Below, in pieces: positions 1 through 64,000 of a DNA stretch of 64,000 nucleotides. The position numbers were made by a program, and so were the translations under genes. The notes below the pieces were generated by a model. The model was given only the letters and a program-made list of their open reading frames with translations. It was not told the origin of the DNA and made no database searches. Position 1 is the stretch's first letter, and each line of letters opens with the position of its first letter. The DNA is from Gloeobacter violaceus PCC 7421 (lineage in GTDB: Bacteria > Cyanobacteriota > Cyanobacteriia > Gloeobacterales > Gloeobacteraceae): assembly GCF_000011385.1 (NCBI RefSeq), contig NC_005125.1, positions 3,410,001 to 3,474,000 of the forward strand, given 5' to 3'.

Positions 1-84
1 CGTCACGACCGGCAGCGCTTGCTGGCCGCATGGCGCCAAAGCAAATCCGCACCGGTGCGCGCCGATGTGCAAAGTAGCCGTTGA
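1..84 (+). CDS. C-terminal end of an unidentified protein (partial)
   Basis: An open frame runs in from the window edge in frame 1 and stops at TGA 82-84, giving 27 residues rich in Arg, Gln and Ala. This could be the tail of a plus-strand gene that begins outside the window. There is too little sequence to name a family, and the frame could be fortuitous. Confidence 0.35.
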   Translation, partial: RHDRQRLLAAWRQSKSAPVRADVQSSR

Positions 85-145
85 TCCGCAATAAAGTCGC
101 TCCCCGAATGTGCCACCACACCCGAGCCGCGGGCCGCAACCGCGC

Positions 146-550
146 TCAAAAGGCGCTGGTGTCGGTGTCGGGGCAGCTTTCGGGATCGATGTCATCCAGG
201 AAAGAGTCCCCCCACTCGAGGACGGTACCGCGGGTCGTCTCGTTCACGCTGTCTTCGAGTTCCCCGGCCAAGCGCTCGGCGGCGTCGATCAGTTGCTCAG
301 TGTAACCGGAGCCTCTCAGGCAAGTTTGCTGTTCGGGGTCTCCGTAAAATAGGGCCTCCTGGGCGTCGGAGGTAAAGTCGGTGCTGCCGTCCTGATTGAC
401 GTTGTGACCGTCGTAGGGCAGCGTCTCGCCCTGCCAATACCCGACATCCGTTTGCACCGGTCTTGCCTGGGCCAGAAAGAGCTGTTGATCGTCCTCGTCC
501 GCTACAAGGTCGGTAGGCTCCGGCACCTCGAATTCCGGCTGTTCTGTCAT
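146..550 (-). CDS. Hypothetical acidic protein
   Basis: 134 residues, strongly acidic, with no signal peptide or membrane segment. The start is supported by a GGAGAAA ribosome-binding site a few bases upstream of the ATG. The C-terminal half has a short Cys-containing stretch (residues QQTCLRG) and ends in a Cys/Asp-rich tail. I do not recognise a family. It is probably a monocistronic, lineage-restricted gene. Confidence 0.55.
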   Translation of the reverse strand: MTEQPEFEVPEPTDLVADEDDQQLFLAQARPVQTDVGYWQGETLPYDGHNVNQDGSTDFTSDAQEALFYGDPEQQTCLRGSGYTEQLIDAAERLAGELEDSVNETTRGTVLEWGDSFLDDIDPESCPDTDTSAF

Positions 551-629
551 ATCAATACTTTCTCCATAAAGTAGAGTGCGATGAGACCGGCTAGGGACGC
601 TCTTCTACACTTGAAAATGAAAGACAGCA

Positions 630-911
630 TCAACGGGAGGTTGAAAAGATTATGGAGGCGGTGACTAAGTCGCCTTGTACGCTGGTCACCGGTGTCGGAA
701 CGTACAGATCGGTGTCTCTTTTGAGCGCTTGGAGCCCATCGAGTTCCGTCTGTAATTGTGCTGCGCTCACCTGCGGTTCGCAAACGCGCAAAGCGTACCG
801 CCTCGCATCTGCTTCCACCCGAACCACCAGATTCCCCAAGTGCCGCAGCACTGTGCACTCGGCATTCTCCAGAGCATATTGCTCAAGAATTTCCTTGACC
901 TGCTTGTTCAT
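630..911 (-). pseudogene. Truncated aminoglycoside/homoserine-type phosphotransferase (APH fold)
   Basis: The first ~85 residues look like the N-lobe of an APH/choline-kinase-like phosphotransferase: an N-terminal helix (EILEQYAL), then beta strands around LVVRVEADARRYALRV holding the usual nucleotide-lobe pattern, then the TPVTSVQGDLVT hairpin. The frame then runs into unrelated sequence and stops. The whole catalytic C-lobe, with the Brenner and DFG-like motifs of a ~330-residue enzyme, is missing. Nothing resembling it follows in 551-629, so this is a remnant. No function should be assumed. Confidence 0.6.
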
Positions 912-935
912 ACACAGGTTCAGACCTGCTTTGCT

Positions 936-1361
936 CTAGAGATTGCGTTCAGGATTGGCCAGTAATCCGCCCAGTACCGCCACCGGCACGACAGCCAACA
1001 AACCTAGCACCAGCGGCCAGGAGAGCAGTCCTCCGGGAGCATCCAGATTGAAGAAGATTGAAACCGCCAGCGAAATGATCCCAGTCAGCAGCGCGTGGCG
1101 CAGCGGCAGGGAACGGGCAGTGCGAGAAGCCATATAGCCCCCGAGGCCAGTAAAAAACAGTCCGCGCAAAAAATTGAAGACAAAAAAGGCGGCCGTGCCC
1201 TCGACGGGATACCCGCTCAGCATCACCACCAGACCCGCCGCCATGTACGTAACCAGTTCGGAGTGCAGCGTACCGGCGACATCGACCAGCGAACCAGTAA
1301 ATACGGCTCGCGACTCGAGGGGGCGGGGGGCCAGATCGGCGCTGTTGCGGGGTTCGAGCAT
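936..1361 (-). CDS. Small polytopic membrane protein
   Basis: 141 residues from the ATG at 1361. After a ~25-residue polar N-terminus there are about four hydrophobic segments: the AAGLVVMLSGYPVEG region, FFVFNFLRGLFFTGLGG, LLTGIISLAVSIFF and LVLGLLAVVPVAVLGG. A much longer open frame extends upstream on this strand, but it lies antisense to the solute-binding gene and is a composition artefact. The gene is divergent from the solute-binding lipoprotein gene across ~110 bp. Family not recognised. Confidence 0.6.
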   Translation of the reverse strand: MLEPRNSADLAPRPLESRAVFTGSLVDVAGTLHSELVTYMAAGLVVMLSGYPVEGTAAFFVFNFLRGLFFTGLGGYMASRTARSLPLRHALLTGIISLAVSIFFNLDAPGGLLSWPLVLGLLAVVPVAVLGGLLANPERNL

Positions 1362-1472
1362 GGTGATCGCCGGGAAGAGGGAAGATACGAAAATTATAGG
1401 CCGCCCGAAGCTTTCGGGTGGGTGGGCGCTTCCATGGCTAGGACGGCGGCGAGTGTGATAAGTTTCCTGCTG

Positions 1473-3092
1473 ATGGCTAGGATTTTTGCGTTTGCCGCCG
1501 CCTTGCTGCTCGCAGGCTGCACCTCCACCTCCCTGCCGCTTACACCCAAACCGGTGACGGGCGGCGTCCTCTCCGGGACCCTCATCGGCGATCCAGGCAC
1601 CTTCAACCCGGCCCTCGCCCGGCGCGGCAGCGCCCTGGAGGTTAGTCGGCTGATGTTTGCCGGGTTGCTGATGCCCGATAAAGCCGGTGGTTTCTCCCCC
1701 GACCTGGCTGCCGACTTTCAGCAGGCCGAGGACGGCCGCCGCTACCGCGTCCGACTCAAACCCGCACTGGTCTGGTCCAATGGCCAACCGCTCGGCGCGA
1801 ACGATGTCGTGTTCTCCTTCGAGCGGGTCTACGGCGACGGGCGATCTCCAGGCAGTCTGCCCCGGGGACTGAAGGTGAGCGCCCCGGACGAGCAAACGGT
1901 CGAATTTGTCCTGCCGGCCCCCGATTTCGATTTTGCCGCCTACCTGACGCTGCCGATTCTGCCCGCCCACGCCCTGGCCGAAGGCGATCCCCTCGCCCGG
2001 TGGGGACTCGACGCCGACCCGACCACCCTGCCGGTCAGCGGGCCGTTTCTGTGCCGCGGCTATACGCCCAACGAGAGTCTGGAACTGGCGGCCAATCCCC
2101 GCTACTGGCGCCGGCCCGAGCAACCTTATCTGGCGGGCATTCGCTACCGGATCGTGCCGGATCGGCCCGCGGCCCTTGCCCGCTTCCAGAGCGGCCAGAG
2201 CGACACCTACCGGCCGAGCCCCGAAGAGTATGCTGGGCTGGCGGCCGGGCGCTCTTCGGGTAACTACGCCCTGGTGAGCGGTGGCGCCGAGCAGCCTGTT
2301 TATCTTGCCTTCAACCTCAATCGGACCGCAGTTGCTGGCAAAGCGCCCGTCGCCTCCCCTGGGGCGAACTGGTTCGCCAACCCCGCTTTTCGCCAGGGGG
2401 TTGCCCTCGCCATCGATCGCAGCCGGCTGGTTCAAGAAGCTTTCTTGAACACGGCCGAGGCCGGCAAAGGCACATTCGATCAGGACGCAGCCCGCGAGCG
2501 GCTCGCCGCCGCCGGTCTCAAGGGCGGTGCAGGCGGAGTGCTCACCGATGCGGCGGGCCATAAAGTCAGCTTCGAGGTCTTGCTCGACGGCGACGATCCG
2601 GCCCAGATGCGGCTGGGCGAGGGCGTGCGCGCCCAACTGGCGCTTGTCGGTCTCGATGCCCAACCGCGCCCCCTGCCCCGGCTGGTGCTGCGCAACCGCA
2701 TCTTGCGCCAAAAACGCTGGCAGGCTGCAATCACCAATCCCGAGCGACTGGGGGCGCCGCCCCCGGCGAGCCTCTCGTTCTGGCGATCCGCGAACCCATG
2801 GCATTTTTTTGACCTGGGCGACGACCAGGGCACTCTCCCCTGGCAGGACCAATTCGATGCCACGTATGGGAACAAAACCGGTGCGTCCGAGCGCGAACAA
2901 TTGATAGCGGCGCACCAGCCGCTCGTCGAACTGGTGCGTCCCCTGGCGCTCGCCGCCATTCGGGCCGATGTACGCGAAAGTCGCTTCAGTGCCTTCGAGA
3001 GCACCTACAACGGCCGCATCCTCGCTAACATTTGGGAGGTGCAAAAAGCACCGCCGCCCCCGGCAGAAGTCTCCCCGGCACCGGGCAGCTGA
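1473..3092 (+). CDS. ABC-transporter solute-binding lipoprotein (SBP_bac_5, oligopeptide/nickel type)
   Basis: Residues 1-16 form a short lipoprotein signal ending in the lipobox LLAGC (Cys16), so the protein should be lipid-anchored. The rest follows the DppA/OppA family: GTFNPALARRG near the N-terminus, a DLAADFQ...YRVRLKPALVWSNGQPLGANDVVFSF domain-I core, the family SGPF...NESLELAANPRYW block and an AxxxAIDR helix. At 539 residues it is a normal length. An in-frame ATG at 1434 would add 13 residues; 1473 was chosen because it gives a clean lipoprotein signal. No permease or ATPase gene is adjacent, so the transporter partners must be elsewhere. The substrate cannot be told from sequence. 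Confidence 0.85.
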   Translation: MARIFAFAAALLLAGCTSTSLPLTPKPVTGGVLSGTLIGDPGTFNPALARRGSALEVSRLMFAGLLMPDKAGGFSPDLAADFQQAEDGRRYRVRLKPALVWSNGQPLGANDVVFSFERVYGDGRSPGSLPRGLKVSAPDEQTVEFVLPAPDFDFAAYLTLPILPAHALAEGDPLARWGLDADPTTLPVSGPFLCRGYTPNESLELAANPRYWRRPEQPYLAGIRYRIVPDRPAALARFQSGQSDTYRPSPEEYAGLAAGRSSGNYALVSGGAEQPVYLAFNLNRTAVAGKAPVASPGANWFANPAFRQGVALAIDRSRLVQEAFLNTAEAGKGTFDQDAARERLAAAGLKGGAGGVLTDAAGHKVSFEVLLDGDDPAQMRLGEGVRAQLALVGLDAQPRPLPRLVLRNRILRQKRWQAAITNPERLGAPPPASLSFWRSANPWHFFDLGDDQGTLPWQDQFDATYGNKTGASEREQLIAAHQPLVELVRPLALAAIRADVRESRFSAFESTYNGRILANIWEVQKAPPPPAEVSPAPGS

Positions 3093-3122
3093 AGACAAAC
3101 CGGACCGGATTGCGAGGATGAA

Positions 3123-3935
3123 ATGATCTACATCGTTGCCATGGTTGCCGCCCTGGTCTGCGCCTTGAGCCTCGTCCAGTGGCAAAGGCAACGCCGGCGA
3201 CACCCGCAGCCCGCCAGGGGCGTCGTAAGCCTGCAAACCGAAGTGCTGGAGCTGTCGGGCAAACCCCAAGCGCAGCATGCTGCAACCTCCGCCGGAGGCT
3301 CCGCGGGTGCAGACGAACCCGGTATCTACGATGTGGTGATCGAATCGGTCCAACCGAACACCTATCTGGAGTCGCTGCAGCAGCCTGCCGTCGGGCCGGC
3401 TGAACCGGTTGCCGCAACAGCCGACGACGAGCAGCCCCCCGCCTTGATATCCACCCCTGTGGAGCCGGCCCCGGACCCACAGGGCGATCCTTATCTGGAG
3501 CAGTTTTTCAAGCACCATGCGATCCCCGAAGTGAGTGTCGAGGATGCGCCGGCCCAGAGCACCGGCCTGGCCGAGACCCTCGATCGGCTGAGTGCCGCCA
3601 CCGACAGCTACTTTCCACGGCCCGAGGCAGAGTGCCGGACTGCCGAGGCACCCTGTGAGGAGATCGGGGGGGCCGAGCTGTTTGCGGCTTTGCCGACAAA
3701 GGCAGTGCAGCCCGGTCGCTACCGCCTGGTGCTCGAAGCCATCGATGTCGAACGGCGCAATCAGGTGGTGCGCGTGCTGCGCGAACGCGGCGGTCTGGAC
3801 CTCAAAGAAGCGCTCTCCAGCACCAAAAAGTTGCCCCGTGCCCTGAACGCCGATTTGGACCGGGAGCAGGCCCAGGCGCTCCAGGGGGAACTGGCCGCCT
3901 GGGGCGCGCGCGCCGCCATCGAACCGCTCCACTAG
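3123..3935 (+). CDS. Membrane-anchored protein with ribosomal L7/L12 C-terminal-like domain
   Basis: 270 residues. Residues 2-18 form one hydrophobic N-terminal segment, followed by a basic stretch (QWQRQRRR) and a ~170-residue low-complexity linker rich in Ala, Pro and Glu. The last ~65 residues (YRLVLEAIDVERRNQVVRVLRE, then GGLDLKEA, then DREQAQALQGELAAWGARAAIE) match the pattern of the L7/L12 C-terminal domain, including the GLxLKEA helix that contacts translation factors in the ribosomal protein. By the positive-inside rule the domain should face the cytosol. It lies 30 bp after the solute-binding gene, so the two may be co-transcribed. Function unknown. Confidence 0.65.
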   Translation: MIYIVAMVAALVCALSLVQWQRQRRRHPQPARGVVSLQTEVLELSGKPQAQHAATSAGGSAGADEPGIYDVVIESVQPNTYLESLQQPAVGPAEPVAATADDEQPPALISTPVEPAPDPQGDPYLEQFFKHHAIPEVSVEDAPAQSTGLAETLDRLSAATDSYFPRPEAECRTAEAPCEEIGGAELFAALPTKAVQPGRYRLVLEAIDVERRNQVVRVLRERGGLDLKEALSSTKKLPRALNADLDREQAQALQGELAAWGARAAIEPLH

Positions 3936-3948
3936 CCGGCCGCGGACC

Positions 3949-5514
3949 TCACCGGTGGGGAGCGTGCTTACGGGATTCGCCCGGGGCGCTCAACCAGTCC
4001 GCGGCATTGCCTTCTCCCGGGAGGCCTTGATAAGTCTGGGTGCGCACCTGCCCCGCCGTGTAGACAATCTGGCCGTTGTGGGTGCCGGCGACTCCCGAAT
4101 GGCGGGGCACCGGCAACGGGGTAAGCGATGTCCATGCGTTCGAAAGCGGGTCGTAGGCGAGGGTGTAGTTGTAGGTGTTGCTGCTGTCGAACTGCCCGCC
4201 CAGCACCACGATGCGGTTCTCCATGGCAAATGTTGCCGAGCCGATATGCGAAGTCACCCGCGGTAGACTCGCCACCGCGCTCCAACGGTCCGGCGCCTCG
4301 GGATCCCAGGCGTGCACCGCGCTCTGGGAGACCTGGCTGTCGCCGTAGCCCTGCTGGCCGCCGATGGCGTAGATCTTCCCGCCCAGGGCCGCAGCCCCCA
4401 TGTGGGATTTGGCGGTCGGTAACGGAGCCGAGGTACTCCAGGTAGTCCCACCGTCGAGTTTTAAGATCCAGTGATCTTTTTTGTCGGCGCGGTTGGCGTC
4501 GTTGCCGCCGAAAAAGTGCAATTCCCGGCCCAGCATTACCAGCGAGCCGGACCCGCGCGCTGCCGGTAAAGGCGGCATCGCCGTCCATTTGTTGCCAACC
4601 GTGTCGTACTTCCAGACGTCTTTGACAGCAAAAGTTTGGCTGCCATTTGAAGTATTGTCGGCGATGTAGCCCCCGGCCAGGTAAATGTCCTGGCCAACCA
4701 CGGCCATGCCGGCGTGGGTCAACAGCGTCGGAGCGTCGGCGATCTGCTTCCAACTGTCGGCCACCGGGTCGTAAGCGTAGCTGCGTCGGGTCGCCGTCAG
4801 CGGATCGAGATCGGTATAGCCTCCCAGCACATAAAGTTTGCCGCCCGCGAAACCGCCCTGGGACTCCGATAGAGCGATGGGCGAAGCCGCCTTGCTGCTC
4901 CAGCCGATCGACTCGAAGCCCGGCCGGCCGGCAATCTCGACGGCGTTGATTTTGGTATACAGGCCGCCCACGCCGTCGATAGACAATTTGCCGTCGCTGA
5001 CTTGCGTCTCAACGAGCACCTGCTTGAACGGCCGGCCGGCGGTGGTCCGGTAGCGCTCCAGAACCGGGATGCCCTCGACATTGAGCGCATGATCGCTGCC
5101 GAAGTAAACCGGATCGCCGACGGTGATTTGGACGCTGTAGGAGCCGTCCGGAAGAGCGTACTCCCACGCGGCGGGTGGACTGACCGCGCCGTCCGGGGGA
5201 TATTCCATGTGGGCAAGGGTGTTGAGCCGGGGGTCGATGCCGCCCACCGCCCGGTCACGGGTGTTGGCTGAAACATCGAGGGGGGTGGCCGTCGAAGCGC
5301 CCAGGCTGTCCTCGCGCACCCAACCGTAGCCTCGGCTGCTGCTGTAGGCCGCTCCGGTGTCTTTGAGATAGTCTGCGGGCACCGCCGAACCAGTCGGCTG
5401 AAAATTGAGCTGGACGCCTATCCTGTCAGTCTGGGCATTGAGAATTCTCACGAAACTCAACACTAAAAGCACCACCGCCGCCGTCGCCAGAGGTACGGCC
5501 ATCCACTTGTTCAT
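3949..5514 (-). CDS. Secreted malectin-like plus kelch beta-propeller protein (copy 1)
   Basis: 521 residues from the ATG at 5514. The N-terminus is a signal or anchor (MNKWMAVPLATAAVVLLVLSF). Residues ~35-200 resemble the malectin/CBM-like fold: VQLNFQPTGSAVPADY, a conserved GYGWV, and DGSYSVQITVGDP. Residues ~215-510 carry kelch repeats with recurring GGK(L/I)Y.(L/I)GG, YDP....W and hydrophobic-Gly-Gly motifs, enough for a six-bladed propeller. A malectin-like domain beside a propeller suggests extracellular carbohydrate recognition; that is inference. It is a tandem paralogue of the next gene, in the same direction with a 172-bp gap. Confidence 0.8.
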   Translation of the reverse strand: MNKWMAVPLATAAVVLLVLSFVRILNAQTDRIGVQLNFQPTGSAVPADYLKDTGAAYSSSRGYGWVREDSLGASTATPLDVSANTRDRAVGGIDPRLNTLAHMEYPPDGAVSPPAAWEYALPDGSYSVQITVGDPVYFGSDHALNVEGIPVLERYRTTAGRPFKQVLVETQVSDGKLSIDGVGGLYTKINAVEIAGRPGFESIGWSSKAASPIALSESQGGFAGGKLYVLGGYTDLDPLTATRRSYAYDPVADSWKQIADAPTLLTHAGMAVVGQDIYLAGGYIADNTSNGSQTFAVKDVWKYDTVGNKWTAMPPLPAARGSGSLVMLGRELHFFGGNDANRADKKDHWILKLDGGTTWSTSAPLPTAKSHMGAAALGGKIYAIGGQQGYGDSQVSQSAVHAWDPEAPDRWSAVASLPRVTSHIGSATFAMENRIVVLGGQFDSSNTYNYTLAYDPLSNAWTSLTPLPVPRHSGVAGTHNGQIVYTAGQVRTQTYQGLPGEGNAADWLSAPGESRKHAPHR

Positions 5515-5686
5515 AGAAGTCTCAATAGAATCGATCGAAACTTGCGAAGCTATGACCGGTATACGCCGGTGCGAGAACATATCCAACAATCTTTATGTTT
5601 ATTAACCCAAAGATCGCCATGGGCCATGCAAGCAGCGCTGATCTGGTTCAACGCGCATGCCCAATTGCTTGACTGCTCTCGGTCGT

Positions 5687-7267
5687 TCAATGGCCGGAGG
5701 GGCTATTCTCGTGCCGATCGTCGAGCACTGAAGGGTCGTACAGGAAGGCGCTCGAACCGGCGGCGGCAGGGACACCTTTGTACACGGTCGTTTGCATCTG
5801 CCCGGTTGCGTAGTAGATGGCGCCGTTATATTGGCCGGCCACACCCGAGTGGCGCTTGGTGGGGAAAGGATTGAGCTGCTCCCAGGTATTGAGAATTGGG
5901 TCGTAGGCCAGTACGTAATCGTAGTGGTCATTGTTGTTGAGGGAACCGCCGATGGTGATGATTCGGTTGTCCATCACAAAAGTGGCCTGTCCCATGTGGG
6001 AGATCCGATCGGGCAGGCTTGCCACCTGGGTCCAGGTGCCGGGATCTTCGGGCACCCAATAGTGCACGGCGCTCTGAGCATCGAGGGTCTGATCGAAGCC
6101 CTTTTGACCGCCGATGGCGTAGATTTTGCCGCCCAGCGCCACATAACCCATGTGCGAGAGCGGGAGGGGCACGGACGTGGAGGTGGTCCAACTGGTTCCC
6201 CCATCGAGCTTCAAGATCCAGTGGTCCTTTTTGTCCACCCGGTTAATATCGGTTCCACCAAAAAAGTGCAGTTCCCGGCCAAGGGCCACCAGTGCGCCCG
6301 AGCCGCGCGCCTGCGGCAAAGGCGGCATCGCTGTCCATTTGTCGCTCACCGTGTCGTACTTCCAGACGTCCCTGGTTCCGTAAGTCTGGGTGGTGTCGGG
6401 ATAGCCGACGTATCCTCCCGCCACATAAATGTTTTTGCCCACGATCGCCGTCCCGCCGTGGGTGATCGACGTGGGCATGTCGGCAATCCGCTTCCAGGTG
6501 TTGGCGGCTGGGTCGTAAACATCGCTGCGCCGGGTGGTGAGCAAGCTCAAATCGAGATAGCCGCCCAGCACGTAAAGTTTGCCGTCCACGAAGCCCCCCA
6601 CCGCCTCAGAACGGGTGATCGGCGAAGGGGCGACGGTGCTCCAGCCGACCGAGTCGAAACCGGGCCGACCGGCGATCTCGACGGCGTTGATTTTGGTATT
6701 CGTACCGCCGATCGAATCGAGGGTCAATTTGCCGTCGCTCACCTCGGCCTTGACGAGCACCTGCTTGAAGGGCTGGGCCGCTGTGGGCATAAACCGACTA
6801 AAGGCCGGGACCCCCTCGACATTCATCGAATGCTCGCTGTCGAAATAGGCAGGATCGCCCACGGTCAGTTGAACGCTGTAGGAACCGTTGGGTAGTTTAT
6901 ATTCCCAGGCGACGGGCACCTTTACCGCATCCGGGTCACTGCCGCCGGGGGGATAGTCCATGTGCATCAGCGTGTTCAGCCGCGGATCGAGACCCTTGAC
7001 CTTGCGATCTCGCGTGTTCGGCCCGATGCCGATTGCAGTGGGCGTCGCACTGCTCAGGCTGTCCTCGCGCACCCAACCGTAGCCGCGCTCGGAACTGTAG
7101 GGTGCACCATTGTCCTTGGTGTAGTCGGCGGGTACCGATGAGTTGCCTGGTTGAAAATTGATCAATACACTCAGCCTGTCTGCCTGAGCGTAGAGAATCC
7201 GGGTAAAACTCAAGCACAAAAGCGTGCCTGCTGCAGCGGCAAGGGGTGCAACCATCCATTTGTTCAT
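5687..7267 (-). CDS. Secreted malectin-like plus kelch beta-propeller protein (copy 2)
   Basis: 526 residues from the ATG at 7267. Architecture is as in copy 1: anchor MNKWMVAPLAAAAGTLLC, then a malectin-like domain (INFQPGNSSVPADY, GYGWV, NGSYSVQLTVGDP), then kelch blades (LYVLGGY, IYVAGGY, LHFFGG, IYAIGGQ, IITIGG). The two proteins align throughout without large gaps, so they come from a tandem duplication. The paralogues differ mainly in the propeller loops and the C-terminal tail, as expected if ligand-binding loops diversify. The upstream region (7268-7424) has no strong ribosome-binding site. Confidence 0.8.
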   Translation of the reverse strand: MNKWMVAPLAAAAGTLLCLSFTRILYAQADRLSVLINFQPGNSSVPADYTKDNGAPYSSERGYGWVREDSLSSATPTAIGIGPNTRDRKVKGLDPRLNTLMHMDYPPGGSDPDAVKVPVAWEYKLPNGSYSVQLTVGDPAYFDSEHSMNVEGVPAFSRFMPTAAQPFKQVLVKAEVSDGKLTLDSIGGTNTKINAVEIAGRPGFDSVGWSTVAPSPITRSEAVGGFVDGKLYVLGGYLDLSLLTTRRSDVYDPAANTWKRIADMPTSITHGGTAIVGKNIYVAGGYVGYPDTTQTYGTRDVWKYDTVSDKWTAMPPLPQARGSGALVALGRELHFFGGTDINRVDKKDHWILKLDGGTSWTTSTSVPLPLSHMGYVALGGKIYAIGGQKGFDQTLDAQSAVHYWVPEDPGTWTQVASLPDRISHMGQATFVMDNRIITIGGSLNNNDHYDYVLAYDPILNTWEQLNPFPTKRHSGVAGQYNGAIYYATGQMQTTVYKGVPAAAGSSAFLYDPSVLDDRHENSPSGH

Positions 7268-7424
7268 AGGAAAAAACCAGCCCGTAGTAAACACACCTAA
7301 GTCATTTCCACACAATATTACAATGCCATACATCAATCGAGTTTCTTTCGCAAGACCCTTGACGCACGCAGGCTGTCCGTTACGTGTGGGGACAATCCAA
7401 GGGGTCTGGTCGTTGTACAACGAT

Positions 7425-8309
7425 TCACCGCGACAGTGCTGCGTGGGCGAAGGTGCGAAATCCCTCCAGGTAGAGGCTGCCTCCCTCGACGGCATTGGTG
7501 GCGTGATCCCCGCCTGCAACCAGCAACAGGCGCTTGGGTTGGGGAGCGGCGGCATAGTTGCGCTCGCTCATCGTATGGGAGATCACACGGTCGCGGCGGC
7601 CATGGATAAAAAGCACCGGCACCTGCAGACGGCTCATCTTGGCAATCGAGTCGAAGCGCTGGTGCAATAACCATTCGACGGGAAAAAAGCGCGTCCACCG
7701 CTGGGCAGCGGTCATCTCCAGAATCGAGGTGAAGGAGCTTTCGACCACCGCACCCGCCACCTCCGGGTGGCGCACGGCCATTTCGACGGCGACCGCTCCA
7801 CCCAGCGAGTGGCCGTAGAGCAAAATGCGCCGGGGGTCGATTTTCCGCTCGCCCACCAGGTACTGCCAGGCGCGCTCCGCGTCGGCGTACACCCGGTTTT
7901 CTGAAGGAAACGGGCCGCTGCTTTTGCCGTAGCCGCGGTAGTCAAACAAAAAGACGGTAAAACCCAACCGGTACTGCAGGCGGTGGGCGTGTTCGGCGTT
8001 GGCGCCGACGTTGATGCCGTTGCCGTGCAGGTAGAGCACCACCGGCGCATCAGGGCGAGCCGCCGGGATCCACCAGCCGTGCAGTTGATCTTTCTCCAGC
8101 GGCAGGTACACGTCTTCGTAGCCCAGGCCGTAGGTGGCGGGAGTTTCGGTGACTTCCCGTTCAGGAAAGAAAATAAAACGCTCCTGGACCTGCCGGAGGC
8201 AGGCGCACGCACCTGCGTAGAGTAGCAGCGCAAGCACGATCAGTCCGATAAGTAGCATCCGAACAGGGCGCGGCAAAGGGATGGACAGCGTTGTTTCAAA
8301 TCGACCCAT
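7425..8309 (-). CDS. Membrane-anchored alpha/beta hydrolase (BEM46/FrsA-like)
   Basis: 294 residues from the ATG at 8309. A hydrophobic segment at ~18-38 should anchor it in the membrane. The hydrolase core follows with LYLHGNG (oxyanion region), FDYRGYGKS, the nucleophile elbow GHSLGG (Ser168), Asp240 in HGRRD and His269 in GGDH, so the triad is complete. The substrate is unknown; relatives act on esters or peptides. The start overlaps the end of the DUF1802 gene by 14 bp, which implies translational coupling. An in-frame ATG further upstream (8357) is less likely because it deepens the overlap. Confidence 0.85.
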   Translation of the reverse strand: MGRFETTLSIPLPRPVRMLLIGLIVLALLLYAGACACLRQVQERFIFFPEREVTETPATYGLGYEDVYLPLEKDQLHGWWIPAARPDAPVVLYLHGNGINVGANAEHAHRLQYRLGFTVFLFDYRGYGKSSGPFPSENRVYADAERAWQYLVGERKIDPRRILLYGHSLGGAVAVEMAVRHPEVAGAVVESSFTSILEMTAAQRWTRFFPVEWLLHQRFDSIAKMSRLQVPVLFIHGRRDRVISHTMSERNYAAAPQPKRLLLVAGGDHATNAVEGGSLYLEGFRTFAHAALSR

Positions 8310-8862
8310 CGCCAGGAGGTCCGAGCAAAGTGCAAAGCCGTCGGTGCAGCACGGCAAATTCGCTGTCGCTTACTACCGGTACGCTCGCTGGGGGCGCGAT
8401 GGATGCATCGAGCGTCACCCAGGAGTGACAACCGGCGTACTGGGGTTGCTCATGAAGAATCTGCGGACGCTCCAGCCGATAAACCCGCACCAGCAACACC
8501 TCCAGCCAGGGCTTCGCCCGGTAATCAAAGCGCTCGGCGATCGTGGACCAGGCCAGAACGTGCAGCCCTTCGAGCGAGCGCAGCGCTTCGAGGTCCAGCA
8601 CTTTCCAGTGGTCCGCCACCTCGGCAAAAAGGGCCAGCGCGACCGTTCCTGACGCCGGTGGCGGCGGCTGTTCCGTCCGGACGGCGGGTGCGAGCTTCTC
8701 GGGACTTTGATGAAATCCGGTCGGGTAGAGCCAGAAAGTCCGGTGCTCCGGCACAAAGCCCTCGCGGCGCTCGCGGATGCCGCCTTTGCGCAACAGGATG
8801 CTCTGTTCGCCCCGGGCGAGGGCTTCGCAGACGACCGCCCACTCCTTGAGGGCGGTGCGCAT
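8296..8862 (-). CDS. DUF1802 family protein
   Basis: 188 residues, cytosolic. It opens with the DUF1802 signature region: ALKEWAVVCEALARGEQSILLRKGGIRE, then FWLYPTGFHQ. The family is common in cyanobacteria and of unknown role. Its ATG overlaps the stop of der (TGATG), and its own 3' end overlaps the hydrolase start, so der, DUF1802 and the hydrolase form a tightly coupled minus-strand operon. Confidence 0.85.
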   Translation of the reverse strand: MRTALKEWAVVCEALARGEQSILLRKGGIRERREGFVPEHRTFWLYPTGFHQSPEKLAPAVRTEQPPPPASGTVALALFAEVADHWKVLDLEALRSLEGLHVLAWSTIAERFDYRAKPWLEVLLVRVYRLERPQILHEQPQYAGCHSWVTLDASIAPPASVPVVSDSEFAVLHRRLCTLLGPPGDGSI

Positions 8863-10229
8863 CAGACCGGCTCGCTTTTGCGGGCGGTGCGGTTTGCCTC
8901 GCGCTCGGGTTTACCCCGGAAGATAAAGCGCACCGGCGAGCCTTCGAAGCCCAGCGAACCGCGGAACTGCCCTTCGAGATAGCGGCGGTAGCCTTCTTTG
9001 AAGAGCTTGGTGTCGTTGACAAAAAGCACGAAGGTGGGCGGGTTGGTGGCGATCTGGGTGGCGTAGTAAACCTTGCCCTGGCGCCCCTGGCGGCTGGCAG
9101 GGGGCGAGCGCCACAGCAGCGCATCCTGCAGCGCTTCGTTGAGCACCGAGGTGGAGACACGGCGCTGGTGCTGCCCGGCGGCGGCATCGATGGCATCGAA
9201 GATCTTTTCGACCCGCTGGCCGGTGAGGGCACTGGTAAAAACCACCGGCGCCCATTCGACGAAATCCAGTTCGCGGCGCATCTCGTCGCGGTAGTGGTTC
9301 ATCGTGTAGGTGTCCTTTTCGATGGCATCCCATTTGTTGACCACCAGCACGCAGGCGCGCCCCGCCGAAGCGATCTTGGCTGCGAGGTTTCTTTCTTGAT
9401 CGTGGATGCCCTCGGTGGCGTCGACGACCAGCACCACCACATCGGCGCGGCGGATGGCGCGAATCGCCCGCGTCACCCCGAACGCCTCCGGTCCGTAGTC
9501 GACGCGGGATTTGCGGCGGATGCCCGCCGTGTCGATCAGGCGGTAGCGCCGCTCGCCGTGCTCGACGAGCGTGTCGATGGCGTCGCGGGTGGTGCCGGCG
9601 ACCTCCGAGACCATCGAGCGCGGGTGCTCCCCACCCACCAGGGCATTGAGCAGGCTCGATTTGCCGACGTTGGGCCGCCCGACAATGGACACGCGCAGTT
9701 CGGGCAGTTCCTGTTCTTCGGGCTGATCTTTGGGAAGCACCGCCACCAGCGCGTCGAGCAGATCGCCCGTGCCCGAACCGTGGATGGCCGAGACGGCGTA
9801 GGGTTCGCCCAAACCGAGTGCATAAAATTCGGCCGCCAGGCTCAGGGCCGTCGAAGGCTCCTCCAGTTTGTTCGCCACAATGAGCACGGGCGGTTTGCGC
9901 CCGCGCAGCCAGTCGGCCACCTCCCGATCGCCGCCGGTGATCCCCTGCTGGCCATCCACCACGAACAGGACCGCCGCCGCTTCGGCCAGGGCGATTTCGA
10001 CCTGCTCGCGAATCAGCGGCAAAAAGACTTCGCTGTCTTCGAAGACCAGCCCGCCGGTATCGACCACCTCGAAGCGGTAGCCGCACCATTCGGCCGGCAG
10101 GTAGAGCCGGTCGCGGGTGACCCCCGGCTGGTCGTAGACGATGGCTTCGCTGCCTCCCGCCAAACGGTTGAGCAGCGTGGACTTGCCGACGTTCGGCCGT
10201 CCAATGATGGCGACGATTGGTAATTGCAT
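8862..10229 (-). CDS. der: Ribosome biogenesis GTPase Der (EngA)
   Basis: 455 residues with two tandem Era-type GTPase domains. The first has G1 GRPNVGKST near residue 10 and a G3 DTGG. The second has GRPNVGKSS near residue 190, DTAGIRR and an NKWD G4 motif. A KH-like domain forms the last ~100 residues. Der is essential for 50S subunit maturation and this copy looks intact and full length. It starts the operon with the DUF1802 protein and hydrolase genes. The basic tail after the KH-like domain is slightly longer than usual. Confidence 0.97.
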   Translation of the reverse strand: MQLPIVAIIGRPNVGKSTLLNRLAGGSEAIVYDQPGVTRDRLYLPAEWCGYRFEVVDTGGLVFEDSEVFLPLIREQVEIALAEAAAVLFVVDGQQGITGGDREVADWLRGRKPPVLIVANKLEEPSTALSLAAEFYALGLGEPYAVSAIHGSGTGDLLDALVAVLPKDQPEEQELPELRVSIVGRPNVGKSSLLNALVGGEHPRSMVSEVAGTTRDAIDTLVEHGERRYRLIDTAGIRRKSRVDYGPEAFGVTRAIRAIRRADVVVLVVDATEGIHDQERNLAAKIASAGRACVLVVNKWDAIEKDTYTMNHYRDEMRRELDFVEWAPVVFTSALTGQRVEKIFDAIDAAAGQHQRRVSTSVLNEALQDALLWRSPPASRQGRQGKVYYATQIATNPPTFVLFVNDTKLFKEGYRRYLEGQFRGSLGFEGSPVRFIFRGKPEREANRTARKSEPV

Positions 10230-10269
10230 AGCCAGACTATGCTAGCCCATCGAGGCGGCAGGTGCGTTC

Positions 10270-11040
10270 TCACGCCTGGCGGGGCCAGCGGCAGGCGAGC
10301 CAGCCTTTGCGCCGGGCGAGCCGACGGAGCACCCAGTCGGGGTTGACCGCCACCGGGATGCCCACCGCACTCAGCATCGGCAGATCCGAGGCGCTGTCGG
10401 TGTAGAAGAAGCTGTCCATCAGTTCGACCCCCACCGCCGCTGCCCACAGTTGGGCAGCTTTGACCTTGCCTTCGCCGTAGCAGAGGCCGAGGCCATGCAA
10501 CCGGCCGGTGAACAGCCCCTCTGCTACCTCCAGTTGCGTCGAGAGCACCGCGTCCATGCCGAGCGCCTCGGCGAGCGGCTGGGCCAGATAGCAGGTGGCG
10601 GCGGTCAACAGCACGCAGCGATGGCCGCGCTCCCGGTGCCAATCGAGGACCAGCCGCGCCTGGCGACCGACGCGGGGCAGCAATTCTTTGAGGGCGATCT
10701 GCCGGCAAAAATCGGCAAATTGCGCTTCCTGCCGACCGCGGATGCCTTCGAGGGTCGGCTTCAAAATGGCGTCTACCGAAAGCCGGTTGAAGCGGTAGAG
10801 CAAATAGTAATAAATCGTCTTGAACAGGTCGCTCATGCCGGCGCGCTCCTCGGCCATCGCCCTCTGCACGTAGAGAATCGAGGAGTTGCCGGCCACCAGC
10901 GTCTGGTCCATGTCAAAAAAGGCCGCTACGGCAGAACCTCCCGGTGCAGCTGCAATTTTTTGTTGCAGGCGGTGGTGGTTCTCGACCACGGCCCGCCCGC
11001 GCAACGCGCGGCTGGCAAACGATCTGCGCAGGCGGATCAT
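10270..11040 (-). CDS. HAD-IB family phosphatase (SerB-like)
   Basis: 256 residues from the ATG at 11040; a TTG 21 bp upstream is also in frame. HAD motif I is FFDMDQTL near residue 45, with the catalytic DxD pair. It is followed by a helical cap (residues ~60-150), motif II LLTAAT and a C-terminal motif with DSASDLPMLSAVG holding the Mg-binding Asp. This fits the HAD-IB/TIGR01490 group, whose members dephosphorylate small metabolites or lipid phosphates. The gene is divergent from hemC and lies 40 bp upstream of der in the same direction. Confidence 0.85.
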   Translation of the reverse strand: MIRLRRSFASRALRGRAVVENHHRLQQKIAAAPGGSAVAAFFDMDQTLVAGNSSILYVQRAMAEERAGMSDLFKTIYYYLLYRFNRLSVDAILKPTLEGIRGRQEAQFADFCRQIALKELLPRVGRQARLVLDWHRERGHRCVLLTAATCYLAQPLAEALGMDAVLSTQLEVAEGLFTGRLHGLGLCYGEGKVKAAQLWAAAVGVELMDSFFYTDSASDLPMLSAVGIPVAVNPDWVLRRLARRKGWLACRWPRQA

Positions 11041-11124
11041 CGCAGGAGACTCGGCAGGCAAACGTTTTCAGTGTACCTGCTCTTGCAGATATGCTAGGAA
11101 AGCTTTGCGGTTGGAGGTGGCGGC

Positions 11125-12111
11125 GTGTCCCGCACAGTGATTATCGGTTCGCGCGATTCGCAACTGGCCCTCGTTCAGACCCACTGGGTACGCGACGAAC
11201 TGCAGCGCGCCCACCCGGACATCCGGTTTGAAATTGTCGAGATGAAAACCCAGGGCGACAAGATTCTCGATGTCGCCCTCGCCAAGATTGGCGACAAGGG
11301 GCTTTTTACCAAAGAGCTCGAAAGCGCCATGCTCGAGAAGCGCACGGACCTCGCCGTGCACTCGCTGAAGGATCTGCCCACGGCGCTGCCGCCGGGGCTC
11401 ATCCTGGGTGCAATCACCGAGCGCGAAGATCCGAGCGATGCGGTGATCGTGCGCCGGGGACTTGAAGCTGCGGGGCTTGCCGATCTGCCCGAGGGGGCGG
11501 TCGTCGGCACTTCTTCTTTGCGCCGCCTCGCCCAACTCAAGCATCACTACGGCGAACGCCTGCGCTTTCAGGACATCCGGGGCAATCTCAACACGCGCTT
11601 GCGCAAGCTGGATGAGGGCCGCTACGACGCGATTGTGCTCGCCGTGGCAGGCATGCGGCGCTTGGGCTGGTCCGAGCGGATCAGCGAAGTGCTCTCCCCA
11701 GACATCTCGCTGCACGCCGTAGGCCAGGGTGCTCTAGGTATCGAGTGCCGCGAAGCGGACGGGGAGATCCTGGACTTGCTGACAGTTCTCAACCACCCCC
11801 CGACCGCCCGGCGCTGCCGGGCGGAGCGGGCCATGCTGCGCGCCCTCGAAGGCGGCTGCCAGGTACCGATCGGCGTGTACACCGAACTGGACGACAGCGG
11901 TCGGCTCACCCTGCAAGGTATCGTCGCTTCCCTGGACGGCCGGAATATGGCGCGCGCCTGCCGCAGCGGTCCCGGCGACGCCCCTGAGGCTCTTGGCCGG
12001 GCTGTGGCGGAAGATCTTAAAGCGGCGGGCGCCCAGGCGATCCTTGATCAAATTTTTGTCCTCGTTCGCTCTCCCGGGGTGATCGCTCCTGGTGCCGCGC
12101 CGGCCTCATGA
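11125..12111 (+). CDS. hemC: Hydroxymethylbilane synthase (porphobilinogen deaminase)
   Basis: 328 residues from a GTG start placed 7 bp after GGAGG (11113-11117). The enzyme joins four porphobilinogens into hydroxymethylbilane in haem, chlorophyll and bilin synthesis. Visible features are [11 protein letters not shown] at the N-terminus, catalytic Asp83 in HSLKDLPT, the substrate-binding GTSSLRR and RGNLNTRL blocks, and the dipyrromethane-carrying Cys245 in [10 protein letters not shown]. The length is normal plus a ~15-residue C-terminal tail. It supplies tetrapyrroles for the phycobilins carried by the phycocyanin encoded 3 kb away. Its 3' end overlaps the convergent gene by 6 bp. Confidence 0.97.
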
Positions 12112-12660
12112 ACTGGCAGCCGGCTGCGAATCGCGAAAGTAATAGCGATCGAGCGCTTCGGTGGTGCCGAGACTGCGCAGCGCCTGCTCGGCAGTGCGCA
12201 CCAGCGCTTCGTTGCCCTCGACGAGCAACAGGTACTTGCCCTTTTCAATGCGGTTGCGGTAGGCAATCGATTCGCCGCTCTCAAAGACCAAGCCGGTGCC
12301 GCCACCCACCAACACACCGCCCAGCACACCGGAAAGGCCGCCCAGGATGGCGGCGATCATCAGGCTCAACACCCGGTTGTCCGGGACAATGTCTATCTGC
12401 GTCAGCCAGTTGAACAAAAAGCCGAACACCAGGCCGACCAGACCCGTGAACCCGGCGGTTTTCCAGGCGCGCTCTTTGGCCACCTTCACCGGGTCGGCAA
12501 AGCCCACAGCGTCGGCGTCGCGATAGCCGTGGCCCACAATAGCGACATTCTCAGGCGACATACCGCGCTGCTGCAGCAGGCGAAAAGCTTCCAGGGCGAT
12601 CGGTTCATTGGCGTACACCCCAATAATCAGGTGTTTTTCGCGTGGCTGGGCGGACTGCAC
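12106..12660 (-). CDS. Membrane protein with general-stress-like fold and glycine-zipper segment
   Basis: 184 residues. The N-terminal ~60 residues ([22 protein letters not shown], then [10 protein letters not shown]) resemble the alpha/beta part of general stress protein 17M-like proteins. Residues ~70-130 hold two hydrophobic segments, the second a dense glycine zipper ([19 protein letters not shown]). The C-terminal ~45 residues ([22 protein letters not shown]) look like a second small alpha/beta unit. Such proteins are common in cyanobacteria and uncharacterised. It overlaps the end of hemC on the opposite strand. Confidence 0.7.
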
Positions 12661-12756
12661 GGCTTGCTCCGGGTCTCTGCTTCTTCAGTGTACTAAGTAT
12701 TCTTAAGCCGCTTCTCTACCTGCCGACACCGTTCGACCGGAGGATCGACCAATCGA

Positions 12757-12786
12757 TTGACATTCAGATTGCCGCGGATACACAAT
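12757..12786 (+). promoter_or_regulatory. Probable sigma70-type promoter of tRNA-Phe
   Basis: TTGACA at 12757-12762 is a perfect -35 element. TACACA at 12779-12784 (spacer 16), or CACAAT at 12781-12786, can serve as the -10. Transcription would start some 12-15 bp before the tRNA. Assigned by inspection only. Confidence 0.6.
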
Positions 12787-12804
12787 GAATGCTCGTGAAA
12801 ACGC

Positions 12805-12877
<73 letters not shown>

Positions 12878-12957
12878 CTGGTTTGCAGCTTCGGCCCCAG
12901 GAATGAGGCGGCGCGGACGCTTGCTCACATTGCCCTGGGGAAGGCTTGTACGCTTTG

Positions 12958-13455
12958 ATGGGACGCATGCAACGATTTGTTTTGTGTGGTTTCGCCTTGG
13001 GGTTGGTCGGCTGCGCCCTGCAGACCGACATACGGCTGCGCAAGATGCCCGACAGCGGCATGGAGCCCACCATCCGTGCCCAGGAGGTGGTACGCGAGAA
13101 CTTCGATGCTCTGGAGAAACGGCCGCCGGGCCGCTTCGACCTGGTGGTCGTCAAAGATCCCGATAAACCCGACGAGACCACCATTCGCCGCGTGATTGCA
13201 CTGCCGGGCGAGCTGGTGCAGGTGTCCGCCTACCGGGCGAGCGTGGGCGGCAGGTCCCTGGATGAACCGTTTATTTCTACCCAACCGGCAACCGAGGACG
13301 GTGCCCCCCGGCCCAAAGCCGAATTCGGGCCGCTCACCGTTCCGGCGGACGAGTACTTCGTCTTGGGCGACAACCGCGCCGCCGCGAGCGACAACCGCCG
13401 GTGGAAGCGCTCCAGCGTGCCCGTCAAGGACATTCTCGCCGTTGTCGAGCGCTAG
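12958..13455 (+). CDS. Signal peptidase I-like lipoprotein lacking the catalytic Ser and Lys
   Basis: 165 residues. The N-terminus is a lipoprotein signal with lipobox LVGC (Cys19) instead of the LepB transmembrane anchor. The body follows the S26 signal peptidase fold: MPDSGMEPTI in box B, FDLVVVKDP in box C, IRRVIALPGE in box D and LGDNRAAASDNRRW in box E. In active enzymes box B reads S-x-S-M-x-P and box D begins K-R. Here Gly34 sits where the nucleophile Ser should be and Arg77 where the general-base Lys should be. It is therefore probably a dead peptidase fold, perhaps a peptide- or protein-binding lipoprotein. A second ATG at 12967 is possible. Confidence 0.75.
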   Translation: MGRMQRFVLCGFALGLVGCALQTDIRLRKMPDSGMEPTIRAQEVVRENFDALEKRPPGRFDLVVVKDPDKPDETTIRRVIALPGELVQVSAYRASVGGRSLDEPFISTQPATEDGAPRPKAEFGPLTVPADEYFVLGDNRAAASDNRRWKRSSVPVKDILAVVER

Positions 13456-14352
13456 TGGCCGGAGCAGGTGCGCCGCTCGCGCTCTAGTTCCGGTTCCTGC
13501 CAGGCGTAAGCAAAGTGGCTCACCGAGTCGACGAACGGAAAAGCGGCTTGCAGCGCGGCCATCTGCACTTCGAGGGGCGGCCGACCGGTGTGAGGACGGC
13601 CCCAGACACCCGCGAGGGAAGGCACCACGACAATTCCCGGCGGTGTCCGCTCCAGAACCGTCTGCACCTGGGAAAGGATCGACAAAGACCCGATCCAGTT
13701 CGAGAGTGCTCATGTCGGTCTGGGAGCCGATCTCCCCCACCGCCGTCAGACTGGTGCGGCCGAGACCGTTGCGGGCCAGGGCGGCCTGCCGGGCGACCAG
13801 TTGGGTATAGGAGTAGCCGAAGTTGAGCGAAAATAGCCAGGCGTAAACCGCCACTCCCCGCGCCCTTGCACTGGCGATGGCAGCGGCCAGCAGATCCGCC
13901 GAGGGCTGCGCGCGGACCACGCTCGGCCAGACAGTCGGGTTGTCGGCGGCGGGCAACAGTACTTGGCCTTCAAAAAACACCTCCAGATGGATGCGGTTGT
14001 AGCCCAGGGCCACAAGCCGGTCGATCAGCGCGTCGATCGCCCCGGGCTGCAGGTCGCACGGGTGGAGTCGCAGCCAGACCGCCTGCACCCGCGGCCACAC
14101 AGCAGCGCGGCACAGCCGCAGCTGTGTGGCGTCTTCGTCAATTTGCGCCAGATAGCGGCGCCCGGCTTCGCCGTCCCCGGCAAGTGCCGCCCGTTGCCAC
14201 GCCGCTTTGCGCGCCACCGCCTCGGTGGAGAGCCGACATCCCCCGCCGGGCGCCGGTATCTCGGCTGCCCGGCTCGGGGCCGCACCCAGCAGCGGCCCAA
14301 GACTAAAAAGCACGGCGCTCAGCAACCCGCGGCAAAATCGATGCAAACTCAT
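13452..14352 (-). pseudogene. Family 10-like secreted glycosyl hydrolase with internal deletion and frame change
   Basis: The N-terminal part (from ATG 14352) has a signal peptide (LLSAVLFSLGPLLGAAPSRA) and a TIM-barrel start typical of DUF187/GHL10 proteins: YNRIHLEVFFEGQVLLPA and ARGVAVYAWLFSLNFGY. It reads in one frame to about RVFVDP near 13690. The C-terminal part (GIVVVPSLAGVWGRP, then SHFAYAWQEPELERERRTC) continues in another frame and stops at 13452. Together they give ~300 residues against ~400 expected. The piece that should carry the middle barrel strands and catalytic residues is missing, so a deletion rather than a point frameshift is likely. The last 4 bp overlap the signal-peptidase-like gene. 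Confidence 0.65.
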
Positions 14353-14754
14353 CGGCAAAGTATGTCGGGCATTCGCATTATCGAACGTCCGCTCGGCCCG
14401 GCGGCCCGGTGAGCACTTCGGCTGCAACGCTCACCAGGCGGCATCCGCCTGCCCAGCAAACCGGCAGGCCTTTCACATTTATTAATGCCTAGGCAAACGG
14501 CATCCATGTTACAAAAACAGGGAAGATTCTTCAGGCACCTTAACTTTGGCCTGACCTGCGCATCGCAAGGGGTGCGGCGGACGAGCAAGAAGGCATTGCT
14601 CCTGTCCATCGTGCCTCCGGCAGTTGCGATGGGGCACCTGTGTCTCAATCTCAACAAGAGGACAGGCTGGTTACTAGGGAGAGGATTCTTCTCGGGGTTT
14701 GAAAGCTGTTTCGCCCATGGACCACATCCTAAATGTGTTAAGGAGAGCAATGTA
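14353..14754. other. cpc leader/upstream region (non-coding)
   Basis: About 400 bp lie between the divergent glycosidase pseudogene and cpcB. No credible gene was seen: the open frame here is only an upstream extension of cpcB and lacks phycobiliprotein features. The region should hold the cpc promoter and a long 5' leader. I could not pick out -35/-10 boxes with confidence. Confidence 0.5.
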
Positions 14755-15273
14755 ATGCAAGACGCATTCACCAAAGCCATTGTTGCGGCGGATCTGCGCG
14801 GGTCGTTCCTCAGCGAGCAGGAACTCAACCAGCTGACCAACCTGGTCAAAGAATCCAACAAGCGACTCGATGCCGTCAACGCCATCACCGGCAACGCCGC
14901 CGAGATTATCTCCGACGCCGCCCACAAACTGTTCGCCGAGCAGACCGACTTGATCCGTCCGGGCGGCAACGCTTACCCCAACCGCCGCATGGCCGCCTGC
15001 CTGCGCGACATGGAAATCATCCTGCGCTACGTCTCCTACGCGCTTTTGGCCGGCGATGCGTCGGTGCTCGAGGACCGCTGCCTCAACGGACTCAAAGAGA
15101 CCTACGTGGCCCTGGGCACCCCGACCCGTTCGGTGGCCCGCGCGGTCCAACTGATGAAAGAGACGGCGATAGGCTACGTCAACAGCCCCTCCGGGGTGAC
15201 CCGCGGCGACTGTTCGGCGCTGGTCAACGAAGCGGCCACCTACTTCGACAAGGCCGCCGCGAGCATCGCCTGA
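14755..15273 (+). CDS. cpcB: C-phycocyanin beta subunit
   Basis: 172 residues, the normal length, starting at ATG 14755 behind AAGGAGA (14740-14746). The protein is the beta half of the phycocyanin hexamer in phycobilisome rods and binds two phycocyanobilins. The chromophore Cys lies in [20 protein letters not shown] (the Cys84 equivalent) and a second in [11 protein letters not shown] (the Cys155 equivalent). NAYPNRR and the helix with [20 protein letters not shown] are diagnostic of CpcB. It forms an operon with cpcA, 38 bp downstream, and has strong, highly expressed-type codon use. Confidence 0.98.
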
Positions 15274-15311
15274 GTTTCACCCACCGAGACCGACACAGGA
15301 GAACGACGAGC

Positions 15312-15800
15312 ATGAAGACCGTGATTACCGAAGTGATCGCCTCGGCGGACAGCCAGGGGCGTTTTTTGAACAACACCGAGCTGCAGGCGGCGAACGGCCG
15401 TTTTCAGCGGGCGACGGCCTCGATGGAAGCGGCGCGGGCGCTGACCTCGAACGCCGATTCGCTGGTCAAGGGTGCGGTGCAAGAGGTGTATAACAAGTTT
15501 CCGTACCTGACGCAGCCGGGTCAGATGGGATACGGCGACACCAACCAGGCGAAGTGCGCCCGCGACATCAGCCACTACCTGCGCTTCATCACCTACAGCT
15601 TGGTGGCCGGTGGTACCGGTCCATTGGACGACTACATCGTGGCCGGTCTGCGGGAGGTGAACCGCACGTTCAACCTGTCGCCGAGCTGGTACATCGAGGC
15701 GTTGAAGCACATCAAGGGGAAGGTCGGTTCGCAGCTGTCGGGCCAGCCGCTCACCGAGGCGAACGCCTACATCGACTACTGCATCAACGCCCTGAGCTAA
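15312..15800 (+). CDS. cpcA: C-phycocyanin alpha subunit
   Basis: 162 residues, full length, with a GGAG ribosome-binding site 10 bp upstream of the ATG. It pairs with CpcB to form the phycocyanin monomer. The single phycocyanobilin is attached to the Cys in [21 protein letters not shown] (the Cys84 equivalent). [20 protein letters not shown] at the N-terminus and the end [12 protein letters not shown] are typical of CpcA. It is followed by a strong intrinsic terminator, so cpcBA appears to be a two-gene unit here and rod linkers are encoded separately. Confidence 0.98.
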
Positions 15801-15822
15801 CTGCTCTCGGCTGAGATCTCTG

Positions 15823-15853
15823 GGGCAGGCGATGCATTGCGCCTGCCCTTTTT
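15823..15853 (+). terminator. Intrinsic terminator of cpcBA
   Basis: GGGCAGGCG (15823-15831) pairs perfectly with CGCCTGCCC (15840-15848) around an 8-nt loop and is followed by TTTTT. It lies 23 bp after the cpcA stop. Confidence 0.92.
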
Positions 15854-15870
15854 GATTGAAACCAATCGAC

Positions 15871-15906
15871 AAAAATCGCCGGGAAAGTCCGCCTTCCCGG
15901 CGATTT
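15871..15906 (-). terminator. Intrinsic terminator of the rod-linker gene
   Basis: A perfect 13-bp stem, AAATCGCCGGGAA (15873-15885) with its complement at 15894-15906, encloses an 8-nt loop. Read on the minus strand it ends in TTTTT (complement of 15871-15875), 21 bp after the linker stop. It therefore ends the convergent linker transcript. Confidence 0.88.
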
Positions 15907-15927
15907 ATTGACGGCGGTTGTTGATCC

Positions 15928-16752
15928 TCAGACGATGCCGCGGCCGGAGCGAAGCAGGTTTTTGGGATCGACCCGACGCTTCTGGCCCTGCAGGTTCAGG
16001 TTGGTGTCGCTGCCGGCGTCGCCGCGATAGAGTTTGAACATCCGGTTAAAGCTCTCTACGGTCTGGCCGGACTGGGACTTGAAGCCACGATAGTAGGGAA
16101 CGACATTTTCGCCGAAGGCCTGAATGTACTCGTCACTATCGATGTAAGAATCGATCTCCGCGTCGTAACCGAACGTCTGGTAGCGGTCGAGGTGCGCGGC
16201 GATCTCCGACTGGTTGTAAGGGGCGCGGCCCAAAAAATGTTTGAAGTTCAGTTCGGTAAAGCGGTTGTTGGAGGTGCAAAAGAAAAAGCGTTCCTTGTAC
16301 AGTTCGGATTTGGCCAGAAGCCGCACGAACTCGCGCACACTGATCGAACCATTGCGCAGCAGCGACTCGGCGGAGGTGAGCCGCTCGCTTTCGAGCACAT
16401 AGGTGTTGCCGAAGATCTGCTTGTAGGCCGCCACAATCGCTGCTTGTACATCCGAGACGTCGGCTTTCGCCCACAGTTCGACTTTGAGGGGAATGGCCAC
16501 CGAGCTGATGTCGGGAGGTCCCAGGGCCTCGAGATCCGCCGGGGAAATGTCGAGGACACGACCGCCCTTGTTCTTGATGTAGGTCATCTCGGCCAGCAGC
16601 CGGTCGAGGGGCACCACGACGCTGTAGCTGTTCTGGCTCGGCTCGTAGGTGTCGAGGCTCGGCCAGGGGTGGTGCGACAGCGCCGGAGAGAGAGTCATCG
16701 TCACTTTGAACAGTTTGCCGCCCCGCTGGCTGCTGGTGGTGAGCACATTCAT
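15928..16752 (-). CDS. Phycobilisome rod linker with N-terminal CpcD-like domain
   Basis: 274 residues from ATG 16752, which has AGGAGA upstream. Residues ~88-215 are a PBS_linker_poly (CpcC-type) domain: ERLTSAESLLRNGSISVREFVR, AKSELYKERFF, FKHFLGRAPYNQSEIAAHLD, YIDSDEY and VVPYYRGF. The protein should connect phycocyanin hexamers in a rod. Residues ~13-70 (KLFKVTMTL, then SYSVVVPLDRLLAEMTYIKNKGGRVLDI) look like a CpcD/FNR-linker capping domain. In ordinary CpcC that domain follows the linker domain, so the order here is reversed. It converges on cpcBA and is likely co-regulated. An exact cpcC/cpeC-type symbol cannot be given safely. Confidence 0.9.
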   Translation of the reverse strand: MNVLTTSSQRGGKLFKVTMTLSPALSHHPWPSLDTYEPSQNSYSVVVPLDRLLAEMTYIKNKGGRVLDISPADLEALGPPDISSVAIPLKVELWAKADVSDVQAAIVAAYKQIFGNTYVLESERLTSAESLLRNGSISVREFVRLLAKSELYKERFFFCTSNNRFTELNFKHFLGRAPYNQSEIAAHLDRYQTFGYDAEIDSYIDSDEYIQAFGENVVPYYRGFKSQSGQTVESFNRMFKLYRGDAGSDTNLNLQGQKRRVDPKNLLRSGRGIV

Positions 16753-17143
16753 TGATCGGTTCTCCTGATAGGTCGTCAAAATCAAGGCAGATTTGCTGAA
16801 TGGACCACGGTTGCCGATTGTCCTTCCGATCGCTCCGAAGTCAGGCGCAACAAACACCGACGCCGCAGTGCGACCGGACTGCCTATTTAACCAAGGTTTT
16901 CCTTTGTATTATTGTTCGAATTTACACTCCGCAATCGTCAAGAATTATAAAAAAGATGGAGCCTTCTTCGAACAGCCAGGAAACTGCAATTTTTCTGGAG
17001 CGATCAAGTTGACCATGGAGTGAACACATGCACAGCCCCGGGCGTCAATAGGGTCTGGAGCGCCAGACGGATCCTGTCGAACCCCTTGGCGGGCTACGCC
17101 TGCGTTCCGACGAGCAATCGAAAGGCGCGCTGGTAAATGAGTA
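16753..17143. other. Intergenic region between divergent linker and GNAT genes
   Basis: About 390 bp with an AT-rich core around 16890-17000 that probably holds the linker promoter. No coding sequence or RNA gene was recognised. Confidence 0.4.
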
Positions 17144-18031
17144 ATGACAAAAACAAAAGCAACGGTGACCGTGGAAAACCTGCATCTGCGCCGGGGCCTC
17201 CCCGGGGATGCTCCGGCCTGCGGCGCCATCTCCTACGAAGCGTTTCGGGGCATTGCCACGACCCACAATTTTCCGCCGGATTTTCCCTCGGTGGAATTTG
17301 CTGTGGGTATCCTCTCCTATCTGCTCGCGCGCGAGGATGTCTATCCGGTGGTTGCCGAGGTGGACGGGCAGGTTGTGGGGAGCAATTTTCTCTGGGAAAG
17401 TGCACCTGTCGCAGGCATCGGACCCATTGCCGTCGATCCGGCTATCCAGAGTGCCGCGGTCGGGCGGCGGCTGATGGAACACGTGCTGGGGCGCGTGGAG
17501 GAAGGGCGCTTCGCGGGGGTGCGGCTGGTGCAGTCGGCTTACAATCTTCGCTCGTTTTCGCTCTATGCCAAGCTCGGCTTCGCGGTGCGCGAGCCGCTGG
17601 TGGCCCTTGCCGGACCTGCGCTCGATATCGCCATAGAAAGCTATAGGGTGCGGCCGATGGCAGAAGCGGACCTGAGCGCGTGCAACCGACTTTGTCGGCG
17701 CGTCCATGGCTTCGAGCGCCGCCAGGATCTCCTCGACGGAATCGCTCAGGGTACGGCAATGGTCGTCGAGCACGGCGGGCGGATCGCGGGATACGCATCG
17801 GGTCTCAATTTTTTTGGTCACGCCGTCGGAGAGAGCAACGAGGCTCTCAAAGCCCTCATCGGCGCGGCCGGAGGATTTGAAATCCCGGGCTTTTTGTTGC
17901 CGACGCGCAATACCGAGTTGTTGCAGTGGTGTTTGCACCGGGGCCTGCGCATCAGCCAGCCGTTGACGCTGATGAGCCAGGGGCTGTATAGCGAACCGGC
18001 TGCACCTTTCTTGCCGTCGATTCTCTATTGA
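17144..18031 (+). CDS. Tandem GNAT-domain acetyltransferase
   Basis: 295 residues. The N-terminal GNAT domain (residues ~9-160) shows VVGSNFL, then IGPIAVDPAIQSAAVGRRLMEHVL (the acetyl-CoA-binding V/I-x-x-x-x-Q/R-x-x-G/A region), then NLRSFSLYAKLGF. A second, more degenerate GNAT-like half follows (YRVRPMAEADLSACNRLCRRVHG, then FLLPTRNTELLQWCLHRGLR). The usual QxxGxG/A loop reads QSAAVGRR. Substrate unknown. The 3' end overlaps the convergent small gene by 7 bp. Confidence 0.8.
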   Translation: MTKTKATVTVENLHLRRGLPGDAPACGAISYEAFRGIATTHNFPPDFPSVEFAVGILSYLLAREDVYPVVAEVDGQVVGSNFLWESAPVAGIGPIAVDPAIQSAAVGRRLMEHVLGRVEEGRFAGVRLVQSAYNLRSFSLYAKLGFAVREPLVALAGPALDIAIESYRVRPMAEADLSACNRLCRRVHGFERRQDLLDGIAQGTAMVVEHGGRIAGYASGLNFFGHAVGESNEALKALIGAAGGFEIPGFLLPTRNTELLQWCLHRGLRISQPLTLMSQGLYSEPAAPFLPSILY

Positions 18032-18300
18032 AGTTGTGGGGGCGGCACCGGATAGAAACGGCCATCCAGTCCGCGTACCCAGCCCAGCCCGTCCGGGTCG
18101 GCCCGCTTGCGCACCCGCCGGGTGCCCCGACCCGAGCGGCACCAGTTGGCAAACAGCGGCCCCAGGTCGTCCCACTGCTTGAGGATCATCTGCTGCGAGA
18201 CGCTCAATCGCTCGCCGAGGGCTCTTGCTGTGAGGCCCTTCGCGAAATCTGGGGGTGGGAGCAAAGGCTGGTGATCCTGTCCGTCTTCCATAAACGCCAT
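18025..18300 (-). CDS. Small helix-turn-helix-like protein
   Basis: 91 residues. Residues ~20-48 (AKGLTARALGERLSVSQQMILKQWDDLGPLF) look like a DNA-binding helix-turn-helix. The rest is basic (CRSGRGTRRVRKRADPDG) with the ending GLDGRFYPV. A truncated, nucleotide-level relative lies at 21379-21486. Similar short proteins are often partners or leftovers of mobile elements. Function unknown. Confidence 0.5.
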   Translation of the reverse strand: MAFMEDGQDHQPLLPPPDFAKGLTARALGERLSVSQQMILKQWDDLGPLFANWCRSGRGTRRVRKRADPDGLGWVRGLDGRFYPVPPPQLQ

Positions 18301-18429
18301 AAACGCTAGGGCCGATTCTGCAATATGCTGCTATGTTAAGCGTCAGTCTGCCTCTATAAGTCTCCTCAGGGGAAAGCTTTCAGCTATTGCAACTTATGTT
18401 TAAATTGGCACTCAAATTCTTTCAGCTAC

Positions 18430-19380
18430 CTAGATACTACCGTAAGATTCGGCTCGAACAAAAACCAGTTTTCTATTGATTATTCCTGGCCATTCCTGAA
18501 CACAGAGATATCCCCGAGATTGAATAGAGCCTGTAACTATCCTCCAGGTGCTCCAACTGAAGGAGCCACTTGTACCTCGGGTATCCGATTGCCAACCTGA
18601 ACGTTCAAGCTGCTCGCCGAAATAGCTAGCTAGGATTTGGGTGCTGTGCTGAGTTGTAAGAGTTAGCGTTATAAACCTGCCCATTGTATCAAGGCCGCCA
18701 TGGAACGTAGCAAATTCTTCAATTCCTTCCGGCGGCTCTAAGAAGGGCATTGTGACAACTGGAAAAGTAGTCCTGGAATTCTGAGAAGTCAATTCTTGGG
18801 GTTGTACTTCTCCAGCAGTCGTAGTACCTACCACACTTAAGGGAGTGCTTCCTGCTTGATCGCTGTCTTGTATGCCATGAAAACGTAGCCGAACATCTGT
18901 TACGGAGTCTCGCAAGGCGGAAGCTATAACTGCTAGCCTTCGAAGGGGATGGGGAAGAAGAAATCTTGCAGTGTTGTCTGCAATGTTTGGAAAAACCTCC
19001 CTGCTGCTTGTGGGTGTAGAACTCACATTTCGTTCGTGTCCACCAATACCGATGATCGCCTGACGATAAAGGTCGAGAACCTCTCGAGAAGACAGTCCCG
19101 ATTCGAAAACGACTTGAAACTTATCTGGACCCTCTATCAAACACCCAATAATCCGAGCGTCTTCTGGGAGAGGTACCTGCCTTGGGAATTGCTCTGGCAA
19201 CCTCCCTAACAACAACTGCGGCTCGGAGGGTTCCGAATTCAAAAAAGTAGGAGATGAAAGTAGGCGTTGTGCTAACAAGTACAGGGTTGGTTCTTCCATA
19301 TTTGTCAGTCGATACCCAGTTGATTCAAATGCCAATGCACAAAGCGCGCAGTTATCGCGGTTTATGTAGTAAGTATACAT
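18430..19380 (-). CDS. Hypothetical protein with two repeated alpha/beta halves
   Basis: 316 residues, no signal peptide or membrane segment, and lower GC than the housekeeping genes around it. Two segments show the same plan: a strand pair (ARIIGCLIEGPDKFQVVFESG / GRFITLTLTTQHS) followed by a helix (SSREVLDLYRQAI / TQILASYFGEQLERSGW). This resembles uncharacterised cyanobacterial proteins that use such a repeat. An alternative ATG at 19299 would shorten it by 27 residues. Family name not assigned. It sits at the edge of the IS30-containing island. Confidence 0.55.
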   Translation of the reverse strand: MYTYYINRDNCALCALAFESTGYRLTNMEEPTLYLLAQRLLSSPTFLNSEPSEPQLLLGRLPEQFPRQVPLPEDARIIGCLIEGPDKFQVVFESGLSSREVLDLYRQAIIGIGGHERNVSSTPTSSREVFPNIADNTARFLLPHPLRRLAVIASALRDSVTDVRLRFHGIQDSDQAGSTPLSVVGTTTAGEVQPQELTSQNSRTTFPVVTMPFLEPPEGIEEFATFHGGLDTMGRFITLTLTTQHSTQILASYFGEQLERSGWQSDTRGTSGSFSWSTWRIVTGSIQSRGYLCVQEWPGIINRKLVFVRAESYGSI

Positions 19381-19429
19381 TCAATCTTCGATTTGTAGCT
19401 TTGAATGATTATCGATAACTCGCCGCTTC

Positions 19430-20460
19430 AAAAATGAAGTGCAACACCTGAAGCCCTTTTGCTGAGGGACTCACGGAGGAACCTGACGTTTATTACGACG
19501 AAACGAAAGGTCACCTCCATGAGCTGCCAGCAGCTTAGCCTGGCTGAGCGCCAACAGATCTATGTGCTCAGAGATAAAAATTGTCTAGGCATTCAAGCGA
19601 TTGCCAGAGTGCTGCATCGCTCCCCGAGCACGATCAGCCGCGAACTCCTGCACAACCAGTCCAATGGGCGTTACCTTCCTGAGACAGCGCAAGCTTTGGC
19701 ACAAACGCGACGACACAACCGCAAACGGCCTTTCGCGAAAGTGTCTTTGGAACTGGTGCTGCTCATCAAACAACACCTGGCTGCTTTTCACAGCCCCGAA
19801 CAATTGTGCGGACGCCTGGAGTTGGAGGGCAAAGATTTCGTTAGCCACGAGTTGGTCTATTAGATGATCTACGCCAACCACGCAGGGCTGGGAGCTTACC
19901 AAAAGTATTGGCGTCAGGGTTGGCGCAAACGCCAGAGGCGCGGCGGGGAAAAAAGCAAGCGGGGCCAGATTCCTAACCGCGTGGACATCGACGAACGCCC
20001 GGCGATTGCGGGGTTCAAAGTCGAGACAGGCCACTGGGAAGGGGATACCGTTATCGGAGAAAATCACCAGGGAGCGTTGGTAACCTTGGTAGACAAGCAC
20101 TCAAAATATCTACTGGTGGAGCTGATTAAAAGCTGGAGGGCAGCCCCTGCGCGGTCGGTCAGCGAAGGATTGCTGAGTTAGGTAAAAAGCGAGCAGGTCA
20201 AGACACTGACCTTTGACAATGGCAAGGAGTTTTCAGAGCACGAAAAGCTCAGTGAGTCGACAGGAGTGGCGTGTTATTTTGCCAAACCGTATCACTCGTG
20301 GGAGCGAGGATTGAATGAGCATACGAATGGCCTACTCGTCCTTCTGGTGCAGCGTGGTGGCGTTATTGTTTGCGATCGAACGCGATACAGGCCAACCGGG
20401 AAGGCTCTCGACAGCCAGTTCTTGGCTTCTATGCCGTTTTGCATCCAACTGAAAATCGCT
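19430..20460 (+). mobile_element. Decayed IS30-family insertion sequence
   Basis: The left end is placed near 19430, where TGAAGTGCAACACCT resembles IS30-type terminal repeats. Near 20430-20460, GTTTTGCATCCAACTGAAAA is a plausible, imperfect right end. The right boundary falls exactly beside the stop codon of the convergent secreted-protein gene. Boundaries are approximate and no target duplication was resolved. Confidence 0.65.
19519..20440 (+). pseudogene. IS30 transposase, interrupted by two TAG codons and a degenerate 3' end
   Basis: The reading frame starts at ATG 19519 with the IS30 helix-turn-helix (LSLAERQQIYVLRD, then IARVLHRSPSTISREL). The DDE core is present: GHWEGDTVIG (first Asp), LTFDNGKEF (second Asp) and WERGLNEHTNGL (Glu). 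Frame continuity is broken only by TAG at 19861-19863 and TAG at 20179-20181. After NGL the sequence drifts out of frame, and a C-terminal FYAV-type motif appears in another frame near 20430. It cannot make a full transposase without suppression and is probably inactive. Confidence 0.85.
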
Positions 20461-21090
20461 CTAGTTGATTTGATTACCAGCAGATGCACCAAAGCCAAAA
20501 CAAATAGCCCCAGTGTCTGTAGTAATGAAAGTGGCGTAGTTGTAAGTTCCTACGAAGCCTACACCCGAGTTCACATCAACATCGTCAGAAAAGAAAACTC
20601 CACCAAATACAGCATTGGCACTGGGTTCAAAGGCAAAGGTCACGAAACCGGTGTCAAGGTTATAGACCGAGTTCGACCAAAGGGGCACTGAAGTAATGTT
20701 GCCCAAAATAGACTCTATATCTATTTCAACTGTCGCCACGCCTGAAGTTCCCGACCCTACTATATTTGTAGAAAGACTGCCGCAACTCCCAGTTACAGTA
20801 TCGTCGGTTGTCGAAGCAGGGTTTGTCGTTGGACTTTGACTAGTGAGTTTTGGAGGATTTGCATTAATAATGCTCGAGCTACAATAATTCTTTCTCACTG
20901 CAAATGCCCTGAGAGTCTCTGGGAGATTTGTGCAATCTGATTTGAGTTTTGTCAATTTGTAATACCTTTTTGGCCGGGAAGCAGCATCCATAGTCTGCGC
21001 GTAAGCAGGTTCGCTTACTACCGCAGCAACAGGGGCAACAGACAAAAGAAGTGCAATCCCAAAAACAAATTGTTTTACTTGAATCTTCAT
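20461..21090 (-). CDS. Secreted hypothetical protein, Ser/Thr-rich
   Basis: 209 residues starting behind AAGGAG. Residues 1-31 form a signal peptide ending AYA-Q. The mature part has a basic N-terminal segment with three Cys, a Ser/Thr/Asn-rich linker (SQSPTTNPASTTDD), and a beta-rich domain with many Gly, Val and Phe (GFVTFAFEPSANAVFGGVFF, then TYNYATFITT). It is AT-richer than the chromosome core. Its stop abuts the IS30 remnant, so the original C-terminus may have been altered by the insertion. Family unknown. Confidence 0.6.
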   Translation of the reverse strand: MKIQVKQFVFGIALLLSVAPVAAVVSEPAYAQTMDAASRPKRYYKLTKLKSDCTNLPETLRAFAVRKNYCSSSIINANPPKLTSQSPTTNPASTTDDTVTGSCGSLSTNIVGSGTSGVATVEIDIESILGNITSVPLWSNSVYNLDTGFVTFAFEPSANAVFGGVFFSDDVDVNSGVGFVGTYNYATFITTDTGAICFGFGASAGNQIN

Positions 21091-21721
21091 GGTAGCTCCT
21101 TCTAGGCGTGGAAATCGTACTGAGAAATTGTCGCGAAATCAAAATGCTCAAACATCATCGAGAGCTCTTGATGCTCAAGATCACTGCAATTTTCTCTTGG
21201 CACCAAGATGCGGAGTGTTAGCTTTTTGTCACAACAAGAGATTAGTGTAATTGTAAAATTGAGTCAATGAGTATATATGTTGATCAATCAGCAACGGAGC
21301 TGAAACCTTTGCGTGGAGAGGATTCTTGTGTGGCTGTCTGACAAAAATACAAGAGAGAAAGCTAAATTGCACCAGAGTTTAGGTAGCTGGGCTACATTTC
21401 GAGACGCCCAATCGCTCGCCGAGCGCTCTTGCTATGAGGCCCCGCGATAGATCCCCTGCATGCTGATCGCTCTGTCCGTTTTCCATAGCCAACATCGAAG
21501 GTACGCGTGTGTAGACTGTTAGCGCCCCAGGCTCAACACGCACTGCCAAGGTCGAGCCTGGGTTTGAGGGATCGGTGCCGAAGTTCGAGAACCGCACCAT
21601 TGAAATCCTGTTTGTGAATCACGCATGATCGATTTTGCGACAAAGCCGTGCGACTCTGCTGACTTTGAAGTTTGGGCTGAAGGTGCCGCACTCTAGAAGG
21701 TAGAGTATAGAAAAAGCAACC
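21091..21721. other. Low-coding region with a gene fragment
   Basis: About 630 bp between the secreted-protein gene and vapB. It is AT-rich up to ~21370. The only recognisable item is the helix-turn-helix fragment at 21379-21486. No promoter was assigned. Confidence 0.5.
21379..21486 (-). pseudogene. Fragment of the small helix-turn-helix gene
   Basis: The encoded stretch MENGQSDQHAGDLSRGLIAR then ALGERLGVS matches residues ~4-37 of the protein at 18025-18300. The DNA is also closely similar (shared GAGACGC-CAATCGCTCGCCGAG and TGAGGCCC blocks). The rest of the gene is absent, so this is a partial duplicate. Any longer open frame here adds unrelated sequence. Confidence 0.6.
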
Positions 21722-22000
21722 ATGCAGCAAATCAACATTAAAAGCGACAAAGCCTATCGAATGGCGAACGAACTGAGCCGCTTGACTGGGGAAAGCGTGA
21801 CTCAGGCGATCACCACAGCCATTGAAGAGCGGCTCGAAAAGATTCGTGCCCAGACGCGCAGCCGCCGCGAGGGTATCGCCGAACGACTGCTTGCCCTTGG
21901 CACAAGGAGCGTGGCTCTTCCCATCCTTGACCCGCGCGCGCCCGACGAGATCCTCTACGACGAGAACGGATTGCCGAAAAACCCGATGGCGGATCGATGA
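21722..22000 (+). CDS. vapB: Type II antitoxin, VapB/Rv0623-like
   Basis: 92 residues. The N-terminal ~45 residues (INIKSDKAYRMANELSRLTGESVTQAITTAIEERL) form a short strand then helices, as in the ribbon-helix-helix PSK-type antitoxins paired with PIN toxins. The C-terminal half (DEILYDENGLP) is the expected toxin-binding tail. The stop overlaps the toxin start by 4 bp (ATGA), the standard coupled arrangement. Autoregulation of its own promoter is expected for the family. Confidence 0.88.
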   Translation: MQQINIKSDKAYRMANELSRLTGESVTQAITTAIEERLEKIRAQTRSRREGIAERLLALGTRSVALPILDPRAPDEILYDENGLPKNPMADR

Positions 22001-22374
22001 TCGCGATCGATACTTCCGCCATCGTCGCCATTCTCCTTGGTGAGCCCGAAGCGGAGCGCTTCGCACGCGCCATCGAGCAGGACGAGGAACCGCTGCTTTC
22101 AGCGGCTTCCCTGGTTGAGCTTTTCCTCGCGATGAAGCACAAGCAGGGGTCGGCGTCCGTGCCCTTGATCGAGCAGTTCCTGGCCACGGGCGGGATCAGC
22201 GTCTGTTCTGTCACCCCCGAGCAAGCCCGCCGCGCTCAGGAAGCCGCCTATCGCTTCGGCGTGCTGAATTTTGGCGATGTGTTTTCTTATGCGCTCGCCA
22301 AGGAGAGGGGCATTGGTCTTCTGTTCAAAGGTACCGACTTCGCGGTGACCGATCTCACCGCAGCACCCTTCTAG
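21997..22374 (+). CDS. vapC: PIN-domain toxin VapC
   Basis: 125 residues. The PIN acidic quartet is visible: Asp5 (MIAIDTSAIVAIL), Glu41 (SAASLVELFLA), Asp94 (LNFGDVFSYALA) and Asp114 (FKGTDF), so the metal-dependent ribonuclease site looks intact. Targets of VapC enzymes are usually tRNA or rRNA. Its TAG stop is the first base triplet of a repeat-family end that also follows other genes in this window. Confidence 0.92.
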   Translation: MIAIDTSAIVAILLGEPEAERFARAIEQDEEPLLSAASLVELFLAMKHKQGSASVPLIEQFLATGGISVCSVTPEQARRAQEAAYRFGVLNFGDVFSYALAKERGIGLLFKGTDFAVTDLTAAPF

Positions 22375-22479
22375 AGCAGGTTTTAGGTGACAGGTTTCAT
22401 GGCGACAGGATTGAAAGGGTTGTGCATCGGAGTTTCCAGGCGGCCGGCTGTTGTTTATGCAACTGAAGACCGCTCTAGA
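22370..22479 (+). repeat. Repeat-family member with TCTAGAGC inverted ends
   Basis: TCTAGAGC at 22370-22377 is repeated inverted as GCTCTAGA at 22472-22479. The interior (AGGTGACAGG, then GATTGAAAGGGTTGT) resembles the starts of the elements at 27680, 52371 and 58058. It begins over the vapC stop codon. No gene lies between it and 22640. Confidence 0.5.
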
Positions 22480-22640
22480 GGGCATCCATTTTCAGGGGGT
22501 ACCTGAGCCGACCCCGGCCAAGTTGTATCTCAATGCAGATTGTCATGACCGTTTCCTTGTCTTTTAGCGCATCAGCGCGCTGACCGGAACGGCTGCTCCC
22601 AACCCGCCGGGATTTTGAGCGTCCGCACAGCACACAGCCG

Positions 22641-23075
22641 CTAATGCTCACATCCAGACATTAAGCCGAGCTGTTTCATGACTTCCAGTAGATTACATTC
22701 ATACCACCATTCTGCGATTTTGCCGTCAGCAATCCGAAGCAGTGTGAAATCGTTGATTGTGACTGATTTTCCAGTAGGGGCAATTCCCAAAAAATTTCCT
22801 GTGTGAGTTCCTTTTAATTTTGTGCGATACACAACTTTCTTGCCTTCAGCGATGACATCTTCTATTCTATGTTTGATGTCGGGGAAGCCGCGAAATAAAC
22901 TTGCATTGAATGCTTTATTAGCTTCCAGGCCCACAATTGACTCTGTTTGGCTGTTGAAGTGATGAACGACGTTAGGATCGATCAGCTCATCCCAGATTTT
23001 CTCCCAACCCGGATTTGTTCCCCATCCCTCCTGGGCAAAGCGAAGGGCAACCACTCGATTTTGCTCAGTCAGCAT
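22641..23075 (-). CDS. SnoaL-like ester cyclase family protein
   Basis: 144 residues from ATG 23075, which has GAGG upstream; an in-frame GTG at 23114 would add 13. The fold markers of SnoaL-type alpha+beta barrels are visible: ELIDPNVVHHF, FPDIKHRIEDVIAEGKKVVYR, GTHTGNFLGIAPTGKSVTI and ADGKIAEWWYECN. The family includes cyclases and many uncharacterised proteins. It has lower GC than the core genome, sits in the same direction as the AraC regulator just upstream, and may be its target. Confidence 0.85.
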   Translation of the reverse strand: MLTEQNRVVALRFAQEGWGTNPGWEKIWDELIDPNVVHHFNSQTESIVGLEANKAFNASLFRGFPDIKHRIEDVIAEGKKVVYRTKLKGTHTGNFLGIAPTGKSVTINDFTLLRIADGKIAEWWYECNLLEVMKQLGLMSGCEH

Positions 23076-23178
23076 AGCCGTTAACCTCGATTTCGATGTT
23101 TGTTTGTCTTGCACTCAGTATCGAAAATGAAGCAATCGGCTGTATTCAAGGTTTTTGCGCTGTTTTTCTAAGTTCTTG

Positions 23179-24066
23179 CTACTGCCGCAAAAACGCTTTG
23201 GGAGCTATCCCAACGACACGCTTGAAATGGTAGTTGAGATGTCCTTGGCTGGCAAACCCAACAACCTGGGCAACTTCTGCAATACTCAACTCCCTTGCCA
23301 AAAGTAGCCGCTTAGCACGTTCGACGCGGCGTCGAATGTGATATTGGTGAGGTGCGATACCTGTGGATCGCTTGAATAGACGGGCAAAGTGATAGGAACT
23401 CAGTCGAGCTAGGGCCGCTAATTCAGCCAAGCTTAAATTTTGATCTAGATGCTCATCAATGTAGTTAATGACCCGATCCAGCTGTTGATCAGACAGCCTT
23501 CCTGAGTCATGCTGAATACTTGATTTGTTTGTTGAATACCGACATAAAATGTGGACAGCCAGGGCGTTTGCCATTAAATCAGAATAAAGTTTACTGCCGA
23601 CACCATCGGTTTCTAATGTTGTTTTAAGAGCGATCGCAATCTGATAAATCAATGGATCAATACACGATGTCAACTGTGGAATTAATTCGATCTGATCTTT
23701 ATCATATAGCTCTGTTCCCAACTGATTAAGCAGCATCGGCTCCAGATAGAGTTGCAAAAACTCGGCCTCTTGATGCCAATAGAAAGTTTGCCAACGATTG
23801 GCTGGATAAATGCCAACGCCTCCTGGAATCGAATCGATGGTCTTTGATTTTCCATCTACGGTCTGTTGAAGCGTAACCGGAGTGCCGGCGTTGATGCAGA
23901 TAACGTGATGGGGGGAATAGTGTTCAGGAATGCAGTAAGGCGGCTGGCGATAGAGAGCCAACTGAATTCTATTCCACCCAGCTCTGCAACTGGACACAAG
24001 GGGTAAGCAGGGCAAGGAGAGCTGGTCTTCTTGAGTGAAGTCGATGAAGCGGGAGCTCGCAGTCAT
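23179..24066 (-). CDS. AraC-family transcriptional regulator
   Basis: 295 residues from ATG 24066. The N-terminal ~185 residues form a cupin-like sensor region (HHVICINAGTPV, then IPGGVGIYPANRWQTFYW). The C-terminal ~100 residues hold two AraC helix-turn-helices: NLSLAELAALARLSSYHFARLFK and LSIAEVAQVVGFASQGHLNYHFKRVVG. Ligand unknown. The adjacent SnoaL-like gene, 103 bp downstream in the same direction, is the likeliest regulated partner. Low GC compared with neighbours suggests transfer. Confidence 0.92.
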   Translation of the reverse strand: MTASSRFIDFTQEDQLSLPCLPLVSSCRAGWNRIQLALYRQPPYCIPEHYSPHHVICINAGTPVTLQQTVDGKSKTIDSIPGGVGIYPANRWQTFYWHQEAEFLQLYLEPMLLNQLGTELYDKDQIELIPQLTSCIDPLIYQIAIALKTTLETDGVGSKLYSDLMANALAVHILCRYSTNKSSIQHDSGRLSDQQLDRVINYIDEHLDQNLSLAELAALARLSSYHFARLFKRSTGIAPHQYHIRRRVERAKRLLLARELSIAEVAQVVGFASQGHLNYHFKRVVGIAPKAFLRQ

Positions 24067-24406
24067 ACAAGCCCATCGTCCTATTGGCAGTAGACAGTTT
24101 AACTTTACGCTTACAAGCGGCAATCGTCCTACTGATCCTCGCGCCCACTGGCAGCAGTGGACGCAAAGGGCGGGACCACCACCAGCCATCCGGCTGGGAT
24201 GGTGTAGCCTCCGACCTCAAAGGCTCTTGCACGCCGCGAAAGCTTGTGAACCATCAGTGCTGCAAGCTGGGTGAAAATTCGTATCTTTTCTCAGCGACTC
24301 GCAGATAATGGCGGGATTATCGAGGCAGATGGCCTCCAAGCGCCATCGGCGCCTACCAAGACCTCGCAACACCTTCGTCGAACCTTCTGCAAACGGGGTG
24401 ATTGCC
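24067..24406. other. Intergenic region without recognisable genes
   Basis: About 340 bp between the divergent AraC regulator and the small membrane-protein gene. Open frames here have no protein-like composition. Confidence 0.4.
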
Positions 24407-24604
24407 ATGGCATTGCACCGAGCCGGATTCTATCCCGCCCAGTTTCTCATTCCTGTGGCGATGTTGCTGGTACTGCTGCTCACGGCCTACATCTTCCGCT
24501 ACCGCTACTTCAGTCCGTCGGAGCGTCTGGATCGATTTACGGGAGATCCGCAGTACTACAGCCGGAGCGAACGGGTCTGGAAGCCTGCCGAGCCGAGCCG
24601 TTAG
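24407..24604 (+). CDS. Small single-pass membrane protein
   Basis: 65 residues from ATG 24407, preceded by GGGGTG. One strong hydrophobic segment (FLIPVAMLLVLLLTAYIF) is followed by a polar tail rich in Arg, Ser and Tyr (RYRYFSPSERLDRFTGDP). It lies 75 bp upstream of the GT28 gene in the same direction and may share its transcript. No family recognised. Confidence 0.55.
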   Translation: MALHRAGFYPAQFLIPVAMLLVLLLTAYIFRYRYFSPSERLDRFTGDPQYYSRSERVWKPAEPSR

Positions 24605-24679
24605 GCGCACAGGCCGCGGCGGTATGCTAGATTGCGGTCCGCGCCCCGGCGCGCGTTCAGTCCGGTGCGGCACGCTTCT

Positions 24680-25810
24680 ATGCCCAGAATATTGATCTTT
24701 CATGCCTCCTTAGGTTCGGGCCACATCCACGCCGCCAACGCCCTGGGTGAGGCGTTCTCCCGCTATCCGGACGTCGAGGTGCGGATCGAGGATGCCCTCG
24801 CTTACGCCAGCCCGATCCTGCGCGAGACGCTCATCCGCGCCTATGAGCAATTGAGTGAGAAAGCCCCGCAACTCTACCGGCTCATCTACGAAGGCAGCGA
24901 CGTCTCCGACCTCAAAGAATCGATGAGCAACACGCTGCTGCTCAGCAAAATCGAACGGCCGTTTTTTCGCAAGTTCGAGCAACTGATCAAGCAGACGGCC
25001 CCCGATGTGTTTATCTGCGTGCAACAGATTCCGAGCCGTTTGGTGCAGCTATTCAAGCAGGAGTTCGACTGGCCCCAGCCGCACTACGTCGTGATTACCG
25101 ACGCAGTCGCCCACAGCACCTGGATCAACTACGAGGTGGACGGCTACTTTCTGGCAAGCGATCTGACCGCGAACATCCTCACCAAGCAGGGCGTCGACCC
25201 CGAGTTGCTGCACGTAACCGGCATCCCCGTCAAACTCGAAATCGCCGAAGCCAAACCCGCCCGGCAGATGCGCGAGCGCCACGACCTGCCGCTGGACGCG
25301 CCGGTGATTGCCCTTTTTGGCGGCGGTTTGCAGCCGCGGCGGGTGCGGCTGATGGTGGCGGGGCTACTCGAAAGTCCGTTTGCCGGGACCCTAGCGGTGG
25401 TGGCCGGCCGCAACCATGCCCTCGGTACGGCCCTCGCGGACTTGGAGGACGGTCCGGCCATGCGCCTGCGCTCGCTCGGGCAGATCGATTTTGTGGACGA
25501 TCTGATCGCCGCGAGCGACCTGGTGATCACCAAGGCCGGCGGGTTGATTGCCAGCGAGGTGATGGCGCGGGGTACGCCGATGGTGATCGTCGATCCGATT
25601 CCGGGCCAGGAGGAGTGGAACGCCGATGCGATCGCCGCCTATGGCGCCGGTATCCAGTTGCGCCTGCCGGAGATGGTGGCGCCGACGGTGCAGTTCTTGC
25701 TGAGCGCGCCGGAGCATCTGGCTTTTATGCGCTTCCAGGCGCGAAAATACGGGCGTCCCACCGCGGCCCTCGCCGTCGTCGAATCGATCCTTGCCCGCCT
25801 GAGTGTCTAA
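24680..25810 (+). CDS. GT28-type glycolipid glycosyltransferase (MGDG synthase/UgtP-like)
   Basis: 376 residues. The N-terminal MGDG-synthase-like domain opens ILIFHASLGSGHIHAANAL and continues through DALAYASP and PHYVVITDAVAHSTWI. The C-terminal donor domain has ALFGGGLQPRR, DDLIAASDLVITKAGGLIASEVMARGTPMVIVDPIPGQEEWNADAI, which holds the GT28 nucleotide-sugar motif. It should add a hexose from a UDP-sugar to diacylglycerol or a related acceptor at the membrane surface. Sugar and acceptor cannot be fixed from sequence. It is followed after 2 bp by a GH1 gene, so the pair is almost certainly co-translated. Confidence 0.85.
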   Translation: MPRILIFHASLGSGHIHAANALGEAFSRYPDVEVRIEDALAYASPILRETLIRAYEQLSEKAPQLYRLIYEGSDVSDLKESMSNTLLLSKIERPFFRKFEQLIKQTAPDVFICVQQIPSRLVQLFKQEFDWPQPHYVVITDAVAHSTWINYEVDGYFLASDLTANILTKQGVDPELLHVTGIPVKLEIAEAKPARQMRERHDLPLDAPVIALFGGGLQPRRVRLMVAGLLESPFAGTLAVVAGRNHALGTALADLEDGPAMRLRSLGQIDFVDDLIAASDLVITKAGGLIASEVMARGTPMVIVDPIPGQEEWNADAIAAYGAGIQLRLPEMVAPTVQFLLSAPEHLAFMRFQARKYGRPTAALAVVESILARLSV

Positions 25811-25812
25811 AG

Positions 25813-27357
25813 ATGCCCGAGTCACACACCGACAACACCGAGCCAAAAGGGAGCGGCGATTTTCTCTGGGGGGTGGCCTCCTCCGGCTACCAGAGCGAGG
25901 GCGGCTTCAACGCTCCCGGCCAGCCCCACAACAACTGGGCGCGCGGCGAAGCGAGAGGTGCCGTGATGCGCACAGGGGCCGCAGCCCAGTTCTGGACGCG
26001 CTACGAAGCCGATTTTTTGCTCTGCCGGGGCATGGGCCTCAATGCCTTTCGCCTGGGACTGGAGTGGGCGCGCATCCAACCGCGCTTCGAGGCGCGGCCC
26101 GGCCCCGCTCCCGCCTTTGATACCGCCGCCCTCGACGCTTACGCCGAGCGGCTTGCTGCCTGCCGCCGCGCGGGTCTGGAGCCGGTTATGACGCTGCACC
26201 ACTTTACCCATCCCGCCTGGTTGGGGGCGGACGCGTGGCTTGCCCCCGCCACCGTCGAAGGTTTTGCCGAGTATGTCCGCGTCGCCGTGGGCCATATCAA
26301 CCGCCGCCTGATCGATTGCTATGGTCTGGCGCCGGTGCACTGGTACATCACCATCAATGAGCCGAACATGCTGGTGATCAACAGCTACTTCGGCCGTCAG
26401 TTTCCGGCCGGGTCGCACCGGGGGACGGAGGCGAGCCTGCGGGCCTACGACCACCTGCTTGCCGCCCACATCCGGGCTTACAACACCATTCACAATCTCT
26501 ACGAGCAAGCGGGTTGGCCCCGACCGCGCGTCACCCTCAACACCTTCGCAAGCGATCTCTACTGGTCCGACAAGGTGCTCTGGGACCTGTTGTGCCTGCG
26601 CGAGCGGGCCATTCCCGCCGCCAATCTGCGCGAGCACCTGCATCGGCAGGCGGAGCGCTTCGAGGCGGCGCTGGCGGCGGCGAAATTGCCCTTTGTGCGG
26701 GATCTGCCCTACCGCACCGGCCGGCTTGTGCACTGGTGGGCCAACCGCTTCGGGTACCGTTCCTTCGATGCTCGCCACTTTGCGCTGTTGTTGCGCACGC
26801 TGGAGGCGAGTCCGCGGGCACGGGTCATCGATTATGTCGCCATCGACTATTACGACCCGTTCGTGGCCCATACGCTGCGCCTGCCCTCGTTTTCGGATTT
26901 TGAATTTAAGACGACGGGTCTGCGCGCCTGGATGATGAGCGGCATTACCAGCAAATGGTGGGACTGGCGCAGTCTGCCGGAGGGATTGCATTTTTTTTGC
27001 AGTCACTACGCGGCGGAGTACGCTCTGCCGGTGCTCATCGCCGAAAACGGCATGGCTTTGCGGCGCAAACCCGACAACAGCGCTGCCGGTCACCGCCCGG
27101 ATCAGCTGTTAAGAAGCCAGTTTCTCGAAGCGCATGTCCAGCAGGTGCAGCGGTTGTGCGCCGAGGGGGTGCCGGTGGCCGGCTATCTGCACTGGTCGCT
27201 TACCGACAATTACGAATGGGGCTCCTACACGCCGCGCTTTGGCCTGTTTGCTATTGACTTTGCCAGGGGCAGTGAGCGGCTGGTTGAAGATCACCTGGGG
27301 GATAGGCCCTCCGAGACCTACGCCCGCCTGGTGCGTGCCATGATGCCTGGCACCTGA
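25813..27357 (+). CDS. Glycoside hydrolase family 1 protein (possible SFR2-like transglycosylase)
   Basis: 514 residues. The GH1 barrel is complete: FLWGVASSGYQSEGG at the N-terminus, FRLGLEWARIQP, the acid/base Glu183 in TINEPN, the nucleophile Glu411 in IAENG, and the family end YLHWSLTDNYEWG. It has no signal peptide. Residues ~250-340 form a long loop region between the two catalytic motifs. Classical GH1 enzymes are beta-glucosidases. SFR2 in plants is a GH1 protein that moves galactose between galactolipids, and the genetic pairing with a glycolipid GT28 makes a lipid substrate plausible. That is inference. The last codons and TGA fall in a dispersed repeat. Confidence 0.88.
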   Translation: MPESHTDNTEPKGSGDFLWGVASSGYQSEGGFNAPGQPHNNWARGEARGAVMRTGAAAQFWTRYEADFLLCRGMGLNAFRLGLEWARIQPRFEARPGPAPAFDTAALDAYAERLAACRRAGLEPVMTLHHFTHPAWLGADAWLAPATVEGFAEYVRVAVGHINRRLIDCYGLAPVHWYITINEPNMLVINSYFGRQFPAGSHRGTEASLRAYDHLLAAHIRAYNTIHNLYEQAGWPRPRVTLNTFASDLYWSDKVLWDLLCLRERAIPAANLREHLHRQAERFEAALAAAKLPFVRDLPYRTGRLVHWWANRFGYRSFDARHFALLLRTLEASPRARVIDYVAIDYYDPFVAHTLRLPSFSDFEFKTTGLRAWMMSGITSKWWDWRSLPEGLHFFCSHYAAEYALPVLIAENGMALRRKPDNSAAGHRPDQLLRSQFLEAHVQQVQRLCAEGVPVAGYLHWSLTDNYEWGSYTPRFGLFAIDFARGSERLVEDHLGDRPSETYARLVRAMMPGT

Positions 27358-27680
27358 TGTCTGGCGGTTGGCTTTGCACGAAAGTCTGTGGAGCGAGAGG
27401 CGGAACCCCCTTCGGGTTCCCCTCTCGCGCTCTCCAACCTCCCCGCGTCGAGGGGGTGCCACCCCCCCGACACCCCCCGGACTTCACGGCACGGTGGGAA
27501 CGAGACTGTGTGGGTGGGATGGGTTTATTCTTTTAGGGCCTGCACGACGCGTGTCGACTGCGGCGATGGGGCCGGCTGGTCGCTGGGCGGCACAGGTGTT
27601 GGGAAGGGTTCAGACAAACTGGTTTTCTCGACCGTCGAGAAAACCTGGTGGTTCAAGGTTTTTGCTTGACACATCCTCTA
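27346..27680 (-). repeat. Dispersed repeat element, copy 1 (inverted relative to copy 2)
   Basis: The segment 27361-27490 matches, in inverse orientation and at near identity, 52499-52640. It contains a GC-rich palindrome (GAGGCGGAACCCCCTTCGGG with its pairing arm), a CCTCCCCGCGTCGAGGGGG block and GTGCCACCCCCCCGACACC. Its other end reads TAGAGGATGTGTCAAGC on the minus strand, matching TAGAGTAGGTGTCAGG of copy 2. A perfect 12-bp palindrome at 27621-27645 is private to this copy. The element fills the gap between two convergent genes and supplies the stop codon of both (TGA 27355, TAG 27680). Confidence 0.8.
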
Positions 27681-28613
27681 GGGCACCGGCTCTTCTTCCG
27701 TAGGCGGTGGCTCGGGAATATCGCTGCTGTAGTTGCCCTCGCGACCGGTATAGCGCTGTTGCCACTTGCCGTCGTAGCGGCTGTAGATGCCGTAGACCCA
27801 GCGGTCGAAGCGGGTTTCGCGCACAATCAGATCGTCGTTGCCGTCGCCGTTGAGATCGACCACCGCGAGGGGACCGTAGATCGTGCTTGTCTCGGGATTG
27901 CCGAAGCTTGCCAGGCTCAACTGGGGCTGCCAGGTGGTCTGGCCTTTGTCGGTGACCGGTTCGGCCACCAACAGCAGGTTCACCAGCCGCTTGAAGGTGG
28001 CCCCCGCCTGTCTGAGGGAAAACGTGTGCCGGTAGAGCGCCACCACCGTCTCCGGCCGTCCCGGCATCACCGCCGCCGCCGCCCACACCCGAGACGTTTT
28101 GGTAACCAGATCGTCCGGCAGGCCCTGTTTGGCAAGGGCTGCCCGGGCGAGGCTGTCGACAATGGCGAGGGTTTCTTCGCTTGGGGCTTTGCGCGGGCGG
28201 ACCTTCAGCGGCTGGTCGGTCGCTACGACTAGATCCAGTTCCGGTAGGGGCAGCAGGCGCTGCTCACTCTGCAGGGGCGCTTCGAGGCTGCCGTACAGCG
28301 AAGGCACTTTATCCGGCAGCACCGCCTTCGCCTCGCCCAGCGGTTCATCCTGTCGCCATAAAAAGTAACGATTGTTTTTCTTGAAGTGATTCTCGCCAAA
28401 GAATTTGAAATCCGTATCGGAGGGCAGGGGGGGGTTGCGAAACTGTTCGCCGCGAATCTGCGCTACAAATTCCAGAGCCGGGTAAGGGGCGAGTTCGCCG
28501 CTGTTGTCGACCGCCGTGCGCTCCTGCAGCGCAAATACCACACCCGGGGCGGCCCATAGGGGCGACACCCAACTCAACAGTCCGAACGCGGACCATGCGA
28601 ACCAACTGCGCAT
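27678..28613 (-). CDS. Secreted protein with EF-hand/FG-GAP-like calcium loop
   Basis: 311 residues from ATG 28613; a GTG at 28637 is also in frame. A signal peptide covers residues 1-21 (FAWSAFGLLSWVSPLWA-A). The central part is unassigned. Near residue 265 the segment VVDLNGDGNDDLIVRE is a DxNxDGxxD calcium loop of the FG-GAP or EF-hand-like type. The tail is Pro/Glu-rich (PEPPPTEEEPVP) and its TAG stop is contributed by the adjacent repeat. Likely extracytoplasmic. Function unknown. Confidence 0.65.
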   Translation of the reverse strand: MRSWFAWSAFGLLSWVSPLWAAPGVVFALQERTAVDNSGELAPYPALEFVAQIRGEQFRNPPLPSDTDFKFFGENHFKKNNRYFLWRQDEPLGEAKAVLPDKVPSLYGSLEAPLQSEQRLLPLPELDLVVATDQPLKVRPRKAPSEETLAIVDSLARAALAKQGLPDDLVTKTSRVWAAAAVMPGRPETVVALYRHTFSLRQAGATFKRLVNLLLVAEPVTDKGQTTWQPQLSLASFGNPETSTIYGPLAVVDLNGDGNDDLIVRETRFDRWVYGIYSRYDGKWQQRYTGREGNYSSDIPEPPPTEEEPVP

Positions 28614-28717
28614 TCGAACGATGGTTTTTTCTGGCACGATGCGTTTTTCCTGACCTGGGCGGGACGTCGCCCGATTTTGCCGACTTCTCAGGCTACCATT
28701 TCCGGTACCTTGGCCGG

Positions 28718-28960
28718 CTGTGGAATACCCTGTGGAAAAACCGCGAACCTCAGTGGAAAAACCCCGGGTTTTTCCACTGAGTATTTATACCCTGTGGAAA
28801 AAGGAGAGGCTTTCCACAGGGTATTCCACAGGGACCAAAGTCGGGGATCGCTCACTGGAGGCGGATTTGGGCTTCGATTTCCACTTTTCCCCAGGCCCTA
28901 CTACTACTAGATCAGTAAATTAATAAAAGAGTAGAAGAATAGGCATCTGGGGAAAAAGGG
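28718..28960 (+). other. oriC: Probable chromosomal replication origin (oriC) upstream of dnaN
   Basis: Seven DnaA-box-like nonamers (TTTTCCACA type, as used in cyanobacteria) lie at 28719-28727, 28731-28739, 28752-28760, 28770-28778, 28793-28801, 28810-28818 and 28822-28830. The 21 bp at 28718-28738 recur exactly inverted at 28811-28831, and 28751-28779 is a near-perfect palindrome around CCCGGG. An AT-rich stretch with repeated CTA/TAG triplets (28899-28960) follows, a candidate unwinding region with DnaA-trio-like repeats. Placement just upstream of dnaN agrees with the known Synechococcus elongatus origin. No open frame occupies the region. Confidence 0.8.
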
Positions 28961-29066
28961 TCTACCCGTAGATGAGATCGGTCGGTTTGGACTGGCTGGA
29001 ACGCTAAACGTGGACCTGTCGGGCCGGTGCTATACTCGCTGCCATGGCCGGGTGTGGTGCGCTGCG

Positions 29067-30197
29067 ATGAAGATTGTTTGTTCACAAGCCGTGTTGAATC
29101 AGAACCTATCGCTGGTGGGCCGGGCGGTGCCCTCGCGGCCGACGCACCCGATTCTGGCCAATATTTTGCTGGAGGCGGACGGTCGGTCGGGCACGGTAAC
29201 CCTCACCGGCTTCGACCTCGATCTGGGTATCGACACGCGTTTTGCAGCCGAGCAGGTCGAAGGGAGCGGACGCACGACGCTGCCGGCGCGGGTGCTCAGC
29301 GACATCATCTCAAGGCTGCCCAACGAATCGCTGACGATGGAGGTGAGCGAGGACAACGCCATCAGCCTCGTCTGCGGCAGCAGTCAGTACCAGGTGCAGG
29401 GGGCGAGTGCCGAGGAATTTCCGAAGTTGCCCGAACTGCCCGACAGTGCCGCTCACGTTCTGCCGGTGAGCGAGTTTCTGGAGGGCGTCCAGCGCAGCTT
29501 GTTCGCCGCTTCCACTGACGAGAGTAAGCAGATTCTCAACGGTGTCTCGGTGAAAGCCCTCAAGGAGGGCATGGAGTTCGTGGCCACCGACGCCCATCGC
29601 CTGTCGTTCTACCGCACGGACTTTACGCTGCCCGAGGCGGGTACGCAGGCCATCGCCGCGGTGCTGCCGGTGCGCTCGGTGCGCGAACTCGAAAAAATCC
29701 TGGGGGCGCAGGCGGGCGACAGCGTCGAGGTGCGCTTCGACGAGAAGCAAATGATCTTCCAGTTTCCCAACCAGACGCTCACCACCAGGCTTTTGGGTGG
29801 CCGCTACCCGGACTACCAGCAGCTACTGCCCAAACAGTTCCAACAGACCGCCGACATGGAGCGCAAGCGGCTCATCGGCTGCCTGGAGCGGATCGCCGTG
29901 TTAGCAGACCAGAAAAACCACATCGTCAAGCTCGACTTTGCCCCGAGCGAGCACCTGATGACCGTCTCGGTGGACGCTCCCGACGTCGGCCGCGGTCGAG
30001 AGAGCGTGCCGGTGCAGTACAGCGGTCAGGACTTCTCGGTGGCCTTTAACGTGCGCTACTTACTCGAAGGGCTCAAGGCGATGGACGCGACCGATGTGTC
30101 GTTTTGCCTCAACGGAGCGAGCGATCCGGCGGTGCTCAAGCCTGTGGGCGATGGGAATTATCAGTATCTGATCATGCCGGTGAGTATTCGGGGGTGA
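29067..30197 (+). CDS. dnaN: DNA polymerase III beta sliding clamp
   Basis: 376 residues. Three clamp domains can be followed from MKIVCSQAVLNQNLSLVGRAVPSRPTHPILANILLEA through SVRELEKILG to the end YLIMPVSIRG, which is the conserved C-terminal clamp motif. The clamp tethers replicative polymerase to DNA. The ATG at 29067 begins the conserved MKIVCSQ; an upstream GTG at 29010 would add an unlike N-terminus. It sits next to the probable oriC and converges on ychF with only 4 bp between stops. Confidence 0.97.
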   Translation: MKIVCSQAVLNQNLSLVGRAVPSRPTHPILANILLEADGRSGTVTLTGFDLDLGIDTRFAAEQVEGSGRTTLPARVLSDIISRLPNESLTMEVSEDNAISLVCGSSQYQVQGASAEEFPKLPELPDSAAHVLPVSEFLEGVQRSLFAASTDESKQILNGVSVKALKEGMEFVATDAHRLSFYRTDFTLPEAGTQAIAAVLPVRSVRELEKILGAQAGDSVEVRFDEKQMIFQFPNQTLTTRLLGGRYPDYQQLLPKQFQQTADMERKRLIGCLERIAVLADQKNHIVKLDFAPSEHLMTVSVDAPDVGRGRESVPVQYSGQDFSVAFNVRYLLEGLKAMDATDVSFCLNGASDPAVLKPVGDGNYQYLIMPVSIRG

Positions 30198-30201
30198 GGC
30201 G

Positions 30202-31296
30202 TCAGACGTTGAACCGAAAGTGCATGACGTCGCCGTCTTTGACGATGTACTCCTTGCCCTCGGAGCGCACCTGGCCTTTTTCGCGGGCGGCCACCTGGGA
30301 GCCCGCTGTCACCAGATCCGGGTAGGCCACGGTCTCGGCCCGAATAAAGCCGCGCTCGAAGTCGGTGTGGATGGTGCCGGCGGCCTGGGGAGCGGTGGTG
30401 CCGCGGGTAATCGTCCAGGCGCGCACTTCCTTTTCGCCCGCGGTGAAAAACGTCTGCAGACCCAACAGGTCGTAGGTGGCGCGGATCATCTTTTGCAACC
30501 CCGAATCGCTCACCCCGAGGTCCGTGAGGTAGGCGCTGCGCTCCTCGGGCTCCAGTTCCGCCAGTTCCGCCTCCAGTTGGGCGGAGATGACGACCATCAG
30601 GGCGCTTTCCTCGGCGGCGATGGCGGCCACCTGCTCGGTGAAGCGGTTGCCGGTGGCGAGTTCCTCTTCAGAGACGTTCGCAGCGTAGATGACCGGTTTG
30701 AAGGTAAGCAACTCTAGAGGGACGACAGTCTCCTTTTCGGCGTCGGTGAGGGCGCAGGAACGGGCGGGCTTGCCCTCGTTGAGCACCGCGGTGATCTTTT
30801 CGAGCGCACTGCTCTCGACGGCGTACTGGTCTTTGCTGGTGCCTTTTTGCTTAGCAATTTTCTGTAGGCGCTTGTCGACCTGCCCCAGATCCGAAAGGGC
30901 CAACTCCAGGTTGATCGTCGAGATGTCGCGGACCGGATCGACAGACCCTTCGACGTGGATGATGTCGGTGCTCTCGAAGCAGCGCACAACGTGGACGAGC
31001 GCGTCCACCTGGCGGATGTGCGAAAGAAACTGGTTGCCCAGACCCTCGCCCTGGCTGGCGCCGCGCACCAGACCGGCGATATCGACGTACTCGATGCGCG
31101 CCGGGATGATCGTGCTGGTGGAGACGATGCGGGCCAAGATCCCCAGGCGTTCGTCCGGTACATTCACCACCCCAGTGTTGGGCTCGATGGTGCAGAACGG
31201 AAAATTGGCGGCCTGGGCCTTGGCATTTTCGACCAGGGCGTTAAAAAGGGTGGATTTGCCGACGTTGGGCAGACCGACGATGCCTGTCTTGAGCAT
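30202..31296 (-). CDS. ychF: Redox-regulated ATPase YchF (Obg-HflX superfamily)
   Basis: 364 residues starting at [16 protein letters not shown], whose P-loop is at residues 8-16. [20 protein letters not shown] is the G3/switch region. The usual NKxD is replaced by NVSEEEL, which explains the ATP preference of YchF. The C-terminal TGS domain ends [17 protein letters not shown]. YchF binds ribosomes and affects stress translation. It is well conserved and full length. The upstream open extension to 31392 has a Pro-rich, non-conserved sequence and was not used. Confidence 0.97.
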
Positions 31297-31486
31297 GGGT
31301 GGCGCGACACTCGAATGTAAAACGATCTTAATGCGTTCTGTCCCCGGTCGGGGAGGAGGGGGCTCCGGGGCCACGCCCTGTAACGCAGCCAAAAAATCAT
31401 GGTAAAGTTCTCAACGAGATGTTAAGGGCAGTAAAGGGCGGGGTGAAGCCACTGTGCGCTTTTCCCGACCGATACAGAAGTGTTTT

Positions 31487-32356
31487 ATGTATTTGATTAC
31501 CGGCGCGGGCGGACAACTGGGCAAGGAGCTGTGCGCGCTGCTTGAAGCGCGGGAAGAGCCTTTCGTCGCCTATGGGCGGGCACAGCTCGATATCGCCGAT
31601 TCCGGAGCCGTCCGGCAGGCCCTTGAGCAGAGCGGTGCAGCGGTGCTTTTCAACTGCGCCGCTTATACCCGCGTCGACAAGGCCGAATCGGAAGCTGAAG
31701 AAGCGCACCGGGTCAACGCCACCGGAGCAAGGGTTCTTGCGGAAGCTTGCAGCGCGGCGGGCAGCCGGTTGGTCCACGTTTCTACCGACTATGTCTTTGA
31801 TGGAAGTGCGTGTCGGCCTTACCCGGAAGACGCTCCAACCCAACCGCTCGGGATCTACGGCCAGAGTAAGCGCGATGGCGAAGTGGCGGTGCTCGAAGGG
31901 GACGGGGAGCATCTGGTGGTCCGCACTGCCTGGGTCTACGGCGTCGGCGGGCCGAATTTTGTGCGCACGATCTTGCGCCTGGCGGGCGAACGCGAACAGT
32001 TGCGCGTGGTGGCCGATCAGGTGGGCTCTCCTACCTGGACCTTCGACCTGGCCGCAGCGCTCGTGGGATTGACAAAGGCCCAGGCCGAAGGCGGCATCTA
32101 CCACGTGACCAATAGCGGGGTGACCAGCTGGTACGACTTCGCGGTCGCAATTGTCGAGGAGGCGCAGGCGCTCGGTCGTGCCCTCAAGCTGCAAAGCGTG
32201 GTACCGATCACCACCGCCGAGTACCCGACACCCGCAGCGCGGCCTGCCTATTCGGTGCTCTCCAACACCCGGGCTCTGCGGGTGCTGGGTGGTCCCCTGC
32301 CGCAGTGGCGCCAATCGCTGCGGCGCATGCTCCAACAGCTCGACAAGGAGGGGTGA
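31487..32356 (+). CDS. rfbD: dTDP-4-dehydrorhamnose reductase
   Basis: 289 residues. It catalyses the last step of dTDP-L-rhamnose synthesis. Seen are the NAD(P)-binding YLITGAGGQLGKEL at the N-terminus, CAAYTRVDKAE, the catalytic STDYVFDG and YGQSKRDGE (Tyr-x-x-x-Lys), and a closing TPAARPAYSVL substrate motif typical of RmlD. ATG 31487 was chosen because it starts directly at the Rossmann fold. First gene of the polysaccharide cluster, 3 bp before rfbB. Confidence 0.95.
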   Translation: MYLITGAGGQLGKELCALLEAREEPFVAYGRAQLDIADSGAVRQALEQSGAAVLFNCAAYTRVDKAESEAEEAHRVNATGARVLAEACSAAGSRLVHVSTDYVFDGSACRPYPEDAPTQPLGIYGQSKRDGEVAVLEGDGEHLVVRTAWVYGVGGPNFVRTILRLAGEREQLRVVADQVGSPTWTFDLAAALVGLTKAQAEGGIYHVTNSGVTSWYDFAVAIVEEAQALGRALKLQSVVPITTAEYPTPAARPAYSVLSNTRALRVLGGPLPQWRQSLRRMLQQLDKEG

Positions 32357-32359
32357 ATC

Positions 32360-33400
32360 GTGAAACATCTGTTGGTGACCGGCGGCGCGGGCTTTATCGG
32401 CAGCAACTTCGTGCACTACTGGTTTACCCACCACCCGGAAGATCGGGTCGTCGTGCTCGATAAGCTTACCTATGCCGGCAACCGTGCCAATCTGGAAACT
32501 CTCGAAGGCGACCCGCGCCTGCGCTTTGTGGCGGGGGACATCTGCGATGCGCCGCGGGTCCAGTCGCTGCTGGAGGAGGAGCGCATCGATACGGTGGTGC
32601 ACTTTGCCGCCGAATCCCACGTCGATCGCTCGATCGCGGGTCCGGAGCCTTTTATCGAAACCAATATTCGCGGGACGTTCGTGCTGTTGGAGGCTTGCCG
32701 CCGCTACTGGGAGGACGAAGCTTCCGATTGCCGCTTCTTGCACGTCTCGACCGACGAGGTCTACGGCACCCTGGCCCCGGACGATCCGCCTTTCACCGAG
32801 ACGACGCCCTATCGGCCCAACAGCCCCTACGCCGCGAGCAAAGCCGGTTCCGATCACCTGGTGCGCGCCTACTATCACACCTACGGGTTGCCGGTGCTCA
32901 CCACCAACTGCTCCAACAACTACGGCCCTTACCAGTTTCCGGAGAAGTTGATTCCGCTCATCATCACCCGCGCCCTGGAGGGCCAGAGCCTGCCGGTCTA
33001 CGGCGACGGGCAGCAGGTGCGCGACTGGCTCTACGTCGAAGATCACTGCCGGGGGATCAAGGCAGTATTGGAGCGGGGACAGCTGGGCGAGACGTACAAT
33101 ATCGGCACCCGCAACGAGCAGCGCAACCTCGAGACGGTCGGACTCGTCTGCGACATCCTGGGGTCGATTTACCCCGAGCGCGCCGAGCAGTTCCGCTCTC
33201 TCATCACCTTCGTCACCGACCGTCCCGGCCACGACCGCCGCTATGCCATCGACCCCGCGCGCATCGAGCGCGAACTGGATTGGCGACCGGTCGAAAACTT
33301 CGAGACGGGCCTGCGCAAAACCGTCGAGTGGTACATCGAGAATCGGGCCTGGTGGCAGGCCCTGCGCGCCCGCCAGACGCTGACGTTCCCTTCCAGGTGA
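32360..33400 (+). CDS. rfbB: dTDP-glucose 4,6-dehydratase
   Basis: 346 residues from GTG 32360 behind AAGGAGG. An SDR enzyme that converts dTDP-glucose to the 4-keto-6-deoxy sugar. Motifs: LVTGGAGFIGSNFVHYW (NAD-binding), HFAAESHVDRSI, STDEVYGTL, YAASKAGSDHLVRAYYHTYG (catalytic Tyr/Lys) and NCSNNYGPYQFPEKLIP. Full length. Part of the rfbD-rfbB-transferase-rfbA unit. Confidence 0.97.
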   Translation: MKHLLVTGGAGFIGSNFVHYWFTHHPEDRVVVLDKLTYAGNRANLETLEGDPRLRFVAGDICDAPRVQSLLEEERIDTVVHFAAESHVDRSIAGPEPFIETNIRGTFVLLEACRRYWEDEASDCRFLHVSTDEVYGTLAPDDPPFTETTPYRPNSPYAASKAGSDHLVRAYYHTYGLPVLTTNCSNNYGPYQFPEKLIPLIITRALEGQSLPVYGDGQQVRDWLYVEDHCRGIKAVLERGQLGETYNIGTRNEQRNLETVGLVCDILGSIYPERAEQFRSLITFVTDRPGHDRRYAIDPARIERELDWRPVENFETGLRKTVEWYIENRAWWQALRARQTLTFPSR

Positions 33401-33408
33401 ACCGTGTC

Positions 33409-34065
33409 ATGTCCACGAGCAGCCCTTTAACCGGTGCCTTTCCCGCCGATGTGCGCTCGGGGTGGTCCTTCCGCCTCAAGCGTCTTTTCGACGTGCTGCT
33501 GGCCCTGGGCGGTCTGGCGGTGCTTGCACCGCTGTTGATGGCGATTGCCCTGCTGGTGCGCATCGGTTCGCCGGGACCGGCGCTGTTTGTCCAGTGGCGC
33601 GTCGGCGTGGGGGGACGCCTGTTTCGCATCTACAAGTTTCGCAGCATGTACCCCGATGCCGAGCAGCGCAAGGTGAGCCTGATGGCCCTCAACGAGGCGC
33701 CGGGACCGCTGTTTAAGTTGCGCAACGACCCGCGGGTGACGCCTATCGGGGCGTTTTTGCGCCGCACGAGCCTCGACGAGCTGCCCCAACTCTGGAACGT
33801 GCTGGTGGGCGAGATGAGCCTGGTGGGTCCGCGGCCTCCCTTGCCCTCGGAGGTGGAGCGCTACGAGCCCTGGCAGCGCGAGCGGCTGGCGGTACTGCCG
33901 GGGATCACGGGGCTGGCGCAGGTCTTAGGGCGTTCGGATCTCAGGTCTTTTGATGACATCGTCCGCATGGACATCCGGTACATTCGCACCTGGTCGCTGG
34001 CGCTCGATTTCGCCATATTGATCAAGACCGTAGGCGCGGTGGTGAGAGCCCGGGGAGCCTACTGA
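33409..34065 (+). CDS. Initiating sugar-phosphate transferase (polyprenyl-phosphate hexose-1-P transferase)
   Basis: 218 residues of the short WbaP/PglC-like class. A cytoplasmic N-terminus is followed by a membrane helix ([20 protein letters not shown]), then [14 protein letters not shown], the catalytic-region [27 protein letters not shown] (Asp-Glu pair), and a C-terminal PGITGLAQV plus [16 protein letters not shown]. It loads the first sugar onto undecaprenyl phosphate. The stop overlaps the rfbA start (TGATG), so the products are made together. Which sugar is used is not visible. Confidence 0.92.
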
Positions 34066-35132
34066 TGCGCGGACTGATCCTCTCGGGGGGCAAGGGCACC
34101 CGCCTGCGGCCCCTCACCTACACCGGCGCCAAGCAACTGGTGCCCGTCGCCAACAAACCGATCCTCTGGTACGGCATCGAGGCGATGGTCGCCTCGGGCA
34201 TCCGCGAAATCGGCATCGTCATCTCGCCGGAGACGGGCGAACAGGTGCGCGCCCTCACCGGGGACGGCAGCCGGTTCGCAGCCCAAATCGAGTACATCCT
34301 GCAGTCGGAGCCGGGGGGGCTCGCCCATGCCGTGCGCACCGCCCGGCCGTTTCTGGGCGAGAGTTCCTTTGCGATGTATCTGGGGGACAACTTGATCCAG
34401 TCGGGGCTTGCGGCCCCCATCGAACGCTTCGAGGCCAGCCGCCCCGAGGCGCTGATTTTGCTCAAGCGTGTCAGCAACCCGACTGCCTTCGGGGTGGCCG
34501 AACTCGACGGGCAAGGGCGGGTGATGCGGCTGGTCGAAAAGCCCAAAATACCGCCTTCGGATCTGGCGTTGGTGGGGGTCTACTTGTTTTCGTCCCAGAT
34601 CCACGCGGCCATCGATGCGATCCGCCCTTCGGCGCGCGGCGAGCTGGAAATTACCGATGCCATCCAGCAGCTGATCGAAGTGGGCCAGCGTGTGGAGTCG
34701 GTGGAATTGACCGGCTGGTGGCTCGATACCGGCAAAAAAGACGATCTTTTAGAAGCCAACCGCGTCATCCTCGACGAACAGATGCACTGCCCGATGGAAG
34801 GGTCGCTCGATGAGGCGAGCAAAGTGAGCGGGCGCGTCTGCATCGGCAAGGGAGCACGGCTGGTGCGCTCGATGGTGCGCGGTCCGGTCACCATCGGTCC
34901 TGAGTGCCTGATCGAAGACAGTTACATCGGCCCTTACACGAGCATCGCAGGCGGTGTCCAGCTCAAGAATGTCGACATCGAGCACAGCGTCGTGATGGAA
35001 AAAACCTGCATCAGCGGCGCCGGCCGCATCGTGGACAGCCTCATCGGCCAGCGCACGGTGATCGCCCGCCACAACGGCAAACCGGAGGCCCATCGCTTCT
35101 TGCTCGGGGACGATTCGCTCATTGAGCTATAA
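34065..35132 (+). CDS. rfbA: Glucose-1-phosphate thymidylyltransferase, long form
   Basis: 355 residues, longer than the ~290-residue classical RmlA. The nucleotidyltransferase domain is plain: [35 protein letters not shown], then MYLGDNLIQ, then [19 protein letters not shown]. The extra C-terminal ~110 residues form a left-handed beta-helix ([33 protein letters not shown]) as in the long RmlA and StrD-like type. Makes dTDP-glucose, the substrate of RfbB. Note that no rfbC epimerase is present in this cluster. Confidence 0.93.
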
Positions 35133-35141
35133 CTATACGTA

Positions 35142-35378
35142 ATGAAAGCGGTTGTTTCTATTTCGAGTCCAGTTTTTCGCGAAGCTGAGCTCCTGGCAAA
35201 GCGCCTGGGCATTTCGCGCAGCGAGTTGTATTCCCGCGCCATTAAGGCTTTTGTCGAAGTCCACAAACATCAGGGGATCACCGAAGCCCTCGATGCTGTA
35301 TTCGGTGAGCAGCCCGGCGCCCTGGAACCAGGTCTGGCCTATCTCCAATTTGCCTCTCTGAAACGGGAAGATTGGTAG
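35142..35378 (+). CDS. Orphan ribbon-helix-helix antitoxin-like protein
   Basis: 78 residues. The first half (VVSISSPVFREAELLAKRLGISRSELYSRAIKAFVEVH) fits a ribbon-helix-helix DNA-binding fold as in MazE/CopG-type antitoxins. The C-terminal part (ITEALDAVFG, then YLQFASLKREDW) looks like the toxin-binding tail. No MazF- or PIN-like gene follows; the next gene is polysaccharide export. It is therefore solitary and may act only as a regulator. Confidence 0.7.
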   Translation: MKAVVSISSPVFREAELLAKRLGISRSELYSRAIKAFVEVHKHQGITEALDAVFGEQPGALEPGLAYLQFASLKREDW

Positions 35379-35484
35379 CCTCTGCCTTGCGCTTGCTCGA
35401 TGGGTTAATTCCCTGGGGAAAGTATTTCTCTGCAAAGAACTTGGTTCATTGCAGTACACTGGTGCCCGTTGCGGGGTGTTGCAA

Positions 35485-36540
35485 ATGGTGAAAGCCTCGT
35501 TCCAGTTGGTAAGCGTACTGGCGGCGCTGGTTCTGGTCGCTCCGGTCTTTGCCCAGCACGCGGCACCGCCAGTGTTTGATCTGGGCGCGTCGCAGGACGG
35601 CTACTTGCTCGGGCCGGGGGATCGGCTCAACATCAAGGTCTTCGGCTCCGAAGAATTTAGCGGCGTGCAACTGGTGCTCCCGGACGGCACGGTGAATATG
35701 CCCCTGGTAGGAGCAGTGCCCGCCATCAACCAGACCGTACCGGAATTGAGCGCGCTGTTGGAGAGAAGACTGGCGACCTACGTCAAGAAGCCGCGCGTCG
35801 CAGTGCGGGTCGAAGCTTTTCGGCCCTTGCGTATCGCGGTCTCGGGCGAGGTGCTCCAGCCGGGGCCGCGCCAGATCCAGTCGCTGCTTACCACCGGCAG
35901 TACCCCCAACCAGACGGCGAGCACCCTGCCCACGCTCACCTCGGCTTTGGCGGCGGCGGGCGGGGTCAGTAACCAGGCCGACGTCAGCCAGATCCGCGTC
36001 TCACGCCGCACCTCCGAAGGCCAGGTGGTCGAAAAGCGCGTCGATCTCTGGCAGACGCTGGAGCAGGGGCGCACAGAAGAAGACATCCTTCTCAAAGACG
36101 GTGACGCCATCTTCGTGCCTAAAGTGAGCCCGGGCAGCACCATCGACAGCCGCCTGCTGGTGCGCACCACCCTCGCCCCCGGCAAGATCCGCGTGCGAAT
36201 CTTCGGCGAAGTCAACAAAGCCGGCACCCAGGAACTCGATGCCCGGGCCACCGTCGTCGACGCGGTCGCCTCCGCCGGGGGGCTCACCAACTTTGCCGCC
36301 CCCGATGCCGTCGAAGTGGCTTCGCTGGAACCCGACGGACGGGTCACCAACCGCACGATCAACGTCAATGCCGCCATCGGAGGCGACGCCGCCCAGAATG
36401 TCCAACTGCGCGATCAAGACGCCGTGATCGTCCGCAGAAGCGCCGGAGGCGAAATGCTCAATGCCCTGAATGTCTTTGCCGCACCGATCAGCACGGTGGC
36501 CAATTTGTTTTTTATCTTCCGCAACTTCTACCGCTACTGA
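35485..36540 (+). CDS. Polysaccharide export protein, Wza/SLBB type
   Basis: 351 residues with a signal peptide (residues 1-23, ending VFAQ). It has the Poly_export domain (GYLLGPGDRLNIKVFGSEEFSG, then LPDGTVNMPLVG) and two SLBB-like parts (IAVSGEVLQPGP, then VRIFGEVNKAGTQELDARATVVDAVASAGG). The C-terminal hydrophobic stretch could be the outer-membrane helix region. It lacks a lipobox Cys. It should form the periplasmic/outer-membrane export channel for the polymer built by the adjacent rfb and transferase genes. The next gene starts 1 bp after its stop. Confidence 0.92.
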   Translation: MVKASFQLVSVLAALVLVAPVFAQHAAPPVFDLGASQDGYLLGPGDRLNIKVFGSEEFSGVQLVLPDGTVNMPLVGAVPAINQTVPELSALLERRLATYVKKPRVAVRVEAFRPLRIAVSGEVLQPGPRQIQSLLTTGSTPNQTASTLPTLTSALAAAGGVSNQADVSQIRVSRRTSEGQVVEKRVDLWQTLEQGRTEEDILLKDGDAIFVPKVSPGSTIDSRLLVRTTLAPGKIRVRIFGEVNKAGTQELDARATVVDAVASAGGLTNFAAPDAVEVASLEPDGRVTNRTINVNAAIGGDAAQNVQLRDQDAVIVRRSAGGEMLNALNVFAAPISTVANLFFIFRNFYRY

Positions 36541-36541
36541 C

Positions 36542-37771
36542 ATGCGTGCGTTCTGGGGATGGCTGGTACTCTGTCTTGCGGCCGGGCTGTTCGCCGCCGA
36601 AATCGCCCGGGCGGCACCCGGACCGGCAGTGCCGCCCCCCAAGGCCCTCGAAGAGCAGGTGCGCGCCGCCCTCAAGGCCCAGCCCAGGGAGCCGCGGCTC
36701 TGGAACAACCTGGGGGTGAGCCTGAGGCGCCAGGGCCGCAATGCCGAGGCGATCAGCGCCTACCGCCAGGCGGTGCGTCTCGACAGCAAGTACGCCGACG
36801 CCTACAGCAATCTGGCGGTCGCCCTCACGGCCATCGGTCGCCACGACGAGGCGCTGGGCGCTATCCGCACGGCCCTCAAGCTCGACCGCGACAACCCGGT
36901 CTACCGCCTCAACCTGGCCACGGTCTACGAAGGGTTGGGCCGCGACGGCGAGGCGGCTATCGAGTACCGGGCCTATTTGCAGCGGGCCGGGGAGTCGGCC
37001 GCGGTCTACGAGCGGCTCGCCAAGATTCAGCAGAAGCTCGGGCGCAACGCCCAGGCGCGCACCAGCCGACAAAAAGCCGTGGACCTGGAGCCTGAAAACG
37101 GCGCTTACCGCCTCGCCTACGGCCAGGCCCTCGCCGCCGCCGGTCAGGATTTTGCCGCCATCGCCCAGCTGGAGGCGGCGGTACGCCTCAAAGCGATGGA
37201 CGCGCGCTCCTGGTTGCTGCTGGCAACCCTCTACAACGGCCAGCAGCAGACCGATGCGGCGGCGGCGGCACTGCGCGAGGCTGCAGCCCTCGACCCAGGC
37301 TCCGCCCGCGTCCAGAACGATCTGGGCGTGACCCTCAGCAAACTCAAACTCACCGACCAGGCCGCCGAGGCCCTGAACCGCGCCGTCACCCTCGCCCCCA
37401 GCTACGCCGAAGCCTGGAGCAACCTCGGAGTGGTCCTGAGAGGGCAGGGTAAGATGAATGAGGCCGAGCAAGCCTACCAGCGCGCCCTGGGCATCGAAAG
37501 CAGGCTGCCGCAGATTTATAACAATCTCGGTGTGCTCTACCTGGAGAGCGAGCGCGTCCAGGAAGCTGTACCCCAGTTCCAACAGGCCCTTGTCCTTGAA
37601 CCTGGCTACTGGGAAGCGCGTCGGAATCTGGCGATGGCCCTGGGCCGACTCGGCAAGTGGGGAGCTGCGGCCGACCAGCTCAAATTGGCGCTCGAAGCGG
37701 CGCAGGTTCCGTCCGCGCTCATCACCCAGGTGCAGGCGGATTTGCAAAAACTACAGGAGGCATCGCGTTGA
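36542..37771 (+). CDS. Secreted tetratricopeptide-repeat protein
   Basis: 409 residues. A signal peptide (residues 1-23) is followed by about nine to ten TPR units of 34 residues, each with the W-LG-Y-A-A pattern (PRLWNNLGVSLRRQGRNAEAISAYRQAVRLD is one). Such proteins often scaffold exopolysaccharide machinery. It starts 1 bp after the Wza-like stop and overlaps the CpsB-like start (TTGA), so the three are coupled. Confidence 0.85.
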   Translation: MRAFWGWLVLCLAAGLFAAEIARAAPGPAVPPPKALEEQVRAALKAQPREPRLWNNLGVSLRRQGRNAEAISAYRQAVRLDSKYADAYSNLAVALTAIGRHDEALGAIRTALKLDRDNPVYRLNLATVYEGLGRDGEAAIEYRAYLQRAGESAAVYERLAKIQQKLGRNAQARTSRQKAVDLEPENGAYRLAYGQALAAAGQDFAAIAQLEAAVRLKAMDARSWLLLATLYNGQQQTDAAAAALREAAALDPGSARVQNDLGVTLSKLKLTDQAAEALNRAVTLAPSYAEAWSNLGVVLRGQGKMNEAEQAYQRALGIESRLPQIYNNLGVLYLESERVQEAVPQFQQALVLEPGYWEARRNLAMALGRLGKWGAAADQLKLALEAAQVPSALITQVQADLQKLQEASR

Positions 37772-38568
37772 TTGATCTGCACGTGCACCTTTTCCCGGGG
37801 ATCGACGACGGCCCGAAAGATTGGGATATCGCCCTGGCGCTTGCCCGCAAAGCCTACGAAGGGGGCATCCGCACAGCGACGATTACCCCCCACCATATGC
37901 CCGGTACCTACGAGAACACCGCCGAGCAAATCCAGAGCTACGTGCGCGAACTGCAGGCGGTCTACGACCGCGAGGGCATCGGCATCAAGCTGTTGCCTGG
38001 GCAGGAAGCCTACCCCGAGGGGGATCTGCGCGAGCGCTACGAACGGGGCGAACTGCAGACCCTGGCGGGTGGATCCTATTTGCTGGTCGATCTTCCCCAA
38101 CAGGATTGCCCGTTCTATATGGAGCAGTTGCTCTTTTCGCTGCAGGCCAAGGGTGTGCTGCCCATCCTCGCCCACCCCGAGCGCAACCGCACCTTGCGCC
38201 ACCACCCCGAGCGCCTCGAAGAAATCATCCGCTCCGGCGTGCGCGCGGTGATGAGCGCCGGCAGCATGCACGGCGCCTACGGACCTTCCGCCCAGAAGGC
38301 TTCCCACGACTTTCTGCGCCGCGGCCTGATCCAGGTAGTCGCCTCCGACGCCCACCACCCCGAGGGACCGGCTTTCTTCCCACTGCAGAACCGCCCGCTG
38401 GTCGAATCGCTCATTGGCCCCGATCGCGCCTGGGAAGTCATGGAGCGCAATCCCCAGTGGGTGCTCGAATCGAAAGAAATTCCCGCTCCCATCTACGAGC
38501 GCGAGTCGAGCGAGACCGCCAAGAAAAAAAGCGGCGGCTTCTGGTCGCGGTTGTTTGCGAGGGTCTAG
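37768..38568 (+). CDS. CpsB/CapC-type PHP protein-tyrosine phosphatase
   Basis: 266 residues from a TTG start behind AGGAGG. PHP metal motifs: LHVHLFPGIDDGPKDW (first His cluster), ITPHHMPG, PILAHPERN, and VVASDAHHPEG. In Gram-positive bacteria these enzymes dephosphorylate the BY-kinase that controls polysaccharide length; the same job is likely here. No Wzc-type tyrosine kinase was seen in this window. The C-terminal ~40 residues (KKKSGGFWSRLF) are basic and not part of the PHP core. Confidence 0.88.
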   Translation: MIDLHVHLFPGIDDGPKDWDIALALARKAYEGGIRTATITPHHMPGTYENTAEQIQSYVRELQAVYDREGIGIKLLPGQEAYPEGDLRERYERGELQTLAGGSYLLVDLPQQDCPFYMEQLLFSLQAKGVLPILAHPERNRTLRHHPERLEEIIRSGVRAVMSAGSMHGAYGPSAQKASHDFLRRGLIQVVASDAHHPEGPAFFPLQNRPLVESLIGPDRAWEVMERNPQWVLESKEIPAPIYERESSETAKKKSGGFWSRLFARV

Positions 38569-38574
38569 TTCGCC

Positions 38575-38865
38575 ATGCGCCGCATCGACGCCGTCTACAT
38601 CGGCCTTGGAGTACTTGTGGCGGGCGGTCTGCTGTACCTGCTACTGGGTCTGTTCGGGCTGTCGCGCATCGATGCCGGGCTGTGGTCGCAACTATTGTTG
38701 GTGGTGGGCCTGGTCGTCTGGGTCGGCTCCTACGTTTTTCGGGTCTTCGGCCGCAAGATGACCTTCAACACCCAGATGCGCGACTACAAAGAGGCCGTCC
38801 TCCAGAAGCGCCGCGAGGAGCAACGGTCCAAGGCCCAGGGTGAACCGCCGAAGCCCGGTCGCTAG
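38575..38865 (+). CDS. DUF3007 membrane protein
   Basis: 96 residues with two hydrophobic segments (VYIGLGVLVAGGLLYLLLGLFG and LWSQLLLVVGLVVWVGSYVF), a short loop with GLSRIDAG, and a polar C-terminus (KMTFNTQMRDYKEAVLQKR) typical of DUF3007, a family found in cyanobacteria and plastids. Role unknown; it is 6 bp after the PHP gene and probably in the same transcript. Confidence 0.8.
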   Translation: MRRIDAVYIGLGVLVAGGLLYLLLGLFGLSRIDAGLWSQLLLVVGLVVWVGSYVFRVFGRKMTFNTQMRDYKEAVLQKRREEQRSKAQGEPPKPGR

Positions 38866-38877
38866 TGCAGGTGGCGG

Positions 38878-40500
38878 GTGCCGGTGAAATCCCGTTTGCG
38901 CCTCTGGCTGGCCTGGTTCTGCTGCTTGCTCGCCCTTGGCGGGGGATCGCCGGGGATGGCGGCACCGACGCTGGGTTTAAATATTGGCAAGAGACTCGAC
39001 GAATTTGACATCGAGCACCGGTTGGGTGTCGAACTGCTCGATGCGCTCCAGCCAGGGGTACAACCGGCACGCTTTTTCGGCAGCCGCCTCGATCTGACGG
39101 TGACAGGCGGATCGTTGCGCACGGTGGACCCGGAGCAGGTAAAACGACTGACTGGGGCTACGCCGCGCTTTACCGGTACTTCCCAGGTGCAGTGGCTGCT
39201 GCCTGCAAGCCGGATTGTAGCGGTGCGCGCCTCCCACTCTGCCGAAGGCGAGCGGCTGGTGATTGAACTCGATAGACCCGCTTTTTACGAAGTGATCCCT
39301 GCCGAGTCCGGGCTGCGGTTGATTGTGCAGGCCGCGCCACCGCCTGCGCAGACGGCCCCTACAGATGGAGTGCAGGTGACAGCAGGGCTGCAGCAGACCG
39401 TCATCGCCGTCGCGGGGCCACCGAACGCTTATCCGTTGCTCACCACCCTCGGCGCACCCGACCGCATCGTGCTCGACTGGCGTATCGCTGGCCGCTTCGA
39501 GCGCGCCCGGGCCTGGGGTGTGGGCCTGGTCTATCGCGAGGTACGCCTGGTTTGGGAGGGGCTCTCTCAGCAATTGCACCTGCTGGAATTTGACCCGGCC
39601 CGCGTGCGCCTCGGGCTGCTGCGGCCTCCCTCCCTGGGCGCTCTGGCCCCCCTGAGCGCTCTGGGAAATAGCCAGGGTGCCTGGGGAGCGGTCAACGGCG
39701 GCTTTTTCAACCGCAACACCCGCGAAGCGTTGGGTGCGCTGCGAAGCGACGGGCAGTGGTGGACCGGCGCTGTGGCGGGGTTGCCGCCCCGGGGAGCAGC
39801 AAGCTGGCAGGATGGGCGGCTGGATTTCGATCGACTCAACTGGTCCGCCGCCATCCGCACAGGCGATCAGACGCTCCCGGTCGGTGCACTGAACGGTACG
39901 GCGGCAGGTGCGGGGCTTTCGGTATTCACTCCCGAATGGGGATCGCTCTACCTGGCCCGCGCCGGTGAAACGGTGGCAATTGCCCGTGCCGACCGCATCG
40001 AAAGTGTCGTCGAACCGATGGCCGATCAAATCGTCTCGCTGCCGCCGGACGGTTTGCTGCTGGTGGCCCGCTCCGAGCCTTTGCGCACTGCGCTGCGGGC
40101 TGTAGCCGCCGGAACGCCGGTTGTCCTGGATGTTCAACCGTCCGGATCCGGTTCGCTTTTGGGAGCGGGACCGCTTCTGGTCCAAAACGACAAACTCGTC
40201 CTCGACGCGCAAGGGGAACGCTTTCGGCCGGACGTGCGCGCCCCCGGTGTCGCACGCACAGCCATCGCCCGGCGCGGCTCGCTGGGCATACTGGCTGTCG
40301 CCGCCCGCAATGGCTGGGCTGCCGGTCTATCGCTCGAATCGTGGGCCAACTTGCTTCTCCAGCAGTTTCAGGCTGACGATGCGCTCAATCTCGACGGCGG
40401 CGGTTCGAGCGGTTTCTACCTGGGCGGCCGTCTGCGCGACCGCCCGGAAGGATCTTTCGAGCGGCCTGTCCACAACGGTCTGGGTCTGTGGCTCAAATAA
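38878..40500 (+). CDS. Phosphodiester glycosidase (NAGPA) family secreted protein
   Basis: 540 residues from GTG 38878 (GTG 38884 also possible). A signal peptide (ALGGGSPGMAA-P) precedes an extended N-terminal region (~residues 90-240) that resembles AMIN-like beta segments (RIVAVRASHSAEGERLVIELDRPAFYEV). The C-terminal ~280 residues carry the NAGPA (PF09992) motifs GAVNGGFFNRNT and NLDGGGSSGFYLGGR. Members remove phosphodiester-linked GlcNAc caps or act on exopolysaccharides. Placement behind the export genes suggests cell-envelope polysaccharide processing. Confidence 0.85.
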   Translation: MPVKSRLRLWLAWFCCLLALGGGSPGMAAPTLGLNIGKRLDEFDIEHRLGVELLDALQPGVQPARFFGSRLDLTVTGGSLRTVDPEQVKRLTGATPRFTGTSQVQWLLPASRIVAVRASHSAEGERLVIELDRPAFYEVIPAESGLRLIVQAAPPPAQTAPTDGVQVTAGLQQTVIAVAGPPNAYPLLTTLGAPDRIVLDWRIAGRFERARAWGVGLVYREVRLVWEGLSQQLHLLEFDPARVRLGLLRPPSLGALAPLSALGNSQGAWGAVNGGFFNRNTREALGALRSDGQWWTGAVAGLPPRGAASWQDGRLDFDRLNWSAAIRTGDQTLPVGALNGTAAGAGLSVFTPEWGSLYLARAGETVAIARADRIESVVEPMADQIVSLPPDGLLLVARSEPLRTALRAVAAGTPVVLDVQPSGSGSLLGAGPLLVQNDKLVLDAQGERFRPDVRAPGVARTAIARRGSLGILAVAARNGWAAGLSLESWANLLLQQFQADDALNLDGGGSSGFYLGGRLRDRPEGSFERPVHNGLGLWLK

Positions 40501-40721
40501 GCACTCCGCCTTGCGCTTGACTTGCACCGATGCAATCTCCTACCGGGGGCGTAGAACCTGGGAGGGATATTGAAGCCGACCGCTCCAAACTCCCAATGAA
40601 TGGGGGAGCTTCACTGCAATGGATGTGTTCATTTGGAGAAGAGCCCGTTCGAACCAGTGGTTCGATTAACCGCTTTCCTCCTGTCGCCGTTGCCCGCGTG
40701 TGGGGCGCCTTGAGGTAGACC

Positions 40722-41342
40722 GTGCCCATGCATAGCGGAAGAACATTCGGGACGCATGGCATTCGACACCAAAGAGCAATGGTACCCACACTACAAGCGA
40801 GAACGGCGGCTTCAAAGCCGATTCCAACCGAGACCAATACCCTCTTTTTACCCCGTACAGCACCACGACGCGCGCATCCTTCGCGAAGGGCTGTTGTGCG
40901 ATCCTCAGCTTCGGGCAGCAACCACTGTCTGCGCCGTTTGCTCGACGACTTCAGTCGACAAGGCTGGCGATGCGCGCTCATCGAAGGTTCTGTTTATACC
41001 GATTCTCTACTTGCCCGGATAGGACCGGCGCAGACGCTGCGGCTGGTGCATCGCTTGCTTAAAGTCGACAGCGTTTGCGCCGGTCTGCTGGACCTGGAGA
41101 TGTTGCTCTCAAGCCGCCAGTTCGATCTGGTCATTTTGCACGAACTGCCCTGCTCTCTAGCTCGGGTGCGCGCCCATCTTGCCCAGACTCCCGGTTATGG
41201 CAAGGTGCTTTGGATTCGGCAAAATGAAGCCGTTTTGCTCGACGAAGAGCAGACCCGACCTTCGCTATGGACGATGCTTGCGGAGCGCTTTGGTCCCAAG
41301 CTCGAAAAATGGTTGAAATTTCTGGACCGCTGGGAAGCTTAA
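40722..41342 (+). CDS. Hypothetical protein (start uncertain)
   Basis: 206 residues if GTG 40722 is used. The last ~135 residues (CLRRLLDDFSRQGWRCALIEG, then LVHRLLKVDSVCAGLLDLEMLL, then FDLVILHELPCSLARV) read like a globular alpha/beta protein with RecA-like spacing, but no P-loop is visible. The first ~65 residues are low-complexity Arg/Ser/Thr and may not be translated, or a frameshift may have occurred near 40930. The 220 bp before it (40501-40721) contain nothing recognisable. Confidence 0.45.
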   Translation: MPMHSGRTFGTHGIRHQRAMVPTLQARTAASKPIPTETNTLFLPRTAPRRAHPSRRAVVRSSASGSNHCLRRLLDDFSRQGWRCALIEGSVYTDSLLARIGPAQTLRLVHRLLKVDSVCAGLLDLEMLLSSRQFDLVILHELPCSLARVRAHLAQTPGYGKVLWIRQNEAVLLDEEQTRPSLWTMLAERFGPKLEKWLKFLDRWEA

Positions 41343-41460
41343 ATGCCGTTCTTATCTCCTCGAAATAATCTCCCAAAGTCGATAGAAATCTCCACCCAAA
41401 GAGGCAAGGCGCAGTGTAGCCTGTCAGTGAGGATAGATGGCAGCAAAGCCTGGAGGAAAC

Positions 41461-41688
41461 ATGACCGAAGAATTCAAAGTTGGGGATCGTGTGGAGTGGC
41501 ATAGCTCCGGCGGCAAATCTGTTGGAAAGATCAAGAAAAAGTTGATTGACCCCATAGAAATCAAAGGTCATAAGGTAGCGGCTTCTAAAGAGAACCCTCA
41601 GTTTCTTGTCGTTAGCGACAAAACCGGCGAAGAGGCTGCCCACAAGCCTGAGTCTCTTAAAAAAGTAAGCGAGAAATCCAAGTCATGA
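41461..41688 (+). CDS. DUF2945 (hypervirulence-associated TUDOR-like) protein
   Basis: 75 residues from ATG 41461 behind GGAGG. The sequence FKVGDRVEWHSSGGKSVGKI, then IEIKGHKVAASKENPQFLV, then TGEEAAHKPESLKKV is the DUF2945 pattern, a single small beta-barrel. The ATGA overlap with the next gene shows coupling. This pair recurs in many bacteria and is functionally undefined. Confidence 0.85.
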   Translation: MTEEFKVGDRVEWHSSGGKSVGKIKKKLIDPIEIKGHKVAASKENPQFLVVSDKTGEEAAHKPESLKKVSEKSKS

Positions 41689-42017
41689 CCACTGACCAAA
41701 AGACCATCGTTGCCGACTTTCAGCAAGTCGTGAACATGTCGTCCAAGGAAATTGAGCGCTGGCTCGCCACGAAAGAATCGCAGTCCGTCGGTCAAAAGCA
41801 AGACGAAAGCGAATCGATCGGTCATCAATCAGGCAAGAAGATCATTCAAATTCTGGATAAGAAAGGACCCGATTACACCGACGATGATGTGCAACACATG
41901 CAGCGCGTGGTGAGCTATGTGCGGCGTCACAGCGCTCAAAAGCCCAAAGGAGACATCGAGCACAGCCGCTGGCGCTACTCGCTGATGAACTGGGGCCATG
42001 ATCCGCTTAAAGCCTGA
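41685..42017 (+). CDS. DUF3140 family protein
   Basis: 110 residues, basic and helical. The conserved parts are FQQVVNMSSKEIERWLATKES, SGKKIIQILDKKGPDYTDDDVQHMQRVVSYVRRH and SRWRYSLMNWGHDPLK. It overlaps the DUF2945 gene by 4 bp; the linked pair suggests that the two proteins act together, possibly on nucleic acid. Confidence 0.85.
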   Translation: MTTDQKTIVADFQQVVNMSSKEIERWLATKESQSVGQKQDESESIGHQSGKKIIQILDKKGPDYTDDDVQHMQRVVSYVRRHSAQKPKGDIEHSRWRYSLMNWGHDPLKA

Positions 42018-42020
42018 GCG

Positions 42021-42611
42021 TCAGCTCGCCAACCGCTTGGCGATGGCACCGGCGATCGCCTGTTGGTTCTCAAGGGTCTCCAAATTGCGCTCGGCGTAAG
42101 CCCGGACATCGGCATCGGCGGCCTGCGCGGAGGCCGCACGGTACTCACGCAGCCCCTCTGTCTGGTTGGAGTAGGCGAGGTTGAGGTACTCCCGGTCGAA
42201 GCGCTCCCCGGACCAGACGGTCATGCGGTCCAGCAGCGATCGCAGTTTGCTTTGGGAGCGGGCCGAGAGGTCTTTGCGGGTCGAAGGCACCGTCAGGTTT
42301 TTATCGGCGGCAAGCAGCTGCAGTTCTTTGTCGTTGCGCTCATGGCCCGCTATCACTTCACTCGCGTACTGGCGGACGGTCGGGTTTTTGGAGCGCCTGA
42401 GGGCTACCTCCGCCAGCGCCAGTTCGCGCACCCCGAATTCGGCCATCGAGGCGAGCAACCGGGTGTCTGTCTGTGAATTCGTCGAGTTGATTGTGGTGGT
42501 CTCGGTGCGCTGGATAATCGTTTGCTCCACCTGGGCGCCCGCAGGCCAGCCCGGTGCGGTCACGGCTGCGAGAGCGGTGGTGAGTGCAATCCTGGTCAGG
42601 AATGGTTGCAT
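42021..42611 (-). CDS. DUF4142 secreted ferritin-like helical protein
   Basis: 196 residues with a signal peptide (TALAAVTAPGWPAGA-Q). The four-helix DUF4142 domain shows AEFGVRELALAEVALRRSKNPTVRQYASEVIAGHERNDKELQLLA and FDREYLNLAYSNQTEGLREYRAAS. Family members are periplasmic and uncharacterised. It converges with the DUF3140 gene 3 bp away. Confidence 0.85.
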   Translation of the reverse strand: MQPFLTRIALTTALAAVTAPGWPAGAQVEQTIIQRTETTTINSTNSQTDTRLLASMAEFGVRELALAEVALRRSKNPTVRQYASEVIAGHERNDKELQLLAADKNLTVPSTRKDLSARSQSKLRSLLDRMTVWSGERFDREYLNLAYSNQTEGLREYRAASAQAADADVRAYAERNLETLENQQAIAGAIAKRLAS

Positions 42612-42712
42612 TTTTGCCTCCAGGTCGCAGACATCTGTTTACTTTCATAGTGACCTTCGTTGTACCTGCCGACCTCTTTCCCAGGGATGGCTTCGGCGGC
42701 AAACGCTCGGGT

Positions 42713-43621
42713 TCAACCGGCAAGAAAGCGCTCAACCTGTTCGATACTCTGTTGTTCAAGTGTCTGCCGTCCTGCCGATTCATCGAGCCAATGAACATCG
42801 GGCTCGGCGCGAAACCAGGTCATCTGGCGCTTGGCGAACTGGCGGGTATGCACGACGATCTGCTGGAGCGCCTCCGCCAGATCCCATCGCTCCTCCAGGT
42901 ACGCCCCCAACTCGGCGTAACCGAGGGTGCTCAGAAGCGGCAAATCGGGGCCGTATTTGGCGCGCAGATACTCGACTTCCTCCAGCCAACCCGCTTCGAT
43001 CATCCGGTGGGTGCGCTGCTCGATGCGGCGCACCAGCGCTTCCCGGCCGCTGCCCACCCCCAGGGCGAGGAGCGAAAAATCTCGCGCCCGCAGGCGGCGC
43101 TGGGCACTCAGCGGTTGGCCGGTTGTCAGGCACACTTCGAGGGCGCGCTCGATGCGCACCTGGTCGTTGGGGTGGATGCGCCCCGCGGATTCGGGATCGA
43201 GCTGTTGAAGTCGCTGGTAAAGTGCGTCCAACCGCTCAACCGCCAGGCGGGCGCGCAAAGCCGGGTCGGGGGGGACGGCGGGCGGTTCGAGTCCGCCCGA
43301 TACCGCGCGCAGGTACAAACCACTGCCTCCCACCAGTAGGGCGGGTTTGCCTTGCCGGGTCAGCCGGTCAATCTCCGCATCGGCCAGTTCCCGGTAGCGC
43401 GCCACGTTGAAATGTTCCGTGGGCCAGGCGACATCGATGAGGCAGTGCTCGACGCGGCGTTGTTCTTCACGGGTCGGTTTAGCAGTGCCGATGTCGAACT
43501 CGCGGTAGACCTGCCGGGAATCGGCGCTCAGCACCGGTACCCCCAGGTGCTGGGCCAGATGCATTCCCAGTTGGCTTTTGCCGGCGGCGGTGGGGCCGCA
43601 GACGACGACGATTTTTTTCAC
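42713..43621 (-). CDS. miaA: tRNA dimethylallyltransferase
   Basis: 302 residues from GTG 43621 (a TTG codon immediately upstream is also in frame). Adds a dimethylallyl group to A37 of tRNAs that read UNN codons. P-loop GPTAAGKSQLG, then SADSRQVYREFDIGTAKP, then LLVGGSGLYLRAVSGG, then TRQFAKRQMTWFR near the C-terminus. Full length. It starts 3 bp inside the end of the DUF1995 gene, so the two are coupled. The tRNA-Phe in this window is a natural substrate type. Confidence 0.96.
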   Translation of the reverse strand: MKKIVVVCGPTAAGKSQLGMHLAQHLGVPVLSADSRQVYREFDIGTAKPTREEQRRVEHCLIDVAWPTEHFNVARYRELADAEIDRLTRQGKPALLVGGSGLYLRAVSGGLEPPAVPPDPALRARLAVERLDALYQRLQQLDPESAGRIHPNDQVRIERALEVCLTTGQPLSAQRRLRARDFSLLALGVGSGREALVRRIEQRTHRMIEAGWLEEVEYLRAKYGPDLPLLSTLGYAELGAYLEERWDLAEALQQIVVHTRQFAKRQMTWFRAEPDVHWLDESAGRQTLEQQSIEQVERFLAG

Positions 43622-44304
43622 CAATTGTCAAAAAAGCTCGGTCCTTTAAAAAAACGTTCCACCGCCTGCAGGGGACCCATTCGCTCGTTGAAGGCAGCCA
43701 GTTCCCTGGGGGTAAAAATCGCCTGCGATTCGCGCACCAGGATGAACCTGTCCTCCTTGCGCTCCCAGAGTTGCCACGGCTCCGGGAAGCGGCGAAACAG
43801 CACCACCGGCCGGTAGCGAAAGGCCTGCAGAAAGTAAGCCACCTCGACGCTACCGCGAAAGGCGTTGCGCGTCGATTCTTTGCCCCGGCCGACGCCGGTA
43901 AGCCCCGGACCCTCGGGCCAGTTGTTGACCATCATCAGCACTTTGTCCCCGACCCTGGCCCGCTCGGCGTAGATCTGGACTTCGTCGACGTCGATCGAAC
44001 TGGCGTCCATGAGCACCAGCGACCGCCAGCTGTTGCCGATAAATTCGCGCTCGCTGATGTTGAGCAGTTTGTAGGGGGTCTCCCCCCAGAGCGTGTAGGC
44101 ATAATCGGCGATCCCCGTGCCCGAGACGGCCAAAAGCGGCTGGGGCAGCACATCGAGCAGGGGCCGGGTGATCGCAGTGGCCGATTTGCGGCCGGTCTGG
44201 ATTTCGACCTGCAGTCGGGTGCGTCCGGCTTCGAGGGCATTGCGCACCGAGCGCTGGGCCTGTAGGAGGGCTTGTTCGAACGTTTCGGGCAGAGGACAGA
44301 TCAT
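43618..44304 (-). CDS. DUF1995 family protein
   Basis: 228 residues, no signal peptide. Family features: LPETFEQALLQAQRSVRNALEAG, RLQVEIQ near the N-terminus, VDEVQIYAERARVGDKVLMMVNNWPEG, FLQAFRYRPVVLFRRFPEPWQLW. DUF1995 occurs in cyanobacteria and chloroplasts and is linked to photosynthetic organisms without a clear enzymatic role. Upstream member of a two-gene unit with miaA. Confidence 0.85.
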   Translation of the reverse strand: MICPLPETFEQALLQAQRSVRNALEAGRTRLQVEIQTGRKSATAITRPLLDVLPQPLLAVSGTGIADYAYTLWGETPYKLLNISEREFIGNSWRSLVLMDASSIDVDEVQIYAERARVGDKVLMMVNNWPEGPGLTGVGRGKESTRNAFRGSVEVAYFLQAFRYRPVVLFRRFPEPWQLWERKEDRFILVRESQAIFTPRELAAFNERMGPLQAVERFFKGPSFFDNW

Positions 44305-44357
44305 CGCGACGAACTTGGGTCACTGAGCCATTGTGCCATCGTCGGCTCAGGCTCCGT

Positions 44358-45098
44358 CTACGGTTGGTCCGGATCCACACCCAGCTCGCGCAGTTTTTGG
44401 GCGAGGGCCGCGGAGCGTTGCTCGGCAAGTTCGGCGCGCTGCTCAAGGCGCTCCACCTGCTCCCAGCCGCACAGCAGCAATTGCCCATCCGCGTCCCACC
44501 AGCGCAACCAGGGTAACTCCACATCCATGTAGCGCCCTTGCCAGATTCCCAACTCCACGCCCATCAACGCAATCGGAAAGTGACCGTGCAGGTTGGGCGG
44601 CAAGCGCCGGTAGCGGCCCGCCACCAATTCGTAGACTTCGACGGCGGCTTTTTGAACTTCGTAGATGCCGTAGTAGGCCGGTCGGATCACCCGCTCGTAG
44701 ATCCAGAACTTGCCGGTGTAAGGGGTGGTGTCTCTTTCCTCGATGCCGTCGCCGGAAGCAAATTCGAGCACAATCAGCGGTGGGATGAGTTCCTGCCACA
44801 GCACGTAAGAACGCCGGTACTGCCCCGGCGGCAACGGCACCACATCCGGCACGTAAAACCAGTCGGGAGCCTCCGCTCCCCGCTCCGGCGGCTCGGTCAG
44901 CCGCCAGTAGATGCCGCAGTCCTGTCCAATGGCGTAGTGCCCGTTCGGGTGCAGTTCCGCCAGGCGGGGGCGAATGCTGTCGGTGAGCAGGACGCTCTGG
45001 GGGTGCTCCTGAAAATTTTTCACGAAGGTGCCGTCCGACTCCGGGAGCTGGGTGTGGTCGGGCAGGGCGCAAGCGAATGTGGAAGGCTGGCTGACCAT
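44358..45098 (-). CDS. Uma2-family (DUF820) putative restriction-endonuclease-like protein, long form
   Basis: 246 residues from ATG 45098. The Uma2 fold has GQDCGIYWRLTEPPERGAEAPDWFYV (carrying the PD motif), PPLIVLEFASGDGIEE (E-x-x-S), and KFWIYERVIRPAYYGIYE (extended ExK-like site). A C-terminal helical coil (VERLEQRAELAEQRSAALAQKLRELG) extends beyond the core as in other cyanobacterial paralogues. The family is expanded in cyanobacteria and of unclear role. A second, shorter member lies at 49908-50612. Confidence 0.85.
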   Translation of the reverse strand: MVSQPSTFACALPDHTQLPESDGTFVKNFQEHPQSVLLTDSIRPRLAELHPNGHYAIGQDCGIYWRLTEPPERGAEAPDWFYVPDVVPLPPGQYRRSYVLWQELIPPLIVLEFASGDGIEERDTTPYTGKFWIYERVIRPAYYGIYEVQKAAVEVYELVAGRYRRLPPNLHGHFPIALMGVELGIWQGRYMDVELPWLRWWDADGQLLLCGWEQVERLEQRAELAEQRSAALAQKLRELGVDPDQP

Positions 45099-45456
45099 CG
45101 AACGAACCTCGCGAACAATGTTAGTCAAGATACTAAAAATCCTAGAAGATAAGCACGACATGGATATGAATCCGCAATGCAGAGCGGATTGCTACCACAG
45201 AATCAGTCGTTAATCAACATTTGTATTTGCTAAGTGAGTTAGGTTCCATTGTGCTTTTTCGTGAATTAAACTTGGAAAATTATAATAACGAGGTCTGCAT
45301 CGTATAATCAAAATACTTTTTTTGTTGATGGGTGGCCCCAGCTGTGAGCGAACTGCCTGCATAAACTGATCCATGTTGGAGCAATGCAGTTCTTCTTGTC
45401 GAACAACACTTAGTGAACCGTAAAAATATTTTTGAACTGTGGAAGGAAGGGGAAGC
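45099..45456. other. AT-rich upstream region of the HEPN-ATPase cassette
   Basis: About 360 bp; GC falls abruptly from the surrounding ~60% to roughly 35-40%, marking the left edge of a transferred segment. It contains no gene that I can support. The cassette promoter is probably here. Confidence 0.5.
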
Positions 45457-45897
45457 TTGTCAGATACTTATGGGAAAAGCATTCAGCTGGGAGCCTCAAG
45501 GAGGCGTTTAGAAGATGCGGAAGTTTTGCATGAAAATGGAAGGTGTATTGGTGCAATGTATATAGGAGGATACGCTGTAGAATGTTCATTGAAAGCTTTG
45601 ATTTGTCATCAAGAAAGAGTGCTTAATTTGAAGGATACTCAAACATATAAAAAAATTCTACAAGGCTACGATTTGCATAACTTATCGCTACTGCTAGGGG
45701 CAATACCATCCTTGCAAAGGGCAATTAATCTTGATAAAACAGGACAATACAAACGAGCTTGGAAAACCGTTACTTCTGTCTGGCTCAGTGGTGACTTAAG
45801 GTATTCTAAACACAATGGAACAGCTAGCGATAGTAGACCATTTGTTGAATCCGTGAAGGTTTTACACAAATTTATTCTAGAGCGAATGGGTGAATAA
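45457..45897 (+). CDS. HEPN-domain protein (first gene of an AT-rich cassette)
   Basis: 146 residues from TTG 45457, which follows GGAAGGGGAAGC; a GTG at 45439 would add six residues. The helical core has ASRRRLEDAEVLHENGRCIGAMYIGGYAVECSLKALI, the typical HEPN start, then GYDLHNLSLLLGAIP and LRYSKH near residue 110. LRYSKH could represent a shortened R-x(n)-H motif, so RNase activity is uncertain. HEPN proteins are often nucleases or partners in toxin-antitoxin and defence modules. It ends 2 bp before the dual-ATPase gene, so the two almost certainly form one unit. Confidence 0.75.
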   Translation: MSDTYGKSIQLGASRRRLEDAEVLHENGRCIGAMYIGGYAVECSLKALICHQERVLNLKDTQTYKKILQGYDLHNLSLLLGAIPSLQRAINLDKTGQYKRAWKTVTSVWLSGDLRYSKHNGTASDSRPFVESVKVLHKFILERMGE

Positions 45898-45899
45898 CC

Positions 45900-48569
45900 A
45901 TGGCAAATAGTTCGAGTGATAGTAACGTCGACGAACAAATTAAGCGGTTAATCAAAAAGGCTTTAAAACCGAAGAATAGTGATCAGTTTACTATTGAGAT
46001 TCAGCGAACAGCATTAAATTGGATAAGACTTAAGATTGTTTCAGATCACTTCGCTGGAAAAATGAAAACAGAAAGAGAGGAAATCATTGACTCGATACTA
46101 ATCCACGAAAATTTGAGTTTGGGTAAGTATCCATTTGCTGGTTATGAGTTGCTGACGCAAGATGAATTGCTAATTCAACCTCCTCAATTTGTTCAATTGC
46201 CATTATGGTCTGAAATCTTAATGGCACCCGAATCGCATCAAGTTATATCATCTCCCGATCAACCGAAACGACCATTGGTAGTTTCTTTTTACTCGTTCAA
46301 AGGTGGAGTTGGTCGTACTACTTCGTTAGGAATAGTTGCTGGCATTCTTGCAACTAGGAAGCGAAAAATAGTTATGGTCGATTTCGATTTAGAGGCTCCA
46401 GGCTTATCCGCTATGTTCAGGAATGATAGGGAACTGAGAAGTGTAGATAAAACTGGAGTCGTTGATTACTTGTATCAAAGATATTTGACACCGGACGAAG
46501 ATTGCCCAAAGATACAGGATTGTATTCAAGCAGTAAATCTTGAGCATAGAGGCGAACTTTTCCTCATTCCAGCAGGAAATTATGACGAAGAGTATGTCCA
46601 TAAACTTGCTGATCTTAACATTGAAACGTTGTATAGAAGAAGTAATAATCCAGTTCTCCGTTTAATCGACGATATTAGTACTGCAGTGAACCCAGATGTA
46701 ATATTAATAGACTCCCGCCCTGGCTTCAATAATATTAGTGCGGTGTCAATATTTGATTTGGCTGACTTAGCTATAATTTGCTTTACACCAACTGATCAAA
46801 GCTTTGAAGGTCTTCGTATAGCTCTTAAGGCTATTAGGAAGCAGCAAGAGTATCAAGGTCGGCCCGATATCCATTTTCTTTTGACACCAATACCATTATT
46901 GGCGCAAGAGCAATCCGAAGTGCTTATGGCGCGTGTTGAAGAATGGCTATCCGAGAATTATGGTGTGCCTAACAATCAACTAATTAATGAAATGTATAAT
47001 GTAGTCTATTACAATGCTAGAACGTTCTTATTAAGAAGCTTAGTAAATGGCATTCCAAAAGAAATTCAGGATGCATACACTTCAATAGCTGACATTATTG
47101 ACGCGAGTTTGCCCGATGTAAAAAGCGACTTGCCTGGAACAAAACTGAATAAAAATAAAAGCGACCAAATCATTAAAGAACTCGAATTTAAGTCAGCTAC
47201 TGCTCAAGAACTGGATCCTTCAGAAATACCTAATATTTTTCAAAAAACAGAGGATTTTCCCAGATTTCTTAGCAAAAGTACTTGGCTAATCCGGGGAGCA
47301 AAGGGAACAGGTAAAAGCTTATTATTCAGACTCTTTATTGAGCAGGCCAACGAGGCAAGAAAATTGGCTGAAGCAGATGTTGAACTGAAAAACGTTCGAT
47401 TTGTAGCGGGCCATGGAAGACTCAGCCTAGTTGGTCCGATGTTGGAAAGTACGGACTTAAATAGTTTTGAAGGTCAAGCAGGTGAACTATGTTGGCAAAG
47501 TTTCTGGATAAATTATGCACTCTTGCGACTTTGCCATTCCGATCCAAAAATAAGAGAGCTAGCGGATTTAGACCCATCTCTGGTCTCTTTAAGTGCTAGC
47601 AATGACTCTTCGCACAGTAAGACTGTCAATTGGTTAGTTGAAAGAGCAAAGAATCCATTGATAGGTCCCAAGAGCATAGACGAGATTCGAACTATAGATA
47701 GATGGCTGGGTGATCACAGGCTGCAAATTTGGCTTCTATACGATGAACTTGACGCAGGATTCAGTAGTAATTACGAGCAGAGGAAACGAGCTATAGAAGC
47801 ATTGCTATCTTGGTGGTTAGAAAGCGGAAACTTGCTTAAAAATATAACGCCGAAAATCTTTATTAGAGAAGATATATGGAATCGACTCGATTTTACAAAC
47901 AAAGGACATTACACTGGTCACTCTGTTGAACTCCGGTGGGAAGAAGCTGATTTATGGCGCCTAATTCTCAGGCAAGTGCTAAGAAGCTCTACATCATTTA
48001 CTAAATATCTAAAGGATACATATGGAATTTCTTTACAGCTTTTAGATAACATTTCCCTGGATCAGCTGAGGAAAGGATTGTACCCGTTGTGGGGCGAACG
48101 TATGGGGCGCACAAAGAAAGCATACACTTACAATTGGGTTAGAACACGTATTGCCGACGGTAAAAACAATTGTTTTCCAAGGAGTTTAATATACCTTCTA
48201 CAAAAAGCCGTGAAAATCGAAAAATCACTTTCTCGAGACTACAGCACTGAAATAATACTTCGACCAAAATCATTGATCGAGGCGTTTCCGGATGTCTCCG
48301 ACCAGCGCGTTGACGAGGTTTGTAATGAATATCCAGAATTCAAAGAGCATTTGGATAAGCTTCAGAGCGAGCGCTCCCCGATTGGAGAAGATCGACTTGC
48401 AGAAGTCTGGGACATGCAGGAAAGTGAGGTAATTCTTCAAATAAAAAGTATGGTGGAAGCAGGAATCCTTGTGGAACGTACTCGTCCTGTTGATCCTCCT
48501 CCACGGTTGTATGCAGTTGCAGAACTCTACTTGTATGGCCTAAAAATGGTTCGTAAGGGTCAAAGGTAA
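45900..48569 (+). CDS. Large dual P-loop protein: ParA/MinD-type ATPase fused to an AAA-like ATPase
   Basis: 889 residues. Residues ~1-125 are a helical N-terminal region. Residues ~126-400 are a SIMIBI ATPase with deviant Walker A KGGVGRTT (134-141), VDFDLEAPG (160-168) and IDSRPG (270-275). Residues ~440-770 contain a second P-loop GAKGTGKS (466-473) and a Walker B-like LLYDELD (612-618), followed by IFIREDIW. The second half resembles the uncharacterised 'Sll1717-like' P-loop ATPases. Residues ~780-880 look like a winged helix (SEVILQIKSMVEAGILVERTR). Neither domain is a known chromosome-partition protein. The gene is AT-rich, lies next to an IS5, and pairs with a HEPN gene; a conflict or defence role is inferred. 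Confidence 0.8.
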   Translation: MANSSSDSNVDEQIKRLIKKALKPKNSDQFTIEIQRTALNWIRLKIVSDHFAGKMKTEREEIIDSILIHENLSLGKYPFAGYELLTQDELLIQPPQFVQLPLWSEILMAPESHQVISSPDQPKRPLVVSFYSFKGGVGRTTSLGIVAGILATRKRKIVMVDFDLEAPGLSAMFRNDRELRSVDKTGVVDYLYQRYLTPDEDCPKIQDCIQAVNLEHRGELFLIPAGNYDEEYVHKLADLNIETLYRRSNNPVLRLIDDISTAVNPDVILIDSRPGFNNISAVSIFDLADLAIICFTPTDQSFEGLRIALKAIRKQQEYQGRPDIHFLLTPIPLLAQEQSEVLMARVEEWLSENYGVPNNQLINEMYNVVYYNARTFLLRSLVNGIPKEIQDAYTSIADIIDASLPDVKSDLPGTKLNKNKSDQIIKELEFKSATAQELDPSEIPNIFQKTEDFPRFLSKSTWLIRGAKGTGKSLLFRLFIEQANEARKLAEADVELKNVRFVAGHGRLSLVGPMLESTDLNSFEGQAGELCWQSFWINYALLRLCHSDPKIRELADLDPSLVSLSASNDSSHSKTVNWLVERAKNPLIGPKSIDEIRTIDRWLGDHRLQIWLLYDELDAGFSSNYEQRKRAIEALLSWWLESGNLLKNITPKIFIREDIWNRLDFTNKGHYTGHSVELRWEEADLWRLILRQVLRSSTSFTKYLKDTYGISLQLLDNISLDQLRKGLYPLWGERMGRTKKAYTYNWVRTRIADGKNNCFPRSLIYLLQKAVKIEKSLSRDYSTEIILRPKSLIEAFPDVSDQRVDEVCNEYPEFKEHLDKLQSERSPIGEDRLAEVWDMQESEVILQIKSMVEAGILVERTRPVDPPPRLYAVAELYLYGLKMVRKGQR

Positions 48570-48609
48570 GCTTAAATACAATCTCTCTCTAATGCTAAGT
48601 ATTCATCTA

Positions 48610-49432
48610 GGGCGTGTCATCAATTAGGTAAAGTGGTAGAGCCAGTGCAGCAGTTCTTGCCATGACCCGACGCTATGCCTTGCGCGATGACCAGTGGGAA
48701 CGCATCAAAGACCTTCTGCCCGGGCGAGAAGGCACTGTCGGCGTTACGGCCAAAGATAATCGTCTGTTCGTGGAAGCCGTTTTGTACCGCTATCGCGCAG
48801 GTATTCCCTGGCGCGACCTACCCGAGCGCTTTGGCGATTTTCGAGTTATACATACACACTTCAGACGCTGGTCCCAATCAGGCGTGTGGCAGCAGGTGTT
48901 TGAGCAGCTGGCGGAGGAGGCCGACAATGAATACGCGATGATTGATTCGACTATCGTCCGCGCCCACCAACACAGTGCGGGGGCAAAGGGGGGGAGCCTG
49001 AGCAAGAGGCAATCGGTCGCAGCCGAGGGGGATTGAGTACGAAGATTCATGCAACGGTCGATGCCCTGGGCAATCCGCTCGGCTTTCACCTGACGCCTGG
49101 CCAAGCGTGCGATTTGGAGGGAGCAGATAGACTATTGGCGGACATCAAGAGCGAGATGTTGATTGCCGACAAGGGTTACGACGCAGATGAGCGGGTCATC
49201 AAGCGCCTGGCGGCTTAGGGCAAGACGGCTGTGATCCCGCCGAAGCGCAATCGCACGCAGCCGCGCACTTACGACAAGCACTTATACAAAGCCCGTCACC
49301 CGATGGAGAACTTTTTTGCCCGGCTCAAGCAGTATCGGGCGATTGCGACGCGCTACGACAAACGGGCAAGCAATTTTCTCGGAGCGATCCATCTGGCCGC
49401 AGCGGTCATCTGGCTAAATTGATGACACGCCC
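48610..49432 (+). mobile_element. IS5-family (IS427/IS1031-like) element
   Basis: The 16-bp terminal inverted repeat GGGCGTGTCATCAATT (48610-48625) is matched exactly inverted at 49417-49432. TA flanks both ends, and CTAG can be read as an alternative target duplication (48607-48610 and 49432-49435). Length ~820 bp. It has inserted between the dual-ATPase gene and the DCC gene. Confidence 0.92.
48662..49422 (+). pseudogene. IS5-family transposase with -1 frameshift site and an internal TAG
   Basis: The first frame (MTRRYALRDDQWERIKDLLPG to the ~49036 stop) includes IPWRDLPERFGDF and the first Asp in AMIDSTIVRAHQH. The second frame, in -1, joins at the run A3G7 (48985-48994) and reads GRSRGGLSTKIHATVDALGNPLGF, IADKGYDADE (second Asp). 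After TAG 49216-49218 it resumes GKTAVIPPKRNRTQ and ends with RHPMENFFARLKQYRAIATRYDK (the Glu). The frameshift fits programmed -1 slippage known for this group; the TAG would prevent a full product. So the copy is probably dead. Confidence 0.88.
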
Positions 49433-49475
49433 TAGAGTAAAATTTAGGGGAGGCAGATCGCTGAGGTGATCCAGT

Positions 49476-49889
49476 TTGCCTGATGCACAAGGTATTTTAC
49501 TGATCTACGACGGCCTGTGCAACCTGTGCGTCAACCTGGTGCAGTGGCTCGAACGCCTGGATGAGGGCCGTCAATTTCGCTACGTGCCGATGCAGGATCA
49601 AACCGGTCTGGAGCGCTACGAAGTGGCTCTCGGTCAGTGCGAAGCGGGGATGATCCTCATCGATCCCGGCCCGCCCGAGCGCCGATACCAGGGCAGTGCC
49701 GCCGCCGAGGAGATCGCCCGCCGGATGCCCGGGGGAGAGGCGGTGATCGCCGTTTATCGCTCCGTACCGGGATTGCCGGGGCTGGGGGACGGTTGCTACG
49801 TCCAGATCCGCGACCACCGCTACGACTGGTTCGGGCGGCGCAGCGAAATTTACCGCAGCACCTACCCACCGGTTGCTTCGGTGGTCTGA
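49476..49889 (+). CDS. DCC-family thiol-disulfide oxidoreductase (DUF393)
   Basis: 137 residues from a TTG start with GAGGTGATC upstream. The N-terminal LIYDGLCNLCVNLVQWL holds the DxxCxxC-type DCC motif; RFRYVPMQDQTG and VYRSVPGLPGLGDGCYVQIRDHRYDWFG complete the family pattern. Small thioredoxin-like redox protein without signal peptide. Confidence 0.88.
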   Translation: MPDAQGILLIYDGLCNLCVNLVQWLERLDEGRQFRYVPMQDQTGLERYEVALGQCEAGMILIDPGPPERRYQGSAAAEEIARRMPGGEAVIAVYRSVPGLPGLGDGCYVQIRDHRYDWFGRRSEIYRSTYPPVASVV

Positions 49890-49907
49890 AAATGTAGGTG
49901 TTGCGCA

Positions 49908-50612
49908 CTAACTTTCCGTCAGATCCAGCAGCACCCGAACGGGAACGATCGCATCGGCAAAAGCCGCGGGTGAAACCGACTCATCCTCTGTGCAAATCCT
50001 CTCGCTGCGGTATCGCGACGGCCCCGGTCGGGTGAAGACAAAAACTCGGCGGTTGTTGATGTCTACGACCCAATATTCCTTGATGCCGGATCGTGAGTGC
50101 GTTTCATTTTTGATGGTGAGATCGTAAGTGAGGGTTGTGTCCGCCACTTCGACTACAAACCGGATGTTCTCGGGCTTTGGGTGATTGGTGACGTACCTGC
50201 GGGGGCTCAGCCGCAGGACAGCCATGTCCGGTTCCGGTTGACCCAGTTCGCCCAGTTCCACGGGCTGCTCTCTGCGCAACCGGGCGCGCCCTTCGAACAA
50301 CCCTTGAAAGCAACTTTCCAGGTTGTTGACGATCTCGGTGTGTACCGGACCCTTCGGACTCATGGAGAAAATTCGGCCATTGATGAATTCGACGCGCTCG
50401 GCAGGGTGCAGTATGCCTACCTCGGCCATCCGATGGTACTCATTGGCGGTAAATAGACGCGGGCGGCGCGTATCTGCGGACACAACACAGCCGTTTACCA
50501 GTACCTGCTGCTCGTGTGCGAGCAAAATTCTTGCTTCCTGCAGGCGGTGGTACTCGCCCTCGCTGAATGCGCGCAAATGCGGACCAAGCCCTTGTTCAAG
50601 CAATGGGGGCAT
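49908..50612 (-). CDS. Uma2-family (DUF820) putative endonuclease-like protein, short form
   Basis: 234 residues from ATG 50612. Seen are LFTANEYHRMAEVGIL, ERVEFINGRIFSMSPKGPVHTEIVNNL, EPDMAVLRLSPRRY (PD site), IRFVVEVADTTLTYDLTIKNETHSRSGIKEYWVVDI (E-x-x-x-x, then K-x-x-x-Y), all expected in Uma2. A longer open frame to 50777 would extend over the HNH gene's start on the other strand and was not used. Unlike the gene at 44358, it carries the more standard active-site spacing. Confidence 0.85.
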   Translation of the reverse strand: MPPLLEQGLGPHLRAFSEGEYHRLQEARILLAHEQQVLVNGCVVSADTRRPRLFTANEYHRMAEVGILHPAERVEFINGRIFSMSPKGPVHTEIVNNLESCFQGLFEGRARLRREQPVELGELGQPEPDMAVLRLSPRRYVTNHPKPENIRFVVEVADTTLTYDLTIKNETHSRSGIKEYWVVDINNRRVFVFTRPGPSRYRSERICTEDESVSPAAFADAIVPVRVLLDLTES

Positions 50613-50752
50613 TGTGCATTCCAATGAACCTGCATGATTCCGATGATATCTGGCCTTTTTGTGCTGGGAGTGCTGTTGCTGAACCTCTTTGAGCGGAGTG
50701 GAAAAAGCCCGCTGCCCGGCTGCGTGAGCGGCAGTTTGGCCCCCCGGATAGG

Positions 50753-51343
50753 ATGGGTTCCATGCACCGATGCCCACACTGCCTTCAGGATTTTTTGCTG
50801 CGCACCGACCCCTGCCCGGGCTGCGTGGATCTGGCCACCCAGCGCTCCCGCGCCAAAAAAGCGAAGGAGCGCCGCGCCGCCTACGACCCGGTGGGCCAGG
50901 TGGAGGAGTGGGAATTTTGGGATCTGCTGCGCTGGTACTGTGAGTGTCCCTGCTGCGGCAAGCCCTGGGCCACCGCCGGGATCGTCGCCCGCGACCACAT
51001 CGTGCCGGTCAGCCGCGGCGGCCCCAACGAGGCAAAAAACCTGCAACCGCTCTGTCAAAGCTGCAACCTCTGGAAGAGCGATCACATCATTTACTTCGAC
51101 CGCCACTTTCCGGGCCGCTGCGCCCCGCTGCCGGAACACCTGCTTGCTTATCTACCCGCCATCCAGGCGGACCCCTCGGTACAATTGCCCCTCATCGCCC
51201 CCGGCACCGTCGATGCGACTCTGCGCTATCCGCAGGCCACCCCCCGCCAACTCGAAGCGATTACCCTCGTCCTGAGCGGCAAACTGCCCGATTGCGAAGG
51301 TCAGATTTCGGTGGACGAAGTCGATTTATTGTTGGATCTCTAA
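50753..51343 (+). CDS. HNH endonuclease-like zinc-finger protein
   Basis: 196 residues. The N-terminus has a rubredoxin-like pair of CxxC motifs (CPHCLQDF, then CPGC), then a central CPCCGKPW, followed by the HNH core DHIVPVSRGGPNEAKNLQPLCQSCN (His, Asn and His, plus a CxxC zinc clamp). The C-terminal ~80 residues have no obvious family. Nuclease activity is plausible from the intact HNH core, but the target is unknown. It is monocistronic. Confidence 0.85.
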   Translation: MGSMHRCPHCLQDFLLRTDPCPGCVDLATQRSRAKKAKERRAAYDPVGQVEEWEFWDLLRWYCECPCCGKPWATAGIVARDHIVPVSRGGPNEAKNLQPLCQSCNLWKSDHIIYFDRHFPGRCAPLPEHLLAYLPAIQADPSVQLPLIAPGTVDATLRYPQATPRQLEAITLVLSGKLPDCEGQISVDEVDLLLDL

Positions 51344-51404
51344 AACCTGATCCCCACTTCTGAGAGGGCTGTAACATTTTGTTATAAGCAGTGGGACGGT
51401 AACG

Positions 51405-52373
51405 ATGAAGATCCTGGTGATGGGTGCGACGGGCAACCTGGGACGGCAGGTCGTGCGGCGGGCGATCGACGAGGGGCATACGGTCCGCTGCGGGGTGCGC
51501 AACCGCGAGAAAGCCCAGTTTCTGGAGCAGTGGGGAGCGCAACTGTTCGGCGGCGACCTGCGCGAGGCGGACTGCTACGAGCCGCTGCTTGCCGATATGG
51601 AGGCGGTGATCCTGACGGCCAGCGCCCTGGCCAGCCGCGACGGGCGCGACAAGACCAACAACATCGACAACGTGGATGATGCCGGCATGCGCGCCTTTAT
51701 CGACGCAATGCGCGGCCGACCCCTCCAGCGGGCGGTCTACACTTCTGTACTGCGCTGCGACGAATTTCCCGACAGCAAGATGATGCGCACCAAGCACAAA
51801 GTCGAGGAGCACCTGGAGCGCTCGGGTGTACCCTACACCATCCTGCGGCTGAGTGCTTTCATGCAGGGGCTCATTCCCGAATTTGCCCTGCCGATTCTGG
51901 AGAAAAAACCCGTGCGCATCCAGCGCAACCCTTCGCCGATTGCCTACATCAGCACCCTGGATGCGGCAAAGTTCGCGGTGGCCGCCTGCACCCTCCCCAT
52001 CCTCAATAACCGCACCATCGGCGTGAGCGGCCCCGAAGTCTGGGATGTCCAGGCCATCATCAAGCTGTGCGACGATCTGTCCGGCGTCAAGCAGATACCC
52101 AAGGTGAGCATTCTTTCTGAAGGCCAGAAGCGCATCAACGAACTATTGGCCAGAATGCTGAACCCAAATCTTATCGAGCTGTTGCGCTTCAGCGAGGCGT
52201 TCGCCACCGGCCAGACCTACAGCGCCGATATGGACGCGGCGGGAGAGCTGTTCGGCATTCCCGCCACGTCGCTAACCAAGGTAGAACCATTCCTGCAGGA
52301 GTACTTCGCAATTATCAAGCGGCGTTTGCGCGAAAAGAACTATCAGGAGCCCAAGGTCAAGTCGCCTTTCTAG
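51405..52373 (+). CDS. Atypical SDR, Ycf39-like NAD(P)-binding protein
   Basis: 322 residues. The N-terminus has the atypical SDR Rossmann motif ILVMGATGNLGRQVVRRAID and the middle has YTSVLRCDEFPDSKMMRTKHKVEEHLERSGVPYTILRLSAFMQGL, as in Ycf39/HCF244 proteins. Ycf39 helps insert chlorophyll into early photosystem II with Hlip partners, which suits the hli gene 4 kb away. It may instead be a generic quinone-oxidoreductase-like SDR. Its TAG stop overlaps the start of the dispersed repeat. Confidence 0.8.
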   Translation: MKILVMGATGNLGRQVVRRAIDEGHTVRCGVRNREKAQFLEQWGAQLFGGDLREADCYEPLLADMEAVILTASALASRDGRDKTNNIDNVDDAGMRAFIDAMRGRPLQRAVYTSVLRCDEFPDSKMMRTKHKVEEHLERSGVPYTILRLSAFMQGLIPEFALPILEKKPVRIQRNPSPIAYISTLDAAKFAVAACTLPILNNRTIGVSGPEVWDVQAIIKLCDDLSGVKQIPKVSILSEGQKRINELLARMLNPNLIELLRFSEAFATGQTYSADMDAAGELFGIPATSLTKVEPFLQEYFAIIKRRLREKNYQEPKVKSPF

Positions 52374-52641
52374 AGTAGGTGTCAGGATAAGAACCCTTGT
52401 CCGTTGAGATCTTCAAGACAACCTTTTCGCCGCAGCCGCCTACCTTTCCAACCTGCGCCAGGCCCACACCGACCCGGTTTCCCGCCTCACCCATCCCTGG
52501 TCCGGGGGGTGTCGGGGGGGTGGCACCCCCTCGACGCGGGGAGGTTGGAGAGCGCGAGAGGGGAACCCGAAGGGGGTTCCGCCTCTCGCGCCACAGACTG
52601 TCGTGCAAAACCAACCGCAGGCCTCAGGTGCCTGGACCAAT
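52371..52641 (+). repeat. Dispersed repeat element, copy 2
   Basis: It begins TAGAGTAGGTGTCAGG on the SDR-gene stop and ends CTCAGGTGCCTGGACC just past the stop of the convergent protease gene. The segment 52499-52640 matches copy 1 at 27361-27490 in reverse orientation with only a few differences. The middle ~100 bp is different between the copies. It contains no gene. Confidence 0.8.
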
Positions 52642-53667
52642 CTAATACCCGCTGCTAATCCAAGAACCCAAGGTGCTATTTTTACTCGAATCGATGCGGG
52701 TGCCGCTGTTGGAGGAGCCGCCGTTGGTATGGGTGGCGAAGACCGTGAGCGTGCTGCCCGACGACTGGTAGACGCCGCTGCCGCTCTGGCCGCCGTAGGT
52801 GTCGATGTTGTAGGTGACCCGGTAGGTGCTGGCGCTGCTCACCGGGTCGTTGTCGTACCACATCGTCGAGCCGCCCTTGTCGCCGGGATACCCGGCGATG
52901 TTGCCGGTGGTGCCCACGATCGTTGAATCGTAGCCGTAACCCATCCAGCCGGTGGTGTCGCCCACGGGTGCATTGAGGGTGATAAGCGCCATGTCGTAGT
53001 TGGGATCGCTATAGGAGGTCCAGGAGCTGAAGGTGCGGATGTACGTGGCGGAGTAAGCGCCGTAGGGCTGATAGGAACCGCTCTGGCCGGGGATCACCTG
53101 GACGCTGACGGCCCAGCCGCCGGAGGAGGGGCTGTAGATGCAGTGCCCGGCGGTGAGCACGTACTTGGCGGCAATCAAAATCCCGGAGCAGCCGCCGGCA
53201 CCGTAGGGAAACTGGACGTTGAGCTTGGTGACCGCCCGGTAGGGAAAGGTGGTGGTGCTGGTAATCTGCACGCGGTTGTCGGTGCCGATGACGCTGTCGG
53301 AGCCGGGACCAGTGGCCGTGCCTTTGCCCCCATCCGGACCCGCGTAAGCGGGGGTGAAGCTGGAGAGGTTGCCCACCGGCAGCTTCACCGGGGCGCCCGT
53401 GCGCACCTCACCGGTAAGTGGGTTGTAACCCATTTCTCTGAGGGCCAACGATTCCGGCAATCGGGGACTATTGGGGTCGTAGGACGGTGGGGCGAGGTCC
53501 GGCAGCCCTGCAAATGCCGGATCGGCCTGGGCGGCGGGATGGTCGAAGGGCAGTGGCCCGCCCGCAAGATCAGGAACGGGAGGCTGGGCATGGGCAACGG
53601 CGCCCATCGTCAACAGCGAGACGCACAGACTGGCACAGAACCCGCGCATGGATGTGATGTGGATCAT
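52642..53667 (-). CDS. Secreted V8-like serine protease
   Basis: 341 residues with a signal peptide ending AHA-Q (residue ~27) and a long Pro-rich propeptide to ~110. The trypsin-like domain has the complete triad: LTAGHC (His), DPNYDMALITL (Asp) and TYGGQSGSGVY (Ser). GNIAGYPGDKGGSTMW and the GGQSGSG motif point to the S1B/V8 Glu-specific family. Two GTG-like candidates exist near the ATG 53667; ATG 53649 would remove six residues. It should be exported and self-processed. Its 5' region (53668-53907) has no gene. Confidence 0.9.
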   Translation of the reverse strand: MIHITSMRGFCASLCVSLLTMGAVAHAQPPVPDLAGGPLPFDHPAAQADPAFAGLPDLAPPSYDPNSPRLPESLALREMGYNPLTGEVRTGAPVKLPVGNLSSFTPAYAGPDGGKGTATGPGSDSVIGTDNRVQITSTTTFPYRAVTKLNVQFPYGAGGCSGILIAAKYVLTAGHCIYSPSSGGWAVSVQVIPGQSGSYQPYGAYSATYIRTFSSWTSYSDPNYDMALITLNAPVGDTTGWMGYGYDSTIVGTTGNIAGYPGDKGGSTMWYDNDPVSSASTYRVTYNIDTYGGQSGSGVYQSSGSTLTVFATHTNGGSSNSGTRIDSSKNSTLGSWISSGY

Positions 53668-53907
53668 AGCTTCGGCTCCTCGATAAAAGTCCCGGCTGAT
53701 ACCGACCGCAATCGATACCCGTTGAGGAGCCTATAGGGATGGCGCGCTCCCGCGCACGCTTCAAATGGGCAATTCCCCAAAATCGAGAGAAATCGTAGGA
53801 ATTGGCAAAATGTGTTGACTTTAATTCACGTCCGGTAGGGCGCTAAAAGCCGCAGGATCAGGCTCTTGCCGCCACCATCCACTCAGAGCTGTTCGCACCG
53901 GAGTTCC

Positions 53908-55431
53908 TCAAAACTCCATGCGCCGGTAATCGGCACTCATGCTGTCGGCCGGCCGGGCACGCTGCTTCGCCCAATTGCGCAAAGCCGACACTTGCTCGGT
54001 CATTGTTTGAGAAAGGGGCCTTGTCGATTTGAGGGCGGCCAGAATGTCGAACTGGTTGAACTCCCGGTTCTGGGCAAAGGCGCCGTACATGGCCGCCACC
54101 AGCCCTTGCTCAATCTCGGCTCCTGAGTAGCCCTCGCACGAGCTGGACAACTCAGCGATGTCGAAGCCGGAAGTATCGGCGCGCCGCTTGCCAAGGTGGA
54201 TGCGGGCGATTTCCCGGCGTTCCGTGTCGCCTGGCAGGTCGACGAAGAAGATTTCATCGAAGCGGCCCTTGCGCAAAAACTCGCTCGGCAACCGCTCCAC
54301 CCGGTTCGCCGTCGCCATCACGAACACCGGAGAGGTCTTCTCCTGCATCCACGTCAAAAACGAACCGAAAATCCGCATCGACGTCCCGCCGTCCGAGTCC
54401 GACGAACCCCCCGCCCCCGCGAACGCCTTGTCCACTTCGTCGATAAACAAAATCACCGGCGAAATCGATTCGGCCACCCGCAGAGCGTTGCGCAGGTTCG
54501 CCTCCGAACGGCCCACCATCGAACCGTCGTAGACCCGGCCGATGTCGAGGCGCAGCAGCGGCAGACCCCACAGCCGCGCGGTGGTCTTGGCGATCAGCGA
54601 CTTGCCGCAGCCGGGCACCCCCAGGATCAGTAATCCCTTGGGTTGGGGCAGGCCGTACTGGCGGGCGCGCTCGGTGAAGGCGTCGGAGCGCTGGGTGAGC
54701 CAGCGCTTCAGCTCGGCGAGGCCGCCGACCGAGTCGATGGTGTCGTCGAATTCGAGGTATTCGAGGATGCCGTTGCGCTTGATGATCTGCTTTTTTTCGG
54801 AGAGGACGATGTCGACTTCGGCTTCGGTGAGTCGTCCGGAGACGACTTCGGCCTTGCGGTAGACCTTGTCGGCTTCGTCTTTGGTGAGCCCGAGGGCGGC
54901 TTTGACCAGCTTTTCACGGCCCGCGTCACTCAAGATACGGAGCTTATCGGGAGCTTGACTGAGATGAACGTTCAGCAATTCGTTCAACTCGCCGGGACCC
55001 GGGAGGGGAAATTCGACGACGACGACCTCTTTTTCCAATTCGGTTGGGATCTGCTGGATCGGCGACATCAACACGAGGACTTTGTCGGTGCCCTTGAAGC
55101 CGGCCACAGCATCGCGCAGCCAGCGCTTGACCGGGGCCAGATCGATGAACGGGTGCAGATCCTTGAAGATGAAGATGCCCGGCTCGCCTCGCCGCACAAC
55201 CCACTCGATGGCCGCCTGGGGAGAGACTGTGTTGTGCTGGGCGGGCGCCCGCGCCGATCCGTACTCGACGATGCCGTGGGTGAGCGTCCAGACAAAGAGC
55301 CGGCGCGTCGGCTCGATTTGGGAGATGGCGGCGATGGCCTGCTCGGCGCGCTCCTCCTCAGAAGTCAGCAGGTAGATGAGGGGATAACGGGCCTCAATCA
55401 AGACTTCGAGTTCATGCACGACGATCGCCAC
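53908..55431 (-). CDS. ycf46: Ycf46-type AAA ATPase
   Basis: 507 residues from GTG 55431. The N-terminal ~230 residues (IYLLTSEEERAEQAIAAI, FKDLHPFIDLAPVKRWLRDA) are the Ycf46-specific domain. The AAA module has LILGVPGCGKSLIAKTTARLWGLPLLRLDIGRVYDG (Walker A), ILFIDEVDKAF (Walker B), the sensor MATANRVERLP and the RKGRFDEIFFVDLP box with the Arg finger. Ycf46 is reported in cyanobacteria and plastids, with a link to inorganic-carbon or photosynthetic regulation; the exact role is unsettled. Confidence 0.93.
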   Translation of the reverse strand: MAIVVHELEVLIEARYPLIYLLTSEEERAEQAIAAISQIEPTRRLFVWTLTHGIVEYGSARAPAQHNTVSPQAAIEWVVRRGEPGIFIFKDLHPFIDLAPVKRWLRDAVAGFKGTDKVLVLMSPIQQIPTELEKEVVVVEFPLPGPGELNELLNVHLSQAPDKLRILSDAGREKLVKAALGLTKDEADKVYRKAEVVSGRLTEAEVDIVLSEKKQIIKRNGILEYLEFDDTIDSVGGLAELKRWLTQRSDAFTERARQYGLPQPKGLLILGVPGCGKSLIAKTTARLWGLPLLRLDIGRVYDGSMVGRSEANLRNALRVAESISPVILFIDEVDKAFAGAGGSSDSDGGTSMRIFGSFLTWMQEKTSPVFVMATANRVERLPSEFLRKGRFDEIFFVDLPGDTERREIARIHLGKRRADTSGFDIAELSSSCEGYSGAEIEQGLVAAMYGAFAQNREFNQFDILAALKSTRPLSQTMTEQVSALRNWAKQRARPADSMSADYRRMEF

Positions 55432-55494
55432 CTTTGGGAAGCAGAAAGGGCTCGGTAATCAAAGACTACCTTTACCCCTCTATTCTCACTCGGA

Positions 55495-55683
55495 TTACTC
55501 CGCTCGCCGCTTCCCGTCTTCATTGCCCATGAGGTAGGCGATGTTGACCAGCTGCTTGATCACTCCGGTAAGCTGTAGGCTGACGAGCGGGTCAAGCTGT
55601 TCTGTAACGCCAAGCACGAAGCGCTCCGAAGAAATCAGCAGCGGCTCCGGTGCCTGGGCCATCGTAGGACTATCCATATTCAT
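55495..55683 (-). CDS. Small hypothetical protein upstream of ycf46
   Basis: 62 residues from ATG 55683 with AGGAA upstream. Cytosolic, helical (VSLQLTGVIKQLVNIAYLMGNEDG). It is transcribed in the same direction 63 bp before ycf46 and may be co-transcribed. No family was recognised; this is a plausible but unproven gene. Confidence 0.5.
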   Translation of the reverse strand: MNMDSPTMAQAPEPLLISSERFVLGVTEQLDPLVSLQLTGVIKQLVNIAYLMGNEDGKRRAE

Positions 55684-55977
55684 TTCCTGTAGTGATGTTT
55701 TGTCTGCGCCGGCAGGTGCCAGGCATTCTGTCGATTTGTCGTCGGGACTTCGGATCTTTTAATTCTCAACTGGTTTCAAAACCTGCCGCGAGAGTGGCCA
55801 AGCAAGAATGCCGGAGAGAATCCTGCTCCACTGCACCAATCCGACGATTGGACCCCCTACCGGAAAAGTAGAGGATCCGCGCCGTCACCAAGATCCGCAT
55901 GGATGTTAAACAGCTTCTGTGCAGAGACTTGAAGCCAACCGAAAATAAACTGAACCTGAAGTCCCACCGACCAAAAT

Positions 55978-56127
55978 TTAGAACAGGTTCAGCACGTCAC
56001 GCAGCAGGACATAGGTGGCCACCAGCATGGCCAGCCGCCCATTCCAGATTTCGGCCTGCGGGGAAAGACCGAAGACAAAAGCGTTACGATCCTGCCCGTT
56101 CATCTCAATGTTCTTGTTGGTAGACAT
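55978..56127 (-). CDS. hli: High-light-inducible (Hli/Scp) single-helix chlorophyll-binding protein
   Basis: 49 residues, ATG 56127 to TAA 55978. The protein starts MSTNKNIEMN and continues with RNAFVFGLSPQAEIWNGRLA, where E-I-W-N-G-R-L-A-M is the chlorophyll-binding ExxNxRxAM helix of light-harvesting-like proteins. The remainder forms one transmembrane helix (MLVATYVLLRDVLNLF). The GAGG upstream fits a ribosome-binding site. Hlips bind chlorophyll and carotenoid and quench energy during photosystem II assembly and light stress. It is easily missed because of its size. Confidence 0.92.
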   Translation of the reverse strand: MSTNKNIEMNGQDRNAFVFGLSPQAEIWNGRLAMLVATYVLLRDVLNLF

Positions 56128-56248
56128 GGACGAAGCCTCGAATGTAAAGAATCTTTAAGACTTTCCCAGCTTGCGTTGCCGTGAAGGCGACCGTCATCTG
56201 TCTGAAGGCATAGAAGTTTCTAAACACCGACGCCTGTCATTGGGCGAA

Positions 56249-56791
56249 TCATGGCTGCAGGTGCGGTTGAGCCAGCAGCCAGAGGATCAGGCTTTTGCCG
56301 TCTTCGATGCGGCCTGAAAGAACACGGCTTTCGAATTCCTCCACCGCTAGCCACTCCAGGGCAATCTCCTCCTCGGGATCGACACCGTAGCCGCTGGCGG
56401 GGGAAAGCTCGCCGGCCAGATAAAAGTGGGTGCGTTCGTTGGAGTTGCCCGGCATGCGAAAGACCGGCGGCAGCGTCACCCAACGCGCCGCCTCCAGGCC
56501 GGTCTCCTCCGCCAGTTCGCGGCGGGCGGCGTGGGCGGGATCTTCGCCCGCTTCGACGATCCCCGCCGGAAATTCGAGCAAGTCCTGGCCGATGGCGTAG
56601 CGGTACTGGCGCACCATCAATACCCGGCCCCCGTCCGGTCCGCTCTGATAAGGCAAGATCACCGCCACCGGCGGCTGCTCAAGGATGTCCCAGGTGCGCA
56701 CCAGGCCGTTGGCTAGGCGCACGCGGTCGCGAAATAGACGCAATCGGCTGCCGCTGTGGACTGGTTGGCGCTCGAGGCGTTCAATGCTCAT
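56249..56791 (-). CDS. NUDIX hydrolase (ADP-ribose pyrophosphatase-like)
   Basis: 180 residues from ATG 56791 (in-frame ATG codons at 56821 and 56854 are alternatives). The Nudix box is at residues ~82-101 (GEDPAHAARRELAEETGLE), with RQYRYAIGQDLLEFPAG just before it, as in the ADP-ribose/NDP-sugar pyrophosphatases. FRMPGNSNERTHFYLA and DPEEEIALEWL complete the NudF-like pattern. Divergent from the lptA-like gene. Confidence 0.9.
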   Translation of the reverse strand: MSIERLERQPVHSGSRLRLFRDRVRLANGLVRTWDILEQPPVAVILPYQSGPDGGRVLMVRQYRYAIGQDLLEFPAGIVEAGEDPAHAARRELAEETGLEAARWVTLPPVFRMPGNSNERTHFYLAGELSPASGYGVDPEEEIALEWLAVEEFESRVLSGRIEDGKSLILWLLAQPHLQP

Positions 56792-56879
56792 GGACAAAAT
56801 CTCTTCGGCTTCCTGCGCCATGGTACCGGGTACGCCCGGCGGTCGTGGCATCATAGGAAAAAGTGAGGGTTGGTTGAAG

Positions 56880-57335
56880 ATGGGACGAATGGCACTTTGG
56901 GCGATAAGCGCGCTGATGGCCGCGAGTGTTCTGATGTCCCAGGCAATTGCCGCCCAGACCGCGAGCCGGGCCGGTGCCGGCGGCGGGGGACAGCTTAAAA
57001 TCACTTCCGATATTCAAGAAGCCGATACCAAGTCCGGCGTCGTCATCGCCCGCGGCAACGTGCGCATCGAATATCCGGCGCGCAAGGTGGTGGCGACCGC
57101 CGAAAAAGCGACCTATCTGAGGGACGAGAAGAAGATCATTCTCTCGGGGAATGTGCGCGTTGTACAGGATGAAAACCGCATGAACGCCGAGGTGATGACT
57201 TATTTTATCGACAAGGGTCTGTTTGATGCCCAGCCTCCTTCGGGTAAACAGGTAGAAGCAATCTACACTGTTCCACCGTCCGAAGATCCGCAGGAGCCGC
57301 CGCAGAAAACCTCCGAATCCAAGCCGCAGCAGTGA
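56880..57335 (+). CDS. lptA: LptA/OstA-like periplasmic lipopolysaccharide-transport protein
   Basis: 151 residues with a signal peptide ([22 protein letters not shown]). The OstA/LptA beta-jellyroll is recognised from [23 protein letters not shown], then [46 protein letters not shown]. It would bridge the periplasm for envelope lipid export. A Pro/Ser-rich C-terminal tail follows. The stop overlaps the lptB start (GTGA), giving the lptA-lptB order seen in Gram-negative bacteria. Confidence 0.85.
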
Positions 57336-58060
57336 AAATCACCGTCGATCACATCTCCAAGCAATACAGCAAGCGGGTCGTGGTGGACGCGGTGAGTCTC
57401 GCCGTCGAGCAGGGCGAGGTGGTGGGACTGTTGGGTCCCAACGGTGCGGGCAAGACCACGACGTTCTATATGATTACGGGTCTGGAGAAGCCCGACAGCG
57501 GCAGCATTGAGCTGGACGAGCGCGACATCACCACCCTGCCGATGCACCGGCGCGCCCGGCTCGGCATCGGCTATCTGCCGCAGCAGCAGAGTATCTTTCG
57601 CCGCTTGAGCGTCGAAGACAATATTCTGCTGGTGCTCGAGCAGACGCGCGTACCCCGCAAGTTCTGGCGCAAGCGCCTGGAGGAACTGCTGGAGGAGTTC
57701 GGCATCGCCACCATCCGCAAAAGCCTGGGTATTCAGGTCTCAGGCGGCGAGTCGCGGCGGGTCGAAATCGCCCGGGCGCTGGCTGCGGGCATGGAGGGGC
57801 CGCAGTTTTTGCTGCTGGACGAACCGTTCGCCGGTATCGACCCGATCGCCGTTTCCGACATTCAAAAGATGATCGCCCGCCTGCGCGATCGGGGCATCGG
57901 CATTCTGATCACCGACCACAACGTGCGCGCCACCCTCTCCACCACCGACCGGGCCTACATCATGGCCCAGGGGCGGGTCTTCGCCGCCGGCACCCCCGCT
58001 GAGATGGCTGTCAATCCGCTGGTGCGCCAGTACTACCTAGGCGAAGATTTTCAGCTTTAG
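57332..58060 (+). CDS. lptB: Lipopolysaccharide-export ABC ATPase
   Basis: 242 residues from GTG 57332. Walker [11 protein letters not shown] (res. 35-43), Q-loop around [17 protein letters not shown], signature [15 protein letters not shown], Walker [15 protein letters not shown] and a switch His in [11 protein letters not shown]. This is the LptB pattern, with the RRVEIARAL motif that couples to LptFG. It powers transport of lipid to the outer membrane. Its TAG stop begins another TAG-GGCAGGTGTCAG repeat end. Confidence 0.95.
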
Positions 58061-58102
58061 GGCAGGTGTCAGTCTCAGAATTGAAAGCGTTGTCCATCAA
58101 CC
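58058..58102 (+). repeat. Short member of the TAG-anchored repeat family
   Basis: TAGGGCAGGTGTCAGTCTCAG, shortened here to its first 13 bases TAGGGCAGGTGTC, followed by GAATTGAAAGCGTTGTCC, matches the starts of the elements at 22370, 52371 and (inverted) 27680. The GC-rich 120-bp block is missing here. Confidence 0.5.
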
Positions 58103-58988
58103 GTCCGGCTCGTTCCGGCAGGGGGTGAGCGCCTGGGTGACGACGGCCCTCAGAGGCCAGATGCGTCCCAACCGGCACCAGCAGCGACGCATCGATTCGA
58201 TGGCCCAGGCTGTAAGGTTAAAGCACGACCAGACCCAGGCTCCCGCCACCGGGCAAACGGCGCCGCGCCGCCCACCACCGCAGAGCGCCGCAGGAGGCAC
58301 CTGCCCACATGTGTCTGCCGATCGGGGCGCCCGCGCAACCGGAGCTTTGTGCCCTGTCTTTGTGCCCCGGCGGTGCTTACCGGGGAACGCATCGAAACGG
58401 CGCTGCTGACTATCGAGAAAGTCAAACGCGATTGGAGACTGCCATGAGCGGACACCCAGCGGGGAGTGGCCCCTGGATGCCCGACGAAGCGACCCGCCAG
58501 GCTCTCGGGAGCGGTTGCGGGCGGCCGGTGCGGGCCTGCGCCAGAGCAGTGCCGCGATCCAGCAGATCATCGACGAGCTTGAGCATCGGCAGGCGGACAG
58601 TCCCCTGGGCCGTTTCCACGCGCGCCGACGAGTAGAAGCGCAAGCGAACCGGGCAGAAACGGCGTGATAGACAAGACGACTTTGAGAATTGCCAACCCTG
58701 CCACCCGCGAGCGGCACCAGCAGCGCCAATAGCTGCAGAGTGAGCAGAAGTCGATCGACCAGCTGCAACGTCAGGCGGTCCAGAGAGAGCGCCGAGGCTA
58801 TAGCCGAGCTGCAGACGCAGCTGTCGGGACTGCAAGAGCAAGTGCGACAGGGCCGCTCGGAAGGTCAGCGGTTGCAAATGGGCCTGCAGACGGCGCCCGA
58901 ACGGGCGGTGCAGCAACAGGCCCTCGAAGGGCTGCAGGCGCAGCTGGAGGAGCGGACCCAGACTGTCGATGGGTTGCAAGGGCGTCTA
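58103..58988. other. Degenerate coding remnants (coiled-coil fragments)
   Basis: Broken frames with stops in every phase. A plus-strand piece near 58500-58670 reads like LRAAGAGLRQSSAAIQQIID, and 58770-58988 encodes a heptad-like Gln/Glu/Leu coiled coil (IAELQTQLSGLQEQVRQG, then ALEGLQAQLEERTQTVDG). They could be parts of one old coiled-coil gene or of a transposase truncated by the IS630. No intact gene is present. Confidence 0.5.
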
Positions 58989-60105
58989 AGTAGCCGGTCG
59001 TGGAAAAACCGTATAACTTAAAAGCTGTAGCTCTCGCCTTTCTGTCATGCCCCATCGTATTGCGCTGACGCCAGAACAAGAGCAAGCTTTACTGGAACTC
59101 AAAAACGACCTGTCCGTACCTCGACGGGTGCGTGAACGTGCCGAAGCCCTGCGCCTGTCTGCCCATGGCATGAACGTTCCACGCATTGCTCGCTATCTCG
59201 ATTGGGCACCATCCACCGTCCATGCCACCTTCGAGCGGTGGTGGAATGGCGGCATCGACCAATTGTTCGAAGCCGACGGCCGCGGCTCCAAAAATACCTG
59301 GAGCGAGGCAGACTTGCAGTATTTAGAAGAGTGTCTGCAGCGGGAGCCGCGCTCCTACACCAGTAGTCAGTTGGCCGCCAAACTGGCCGAAGAACGTGGG
59401 GTGCAATTGAGTGCCGACCACCTGCGCAAGCTTCTCAAAAAAAGGGCTTCACCTGGCAACGAATCCGTCGCAGCATTGTAGCCAAGCAAACTCCAGAGTT
59501 TTATCAAGGAAAAAAAGCAGACCTCGAAACGCTGGAAAAAGCTCAGCAATAGGGTTGCGTGGTTATAAAATACTTGGATGAATCGGGTTTTAGTTTGCCG
59601 AGTATCATGAATTATACCTGGGCAAAACGCGGAGAACAGAAGCGCATCGAGCAGCCGGCCCGCCATGGAAAGCGCATCAGCGTTCTGGGAATTTATTGTC
59701 CAGAAAGCAGTTTTGATTACGGAGTATGTTTTGGAAGCATTAAAAGTGCAACGTATATCGAATTGATGGAATGGGAGGCAAAAAAAGCGTTGCAACGCTT
59801 GCAAGAATCTGGTCAAATCACAGTGATTGTGCAGGATAATTATTCAGTGCATCGCCATTGGCGTGTACGGGAGAAATGGCCGCAATGGCAAGAGCAGGGA
59901 TTGTACATTTTCTTTTTGCCGCCGTACAGTCCGCAGTTGAATGACATCGAAGGGGAGTGGTTGCAAATCAAACGTCACGGGATGCAAGGTCGAAGTTACG
60001 AGATGGAATACGAACTGGGTGTGGCGGTGATCGAGGCGATAGACGGCCGCTACCGTCATAAGGGATATGCGTGCGAACGCTACCTTTTTAATTGACCCGT
60101 CTACT
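58989..60105 (+). mobile_element. IS630-family insertion sequence
   Basis: Ends AGTAGCCGGTC (from 58989) and the inverted AGTAGACGGGTC (ending 60105) are imperfect terminal repeats. Both are flanked by TA (58987-58988 and 60106-60107), the TA target duplication of IS630/Tc1 elements. Length ~1.1 kb. Confidence 0.85.
59047..60095 (+). pseudogene. IS630 transposase with frameshift run and internal TAG
   Basis: The first frame (ATG 59047) has PRRVRERAEALRLSAHGMNV, then RIARYLDWAPSTVHATFERW, the helix-turn-helix. At the A7 run near 59440 the frame continues as KKGFTWQRIRRSIVAKQTPE in the shifted frame, as expected for programmed slippage in this family. A TAG then interrupts before GCVVIKYLDESGF. 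The DDE core follows: YLDESGFSLPS (D), VIVQDNYSVHRH (D), FFLPPYSPQLNDIEGEW (E). Nonsense-interrupted, so probably inactive. Confidence 0.88.
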
Positions 60106-60107
60106 TA

Positions 60108-60822
60108 GGCGAGTCGGACGCCAAGACCAACAAGGAACTGGCCAAATTGTGCAAGGTGGAGTTTGCCTGTCAAGCCGATGCCCTGGCAGCGGCGGAACGC
60201 TTCGCCGGTGGGTTGAAGTACCACCTGTTGGGGGCAGTGCGGGCGCAAGCACAGGTGCGTCACCCCAAAAGCGGTAGACCAGCCAAAGCCAGCAGACCCG
60301 AAAAGACTGGGGTGTGGCTGCTCTCGGCCCAACTGCTGCGCAACCCAAGCGCCATCGAGGGGAAGCAGCACACCGCAGGCAAGCAAGTTCGTGCTGGCCA
60401 CCAACGTGCTGGAGCATGAGCGGCTTTCGAGCACGCAGGTGCTGTCGCAGTACAAAGCCCAGCAGTCGGTAGAGCGGGGGTTTCGCTTCCTCAAAGACCC
60501 GCTGTTTTTTACCTCCAGCGTGTTCTTGAAGTTGCCCGAGCGCGTGGAGGCGTTGGCCCTGGTGATGGGGCTGTGCCTGTTGGTCTACAGTCTCGGGCAG
60601 CGGCAGTTGCGCCAGGCTCTAGCCGAAACGCAAACGACGGTGAAGAACCAACTGAAAAAGCCAACAGCGACCCCAACCTTGCGCTGGATCTTCCAAAGTT
60701 TCCAGGCGGTGCATCTGCTGGAGGTTGCAGGAGCCGGGCAGGTGTCGAACCTCAACGAGGAGCGGCGACGGGTGGTGCAACTTTTGGGCGAAGCATGTGG
60801 GCGCTACTACCTGGTGGGCTGA
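60108..60822 (+). pseudogene. IS1634-like transposase 3' remnant, frameshifted
   Basis: The sequence resumes right after the IS630 with DAKTNKELAKLCKVEFACQAD, which is a family motif, and after a frame change near 60386 ends KFVLATNVLEHERLSSTQVL, then YKAQQSVERGFRFLKDP, then PERVEALALVMGLCLLVYSL. These are C-terminal landmarks of IS1634-type DDE transposases. The 5' half is absent or represented by the fragments at 58.7-59.0 kb, which the IS630 now separates. An inverted pair GACATTCCG / CGGAATGTC at 60955-61010 may be the old right end. Confidence 0.75.
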
Positions 60823-61013
60823 GCAGAGGAGGCACGAAAATACATGCGAGGCGAGAGACAATTATGAGCACAGAGAGGCTGAAAAGCCAGAAAAGACTGC
60901 GCCTGTAGCGGCAGGAGCCGCAGGAGCGATGAGTCGCTGGTAGGGGCTATGGCTGACATTCCGGTGAGAAGCGAAAATTCCAGCAATCACGCTTGAACCT
61001 GCGGAATGTCGGT

Positions 61014-62969
61014 TTAAAGCAACTGGAAGTGCACCGTGGCGGAGGTGTACTGCGTGCCGTTGACGGTAACCACCGCGTACAGGCTGTGGGTACCCGGGGT
61101 GAGATTGTTCGTGTTGTAGCCGTTGGCCTGGTCCGGCTGGTCACCCGCTAGCCAGTAGGGAGCTATCTTCTCGGTCCAGACTGCTTTGCCGTCGATATAA
61201 AACTGCACGCTCGTGGGCTGGGCGGCGGCTGCCACTGAGGCCTGGGCGTAGATCTTGGCCCCCCGAGCGTAGACGACTTTGTCGAGGATGACACTCGCTG
61301 CCGGGGCAGGCGGGGCAGCGATCTCAAACTGCACGGTGGATGAAGTGTACTGCACACCCTTGACGGTCATCTTGGCGCTCAAGCTGTGGGAACCTGCCCC
61401 AAGGCTGCGTGTCCCGTATCCCGGTACCACGCTGCCGGCATTTTGATCGCCACCCAGCCAGTACGGCGAAGCACCCTCCGTCCAGATCGCTTTGCCATCG
61501 ACGAAAAACTGCACACTGGATGGGGCCGAGGACGAAGCGACCGCCGCCTGGGTATACATCACTTCTCCCTGCAGGTAGCTCGGGCGGTCGGGCACGACGC
61601 TCAAAACCGGGCCAGGCTTGGGGGTGAGCTTGTAGATGGCCCCGCTCGAATCATCGGAAATCAGCAAATTGCCCTGCGCGTCGACGGCGGTATCCACCGG
61701 CCGCCCCCAATACTCCTGCGTGGCGCTGTCCACCCAGCCGGTAACCAGGTCCACCTGGGCACCGGGCCTCTGCGTCGAGCTGTCCCAGGCGAAGTGGGCA
61801 ATCTTGTAGCCGGTGCGCTGGGTGCGGTTCCAGGAGCCGTGCAGCCCGAGGACCGCACCGCTGCGATAGAGGGATGTGAAGTTGGTCGATTGCAAGAACG
61901 TCAGGCCAAGGGGGGCGGAGTGGGCCTGGATGCCCCGGTCGATGCGGTTCATGCCGCCACAATCGACGCTGCCACTGGCGTTCAGTTCATAGTCGCGATC
62001 GAAGGGCATGTTGAAATAGCCGTTGGTCGTATCCGGGTTGGGATTGCAAAACGGCCAGCCGTAGTTGCCCCCGTCCAGCACGCGGGTGAATTCTTCGGGC
62101 GGGTGGTTGTCGACGTAGGCAGGGACCACTTTGCCGTAGTTGCCGGTCGAATCGTCGAAGGGGTAGGCGATGTTGTCGCGGTTGTTGACCACCGCCCAAA
62201 GGCTGGTGGTGCCGGGCAAAAAGGCGAGGCCCTCAGCGTTGCGCAAGCCCTCGGCAAAAAGGCGACCGGCCGTGCCGTCGGAGTTGTAGCGGTAGATGGC
62301 GGCCCGCACAGGATCGCTTACGGTGTCCTCGAAGCAGGCGTTGCAGGTCGAAGCGATCGACACGTAAAGCTTGTTGTTTGTGTCAAGAGCAATATTTTTC
62401 AGTTCGTGGCCGTAGGCGCCTTCGAGTTCGCTCAGGCTGCTGTCGGGCAGGTTGGTGACGATCACCTGGCGGCTCTGGGCGGTCGTGTCGCCGTTGGTGT
62501 AGATGTAACGATTGATCTGGTGGGTCTCGGCGATGTAGACGTATTGTGTCGAACCGATTTTGTGAAAGACAATGTCGTGGGGTTTGCGCAGATCGACCGC
62601 AAAGTCGTAAATCGCCGGATCGCCGCTGCCGTTGGGCCTGACCAGCAGCACCTTGCCGGTACTCGGCTGAGAGACCAACAAGTCGCCGTTGGGGGCAATC
62701 GCTAGAAAACGGGGCTTGCTGAGGCGGGCGTACACCGAAATGTCGAAATTCGGCGGAATGTTCAAATAGCGATCGACCGAAAATTTATCGGTGCGCATAC
62801 CGGTGGGCACCTGCACCTTCGCGCGGACCACCGCGCCCGGAACGGTCGGCACGGCGGCACAGCCGACCTGCACCAGCAAACAGGCCGCCGCCGCACCGAG
62901 CGCAGCCCGACCCACAAAGACCACAGCCGAAGCACGACCGGGTATCAGAGCCCGCAAACGGTCTGTCAT
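61014..62969 (-). CDS. Glucose/sorbosone dehydrogenase-like propeller lipoprotein with two C-terminal Ig-like repeats
   Basis: 651 residues behind AAGGAGA. The N-terminus is a lipoprotein-like signal with VGCAAV near residue 38. Residues ~70-450 form a six-bladed propeller of the GDH-type (IPPNFDISVYARLSKPRFLAIAPNGDLLVSQ, then KPHDIVFHK, then GLAFLPGT, then VLDGGNYGWPFCNPNPDT, then GLHGSWNR). Residues ~460-650 contain two ~90-residue tandem repeats (SVQFFVDGKAIWTEGASPYWLGGDQ and SVQFYIDGKAVWTEKIAPYWLAGDQ), Ig- or chitobiase-like. It would oxidise or bind sugars outside the cell. Whether PQQ is bound cannot be told. Confidence 0.85.
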   Translation of the reverse strand: MTDRLRALIPGRASAVVFVGRAALGAAAACLLVQVGCAAVPTVPGAVVRAKVQVPTGMRTDKFSVDRYLNIPPNFDISVYARLSKPRFLAIAPNGDLLVSQPSTGKVLLVRPNGSGDPAIYDFAVDLRKPHDIVFHKIGSTQYVYIAETHQINRYIYTNGDTTAQSRQVIVTNLPDSSLSELEGAYGHELKNIALDTNNKLYVSIASTCNACFEDTVSDPVRAAIYRYNSDGTAGRLFAEGLRNAEGLAFLPGTTSLWAVVNNRDNIAYPFDDSTGNYGKVVPAYVDNHPPEEFTRVLDGGNYGWPFCNPNPDTTNGYFNMPFDRDYELNASGSVDCGGMNRIDRGIQAHSAPLGLTFLQSTNFTSLYRSGAVLGLHGSWNRTQRTGYKIAHFAWDSSTQRPGAQVDLVTGWVDSATQEYWGRPVDTAVDAQGNLLISDDSSGAIYKLTPKPGPVLSVVPDRPSYLQGEVMYTQAAVASSSAPSSVQFFVDGKAIWTEGASPYWLGGDQNAGSVVPGYGTRSLGAGSHSLSAKMTVKGVQYTSSTVQFEIAAPPAPAASVILDKVVYARGAKIYAQASVAAAAQPTSVQFYIDGKAVWTEKIAPYWLAGDQPDQANGYNTNNLTPGTHSLYAVVTVNGTQYTSATVHFQLL

Positions 62970-63243
62970 CGTCGCTCTCCTTTGGTATGTAACCGTATCT
63001 ACGCCGATTTTTTGGGGAGACTGATTATTTCTTCAATTGCTTGCACATGCTTGCGCACTGGCCACTGTACCAACTGAAAATCGAAAAGTTGATATTTTTT
63101 GAAACTTTTAAGCTTCTTTAGGGTATTCCTGTTTCGCAATCAAAGACTGTGCATTCCAAGTCCAACCGCACTGCGCTCGATCCCCTGAACTCCAGGCTGC
63201 CTTCGATGCTAGGGTCGTGGACGATCCGATTCAGACACTGTCG

Positions 63244-63951
63244 ATGCCGGTCTATTTATCCTCCTGCTTGTTGGGTCTGGCGCTGCTTTTGGCCCTCGCT
63301 TTTCCCGCCCTCGCCCAGGAAGTTCAGCCTGAGCGCACTTTGACGGTCAGTGGCCGCGGCGTCGCGTCGTTGCCGTTTACCGACGCCGTCTTCAACCTCG
63401 GGGTGCAGGCCGAGGGCCGCACCGCCGCCGATGCCCAGGCGCAGTTGCGCGAGCGCATCAATCCGCTGGTCACCCGCCTCAAACAATTGCAGGTGCAAAA
63501 GCTTGCGACCACCAGCGTGCAACTGTATCCCCGCTACAGCGACCCCTCCCCCAAAGGTGGCCCCGGCCAGATCGTGGGTTTTACGGCGAGCAGCAATCTC
63601 CAGTTTCAGGTGCCCCTTACCCAGGCCGGCACCGTCCTCGATGCGGCCGTAGGCAGCGGCGCCAACGTCGTCCAGAACCTGAGCTTCACCGCCCCGGACG
63701 CGCAGTACGCCGAGGCGCGCGCCGACGCCCTCGCGCGGGCGGTCGCCGACGCCCGCGCCCAGGCGGAGGTGGTGCTCAAGAGTTTGGGACTGGCGGCCAA
63801 ACAGGTGCGCACCGTCCAGGTCGGGAGCCCTCCCCGCCAGCCGCCGATGCCCTTTATCAAAGCCTCCAGGCCCATCGAAGCAGACTCCATGCCCATCGAG
63901 GGGGGTGCCGCCGAGGTCGAAGCGACGGTCACTTTGCAAATTAGCTATTGA
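63244..63951 (+). CDS. SIMPL-domain (DUF541) periplasmic protein
   Basis: 235 residues from ATG 63244 (a GTG nine codons upstream is also open). A signal peptide ends ALA-Q. The DUF541 pattern is LTVSGRGVASLPFTDAVFNLGVQAEGRTAADAQAQL, then ADALARAVADARAQAEVVLKSLGL, then AEVEATVTLQISY. Relatives (BP26/OMP28, YggE) reduce oxidative stress or form channel-like oligomers. Function here unknown. The last 49 bp of the window contain nothing further. Confidence 0.88.
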   Translation: MPVYLSSCLLGLALLLALAFPALAQEVQPERTLTVSGRGVASLPFTDAVFNLGVQAEGRTAADAQAQLRERINPLVTRLKQLQVQKLATTSVQLYPRYSDPSPKGGPGQIVGFTASSNLQFQVPLTQAGTVLDAAVGSGANVVQNLSFTAPDAQYAEARADALARAVADARAQAEVVLKSLGLAAKQVRTVQVGSPPRQPPMPFIKASRPIEADSMPIEGGAAEVEATVTLQISY

Positions 63952-64000
63952 ATACGCTCGGAAGCTGCCAGAATAACTAGCGGTTGTGTTGCAAGGAAGA

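Follow-up and report, generated by a model that had tools for sequence, protein, structure and literature searches.

The window analysed here is the whole 64,000-nucleotide stretch covering positions 3,410,001 to 3,474,000 of the single 4,659,019-bp contig of Gloeobacter violaceus PCC 7421, with a GC content of 59.6%. It contains an intergenic region bounded by two divergent genes, one at 27678-28637 on the minus strand and dnaN at 29067-30197 on the plus strand. The features of this region are given below in window coordinates; distances are counted from the first base of the DnaA-trios (trio start), and BUS stands for basal unwinding system.

27678-28637, minus strand: divergent neighbour gene with no assigned function; one FG-GAP repeat, exactly at the Pfam cut-off
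28718-28738: left outer arm, exact inverted copy of 28811-28831
28719-28727, minus strand: DnaA-box-like site TATTCCACA, -179 from the trio start
28731-28739, minus strand: exact DnaA box TTTTCCACA, -167
28749-28781: perfect palindrome of 33 bp, two 16-bp arms with 1 bp between them
28752-28760, minus strand: DnaA-box-like site TTTTCCACT, -146, inside the central palindrome
28770-28778, plus strand: DnaA-box-like site TTTTCCACT, -128, inside the central palindrome
28793-28801, minus strand: exact DnaA box TTTTCCACA, -105, conserved reversed place
28810-28818, plus strand: DnaA-box-like site CTTTCCACA, -88, conserved place
28811-28831: right outer arm, exact inverted copy of 28718-28738
28822-28830, plus strand: DnaA-box-like site TATTCCACA, -76, final box ahead of the spacer
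28831-28876: spacer between the array and the BUS
28844-28851, plus strand: GGGATCGC, within the spacer
28877-28885, plus strand: BUS box 1, ATTTCCACT, weak, two mismatches
28885-28893, plus strand: BUS box 2, TTTTCCCCA, -13, one mismatch
28894-28897: GC link GGCC between BUS box 2 and the trios
28898-28909, minus strand: four DnaA-trios, 3'-GAT-5' on the bottom strand, CTACTACTACTA on the top strand
28898-28942: AT-rich stretch, predicted to unwind, with CTA/TAG triplets
28925-28942, plus strand: purine-rich trio-like triplets (TAG and GAA), mirror image of the trios; mixed statistical support
28948-28956, minus strand: far-side inverted DnaA-box-like site TTTTCCCCA, +50
29029-29037, plus strand: GCTATACTC, probable dnaN -10 element
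29067-30197, plus strand: dnaN, DNA polymerase III beta subunit (TIGR00663 and three Pfam domains)

The initial annotation had described seven DnaA-box-like sites within 112 bp upstream of dnaN, and our scan allowing one mismatch recovered all seven at 28719-28830: two are exact copies of TTTTCCACA (28731 and 28793), and five carry one mismatch. The 4.659-Mb genome holds 690 one-mismatch TTTTCCACA sites, while a reversed-pattern control gives 577; 0.017 one-mismatch boxes are expected in 112 bp (Poisson P for seven or more, approximately 7e-17). In 80 sampled tiles of 20 kb (1.6 of 4.66 Mb), no other stretch exceeds 3 sites per 300 bp, compared with 9 at this locus; the genome outside these tiles was scanned only for exact TTTTCCACA and for a loose BUS pattern. 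Exact TTTTCCACA occurs 26 times genome-wide, with two close pairs besides the cluster. Based on the 26 exact and 690 one-mismatch sites, a chance origin of the seven-box cluster is therefore excluded. The two other pairs, both inverted, are located at 999185-999239 and 2032949-2032970, and may possibly be DnaA-controlled promoters or titration sites. Searches of a plasmid collection returned no match, nothing in Rfam came near a gathering score, and for GCTATACTC (29029-29037), which is identical in all six Gloeobacteraceae, a promoter scan found no full sigma-70 site. Elsewhere in the window, adjacent genes for an Rv0623-like antitoxin and a PIN-domain protein (21722-22374) resemble a VapBC pair.

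On the top strand, the cluster is closely followed by ATTTCCACT and TTTTCCCCA, which share one base, and then by GGCC, CTACTACTACTA and AT-rich DNA. The published BUS consists of tandem boxes, a GC link and trios of the form 3'-GAT-5' on the bottom strand, and its rule is a DnaA box at most 16 bp from at least three trios (PMC8287927); in G. violaceus, TTTTCCCCA, with its one mismatch, is separated by 4 bp from four trios. In a BUS the upstream box of the tandem pair is expected to be nearer the consensus; it is the weaker one in G. violaceus (two mismatches versus one) and is an exact TTTTCCACA in genome G002. An AT-rich stretch with repeated TAG/CTA triplets reminiscent of DnaA-trios had been noticed previously, and this reading holds: 28898-28942 has 27% GC over 45 bp, a composition at least equalled in AT content by only 212 of the 63,956 45-mers in the window, and the four trios occupy its first 12 bp. 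The trios, which are identical in 6/6 Gloeobacteraceae, are the core of the site, and were undersold in the initial annotation.

We found a BUS in all nine Gloeobacterales genomes examined, each match being read individually, and in seven of them it lies 151-227 bp upstream of dnaN. The loose pattern used has a chance background, its reversed control matching in 25 of 39 genomes, with no match in G000 to G003 or G005. In G007 the BUS is at 2,796,216, away from dnaN at 1,541,883; in G008 the BUS (G008:C33:6504) and dnaN are on different contigs. Genome G002 also carries a second dnaN-like gene (G002:C1:1792470-1793576), 51% identical at the protein level to G. violaceus DnaN. We tentatively take G002, G003 and G007 to be G. 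kilaueensis, G. morelensis and Anthocerotibacter panamensis, respectively.

The arrangement of the boxes extends well beyond this order. From 153 scanned cyanobacterial loci (several per genome) we retained 65 distinct origins, aligned on the first trio base, that were not duplicates, had sufficient flanking sequence and contained, besides a BUS-like motif, three or more boxes within 320 bp; some are closely related, and 54 and 35 were left after thinning. Forward boxes are found at -13 (57/65), at -22/-21 (57/65), at -77 to -74 (62/65) and at -88 to -86 (55/65), and a reversed box at -106 to -104 (52/65); selection on the BUS favours the -13 and -22 places and does not directly favour the other three. 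The opposite orientation was seen at none of the five places in any of the 65 origins. All five places are filled in 36 origins and at least four in 57, G. violaceus filling four. Additional reversed boxes gather near -136, -157, -178 and -199, that is, 21 bp apart. The starts of the last array box and the first BUS box are 52-55 bp apart in 65/65 origins when the best box is sought at 45-62 bp. The length of the spacer is thus constant and its sequence is not: by eye we found no phylum-wide spacer motif, and GGGATCGC is common to Gloeobacteraceae only, being identical in all six. To our knowledge, no protein is known to bind it. This geometry suggests that a helically phased DnaA assembly may join the array and the BUS. 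Among the best 80 of 571 named dnaN loci, 43 have a BUS by pattern, and some of the remainder have variant trios. At two loci (L141 and L150), approximately 240-250 bp upstream of dnaN, the tandem DnaA boxes are kept and a palindrome centred on GCGATCGC stands in place of the trios; the origin may there have lost its unwinding part or exchanged it for another. In the open-access literature searched, we found no description of the five-place geometry.

Based on these sequence features, we consider the region to be very probably (approximately 0.87) the chromosomal oriC of G. violaceus, DnaA-dependent and equipped with a BUS. Several findings support the earlier proposal of a probable oriC next to dnaN: the box cluster, the four-trio BUS, a box orientation and spacing conserved in Gloeobacterales and other cyanobacteria, and a full-length DnaA gene. 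The latter is located at 1.584 Mb (TIGR00362, 522.7 bits versus a cut-off of 343.9) and encodes the Pfam N-terminal, ATPase and C-terminal, box-binding, domains. Array, fixed-length spacer, tandem boxes, GC link, four trios and AT-rich stretch follow one another toward dnaN, an order and a spacing that recur in many cyanobacteria. In S. elongatus the chromosome replicates from oriC with DnaA (PMC7198777), and the BUS of this species has been opened in vitro by its DnaA (PMC8287927). In G. violaceus, DnaA would bind the array at the forward boxes (-88 and -76) and the reversed box (-105). Through the fixed distance of 52-55 bp, or about five turns of the helix, this complex would be able to touch the DnaA bound at the tandem boxes of the BUS; from there DnaA would extend along the bottom-strand trios and open the AT-rich stretch, where the helicase would be loaded. 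Against this reading stand the weakness of both BUS boxes in G. violaceus (two and one mismatches), the lack of a significant GC skew switch, gene orientation and AT skew, which point elsewhere, a gene order that preserves no distance from the origin relative to G003, and the report that other cyanobacteria possessing dnaA can do without it (PMC7198777). We found no experiments on Gloeobacter in the literature searched.

An extension of the oriC reading is suggested by the far side of the AT-rich stretch. An inverted box lies at +49/+50 in 6/6 Gloeobacteraceae, as TTTTCCCCA in four, as TTATCCCCA in one and as an exact TTTTCCACA in one. It is the best conserved 9-column stretch from the trios to the dnaN -10 element, with 7 of 9 columns invariant versus 16 of 114 in the remaining stretch up to that element (Fisher P = 1e-4). 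Three of the six species are near-identical, leaving about four independent lineages. The box is absent in G006, G007 and G008, and an exact-type far-side inverted box was found in just one of 59 origins outside the family (L114). Between the trios and this box, triplets on the top strand run inward as a mirror image of the trios. Beyond the left trios of 54 origins, top-strand TAG outnumbers CTA by 75 to 28, and within the interval of 15-34 bp by 62 to 10 (P = 0.025 for TAG relative to shuffles). Runs of TAR/GAR containing TAG occur in 13 of the 54 origins versus 2.3 in shuffles and 0 on the other strand, and in 5 of 32 versus 1.1 when Gloeobacteraceae are excluded. TARTAR runs give a weaker signal (P = 0.034 in the 54 origins; a non-significant 0.23 and 0.35 in thinned sets), and runs with a middle A, the lenient published trio rule, occur there at chance and are uninformative. 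All these triplet measures were picked after seeing the data.

In Gloeobacteraceae, the AT-rich stretch might be entered from both ends: the left BUS would bring DnaA onto the bottom strand, and the inverted box at 28948-28956 with its inward trio-like triplets would bring DnaA onto the top strand, each strand having its own DnaA platform and helicase. The conservation of the box above its surroundings and the excess of TAG favour such an arrangement; the small number of lineages, the restriction of the box to the family, the post hoc triplet measures and the lack of a second tandem box on the far side weigh against it, and we regard it as speculative and rather unlikely, but testable. We found no mirror-image BUS in the open-access literature, judged by titles and abstract openings. 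In B. subtilis, a signal opposite the trios has been proposed to direct a second helicase via DnaD, and the same work asks how bacteria without DnaD manage the second helicase (Winterhalter et al. 2023, PMC10201434); dual helicase loading is also termed not understood by the BUS authors (Pelliciari et al. 2023, PMC10721633). In both systems, the region to be unwound would hold a further signal specific to one strand. Nevertheless, the B. subtilis DnaD recognition element is complementary to the trios and recognised by DnaD (PMC10201434), whereas the candidate signal of Gloeobacteraceae lies beyond the trios and includes a DnaA-type box. The far-end box may be put forward, with considerable reserve, as a candidate answer to dual helicase loading in this family.

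A different explanation is that what keeps the site in place is control by DnaA over the transcription of dnaN and the neighbouring gene, the chromosome being copied from several other places without DnaA. DnaA-independent replication has been reported for Synechocystis 6803, Nostoc 7120 and Synechococcus 7002, in a study that links ploidy with the disappearance of regular skew (Ohbayashi et al. 2020, PMC7198777). The near-absence of skew in G. violaceus would suit this explanation: its GC skew index of 0.006 was the lowest among the bacteria surveyed in one study (PMC2684130), and its value of 0.004 was equal lowest in the table of another (PMC2099444). In our sample of 80 tiles of 20 kb (34% of the genome), none of the models with two equal arms, whether for GC, AT or gene strand, exceeded the 95% point of shuffles. 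A GC-skew inversion had been suggested as a check on the origin. The sign does change from negative to positive near the cluster, ranking 1-4 of 80 with 5-10 tiles per side and 11-15 with 15-20 tiles per side; the significance did not follow, as the change was never beyond shuffles and there was no significant two-arm signal. With free ends, and with no shuffle comparison of their own, GC fits are best from 3.58 or 3.41 Mb (r = 0.29 and 0.27), near the cluster, while fits starting away from it are the best for AT skew (2.94 Mb, r = 0.36) and for gene strand (1.19 Mb). Gene orientation at the cluster (r = -0.07 to -0.14) is, if anything, against an origin. Because G. violaceus is reported as lowest or equal lowest in skew, and the sampled skew has no significant two-arm pattern, taking a missing GC skew as a refutation would reject the origin wrongly; skew cannot decide the matter.

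Scrambled gene order also fits the transcriptional explanation. A comparison with G003 (27 anchors in 40 tiles, first 3.2 of 4.9 Mb of G003) revealed no conserved distance from the origin, the mean difference in relative origin distance being 0.20, where by our own reckoning about 0.17 is expected for random places. Gene order is scrambled between the two genomes, though the anchors are 77-98% identical, mostly at least 90%. The skew and gene-order results are compatible with a single origin but do not speak for one, and they lower our confidence. On the other side, transcriptional control needs no trios at a fixed distance, yet the trios are invariant in 6/6 Gloeobacteraceae, which argues that selection still acts on unwinding. 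Additionally, no BUS was found upstream of dnaN in 9 loci of Nostocales, 5 of Crocosphaera/Cyanothece and 3 of Moorena, although it could lie elsewhere in those genomes. We consider the purely transcriptional role improbable.

The inverted symmetry of the array had been described as strong and unusual for an origin. The outer 21-bp arms (28718-28738 and 28811-28831) are indeed exact inverted copies, and a central palindrome is present, which is larger and more regular than the 29-bp near-palindrome first described: 28749-28781 spans 33 bp with perfect 16-bp arms. The symmetry stands as an observation, but its exactness is particular to G. violaceus and was absent from the other eight Gloeobacterales examined. 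The arms match at 21/21 positions in G. violaceus, 18/21 in G001 and G003 (whose DnaN proteins are 98% identical to that of G. violaceus), 17/21 in G002 and 11-14/21 in the other five. In G001, G002 and G003 the differences fall between or just beside the boxes, and in G001 and G003 they are on the left arm. What is conserved is the box orientation and spacing, not the exact symmetry. Since the arms of the congeners are near but inexact copies, differing between or beside the boxes, the exact match looks most simply like a recent change in G. violaceus, in which one arm was copied onto the other, perhaps by template switching between inverted boxes. The exact arms are not needed for the proposed mechanism.

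The palindromes could instead drive the origin themselves, by extruding as hairpins on which DnaA acts, on the model of A-site type, DnaA-dependent priming on single strands. The single-strand fold of the G. violaceus region is strong (z = -9.7 in one run and -11.0 in another), and the central stem is preserved in G001 by one paired change. Nevertheless, the fold weakens from -11.0 to -7.8 and -7.1 in the two congeners G001 and G003 and to between -4.1 and -6.4 in the other six Gloeobacterales, with 56 further origins averaging -3.7, and G002, G004 and G005 lack an intact stem while the box places persist, making a structure-driven origin very improbable. That the central palindrome is a mere transcription terminator and the boxes incidental can hardly be credited, for the one terminator-like match at 28749-28781 compares with an average of 0.6 in shuffles, and the flanking genes diverge (28637 on the minus strand, 29067 on the plus strand), so no transcript should end there.

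In comparison with known systems, the proposed oriC resembles the cyanobacterial origins beside dnaN, such as that of S. elongatus and the Ori-Finder predictions (e.g., Cyanothece ATCC 51142, PMC4674748), in its intergenic position before dnaN, its TTTTCCACA boxes and its AT-rich stretch. Such dnaN-side predictions cover 68 cyanobacterial species, Gloeobacter not being named in the main text (PMC4674748); the place itself is thus of a known kind. G. violaceus differs from these origins in its extra convergent box pair at -146/-128, its palindromic arms, its far-side inverted box, a dnaA gene 1.85 Mb away and hardly any GC skew. The same set of box places is found in genome G038, all five being filled there and four in G. 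violaceus. We tentatively take G038 to be Synechococcus elongatus PCC 6301. The tandem boxes, short GC link, 3'-GAT-5' trios and AT-rich stretch, oriented toward dnaN, correspond to the bacterial BUS (PMC8287927), from which G. violaceus differs in the weakness of both boxes and Gloeobacteraceae in the added inverted far-end box. Together, these comparisons point to what is probably a working oriC, whose dnaN-side place and BUS type were already known and which carries family-specific additions; the shared box geometry and the far-side box are new relative to the initial annotation.

Cyanobacterial origins, including those that, like the ones of G007 and G008, are not next to dnaN, can be sought with a simple template made of the places at -13, -22, -75, -87 and, reversed, -105. 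The far-side box, with its conservation, is relevant to the question of how a single origin loads two helicases and, if the two-sided arrangement is true, it would represent a DNA-encoded way of loading two helicases on opposite strands. Gloeobacter is the deepest branch of the cyanobacteria. The G. violaceus chromosome is reported to show hardly any strand bias, the kind of compositional signal by which origins are usually located, yet its trio module is invariant and its boxes are spaced as in distant cyanobacteria. The absence of skew and the absence of DnaA-oriC use, which are often treated together, thereby become separable ideas, and the question of their relation is made testable in this deepest branch.
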